From: an uncultured Ruminococcus sp.
GTDB lineage: Bacteria; Bacillota; Clostridia; Oscillospirales; Acutalibacteraceae
Length of the DNA: 12,372 nt
Direction of reading: 5' to 3'
Assembly (NCBI GenBank): GCA_902766305.1
Contig: CACXDE010000050.1
Location: 1-12,372 of the forward strand
Position 1 is the stretch's first letter; each line of letters begins with the position of its first letter. Of this stretch, positions 1 to 12,372 are shown in pieces. The translations under genes and the position numbers were made by a program. The notes beneath the pieces were generated by a model. That model ran no database searches. It was not told the origin of the DNA and saw only the letters and a list, made by a program, of their open reading frames with translations.

Positions 1-716
1 CCGAGGATTTGATACTGTTTTTCATCACTATAAAATGGATTCATTTCCATATCCTCTGTTTTTTTCATGACTTTTGAGATAGTGTCGTATGCAGCATATA
101 ATACAGTGCCAATGTCGATCGGTTTGTTGTTTGAGCTTATTAAACCGAGCTTTCTGGTTATGGCATAGTAGCTTTTGCGCAGAGTCCTGTTTTCCTCTCC
201 GTCTATATCGTTTAAGGCTTCCAATGCTCTTATGAACGTCATGAACTCAATGCGAACGAAATTTGATATAATATAGTAGCTTCCCTTTGGCTTCAGTTTT
301 ATTCCATCAGAACAGTCTGCGCATGGATAGTATATAAAATGGTAGAACAGCAGGTGAAATATCCTGAGCATTATCTCATAATCCACCCCCTGTTCATAAT
401 AATGATCCGATATTGCTTCAATTAATTGATCGATTGTGATACGGTCTGCCGCTTCCGGACGTATGTCAATGAGTTTTATCAGTTCGCCGAAACGGCTTTT
501 ACTTGCTAATTTATAATATTTCCCAAGGTCTGCGGCAACTATTTCTTTCATTTCTTCAATGAAGAAACACGCAAGAGGTACATCTCTTATCGTGAACTCT
601 TCGGCAATTGTTTCACGTTCCTTTAGTGAAAGTATTCTTACCGTATCGTTTATGCTAACAGTGGCTTTACAGCTGTTCTCAGGATGTTTTTCTTTTAATT
701 TATACATTTTTGCCAT
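1..716 (-). CDS. Unrecognised protein, third gene of the mobile-element operon (3' end outside window)
   Basis: An open frame starts at the ATG whose first base is 716 and stays open to the left edge (238 codons), so the C-terminus is missing. The start is fixed by a strong AAGGAGGAT ribosome binding site at 726-733, nine bases upstream, and by the end of the upstream coupling-protein gene 20 bases away. The protein begins MAKMYKLKEKHPENS. It is mixed charged and hydrophobic, with no signal peptide and no clear membrane helix; a stretch rich in aromatic residues and histidine (LLFYHFIYYPCADC) lies near residues 123-137. I see no nucleotide-binding or catalytic motif and do not recognise the family. 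Co-orientation and tight spacing with the VirD4-like and ClpP-like genes suggest an operon and a role in the same element. That it is a real gene is well supported; its function is unknown. Confidence 0.75.
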   Translation of the reverse strand, partial: MAKMYKLKEKHPENSCKATVSINDTVRILSLKERETIAEEFTIRDVPLACFFIEEMKEIVAADLGKYYKLASKSRFGELIKLIDIRPEAADRITIDQLIEAISDHYYEQGVDYEIMLRIFHLLFYHFIYYPCADCSDGIKLKPKGSYYIISNFVRIEFMTFIRALEALNDIDGEENRTLRKSYYAITRKLGLISSNNKPIDIGTVLYAAYDTISKVMKKTEDMEMNPFYSDEKQYQIL

Positions 717-736
717 ATGTTTCTATCCTCCTTGTT

Positions 737-2041
737 TCAGCTTACAAGTTCATTCTTTTCGTACAGATATTGTTTTTCATTTGCAATTTCAGTCTTGTGA
801 TCGTTTTTTTGAGAGTAGTATTTTTTCAGGAACAGTGTGTTGTCACCCGGGCGTATTTTTTCAACTGACTGGGCGTGTTTTCCTCTTGTCAGCAGATATG
901 CTTTGTCTATAGGCATATCAAGTACAGTTTCTACCGACTTCTTGACACGGTATGACATATATTCCGCCGTTCTTATATCCTGACCGCCAAGATACAGAAT
1001 CGTGTCACAGGCTGCTTTTATTGAATCGGCGGCGCTCTGACCGTATATTGAATCGAGCTGACTCAGATTCTGGAGAACAAGACTTGCGCTGATCTCTCTT
1101 GAACGTATGCAGTTCATTATTTTATCGAAGTCGGGAAGCTTGTAGGCACAGCAGTCATCGAAGAATATCCGGCACGGAACATCAAGCCGGCTGTTTTCTT
1201 TGCTGTCGGCAAGCCGGCAAAGTGTCGAGAAGGCCTGATGGTAGAATATATTTATGATTGTTGCCATTGAGGAGTCTGTATCGGAGATATTTACGAAGAA
1301 TGCAGACTCACGCTCTCCGAGTTCACGGAAATCAAAGTCTGATTTCTTGCCGAATACCCTTGCGGATTCCCTGAAGTCGAACAGCCACAGTGCATTTGTG
1401 ACGAACTGACATATGCTGCTCCACATTTTTTCGGCTTCCATGGAGTTTTTATATGTATCGTATATCTTTACGGCATAGCTGTGTCTGTTTTCCATGCGAA
1501 GTGTATCGAACATTTTCTTTCCTTTTTCAGTACTCAGTACCTTGAATACTTCAAGGACATTTATCATTGTATGTTCACTCTCAGGCAGAGCCTCAAGCAC
1601 ATAGGCTATGAGGGAAGTTATCACATTGCAGGCGGATTCCTCCCAGAATGGATCTTCATGGCTCTTAACGGGCGTCAGTACCTTAGCAAGCTTTATGACA
1701 TCCTGTTCGCAGTAGTCTGTCGGTGAATTGTATTCTACGTAGTCGAGGGGGTTATATGCGCAGGAGTTTTTCAGATCAGAGAAGTCAATGAGTCTTACTG
1801 AATAGCCCTTGCTTCTGAGATACGGCGCATATGTCTTGTACATGCTGCCTTTTACATCGGTGATTATGTAGCTTCCGTAGGTGTTAAGGATATTCGGAAT
1901 AACATATCCGGTAGTTTTGCCGCTACCGGGAGGACCGAGTATCAGATCGTTATTGTTCAGACATGTTTCATGGGTGTTGTTGCTTACACTTGCATTTCTT
2001 GCGAATACTCGCCTGTTATTATTTATGTACTTCATATTCAT
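737..2041 (-). CDS. VirD4/TraG-type conjugative coupling ATPase without membrane anchor
   Basis: This 434-residue P-loop ATPase is of the type IV coupling-protein family, which brings relaxase-bound DNA to the conjugation channel. The Walker A motif is GPPGSGKTT at residues 36-44. The Walker B region is RIFFDDCCAY at 291-300, with Asp-Asp where the family usually has Asp-Glu. The family-typical tail follows: IRSREISASLVLQNLSQLD at 312-330, then a YG and an ILYLGGQD segment at 348-355. Usual VirD4/TraG proteins are about 550-650 residues with two N-terminal membrane helices. This one starts about 35 residues before Walker A and has none, so it is either a soluble variant or anchored by a partner. 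The ATG at 2041 has AAGGAT five bases upstream; an alternative ATG two codons later is possible. It sits 13 bases after the clpP-like gene. The family assignment is firm; a role in conjugation is inferred. Confidence 0.88.
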   Translation of the reverse strand: MNMKYINNNRRVFARNASVSNNTHETCLNNNDLILGPPGSGKTTGYVIPNILNTYGSYIITDVKGSMYKTYAPYLRSKGYSVRLIDFSDLKNSCAYNPLDYVEYNSPTDYCEQDVIKLAKVLTPVKSHEDPFWEESACNVITSLIAYVLEALPESEHTMINVLEVFKVLSTEKGKKMFDTLRMENRHSYAVKIYDTYKNSMEAEKMWSSICQFVTNALWLFDFRESARVFGKKSDFDFRELGERESAFFVNISDTDSSMATIINIFYHQAFSTLCRLADSKENSRLDVPCRIFFDDCCAYKLPDFDKIMNCIRSREISASLVLQNLSQLDSIYGQSAADSIKAACDTILYLGGQDIRTAEYMSYRVKKSVETVLDMPIDKAYLLTRGKHAQSVEKIRPGDNTLFLKKYYSQKNDHKTEIANEKQYLYEKNELVS

Positions 2042-2054
2042 TTCATCCTTTCTT

Positions 2055-2645
2055 TCAGTTAAGACCAGTGATTATTTTCGTACATATGTTGTTTTTTAGC
2101 GCTTCCTTTGCAGAAAAGAAAGTATCCTTTTCAAGCATAGCGTCAACCCTGGCTCTGTCTATTCCTGTTCTTGATGTGATAAGAGAGGCAATATCCTCAT
2201 GCACATCAAGTATATCGCTGAGCAGTTCCTTTATCTCACAGGGCTTTTTGCCGGCAAGACTTCCTCCGCCGAAGCTGGGATCATGCAGCATTACGGAGCT
2301 ATGCGGGAGCATTTCTCTTTTATCTCCGCAGAGAAAGATCACTCCTGCCATGCTTGCGGCTGTCCCGGTACATACCATGCGGACAGGCGAGCGCATCATA
2401 AGGATATAGTCGCACAGAACAAGTCCGCTTTTTACCTCGCCGCCCGGACTGTTTATATACATGGTTATTTCCTTTGTGCAGTCATCCTCTTCAAGATACA
2501 TAAGCTGCTTGAGTGTTTCATTGCAGCTTTCAGCATCTATCTGATCGACGAGGAATATTTTTCTTCTGGTGAAGAATTCATCCTCTAAATTAACAGGTTT
2601 TTCTCCCTGGGCGGTGTCTTTGAGGAGCATAATTTTGTTTTTCAT
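2055..2645 (-). CDS. ClpP-like serine protease associated with a mobile element
   Basis: This 196-residue protein matches the length and fold signature of the Clp protease proteolytic subunit. The active-site motif TGTAASMAG places the nucleophile at Ser98. The catalytic His121 lies in SSVMLHDPS and the Asp174 in LEKDTFFSA, so the Ser-His-Asp triad is complete. MYINSPGGEV (62-71) matches the conserved strand and oxyanion-region motif. Housekeeping ClpP forms a tetradecamer fed by AAA+ unfoldases. This copy is divergent, has no clpX beside it, and is the first gene of an operon with a coupling ATPase, so it looks like an element-encoded ClpP. The start is set by AAAGGAG at 2653-2659, seven bases before the ATG. 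It could process or degrade a transfer or host protein; the substrate cannot be read from the sequence. Phage head-maturation ClpP-like proteases are an alternative relationship, but no phage genes are visible. Confidence 0.88.
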   Translation of the reverse strand: MKNKIMLLKDTAQGEKPVNLEDEFFTRRKIFLVDQIDAESCNETLKQLMYLEEDDCTKEITMYINSPGGEVKSGLVLCDYILMMRSPVRMVCTGTAASMAGVIFLCGDKREMLPHSSVMLHDPSFGGGSLAGKKPCEIKELLSDILDVHEDIASLITSRTGIDRARVDAMLEKDTFFSAKEALKNNICTKIITGLN

Positions 2646-3211
2646 GATCTTTCTCCTTTCATTTCAGTGGCAGTAACCGGGTTCAAGATGCGGCATCATA
2701 TTCAATTTTCTAAAAAAGCAGTGGACAAAGCATAGTCTTTGAAACCTGCACTATCATACTAATGACAGTAAAAATAACATTTAAATCATGAATTTTGCGG
2801 TATACATCTTTCCGCCGGTTTTTCTTTTTTGTCTATCTTGAGCAAATGCTCACAATAATGGTATTTATTCCGTTCCTTTTTCTGTACTATGTACAGTTTC
2901 AGCTGTGGGCGGGCAGAATGCACACTATCCGCAGCATGGGAAACGGAGACGTACATATTCTGTTTTCAAGGTATAAAAAAAGGGTTTATGTCCTTTCAAA
3001 AAGCAAAAAAACAAGAAGAAGATAAATCCAAAATGGTACAGTTATGCCACTCTGAATCTTATCTGTCTTAAGTCTTTTAACTTTTGAAAAAACATAAACC
3101 CTGTTCAGTTATCTCAACCAAACAAATAAATTTTAGCACAAAATAAATTGTCTGTCAATACCTTTTTCAAAAATTTTTAAATTTTTTGTTATATATAATA
3201 TGTATTTAAAA
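2646..3211. other. Gene-poor divergent spacer
   Basis: This AT-rich stretch lies between the leftward protease/coupling-ATPase operon and the rightward helicase cassette. It contains the protease gene's ribosome binding site (2653-2659), a small palindrome TGAGCA-AA-TGCTCA at 2839-2852, and the long imperfect hairpin annotated separately at 2981-3102. The few short open frames lack convincing ribosome binding sites and give low-complexity Phe/Arg/Lys-rich peptides, so no gene is called. I found no convincing -35/-10 pair for the leftward operon, although its promoter should be here. The stretch just before the helicase promoter (about 3160-3210) is almost pure A/T. Confidence 0.6.
2981..3102. 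repeat. Long imperfect inverted repeat / hairpin (~122 bp)
   Basis: The outer arms AGGGTTTATGT (2981-2991) and ACATAAACCCT (3092-3102) are perfect 11-bp complements. After a two-base internal mismatch, pairing resumes with TTTCAAAA against TTTTGAAA (about 2994-3001 and 3082-3089). Further in, AAGAAGATAA (about 3016-3025) pairs with TTATCTGTCTT near 3060 with one bulge. TGGTA and TGCCA near the centre can close the last loop. The whole stretch can therefore fold as one extended hairpin on either strand. It could be a small non-autonomous transposable element (MITE), a structured RNA, or part of a transfer origin of the adjacent element. No gene is interrupted, so the sequence alone does not decide between these. 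Confidence 0.6.
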
Positions 3212-3240
3212 TTGACTTTTGATAAAATAGTCCTTATAAT
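3212..3240 (+). promoter_or_regulatory. Sigma-A type promoter of the helicase-PRTase / DprA cassette
   Basis: TTGACT at 3212-3217 and TATAAT at 3235-3240 are separated by exactly 17 bases, close to the full housekeeping consensus. Transcription would start near 3247, leaving a leader of about 28 bases before the ribosome binding site and ATG at 3275. The surrounding sequence is very AT-rich, which also favours opening. Because the start site lies beyond it, the in-frame ATG at 3200 cannot be the translation start from this promoter. Confidence 0.85.
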
Positions 3241-3274
3241 GATTATAAATTATAATTTAACAGGAGATGTTTAC

Positions 3275-5341
3275 ATGATAATGGAACTGAAAAAACGTGC
3301 TGATGAACTTCTCAAATCAATTTACGGCGAAAGTGCCAGTTTTCGTAATGGACAGTATGAAGCTATCGAAGCTGCACTGACGCATAACCGTACGTTGATA
3401 GTACAGAAAACAGGCTGGGGAAAAAGTCTTATATATTTTATCTGCACAAAGATTCAGCGTGAACGTGGAAAGGGCTTTACTTTAGTTGTCAGTCCGCTGC
3501 TTGCGCTTATGGAAAACCAGCTTGAAGCAGCTGAAAGGATTGGTCTTAACTGTCTTATTGTGAACAGCAGAACAAGAGATATGCGTTCAGAGCAGATCGC
3601 AGCCATGATTGAGGGAAGAGTTGATCTTGTACTGATAACGCCGGAAACACTTTTTTCTGATGATATTCAGGAATGCTTTCCATATTTCAGTATAGGTTTG
3701 TTCGTAGTAGATGAAGCACATTGTATTTCAGATTGGGGACATGATTTTCGTCTGGAATATTCCCGTCTGAACCGTATTGTAAGAAAGATGCCGAAAACTG
3801 TTCCGATACTTGGAACGACTGCTACAGCAAATGACAGGGTAGTTGATGATCTGAAGAAGCAGTTCGGTGAAGATGTATATATATCCAGAGGAACTCTTAT
3901 GAGGGATTCACTGTCTATTCAGGTTTTGCATTTACCGGATTCTTCTGAGCGTTATGCGTGGATCCTCCAGAATGTTCCGAGGCTTCCGGGGAGCGGTATA
4001 ATCTATTGTCTGACTCAGAGAGACTGTGATAATCTTGCCGGTTTTCTCAGAACAAATAATGTAAAAGCGCTGGCATATCATTCAGGTCTTTCTCCGGAGG
4101 AAACAGAAGAGGCAGAAAAGGCTTTGAAGGAAAACAGGATCAAGGTTCTTGTTGCGACGATAAAGCTTGGAATGGGTTATGATAAGGGAGACATCGCTTT
4201 TGTCATTCATTATCAGCAGCCTTCGAATATTGTTGCCTACTATCAGCAGATAGGACGTGCCGGAAGAAATATTGATCGTGCCTATACATTTCTGATGTGC
4301 GGTCGGGAGGACAATGAGATACAGGGGTATTTTATTGAGACAGCATTTCCGACTGAACAGGAAGCAAGGGCAGTGTATGATACTGTTATGTCAAATGCAA
4401 GTACCGGCATAAGTGTAAAGGGCATAGAATCATATGTTAACTGTCGGAATAATCGTGTTAAAAAAGCGCTGATGTTTCTCGTAAATGAGGAAATCATATA
4501 TAAGGATGGTGCAAAATACTATCCTTCATCCAAACAATTTCACTACAATCGTGAGCATTATGAGGAGATAAAAGAGATACGTTATCGTGAACAGCAGCAG
4601 ATGAGAGAACTGACAAAAACAACAGATTGTCTGAGCAGGTTTGTTGTAAACTGTCTTGATGATACAACCGATAAAAAATGCGGTATATGTCAGAATTGTC
4701 TGGGGTATGCTGAATATCCTGAAAAGCCAGACGATGAAGCACTTATGAAAGCACAGGAATACCGTGAACGTCTGCTGATAAAAATTGAACCGAGAAAGCA
4801 GCTGCCAAACAAGAATTTTTCCGGAAACATAAATATACCCGTACCAAACGAGGAGGGCATATGTCTTTCCAAATACGGTGATCCGGGATACGGAATGCTT
4901 GTAAAAAGAGGGAAATATGGAAATCTGCCCGGATTCGGTGAAAAGCTGATCAGCAAATCCGCCGAAGTACTAAAGCCAATTGTTGAAGACAATAATATAA
5001 AGGCAGTTACCTGCGTTCCGTCCCTCCGCAGCAATATAGTTCAGAAATTTGCGGAGCAGCTTGCAGAACGTCTGGGTCTTCCTTTTGTGTCAATGATCTC
5101 AAAGAGCGAGGCTTTGCCGCAAAAAAAGATGGAAAACAGTTATTATCAGTGCAGAAATGCATGGGGTTCATTTAAATTGTCAGTGGGCACTGTTCCCGAA
5201 AGTGTTATTCTGATAGATGATATAGTAGATTCACGCTGGACAATGACTGTTTGCGGATATCTTCTTACACAGGCAGGATGCGAATTTGTATTTCCGTTTG
5301 CTTTGGCGGACAGTTCAGAAAACAGGGGGGATCAGAGTTGA
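3275..5341 (+). CDS. RecQ-type DNA helicase fused to a ComF-like phosphoribosyltransferase domain
   Basis: The 688-residue protein is a superfamily 2 helicase of RecQ type with an extra C-terminal domain. Helicase motifs appear in order: Q-like motif FRNGQ (23-27), Walker A QKTGWGKS (44-51), VVDEAHCISDWGHDFR (144-159), TTATA (181-185), YQQIGRAGR (323-331). A winged-helix-like stretch follows (about 380-420), then a zinc-type cysteine cluster C460, C469, C472, C475. No HRDC domain is seen. Residues about 530-680 resemble ComF-family phosphoribosyltransferases, including AVTCVPSLRS (577-586) and the PRPP-loop-like VILIDDIVDSRWTMT (644-658). The loop has Arg654 where the type I PRTase signature usually has a small residue. 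The start is chosen by AGGAG at 3262-3266, eight bases before the ATG, downstream of a strong promoter; the ATG at 3281 is a less likely alternative. It is coupled to the next DprA-like gene. A role in phage defence or DNA stress is inferred by analogy with ShosTA; helicase identity is firm. Confidence 0.93.
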   Translation: MIMELKKRADELLKSIYGESASFRNGQYEAIEAALTHNRTLIVQKTGWGKSLIYFICTKIQRERGKGFTLVVSPLLALMENQLEAAERIGLNCLIVNSRTRDMRSEQIAAMIEGRVDLVLITPETLFSDDIQECFPYFSIGLFVVDEAHCISDWGHDFRLEYSRLNRIVRKMPKTVPILGTTATANDRVVDDLKKQFGEDVYISRGTLMRDSLSIQVLHLPDSSERYAWILQNVPRLPGSGIIYCLTQRDCDNLAGFLRTNNVKALAYHSGLSPEETEEAEKALKENRIKVLVATIKLGMGYDKGDIAFVIHYQQPSNIVAYYQQIGRAGRNIDRAYTFLMCGREDNEIQGYFIETAFPTEQEARAVYDTVMSNASTGISVKGIESYVNCRNNRVKKALMFLVNEEIIYKDGAKYYPSSKQFHYNREHYEEIKEIRYREQQQMRELTKTTDCLSRFVVNCLDDTTDKKCGICQNCLGYAEYPEKPDDEALMKAQEYRERLLIKIEPRKQLPNKNFSGNINIPVPNEEGICLSKYGDPGYGMLVKRGKYGNLPGFGEKLISKSAEVLKPIVEDNNIKAVTCVPSLRSNIVQKFAEQLAERLGLPFVSMISKSEALPQKKMENSYYQCRNAWGSFKLSVGTVPESVILIDDIVDSRWTMTVCGYLLTQAGCEFVFPFALADSSENRGDQS

Positions 5342-6291
5342 ATCAGAATGCGGAGATCATTTTTATGCTGTGCAGTCATCTTATAAAGAATGAAGAATAC
5401 AAACCGTTTGAACCTTCCGAATGGTCAGGACTTGCCGAAAAGCTGATGAAATCAGGTCTTCAGCCGAAAGAACTGCCTGTTTTGACAGACGCTGACTTTT
5501 TGGAGCTTGGGATCGTAAGTGAAGAAAGGGTGAGAATACGAAAGCTGATAGATCGTGGCCCTAATCTGACATTTGAACTTGAAAAATATGAAAATATGGG
5601 TATTTCTGTCATAACCCGTGCAGACGCTGGATATCCCCGAAAGCTGAAAACAGTTCTTGGAAAAAGCTGTCCGCCGCTGTTCTACTACTGCGGTGATCTG
5701 TCTGTTGCAGAGAATAAATGTATAGGTTTTGTCGGTTCAAGAAATACAGATGAGTGTGACCGGGAATTTGCAGAAAAAATTGTTGGTGTTGTAAATGATC
5801 TTGGATATGAGGTGGTTTCAGGCGGCGCAAAGGGGATTGACAAGATTGCCGGTGATGCGTCACTGCAGAACGGGCGGAGAGCGGTAGCATATATTGCAGA
5901 TTCAATGGTAAAAAGAATAAAGAACCGTGATGTTATATCAGCTGTCCGTGACGGAAGGCTTTTGCTGATGTCCGCAGTTTGTCCTGACGTGGGCTTTACA
6001 GTTGCGACAGCTATGATGCGTAACCGTTATATTTATGCACAGTCGTCAGGAACGGTTGTTGTCCGTTCGGATTACAAAAAGGGCGGCACATGGAGCGGTG
6101 CGTCAGACAGTATCAAACATAAGCTTAGCCCTGTATTATGCTGGAATAATCCTGAATATAAAGGAAATCAGGAGCTGATACGTCTTGGAGCTGTACCGAT
6201 AGATGAGAACTGGAACGGAGTTGTGAACAGTGCGGCGTCAAATGCTGCTATGGCTGAGGAAGAAGCAGTTCAATTGTCATTTTTTGAGTGA
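5338..6291 (+). CDS. DprA/SMF-like Rossmann-fold protein with C-terminal clamp-like motif
   Basis: This 317-residue protein of the DprA/SMF family probably binds single-stranded DNA or a nucleotide. Core family motifs are present: FVGSRN (131-136), VSGGAKGID (160-168), RNRYIYAQSSGTVVV (228-242) and KGGTWSGA (248-255). An N-terminal helical region with a helix-hairpin-helix flavour covers about residues 1-75. The winged-helix C-terminal domain of many competence DprA proteins is absent. Instead the chain ends VQLSFFE, close to the QL(S/D)LF motif used to bind the beta sliding clamp. The start is the TTG at 5338, which overlaps the upstream TGA stop as TTGA. A GGGGGG-type purine ribosome binding site (5325-5330) lies seven bases before it, so translation is probably coupled. 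The frame remains open upstream inside the helicase gene, but that part is rejected. Pairing with a PRTase domain suggests the antitoxin-like partner, as ShosA is for ShosT. Other competence genes are not nearby. Confidence 0.88.
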   Translation: MNQNAEIIFMLCSHLIKNEEYKPFEPSEWSGLAEKLMKSGLQPKELPVLTDADFLELGIVSEERVRIRKLIDRGPNLTFELEKYENMGISVITRADAGYPRKLKTVLGKSCPPLFYYCGDLSVAENKCIGFVGSRNTDECDREFAEKIVGVVNDLGYEVVSGGAKGIDKIAGDASLQNGRRAVAYIADSMVKRIKNRDVISAVRDGRLLLMSAVCPDVGFTVATAMMRNRYIYAQSSGTVVVRSDYKKGGTWSGASDSIKHKLSPVLCWNNPEYKGNQELIRLGAVPIDENWNGVVNSAASNAAMAEEEAVQLSFFE

Positions 6292-6322
6292 AGTCAGCAC
6301 AGTAAGCTAAGAGAACCCCTCC

Positions 6323-6413
6323 GTCAAAAACCGCTCAAACTTCTTGAATATTTTTAATTTAGTATCAAATTCTGATTTATATTTTATTCAGCTTTTTTGT
6401 GGCGGCTTTTGAC
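6323..6413. repeat. Inverted-repeat pair flanking the cassette terminator
   Basis: GTCAAAAACCGC at 6323-6334 and GCGGCTTTTGAC at 6402-6413 are reverse complements at 11 of 12 positions, 67 bases apart. The left arm is preceded by CCCCTCC and the right arm followed by ACCTCCC, then the GGGGAGG arm of the terminator. From memory, this CCCTCCGTCA...TGACACCTCCC arrangement resembles dispersed palindromic repeats in gut Clostridia. It may be a small repeat element that supplies the terminator of the helicase/DprA cassette. Confidence 0.5.
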
Positions 6414-6414
6414 A

Positions 6415-6438
6415 CCTCCCTTTTAGGGGAGGCTTTTT
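6415..6438 (+). terminator. Rho-independent terminator after the helicase/DprA cassette
   Basis: CCTCCC (6415-6420) and GGGAGG (6427-6432) form a six-pair GC-rich stem with a short TTTTAG loop, followed directly by CTTTTTT. It lies about 125 bases after the DprA-like stop codon and closes the two-gene transcription unit begun at 3212. The separate promoter further right (6480-6508) fits this being the unit boundary. Confidence 0.75.
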
Positions 6439-6479
6439 TGCATCTTGGAGCGCAATTATGCAGCTTACATCGGGATTCG

Positions 6480-6508
6480 TTAACTAATATACAGCCGTAG
6501 TTTATACT
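6480..6508 (+). promoter_or_regulatory. Likely promoter of the truncated membrane-protein gene
   Basis: TTAACT at 6480-6485 and TATACT at 6503-6508 are spaced by 17 bases, matching four of six and five of six consensus positions. The predicted start near 6515 gives a leader of about 55 bases to the ATG at 6571. Its retention fits a gene that was once expressed and later lost its 3' part. Confidence 0.45.
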
Positions 6509-6570
6509 GTGTTCATAACAAAGATCTGAACGCAGTAAAGCATTCAGACAAAAAGAAAGGTTGTATAATT

Positions 6571-6774
6571 ATGGCTGGTGTATTTTTTATCGCATTTATT
6601 ATTGCAGAGGTACTGCTTGTAGTTCTCACGTTCACTAAGTTTGGTGAAAAGGCTGCATGGCTGAAAAACCGTGCATTAATCAGGGCTGCTGAAACGCTTT
6701 TGATACTGGGTATCGTTCTTGTTCCTGCAACGCATATGAAATGGCGGTTTATAATAGCGTTGTTTATAATAGGT
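6571..6774 (+). pseudogene. N-terminal remnant of a membrane protein, truncated at a palindromic repeat
   Basis: An ATG with AAAGG ten bases upstream opens a credible membrane protein. A hydrophobic helix covers residues 2-20, then a basic loop with EKAAWLKNR, then two more hydrophobic stretches at about 41-52 and 58-69. After residue 68 the frame enters a cluster of GC palindromes (6775-6829) and changes character. The open frame continues to 7053 only by running antisense through the nitroreductase gene, so that extension is not a real protein. The remnant recalls the N-terminal membrane part of a membrane-anchored alpha/beta hydrolase-like protein, but that is a weak recollection and no catalytic part survives. 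The simplest reading is a decayed gene with its 3' end replaced or deleted. A short three-helix protein that is still made is possible but would carry an aberrant tail. Confidence 0.6.
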
Positions 6775-6829
6775 GCAGGGAACTTGTTCCCTGCCGGAGT
6801 CCGGGCGGGGTTTGGGGCGGCAGCCCCAA
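6775..6829. repeat. Cluster of three adjacent palindromes (REP-like)
   Basis: Three short palindromes follow each other within 55 bases. The first is GCAGGGAAC-TT-GTTCCCTGC (6775-6794, nine perfect pairs). The second is CCGGA-G-TCCGG (6794-6804, five pairs). The third is TTGGGGC-GGCA-GCCCCAA (6812-6829, seven pairs). The block is far more GC-rich than its surroundings and begins exactly where the membrane-protein frame breaks. It lies between two converging units and could also end the leftward GTPase/nitroreductase transcript, though no T-run follows on that strand. Dispersed palindromes of the form GGGGTTTGGGGC...GCCCCAAC are, from memory, common in Ruminococcus-type genomes. Confidence 0.7.
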
Positions 6830-6864
6830 CATATCAACCGGTTAAGGATGAAATGAAAAAAGAA

Positions 6865-7383
6865 TTATACGTAATATACATAATTGGATTTTCTTGGCGC
6901 AGGTTCATTTTCAGGCTTTGCGGCGTAACCTATAGCCAAGTGACCTATTCCTTCATAGTTTCCTTCAATACCCAATTCTTTCAGTATAGCCTTTCCTTCC
7001 TCGCTTTCAAATTCTTCCTTTGCACGGTGTATCCAGCAGCTTGCTATACCTAAGTCAGCGGCGGCATTCATAAGATTTCCCATTACCAGGGAACCATCAT
7101 AAATATATGTTGGTATATCCTTGTCTGCAAGAACGATAAGAATTTCCAGCGCACCGTAAAATGGATCAAAATCAGCGCCCATAATAGCAGCATTCATCTT
7201 TGAAAGCTTGTTTCTCATTTCCTGATTCTTTACTGCAATTATGATAGGGGACTGCTTGCCTCTGCCTGTTGCAGCGTATGTGCCTGCTTCAATTATTGCG
7301 TCAAGCTTTTCATCCTCAATAAGATCAGGCTTAAAAGCACGGCAGCTGCGGCGTTTTTTTAGTGTTGTCAGTGTTTCTGCCAT
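6865..7383 (-). CDS. Nitroreductase-family FMN oxidoreductase
   Basis: This 172-residue protein belongs to the short nitroreductase family, flavoenzymes that usually bind FMN as homodimers and reduce nitro, quinone or related compounds with NAD(P)H. The FMN-phosphate-binding start RRSCRAF (11-17) is present, followed by AGTYAATGRGKQSP (33-46), typical of the family. YDGSLVMGNLMNAAADLGI (95-113) and SCWIHRAKE (115-123) form the conserved core, and the chain ends YVYYV. The start is the ATG at 7383, because AGGAGA lies at proper spacing inside the end of the upstream gene; an in-frame ATG three codons earlier abuts the ribosome binding site. The start follows the GTPase-nuclease stop codon by only two bases, so the two are cotranscribed and probably translationally coupled. 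The natural substrate cannot be read from the sequence. Confidence 0.9.
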   Translation of the reverse strand: MAETLTTLKKRRSCRAFKPDLIEDEKLDAIIEAGTYAATGRGKQSPIIIAVKNQEMRNKLSKMNAAIMGADFDPFYGALEILIVLADKDIPTYIYDGSLVMGNLMNAAADLGIASCWIHRAKEEFESEEGKAILKELGIEGNYEGIGHLAIGYAAKPENEPAPRKSNYVYYV

Positions 7384-7385
7384 TT

Positions 7386-9965
7386 TTAACATCTCCTCAT
7401 AATAGTTTCTTCTATTTCTTTTTCAGTCTGGCGGACTTCACTCAGAAATGCAGCGGATGAAATTCTCAGTGCGCCTCCGCCAAGTATTATCAGCTGTTCC
7501 AGTCCGTCAGATGTCACAACACGCACACGATGCTTCTTTGTAAGTGATCGTGTGACTTTTTCAATATACATATCGGCGGTCTCAGCTTCTTTTGTATATA
7601 TAATGTTTATACCGCCGACCTGTTCAACCTCTCTTGTATTTCCCTTGACCTTATATGCGTCAAAAACAAGTATAAGCTCGCACTTCCTGTAGCCTCTGTA
7701 ATTGCAGAGTATGTTTACAAGCCGGTTTCGTGCAGCGTCAAGATTTTCCTTTGAAAGCCTGTTCAGCTCGTCCCACGCAAAGATAACATTGTATCCGTCC
7801 ACAAGCACATACTCCGGACCTTCATACTGCTGCTTCTGAGTTTTTACTGTGCTTGTATCTTCCTTTGGCGCAGCATGATACTCAACACGCTCTGATATGC
7901 TTTTTCGTCTGACCGGACCGTAGGTGCTTTCAAAAATATCCATAAGCTCTTTGTCAGCGGCGAAGATATCGCTTTGCCTGCGTGACGCTGATGAGTTCTG
8001 GCGGCGGTTATTATCAGGATCGGATGTTTCCCTGCGCAGGACAGAGGAAACGTGCATATGGTTCTTGACTTCATTCCACTTTACGATATGTCCGGCACCG
8101 TGAGAGCAGAAAACAGAATCGCAGGGATTGTCAGTATCGCTGTCGGGATCGTAACCTGTCCGGTTGATAATCTCTTCACTGTTATGACATTTTTCGTAGC
8201 CGCAGAATGTACAGATAAGCTTGCCTTGTCCGTGAGTGTACTGCACGATCTCACTGTTATAATTGCACATTTCCGAAACCGGCGCACGTCCTGTTATTAC
8301 CGTAAACTCGCCCTCTGTAGTAGGAGTGTCAAACTCTGCATTCATTTTTTGTATATCAGAAATTGCCCTGCCGGTATTTTCGGAAGGTATTTCCAATGTG
8401 AAGTCATACATGGGTTCAAGAAGAATTGATCTTGCGCTTCTCAGTCCCTGTCTTAAAGCACGGAAGGCAGCTTCACGCAGATCTCCTCCGACAGTGTGCT
8501 TTATATGATCCCTTCCGGCGGCAAGTATTATCTCCATATCAGTGACAGGCGCTCCTGTAAGCACACCTTTGTGAGCGTATTCGTACAGCATTGAAAGTAT
8601 AAGCCGCTGTTTTGTCCTGTCAAGCATTTCCTCACGGCATTCTGACCTGAACAGCAAACCGCTGTTTCTGGGCGCAGGCTTAAGGATAAGATGAACCTCC
8701 GCATAATGTCTTAGCGGTTCAAAATGTCCCACGCCTTCAATTATGTTTTCTATGGTTTCCTTGTAGATAATACGTCCCTGACTGAAACCGGTCTCAAACC
8801 CGAATCTGTCATATATCAGTCTTTTCAGTATTTCAAGCTGTATATCGCCCATAAGTCTCAGACCTATAGTTCCGCTTTTTTTGTCAAAGGAAATGTTCAG
8901 CTGAGGGTCTTCCTGTTCAAGGCAGCGCAGCTTCTCCAGAGCGGTATGTATATTCACGTTTTCCGGCAGTATCAGAGAGTATGACAGAACAGGCTGCAAA
9001 ACTGGCGACAGAGTTTTTTCCTGCGCGCCAAGGCAGTCTCCGCAGCGTGTAAACGTCAGACCTGTTACAGCGCATACAGTTCCGGCCTGCACCTCATCCG
9101 GACAGGTGAACTTGTCTCCTGAATAGATAAAAATACGGTTTACCTTTTCTCCGTTTACATTTTTGCTGTCCGGAATCATATCCCTGACCTTCAGACTTCC
9201 GCCGGTTATTTTCATGAATGTGAGTCTGTTTTTCTGCTTATCCTCACCGATCTTGAAAACCTTTGCGGCAAATTCTTCTTTATATTCAGGCATTACCGTG
9301 AATCTGTCGAGACATTCGAGAAATTCGTTTATTCCTGAAAGCTTAAGTGCTGAACCAAACATACAGGGAAAGACCTGTCTGTGCTTTATTGCCTTTACAA
9401 TGCTTTCATGTCTTATCACTGAGCTGTTGTCAAACTCTTCAAGCATTTCGTTACTGCAAACGGCAAGCTCTTCATAAAAGCTGCTGCTGCCTTCATCTGC
9501 AAAATCAATGCAGCCGTCACCAAATCTGTCTTTGAGCTTTGCAAGCATTATACCTCTGTCAGCTCCATCCAAATCCATTTTGTTTACAAAGATAAAGCAT
9601 GGTACGCTGTACCTTTCAAGCAGCTTCCAAAGCGTTGCGGTATGGCTTTGTATACCGTCTGTTCCGCTGATAACGAGTATGGCGTAATCTGGTATCTGGA
9701 GCGTTCTCTCTGTTTCTGCTGAAAAGTCAGCGTGTCCGGGAGTGTCAAGCAGAGTAAATATACTGTCCTTGTATGAGAGTACCGCCTGTTTTGAAAATAC
9801 GGTTATACCTCTTTCGCGTTCTATGGAATAAGTGTCAAGAAAGGAGTCTCCGTGATCGACCCTTCCAAGCTTTTTCAGATTGCCGGAGCAGTACATCAGT
9901 GCTTCTGTCAGAGTTGTTTTTCCTGAATCAACATGGGCAAGTATGCTTATTGCTGCTCTTTTCAT
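7386..9965 (-). CDS. Tet(M)/EF-G-like translational GTPase fused to a NYN (YacP/Rae1-like) nuclease domain
   Basis: From the ATG at 9965 this is 859 residues; residue numbers here count from a GTG three codons upstream. The GTPase motifs are G1 AHVDSGKTT (13-21), G2 RERGIT (53-58), G3 DTPGH (77-81) and G4 NKMD (131-134), with SALK (208-211) for G5. EF-G-like domains II-V follow to about 640 in the order of the ribosomal protection proteins Tet(M)/Tet(O), which are about 640 residues long. A Cys/His-rich segment (CTFCGYEKCHN 588-598, VFCSHGAGH 621-629) and a polar linker (about 645-715) precede a NYN domain at about 720-848. That domain has VLVDGYNVIFAW (723-734), LVFDAYK (769-775), EAETADMYIE (796-805) and TSDG (821-824), supplying the expected acidic residues. 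Rae1 cuts mRNA in the ribosomal A site, so ribosome-directed cleavage is inferred. Upstream ribosome binding signals are weak, so the start is uncertain. Tetracycline resistance is possible but not implied. Confidence 0.9.
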   Translation of the reverse strand: MKRAAISILAHVDSGKTTLTEALMYCSGNLKKLGRVDHGDSFLDTYSIERERGITVFSKQAVLSYKDSIFTLLDTPGHADFSAETERTLQIPDYAILVISGTDGIQSHTATLWKLLERYSVPCFIFVNKMDLDGADRGIMLAKLKDRFGDGCIDFADEGSSSFYEELAVCSNEMLEEFDNSSVIRHESIVKAIKHRQVFPCMFGSALKLSGINEFLECLDRFTVMPEYKEEFAAKVFKIGEDKQKNRLTFMKITGGSLKVRDMIPDSKNVNGEKVNRIFIYSGDKFTCPDEVQAGTVCAVTGLTFTRCGDCLGAQEKTLSPVLQPVLSYSLILPENVNIHTALEKLRCLEQEDPQLNISFDKKSGTIGLRLMGDIQLEILKRLIYDRFGFETGFSQGRIIYKETIENIIEGVGHFEPLRHYAEVHLILKPAPRNSGLLFRSECREEMLDRTKQRLILSMLYEYAHKGVLTGAPVTDMEIILAAGRDHIKHTVGGDLREAAFRALRQGLRSARSILLEPMYDFTLEIPSENTGRAISDIQKMNAEFDTPTTEGEFTVITGRAPVSEMCNYNSEIVQYTHGQGKLICTFCGYEKCHNSEEIINRTGYDPDSDTDNPCDSVFCSHGAGHIVKWNEVKNHMHVSSVLRRETSDPDNNRRQNSSASRRQSDIFAADKELMDIFESTYGPVRRKSISERVEYHAAPKEDTSTVKTQKQQYEGPEYVLVDGYNVIFAWDELNRLSKENLDAARNRLVNILCNYRGYRKCELILVFDAYKVKGNTREVEQVGGINIIYTKEAETADMYIEKVTRSLTKKHRVRVVTSDGLEQLIILGGGALRISSAAFLSEVRQTEKEIEETIMRRC

Positions 9966-9988
9966 TATTTTCACATCTTTCGTGGCAT

Positions 9989-10018
9989 ACTATATTTTTA
10001 TCAGCTTGCTTAAAACAA
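9989..10018 (-). promoter_or_regulatory. Possible promoter of the GTPase-nuclease / nitroreductase operon
   Basis: On the minus strand TTGTTT (10013-10018) and TATAGT (9989-9994) are spaced by 18 bases. A terminator closes the upstream acpP gene just before it, so the GTPase gene needs its own promoter in this short gap. The predicted leader is under 25 bases, which leaves no room for the long attenuator-type leader known for Tet(M). Confidence 0.4.
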
Positions 10019-10019
10019 A

Positions 10020-10049
10020 TATCCCGCAGAAAATAAAAACTGCGGGATA
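10020..10049 (-). terminator. Rho-independent terminator of acpP
   Basis: TATCCCGCAG (10020-10029) and CTGCGGGATA (10040-10049) are perfect ten-base complements around a ten-base A-rich loop. Read on the minus strand, the stem is followed by TTTGTTTT, the expected T-rich tail. It begins about 30 bases after the acyl carrier protein stop codon and separates that gene from the downstream GTPase gene. Confidence 0.85.
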
Positions 10050-10079
10050 CTTCAAATCTTAATCTGCCTGATGACTGAA

Positions 10080-10307
10080 TCACTGATGAGCTTCTATATA
10101 AGCAACAAGATCTTCCACCGTCTTTACCTTTTCAACGTCCTCGTCAGGAACTTCTACACCGAACTCGTCGTCAATGTTCATGAGAAGATCAACTACGTCA
10201 AGAGAATCTGCACCAAGATCGTTGATGATGGAAGTTTCCATTGTGATGTTGTCTTCCTCCACGTCAAACTGCTCGCTGAGAATTGACTTTACTTTTTCAA
10301 ATACCAT
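10080..10307 (-). CDS. acpP: Acyl carrier protein
   Basis: This 75-residue acidic four-helix protein carries growing acyl chains as thioesters during fatty-acid synthesis in the cytoplasm. The phosphopantetheine attachment site is Ser35 in NDLGADSLDVVDL (29-41), the strongly conserved motif. The start is the ATG at 10307, with a full AGGAGG at 10316-10321 eight bases upstream. An in-frame ATG ten codons earlier lies beyond the ribosome binding site and would add atypical residues. The gene stands alone with its own terminator rather than in a fab cluster, so a carrier protein for another acyl pathway cannot be excluded. Length and motif fit housekeeping AcpP well. Confidence 0.93.
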   Translation of the reverse strand: MVFEKVKSILSEQFDVEEDNITMETSIINDLGADSLDVVDLLMNIDDEFGVEVPDEDVEKVKTVEDLVAYIEAHQ

Positions 10308-10329
10308 AAAAAATTCCTCCTGAAAATTT

Positions 10330-10357
10330 ATTATCATAAAATCTGTATTTCTGTCAG
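10330..10357 (-). promoter_or_regulatory. Possible acpP promoter
   Basis: On the minus strand CTGACA (10352-10357) and GATAAT (10330-10335) are each one base from consensus and are spaced by 16 bases. The predicted start, near 10323, lies right at the AGGAGG, so the leader would be very short. This is sequence resemblance only. Confidence 0.4.
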
Positions 10358-10404
10358 TAATTGCAAAAACGAATGTTTTGTGTTACAATAACAGATATAC
10401 AAGG

Positions 10405-10416
10405 TTCTATATAGAA
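10405..10416. promoter_or_regulatory. Perfect 12-bp palindrome in the acpP/aroE divergent spacer
   Basis: TTCTATATAGAA is a perfect palindrome with no loop, placed between the divergently read acpP and aroE genes. It could be an operator for a dimeric regulator. It does not match the fatty-acid regulator sites I remember, and AT-rich spacers give such palindromes by chance. Confidence 0.25.
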
Positions 10417-10489
10417 TCTTATAAGTTATTTGCCGCTTTGTCAATATTAAATCAATAAATTTTTTAAAATTTTTTTTAAATCATAATAT

Positions 10490-10518
10490 TTCTCAAAAAT
10501 TATAAAACAAATTATAAT
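10490..10518 (+). promoter_or_regulatory. Possible aroE-aroK promoter
   Basis: A perfect TATAAT (10513-10518) has TTCTCA (10490-10495, four of six matches) 17 bases upstream. The implied leader is about 35 bases, ending in the AGGAGGA at 10544-10550 before the aroE ATG. The region is extremely AT-rich, so chance matches are likely. Confidence 0.4.
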
Positions 10519-10558
10519 GCTTTGTATAAAAATCACCGAAAACAGGAGGAGTTAACCC

Positions 10559-11413
10559 ATGTCAAACAGAAAATTTGCCGTCATAGGACATCCGATAGGT
10601 CATACCATGTCGCCGTTCATACATAAACGTCTTTTTGAGCTTGCCGGAGCAGTAGGAGAGTATACCGTCATTGACGTTGCGCCGCAGGAGCTTTCCGCAA
10701 AAATACATGAACTGAATGAACTTGACGGATATAACATAACCATACCCAATAAGCAGAGGATCATTCCATATCTTGACAGACTTGATCCTAAAGCTGAGCT
10801 GTACGGCTCTGTCAATACGGTAAAAAACGGCAGTATAAGAGAGGGCTATACTACTGATCCGGATGGATTTCTTAAAGCTCTGTCATCTGCCGGAATACCG
10901 TTTGAAGGACGGGTTTGTATTGTAGGCAGGGGAGGGGCAGCAAGAACCTTTGTGTATGAAGCTGCTCTGGCAGGATGTGATATTACTATAGCAGTTCGTC
11001 CGAAAGACGGCAACATATCAAAAGAGCTTGAGGATGAAGTCAGAAAGAAAATAGACGGCGCAAGGGTCAGTACCTGTCTGATATCGGAGATAGAAGAAAA
11101 CGGGATGTGTTTTGATCTTCTTGCAAATGCCACTCCTGTTGGCATGTACCCTAACATTGACAAAATGCCTGTATCAGAGAAGGTTATAGGCCGCTGTAAA
11201 AATGTTTTTGATGCTGTGTACAATCCGCTTGAAACAAAGCTGATAAGAACAGCCAAAGCTCTTGGAATAAAGGCAGCCGGCGGAATGGATATGCTGGTTT
11301 GGCAGGCTGTGGCGGCACATGAGATATGGGACGGTTCTGTATACAGGACAGAGGATATCAGCGCACTGGTAACAGAAAGCGCTGAAGAAATGAACAGAAT
11401 GTTTTGCAGGTGA
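10559..11413 (+). CDS. aroE: Shikimate dehydrogenase
   Basis: This 284-residue enzyme reduces 3-dehydroshikimate to shikimate with NADPH, the fourth step of the chorismate pathway. The shikimate-binding start VIGHPIGHTMSPFIH (8-22) and the catalytic-lysine motif YNITIPNK (58-65, Lys65) are present. The cofactor loop GRGGAAR (123-129) is a variant of GAGGA(S/A)R. The substrate-binding Asp100 sits in GYTTDPDGF, where most enzymes have G-x-N-T-D. ATPVGMYP (191-198) and AGGMDMLVWQA (240-250) match the conserved C-terminal part. The start has AGGAGGA at 10544-10550, eight bases upstream. The stop lies five bases before the shikimate kinase ATG, so the two genes form an operon of adjacent pathway steps. 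A quinate/shikimate (YdiB-like) specificity is less likely in this context. Confidence 0.95.
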   Translation: MSNRKFAVIGHPIGHTMSPFIHKRLFELAGAVGEYTVIDVAPQELSAKIHELNELDGYNITIPNKQRIIPYLDRLDPKAELYGSVNTVKNGSIREGYTTDPDGFLKALSSAGIPFEGRVCIVGRGGAARTFVYEAALAGCDITIAVRPKDGNISKELEDEVRKKIDGARVSTCLISEIEENGMCFDLLANATPVGMYPNIDKMPVSEKVIGRCKNVFDAVYNPLETKLIRTAKALGIKAAGGMDMLVWQAVAAHEIWDGSVYRTEDISALVTESAEEMNRMFCR

Positions 11414-11418
11414 CAGTC

Positions 11419-11925
11419 ATGAAAAAGAAAAATATTATTCTTTGCGGTTTTATGGGATGCGGTAAATCTACAGTGGGTACACTGCTTGCACGAAAGTTAG
11501 GTATGCCTTTCGTTGATCTTGACAGATATATAGAAAAAAAGGAAAAAATGTCGGTTCAGGAAATATTTGAAAAGAACGGAGAGGAGTACTTCCGCAGGGC
11601 TGAGCGTGAAGCAGCATCAGAGCTGTCAGAGAAGAAGGGGGTTATAATTGCCTCCGGAGGCGGTACTCTTACCTTTCCTGAAAATGTACAGGTGCTGAAA
11701 AAAACAGGACGTATAATTCTTCTTGATCTTCCTGTTGAAACGGTTATTTTGCGTCTGAGAAATGATACGACACGTCCTCTTTTGAAACGTCCGGACAAAG
11801 ACGCTGTTATACGTGAGCTTTTTGAAAAGCGTCTGCCGCTGTATCAAGCTGCTGCGGATATAGCAGTAAATGCAGATGATTCCCCTATTCAGGTCTGCCG
11901 TTATATTATGGATGAAATTTGTTGA
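11419..11925 (+). CDS. aroK: Shikimate kinase
   Basis: This 168-residue kinase phosphorylates shikimate with ATP, the step after the AroE reaction. The Walker A motif is GFMGCGKST (10-18). Shikimate-binding residues are visible as DLDRYIE (33-39), the arginine in EEYFRRAE (55-62) and SGGGT (79-83). The lid arginine lies in TRPLLKRP (118-125), and KRLPLYQ (137-143) carries the adenine-side arginine. Length is typical. The start is the ATG at 11419, with AGGTGA overlapping the aroE stop codon; an in-frame start at 11404 would overlap aroE and lacks a ribosome binding site. No T-tailed terminator is obvious after the stop. A palindrome AGCTC-A-GAGCT sits at 11931-11941 just downstream. Confidence 0.95.
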   Translation: MKKKNIILCGFMGCGKSTVGTLLARKLGMPFVDLDRYIEKKEKMSVQEIFEKNGEEYFRRAEREAASELSEKKGVIIASGGGTLTFPENVQVLKKTGRIILLDLPVETVILRLRNDTTRPLLKRPDKDAVIRELFEKRLPLYQAAADIAVNADDSPIQVCRYIMDEIC

Positions 11926-11997
11926 ATCAAAGCTCAGAGCTAAGAGTGCAGAGTTCAGAGCATGGCATAGCAGGTTTTTTCTTCTATTTCCGTTTTG

Positions 11998-12181
11998 AAG
12001 CTTGCCCCACCTGTCATTCTGAGGAGCGATCCTTCCTTTTGAATTAGTGCCGCTTTTTGACTTAGCGGTAACGATGAACTCTGATATTTTCAAAAGCATA
12101 GCGACGAAGAATCTTTCCAATCACGCTGGTTTTGTGATAAAGATCCTTCGCTGCGCTCAGGATGACAGGTTTGCAAGGCTT
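11998..12181. repeat. MITE-like element with imperfect terminal inverted repeats
   Basis: ACCTGTCATTCTGAG (12009-12023) and CTCAGGATGACAGGT (12156-12170) are reverse complements at 14 of 15 positions. Similarity continues outward with one gap: AAGCTTGCCCC left of the first arm and TTGCAAGGCTT right of the second. That gives arms of about 26 bases around a core of about 130 bases. The core has no coding potential but contains smaller palindromes, such as ATCAC...GTGAT at 12120-12139. Size and structure fit a miniature inverted-repeat element. No target-site duplication was confirmed, so the outer edges are approximate. Confidence 0.55.
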
Positions 12182-12210
12182 TGAGCTTACGACAACTTAC
12201 ATATCAGTTC

Positions 12211-12370
12211 AAATTATAGTTGCCAGTGATAAATATTATCTTTGTTGAAATAAAAGCGGAATAGTACTGCCCGTGATTCATAAAAATTACGACCAAGAAG
12301 AAAGTGGTGTAAGACTGGCGCGGGTCCAGCGTCACGCTGGCTCTGCTTAGTGTAAAATTATAGTTGGCAG
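12211..12370. repeat. 16-bp direct repeat pair, 144 bp apart
   Basis: AAATTATAGTTGCCAG (12211-12226) and AAATTATAGTTGGCAG (12355-12370) match at 15 of 16 positions in the same orientation. The second copy continues to the window edge, so the repeat may be longer or part of a tandem array. The segment between them holds the hairpin at 12326-12340. Confidence 0.55.
12326..12340. repeat. Perfect short palindrome
   Basis: CCAGCGT and ACGCTGG pair perfectly over seven bases around a single C. No T-run follows on either strand, so it is not called a terminator. It lies within the direct-repeat interval, and CACGCTGG also occurs in the nearby MITE-like element (12122-12129 region). Confidence 0.5.
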
Positions 12371-12372
12371 CG

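What the first reader, a model, noticed from the sequence alone, without database searches (positions are those of the whole stretch)
3212..6439. Helicase-fused ShosTA-like cassette: RecQ-PRTase plus DprA-like partner
Seen: one promoter, two overlapping genes, one terminator; gene one is a RecQ-type helicase ending in a ComF-like PRTase domain, gene two is DprA-like. Known: ShosTA is an anti-phage toxin-antitoxin pair of a PRTase protein and a DprA homologue. Inferred: this is a variant in which a helicase sensor or effector is fused to the PRTase toxin, with the DprA-like protein restraining it. It sits beside a mobile-element operon, as defence genes often do.
Basis: partly seen in the sequence, partly recalled or inferred. 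Interest (0 to 1): 0.85.

Follow-up and report, generated by a model that had tools for sequence, protein, structure and literature searches.

The report
Known phage-defence pair with clamp-binding antitoxin
This bacterium carries a known kind of toxin-antitoxin phage-defence gene pair (PsyrTA), and its antitoxin ends in a short tag that probably docks it on the cell's DNA-replication clamp, a hint at how such systems may notice an infection.

Summary
In detail: one promoter-like site, two genes overlapping by 4 nt, one terminator-like hairpin; gene 1 is a RecQ-type helicase with a C-terminal PRTase fold, gene 2 is DprA-like. It is not a new helicase-fused ShosTA. Both proteins are members of an existing family: PsyrT (797.6 bits, full length) and PsyrA (294.5 bits) of PsyrTA, published in E. 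coli as RqlHI, where toxicity maps to the PRTase domain and the DprA-like partner binds and restrains it. The three RqlH residues mutated in print are conserved here.

What I found beyond this is in the antitoxin. It lacks the C-terminal HTH of RqlI and ends, after a variable disordered tail, in QLSFF, a beta-clamp (DnaN) binding-type motif. A QxxLF-type motif occurs in the tail of 42 of 44 dereplicated relatives (shuffled tails: mean 1.8) and in 0 of 25 ordinary DprA. It sits in the linker (QPELF) of E. coli PsyrA. The published RqlI 1-320 truncation would cut this motif in a same-length E. coli homologue yet still neutralises the toxin, so the motif probably targets or senses replication forks. 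Clamp binding is inferred, not shown. My searches found no report of it.

The parts
3212..3240 (+). promoter-like site TTGACT-17-TATAAT
   Evidence: 11 of 12 consensus matches; prediction only
3275..5341 (+). PsyrT/RqlH-like toxin: RecQ-type helicase + C-terminal PRTase, 688 aa
   Evidence: PADLOC PsyrT 797.6 bits, residues 6-682 of 688
3290..4369 (+). RecQ-type SF2 helicase core (Walker A K50, DEAH D146); approximate borders
   Evidence: Pfam DEAD/Helicase_C; RecQ structures to E 6.5e-55; residues near-invariant in 39 aligned proteins
4550..4702 (+). RecQ zinc-binding-like region (C452, C469, C472, C475)
   Evidence: Pfam RecQ_Zn_bind 23.3 bits, below cut-off 25; cysteines near-invariant in 39 aligned proteins
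4862..5317 (+). PRTase (ComF-like) domain; approximate borders
   Evidence: AF2 pLDDT 89.5; Foldseek ComF, APRT, HPRT, PurF, ShosT
5216..5242 (+). PRPP loop DDIVDSRWT (D648, D649, S653, W655, T656)
   Evidence: near-invariant in 39 aligned proteins; D649 aligns with D663 of E. coli RqlH homologue
5338..6291 (+). PsyrA/RqlI-like antitoxin, DprA fold, 317 aa, TTG start overlapping the toxin stop
   Evidence: PADLOC PsyrA 294.5 bits; AF2 pLDDT 90.9, best PDB match ShosA
5587..6201 (+). DprA Rossmann (SLOG-like) domain
   Evidence: Pfam DNA_processg_A E 1.3e-34, residues 84-288
6271..6285 (+). C-terminal clamp-binding-type motif QLSFF (residues 312-316) after a disordered tail
   Evidence: tail 300-317 pLDDT <50 except residue 314; motif in tail of 42 of 44 dereplicated relatives; 0 of 25 canonical DprA
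6415..6438 (+). intrinsic terminator-like hairpin and T run
   Evidence: 7 pairs, 5 G-C; prediction only

Best explanation
The two genes are a PsyrTA (RqlHI) toxin-antitoxin and candidate phage-defence operon. At rest the DprA-like PsyrA binds the PRTase domain of PsyrT and keeps it silent (shown in the E. coli homologues, inferred here). PsyrA is in turn docked on the replication clamp DnaN by its C-terminal QLSFF motif (inferred from conservation), so the complex sits at replication forks, where the RecQ-type helicase and the DprA fold can meet single-stranded DNA. Abnormal replication, such as a phage taking over the fork or a collapsed fork, releases the PRTase, which acts in a PRPP-loop-dependent way, damages DNA metabolism and stops the infected cell (genotoxicity shown in E. 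coli; chemistry and trigger unknown).
For: Family: PsyrT 797.6 bits over 6-682, PsyrA 294.5 bits. In E. coli, growth inhibition and SOS induction by RqlH need the PRTase domain and its PRPP-loop D663; RqlI co-precipitates with full-length RqlH but not with RqlH 1-509 (PMC4670107). K49, D148 and D663 of the E. coli homologue align with K50, D146 and D649 here. Patchy: PsyrT in 3 of 37 genomes of the genus, 3 of 391 of a class sample, 5 of 398 of a phylum sample, this genome counted in each; the 9 distinct genomes all have the partner adjacent. Motif: QxxLF-type in the last 20 aa of 42 of 44 representatives and 116 of 120 listed homologues; shuffled tails mean 1.8, maximum 7 of 44; 28 of 34 PsyrA of the loci set against 7 of 302 other ORFs there by the same loose pattern, and 0 of 302 by the canonical one; 0 of 25 canonical DprA. 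Q312 invariant and F316 at least 90% in 34 aligned sequences. Own PolC ends in QLTLFM. QL[S/D]LF or QxxLF is the stated clamp consensus (PMC12309361, passages). Gammaproteobacterial PsyrA: QxxLF in the linker of 109 of 120. The same motif class near the C-terminus of longer PsyrA in Nostoc, two Bacillota and a viral contig. RqlI 1-320 still neutralises; in a same-length E. coli homologue the motif is at 320-324.
Against: No binding to DnaN was measured or modelled as a complex. The motif is missing by the loose pattern in 6 of 34 PsyrA of the loci set, three of them Synergistota, and in L090; Acinetobacter has only QGNLL. In one study E. coli PsyrTA had no detectable protective activity when expressed in K-12 and slowed growth (PMC12409345, passages). 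[quoted passage not shown] Two close relatives of PsyrT lack PsyrA, one of them beside SbcCD-like genes, which fits a repair role. QPELF has an atypical second residue. Defence genes are only some of the neighbours.
Confidence: 0.7

Rival explanations
1. It is PsyrTA, but its main role is genome maintenance (a RecQ-like repair helicase with a regulator), not phage defence; the clamp motif serves repair at forks.
For: RqlH occurs without RqlI in many bacteria (PMC4670107); L072 has PsyrT directly followed by genes that read as SbcD and SbcC (named by reading the translations); Arthrobacter carries it alone among metabolic genes. [quoted passage not shown]
Against: Rare and patchy within the genus (3 of 37); nested beside type I RM genes on an E. 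coli plasmid and between BREX genes on an Acinetobacter plasmid; some neighbours match Hachiman, RM and TmtA models.
Confidence: 0.2
2. The conserved tail is another short motif: a C-terminal degron for antitoxin turnover, or a contact to PsyrT itself.
For: Antitoxins are often labile (general knowledge); the motif is at the extreme C-terminus here; a ClpP-like protease gene lies nearby.
Against: The same QxxLF signature is internal in Gammaproteobacteria and in L089 and L095, which a C-terminal degron would not be; RqlI 1-320 still neutralises, so the stretch beyond residue 320 is not needed to hold the toxin.
Confidence: 0.15
3. It is a selfish addiction module of the neighbouring conjugative element, with no defence function.
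For: VirD4-like CD1115-family coupling protein gene on the other strand upstream; L054 also has a VirD4-like neighbour; TA logic.
Against: No element borders were looked for or found. Of five flanking proteins of the window searched against 39 other loci, only an EF-G-like match in L051 and the VirD4-like match in L054 appeared, so the pair is not tied to one neighbourhood.
Confidence: 0.12
4. One reading: a new variant in which a helicase is fused to the ShosTA toxin.
For: ShosA is the nearest solved structure of gene 2 and ShosT is among the PRTase matches.
Against: PsyrT/PsyrA score 797.6 and 294.5 bits against 77.6 for ShosA; RecQ-PRTase + DprA was in print in 2015.
Confidence: 0.03

Closest known systems
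PsyrTA / RqlHI (PADLOC PsyrT PDLC03928, PsyrA PDLC03927)
   Same: Same gene order, full-length RecQ-PRTase toxin, DprA-fold antitoxin; residues mutated in RqlH conserved
   Different: Antitoxin is 317 aa, lacks the C-terminal HTH of RqlI (400 aa) and ends in a QLSFF clamp-type motif; in an E. coli homologue of RqlI the related QPELF lies at 320-324, in the linker
ShosTA
   Same: PRTase toxin with DprA-like antitoxin; best solved-structure match of gene 2 is ShosA
   Different: No helicase in the example read (Pf-phage ShosT: HAD + PRTase + zinc ribbons); the one ShosA read has no QxxLF motif
DpdF and other RecQ-like defence helicases
   Same: Helicase core similarity (DpdF up to 296.8 bits)
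   Different: Much weaker than PsyrT (797.6 bits); the partner is PsyrA
SocAB and RipAB (toxin-antitoxin systems aimed at the clamp)
   Same: Link between TA and DnaN (PMC12795458, abstract, outline and passages)
   Different: There the toxin acts on the clamp; here the antitoxin appears to be a clamp client

Membership tests
PsyrTA / RqlHI | RecQ-type helicase with C-terminal PRTase, full-length profile match | tested here: met
   797.6 bits, residues 6-682, profile 5-686/689; PRTase fold
PsyrTA / RqlHI | Adjacent downstream DprA-like gene, toxin first | tested here: met
   5338-6291, 4-nt overlap, PsyrA 294.5 bits
PsyrTA / RqlHI | Residues K49, D148 and PRPP-loop D663 of RqlH | tested here: met
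   K50, D146, D649 in the alignment with the E. coli CD306 homologue
PsyrTA / RqlHI | C-terminal HTH in the antitoxin (reported as dispensable) | tested here: not met
   Model ends with a disordered tail after residue 300; profile matched only to 314 of 398
PsyrTA / RqlHI | Toxic alone, neutralised by partner; phage protection | not testable with these tools
   needs expression in a laboratory strain
ShosTA | ShosT-type toxin without helicase | tested here: not met
   gene 1 has a full RecQ-type helicase
ShosTA | ShosA-like DprA antitoxin | tested here: inconclusive
   ShosA 77.6 bits, but PsyrA 294.5
DnaN clients with a clamp-binding motif | QL[S/D]LF or QxxLF in a disordered segment | tested here: met
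   QLSFF at 312-316, with F in place of L at the fourth position; tail pLDDT <50
DnaN clients with a clamp-binding motif | Physical binding to the clamp | not testable with these tools
   only single chains could be modelled

The most novel reading that the evidence does not exclude
PsyrA is a clamp-docked sentinel: across PsyrTA the antitoxin, not the toxin, is a DnaN client, and the defence senses infection through the state of the replication clamp or fork. The motif has been kept while moving between the linker, the end of longer proteins and the bare C-terminus, so fork docking is a core property of the family and gives it a trigger mechanism.
Probability: 0.45. Interest if true: 0.75.

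Novelty: new variant of a known kind. Interest (0 to 1): 0.5.

Why it matters
But in what I could read the function and trigger of PsyrTA/RqlHI are open (the RqlHI paper calls function the chief question), and ShosTA is listed among systems activated by phage SSB and may respond to a replication or recombination intermediate (PMC10732053, passages). A conserved clamp-type motif in the antitoxin makes the sensing step directly testable with one small mutation in a laboratory strain, would fit the published antitoxin truncation that still neutralises, and would add a class in which the antitoxin, not the toxin, contacts the clamp.

Tried and rejected
Rejected: new helicase-ShosTA fusion (PADLOC PsyrT/PsyrA). 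Rejected as explanation of the tail: chance (shuffles; 0 of 302 canonical and 7 of 302 loose in other ORFs) and inheritance from ordinary DprA (0 of 25; of the canonical DprA places, 27 were fetched as loci and 25 of these gave a DprA match). A clamp motif at the end of the toxin: 0 of 120 in the last 30 aa. Rfam (gathering threshold) and tRNA: nothing. Viral contigs: no relative of gene 1 confirmed; one PsyrA. Phage records: four matches to gene 2, none covering 80% of it. Literature: searches; two were swamped by unrelated words, and 47 listed 20 of 44. No title or abstract in these listings was seen to link DprA-like antitoxins with the clamp; PMC4670107 has no word beginning with 'clamp', 'DnaN', 'replisome' or 'phage' in its main text. 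The library holds few subscription papers and no bioRxiv library, so this absence is weak. Phage protection by PsyrTA in Millman 2022, and the SSB work behind the PMC10732053 statement, are recalled, not read; Sberro 2013 was not held. An empty-site test for mobility was not done.

Counting choices: L063 and L067 (run off the contig) were dropped before 28 of 34; L078 (broken) was left out of the alignments from then on; the set contains near-duplicates (L056-L058, L041/L060). Motif information at positions 0, 3 and 4 is circular because the search pattern anchors there; +1 (L/M/I 40 of 42), +2 (S/T 40 of 42) and +5 (D/E 34 of 41) are not. In the neighbour scan 131 of the 163 listed neighbours, from 33 loci, were given, long ones cut at 900 codons; the tallies do not say which locus each family lies in, and helicase and methyltransferase models can cross-match. 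The HTH of Nostoc, L096, L098 and L102 PsyrA was judged by eye from likeness to the E. coli protein; Pfam did not call it in Nostoc or L096.
Full report
What is there. On the + strand a promoter-like site (3212-3240), gene 1 (3275-5341, 688 aa), gene 2 (5338-6291, 317 aa, TTG start) and a terminator-like hairpin (6415-6432 plus T run) form one compact operon. Gene 1 is a RecQ-type helicase: Pfam DEAD and Helicase_C above cut-off, RecQ structures from E 6.5e-55 on. The sequence-level PRTase match is below cut-off (13.2 bits), so I tested the fold: residues 484-688, modelled with an alignment of 36 sequences, gave pLDDT 89.5 and Foldseek put ComF first (E 5.2e-6, TM-score 0.52 by query), then APRT, HPRT and PurF, with ShosT 8zvd also listed (E 2.7e-4). 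Gene 2 is DprA-like; its model (pLDDT 90.9) is nearest to E. coli ShosA (8zva, E 2.7e-16) and to DprA structures.

What family. PADLOC names gene 1 PsyrT over its whole length (797.6 bits) and gene 2 PsyrA (294.5 bits; ShosA 77.6). This is the system published as RqlHI in E. coli (PMC4670107; abstract, outline, sections 12 and 15 and passages read), which itself names PsyrT as the RqlH orthologue. There RqlH alone induces SOS and filamentation; deleting the PRTase domain or changing D663 removes growth inhibition and SOS induction; RqlI neutralises and co-precipitates with full-length RqlH but not with RqlH 1-509. [quoted passage not shown] K49, D148 and D663 of an E. coli homologue align with K50, D146 and D649 of the window protein, and the loop D648 D649 S653 W655 T656 is near-invariant in 39 aligned proteins. 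PMC9122126 (passage) groups shosTA, syrTA and rqlHI as systems with DprA-like antitoxins; PMC5512222 (passage) also describes a PRTase fused to an SFII helicase coupled with DprA; PMC8790059 (passages) lists PsyrTA as a validated TA family with a RecQ toxin of unknown target. So the 'helicase-fused ShosTA' is an established kind.

Pairing and spread. Of 37 relatives from genome contigs, 34 carry the PsyrA relative directly downstream (one of them, L078, broken), L047 ends just after the start of the partner, L070 and L072 lack it. In sampled genomes PsyrT was found in 3 of 37 of the genus (and in 0 of the 23 further genomes of the order in the same call), 3 of 391 of the class and 5 of 398 of the phylum, this genome counted each time; the nine distinct genomes all have the partner adjacent. 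The E-value limits (1e-60, 1e-100) miss distant orphans. The RqlHI paper states that 99.6% of the Gram-positive strains in its set encode RqlH alone; in this branch the pair is the rule. On an E. coli plasmid PsyrTA lies between type I RM genes (L079) and on an Acinetobacter plasmid between BREX genes (L081). In 131 neighbours of the loci, hits at E <= 1e-20 include HamA/HamB, REase_I, MTase_II, GajB, TmtA and SoFic models, each in one member (the second list shows 25 of 71 families), beside many metabolic genes: an accessory gene, sometimes with other defence genes.

The antitoxin tail. Gene 2 ends ...AVQLSFFE. Its last 18 residues have pLDDT below 50 apart from one. Among 34 aligned homologues Q312 is invariant and F316 at least 90% conserved. 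In the 120 listed homologues a motif lies within the last 15 aa in 106, and a loose QxxLF-type motif within the last 20 aa in 116; after dereplication at 70% identity, 42 of 44, against a shuffle mean of 1.8 and a maximum of 7 in 2000 shuffles. In the loci set 28 of 34 PsyrA have it by the loose pattern. Controls: ordinary DprA of relatives 0 of 25; other ORFs in the same loci 0 of 302 canonical and 7 of 302 loose; PsyrT ends 0 of 120. PMC12309361 (passages) gives the clamp-binding consensus as QL[S/D]LF, more generally QxxLF, and PolC of B. subtilis carries QLSLF at its C-terminus; the PolC of this very genome ends ...SSQLTLFM.

The motif moves. E. coli plasmid PsyrA (462 aa) has QPELF at 346-350 in the variable linker before its C-terminal region, and 109 of 120 homologues have QxxLF there (Q 98%, L 97%, F 93%); these are close relatives (74% identity and more). 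Among 11 PsyrA outside the close clostridial set that I read one by one, 9 have QxxLF or QLSLL behind the Rossmann domain: E. coli plasmid and chromosome, L089 and L095 (linker), Nostoc (QLSLL), L096, L098 and the viral contig L102 (at the end, after an HTH-like stretch judged by eye), L097 (short tail); L090 has none and Acinetobacter only QGNLL. A broken Sinorhizobium gene was left out of this count. The complete Synergistota proteins (L062, L064, L066) end shortly behind the Rossmann domain and have none.

Function of the tail. In an E. coli chromosomal PsyrA of the published length (400 aa; strain CD306, not F11 itself) the motif is at 320-324. The published truncation 1-320 would leave only its Q, and yet it gave nearly complete rescue in F11 and effectively rescued MG1655 expressing RqlH. 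If F11 RqlI is alike, the motif is not needed to hold the toxin, which leaves targeting or sensing. PMC10732053 (passages) lists ShosTA among systems activated by phage SSB and says it may respond to a replication or recombination intermediate. I therefore propose that PsyrA docks the complex at the clamp and that disturbed forks release the PRTase. Shown: toxin, antitoxin and binding roles in E. coli homologues (by others), motif conservation (here). Inferred: DnaN binding, fork sensing, PRPP chemistry, phage protection by this copy. Against: one study saw no protective activity of an E. coli PsyrTA expressed in K-12 (PMC12409345, passages), and orphan PsyrT next to SbcCD-like genes fits repair.

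Verdict. Observation confirmed; interpretation partly supported; system known; the clamp-type motif is, as far as my searches show, unreported, and is what makes the locus worth a test.

Noticed in passing
window 7386-9974 (-): 862-aa EF-G-like protein, best NCBIfam match tetracycline ribosomal protection protein family (396.4 bits, well under its cut-off 775); the C-terminal part was not assigned.
   Followed up: partly
window 2055-2645 and 737-2041 (-): ClpP-like protease (nearest PHROGs: head maturation proteases) directly upstream of a VirD4-like CD1115-family coupling protein: an odd pairing in a possible conjugative element.
   Followed up: partly
L072 7983-13966: PsyrT/RqlH-like gene without PsyrA, directly followed by genes that read as SbcD and SbcC (read from the translations): an orphan RqlH perhaps in a repair operon.
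   Followed up: no
L101 3001-7772: E. coli AVS0935: an IS3-like insertion splits PsyrT between helicase and PRTase, leaving a ComF-annotated PRTase piece with PsyrA.
   Followed up: no
L091 3974-6055: Haloarchaeal plasmid with a PsyrT-like helicase-PRTase and no PsyrA annotated or found within the 10-kb stretch.
   Followed up: no
L094 3977-5824: Streptomyces plasmid with adjacent DprA-like and free-standing phosphoribosyltransferase genes, possibly another DprA-PRTase pair.
   Followed up: no
L071 10043-11134: PsyrA in a MAG labelled Methanobrevibacter ends QTSLFNFK; an archaeal host would use PCNA (general knowledge), so either contamination or a PIP-like variant.
   Followed up: no
L004 (G000 contig C31 5421-5870): Free-standing 224-aa frame in the window's genome matching the PsyrT profile over its PRTase part, E 3.6e-14, probably ComF (not checked).
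   Followed up: no
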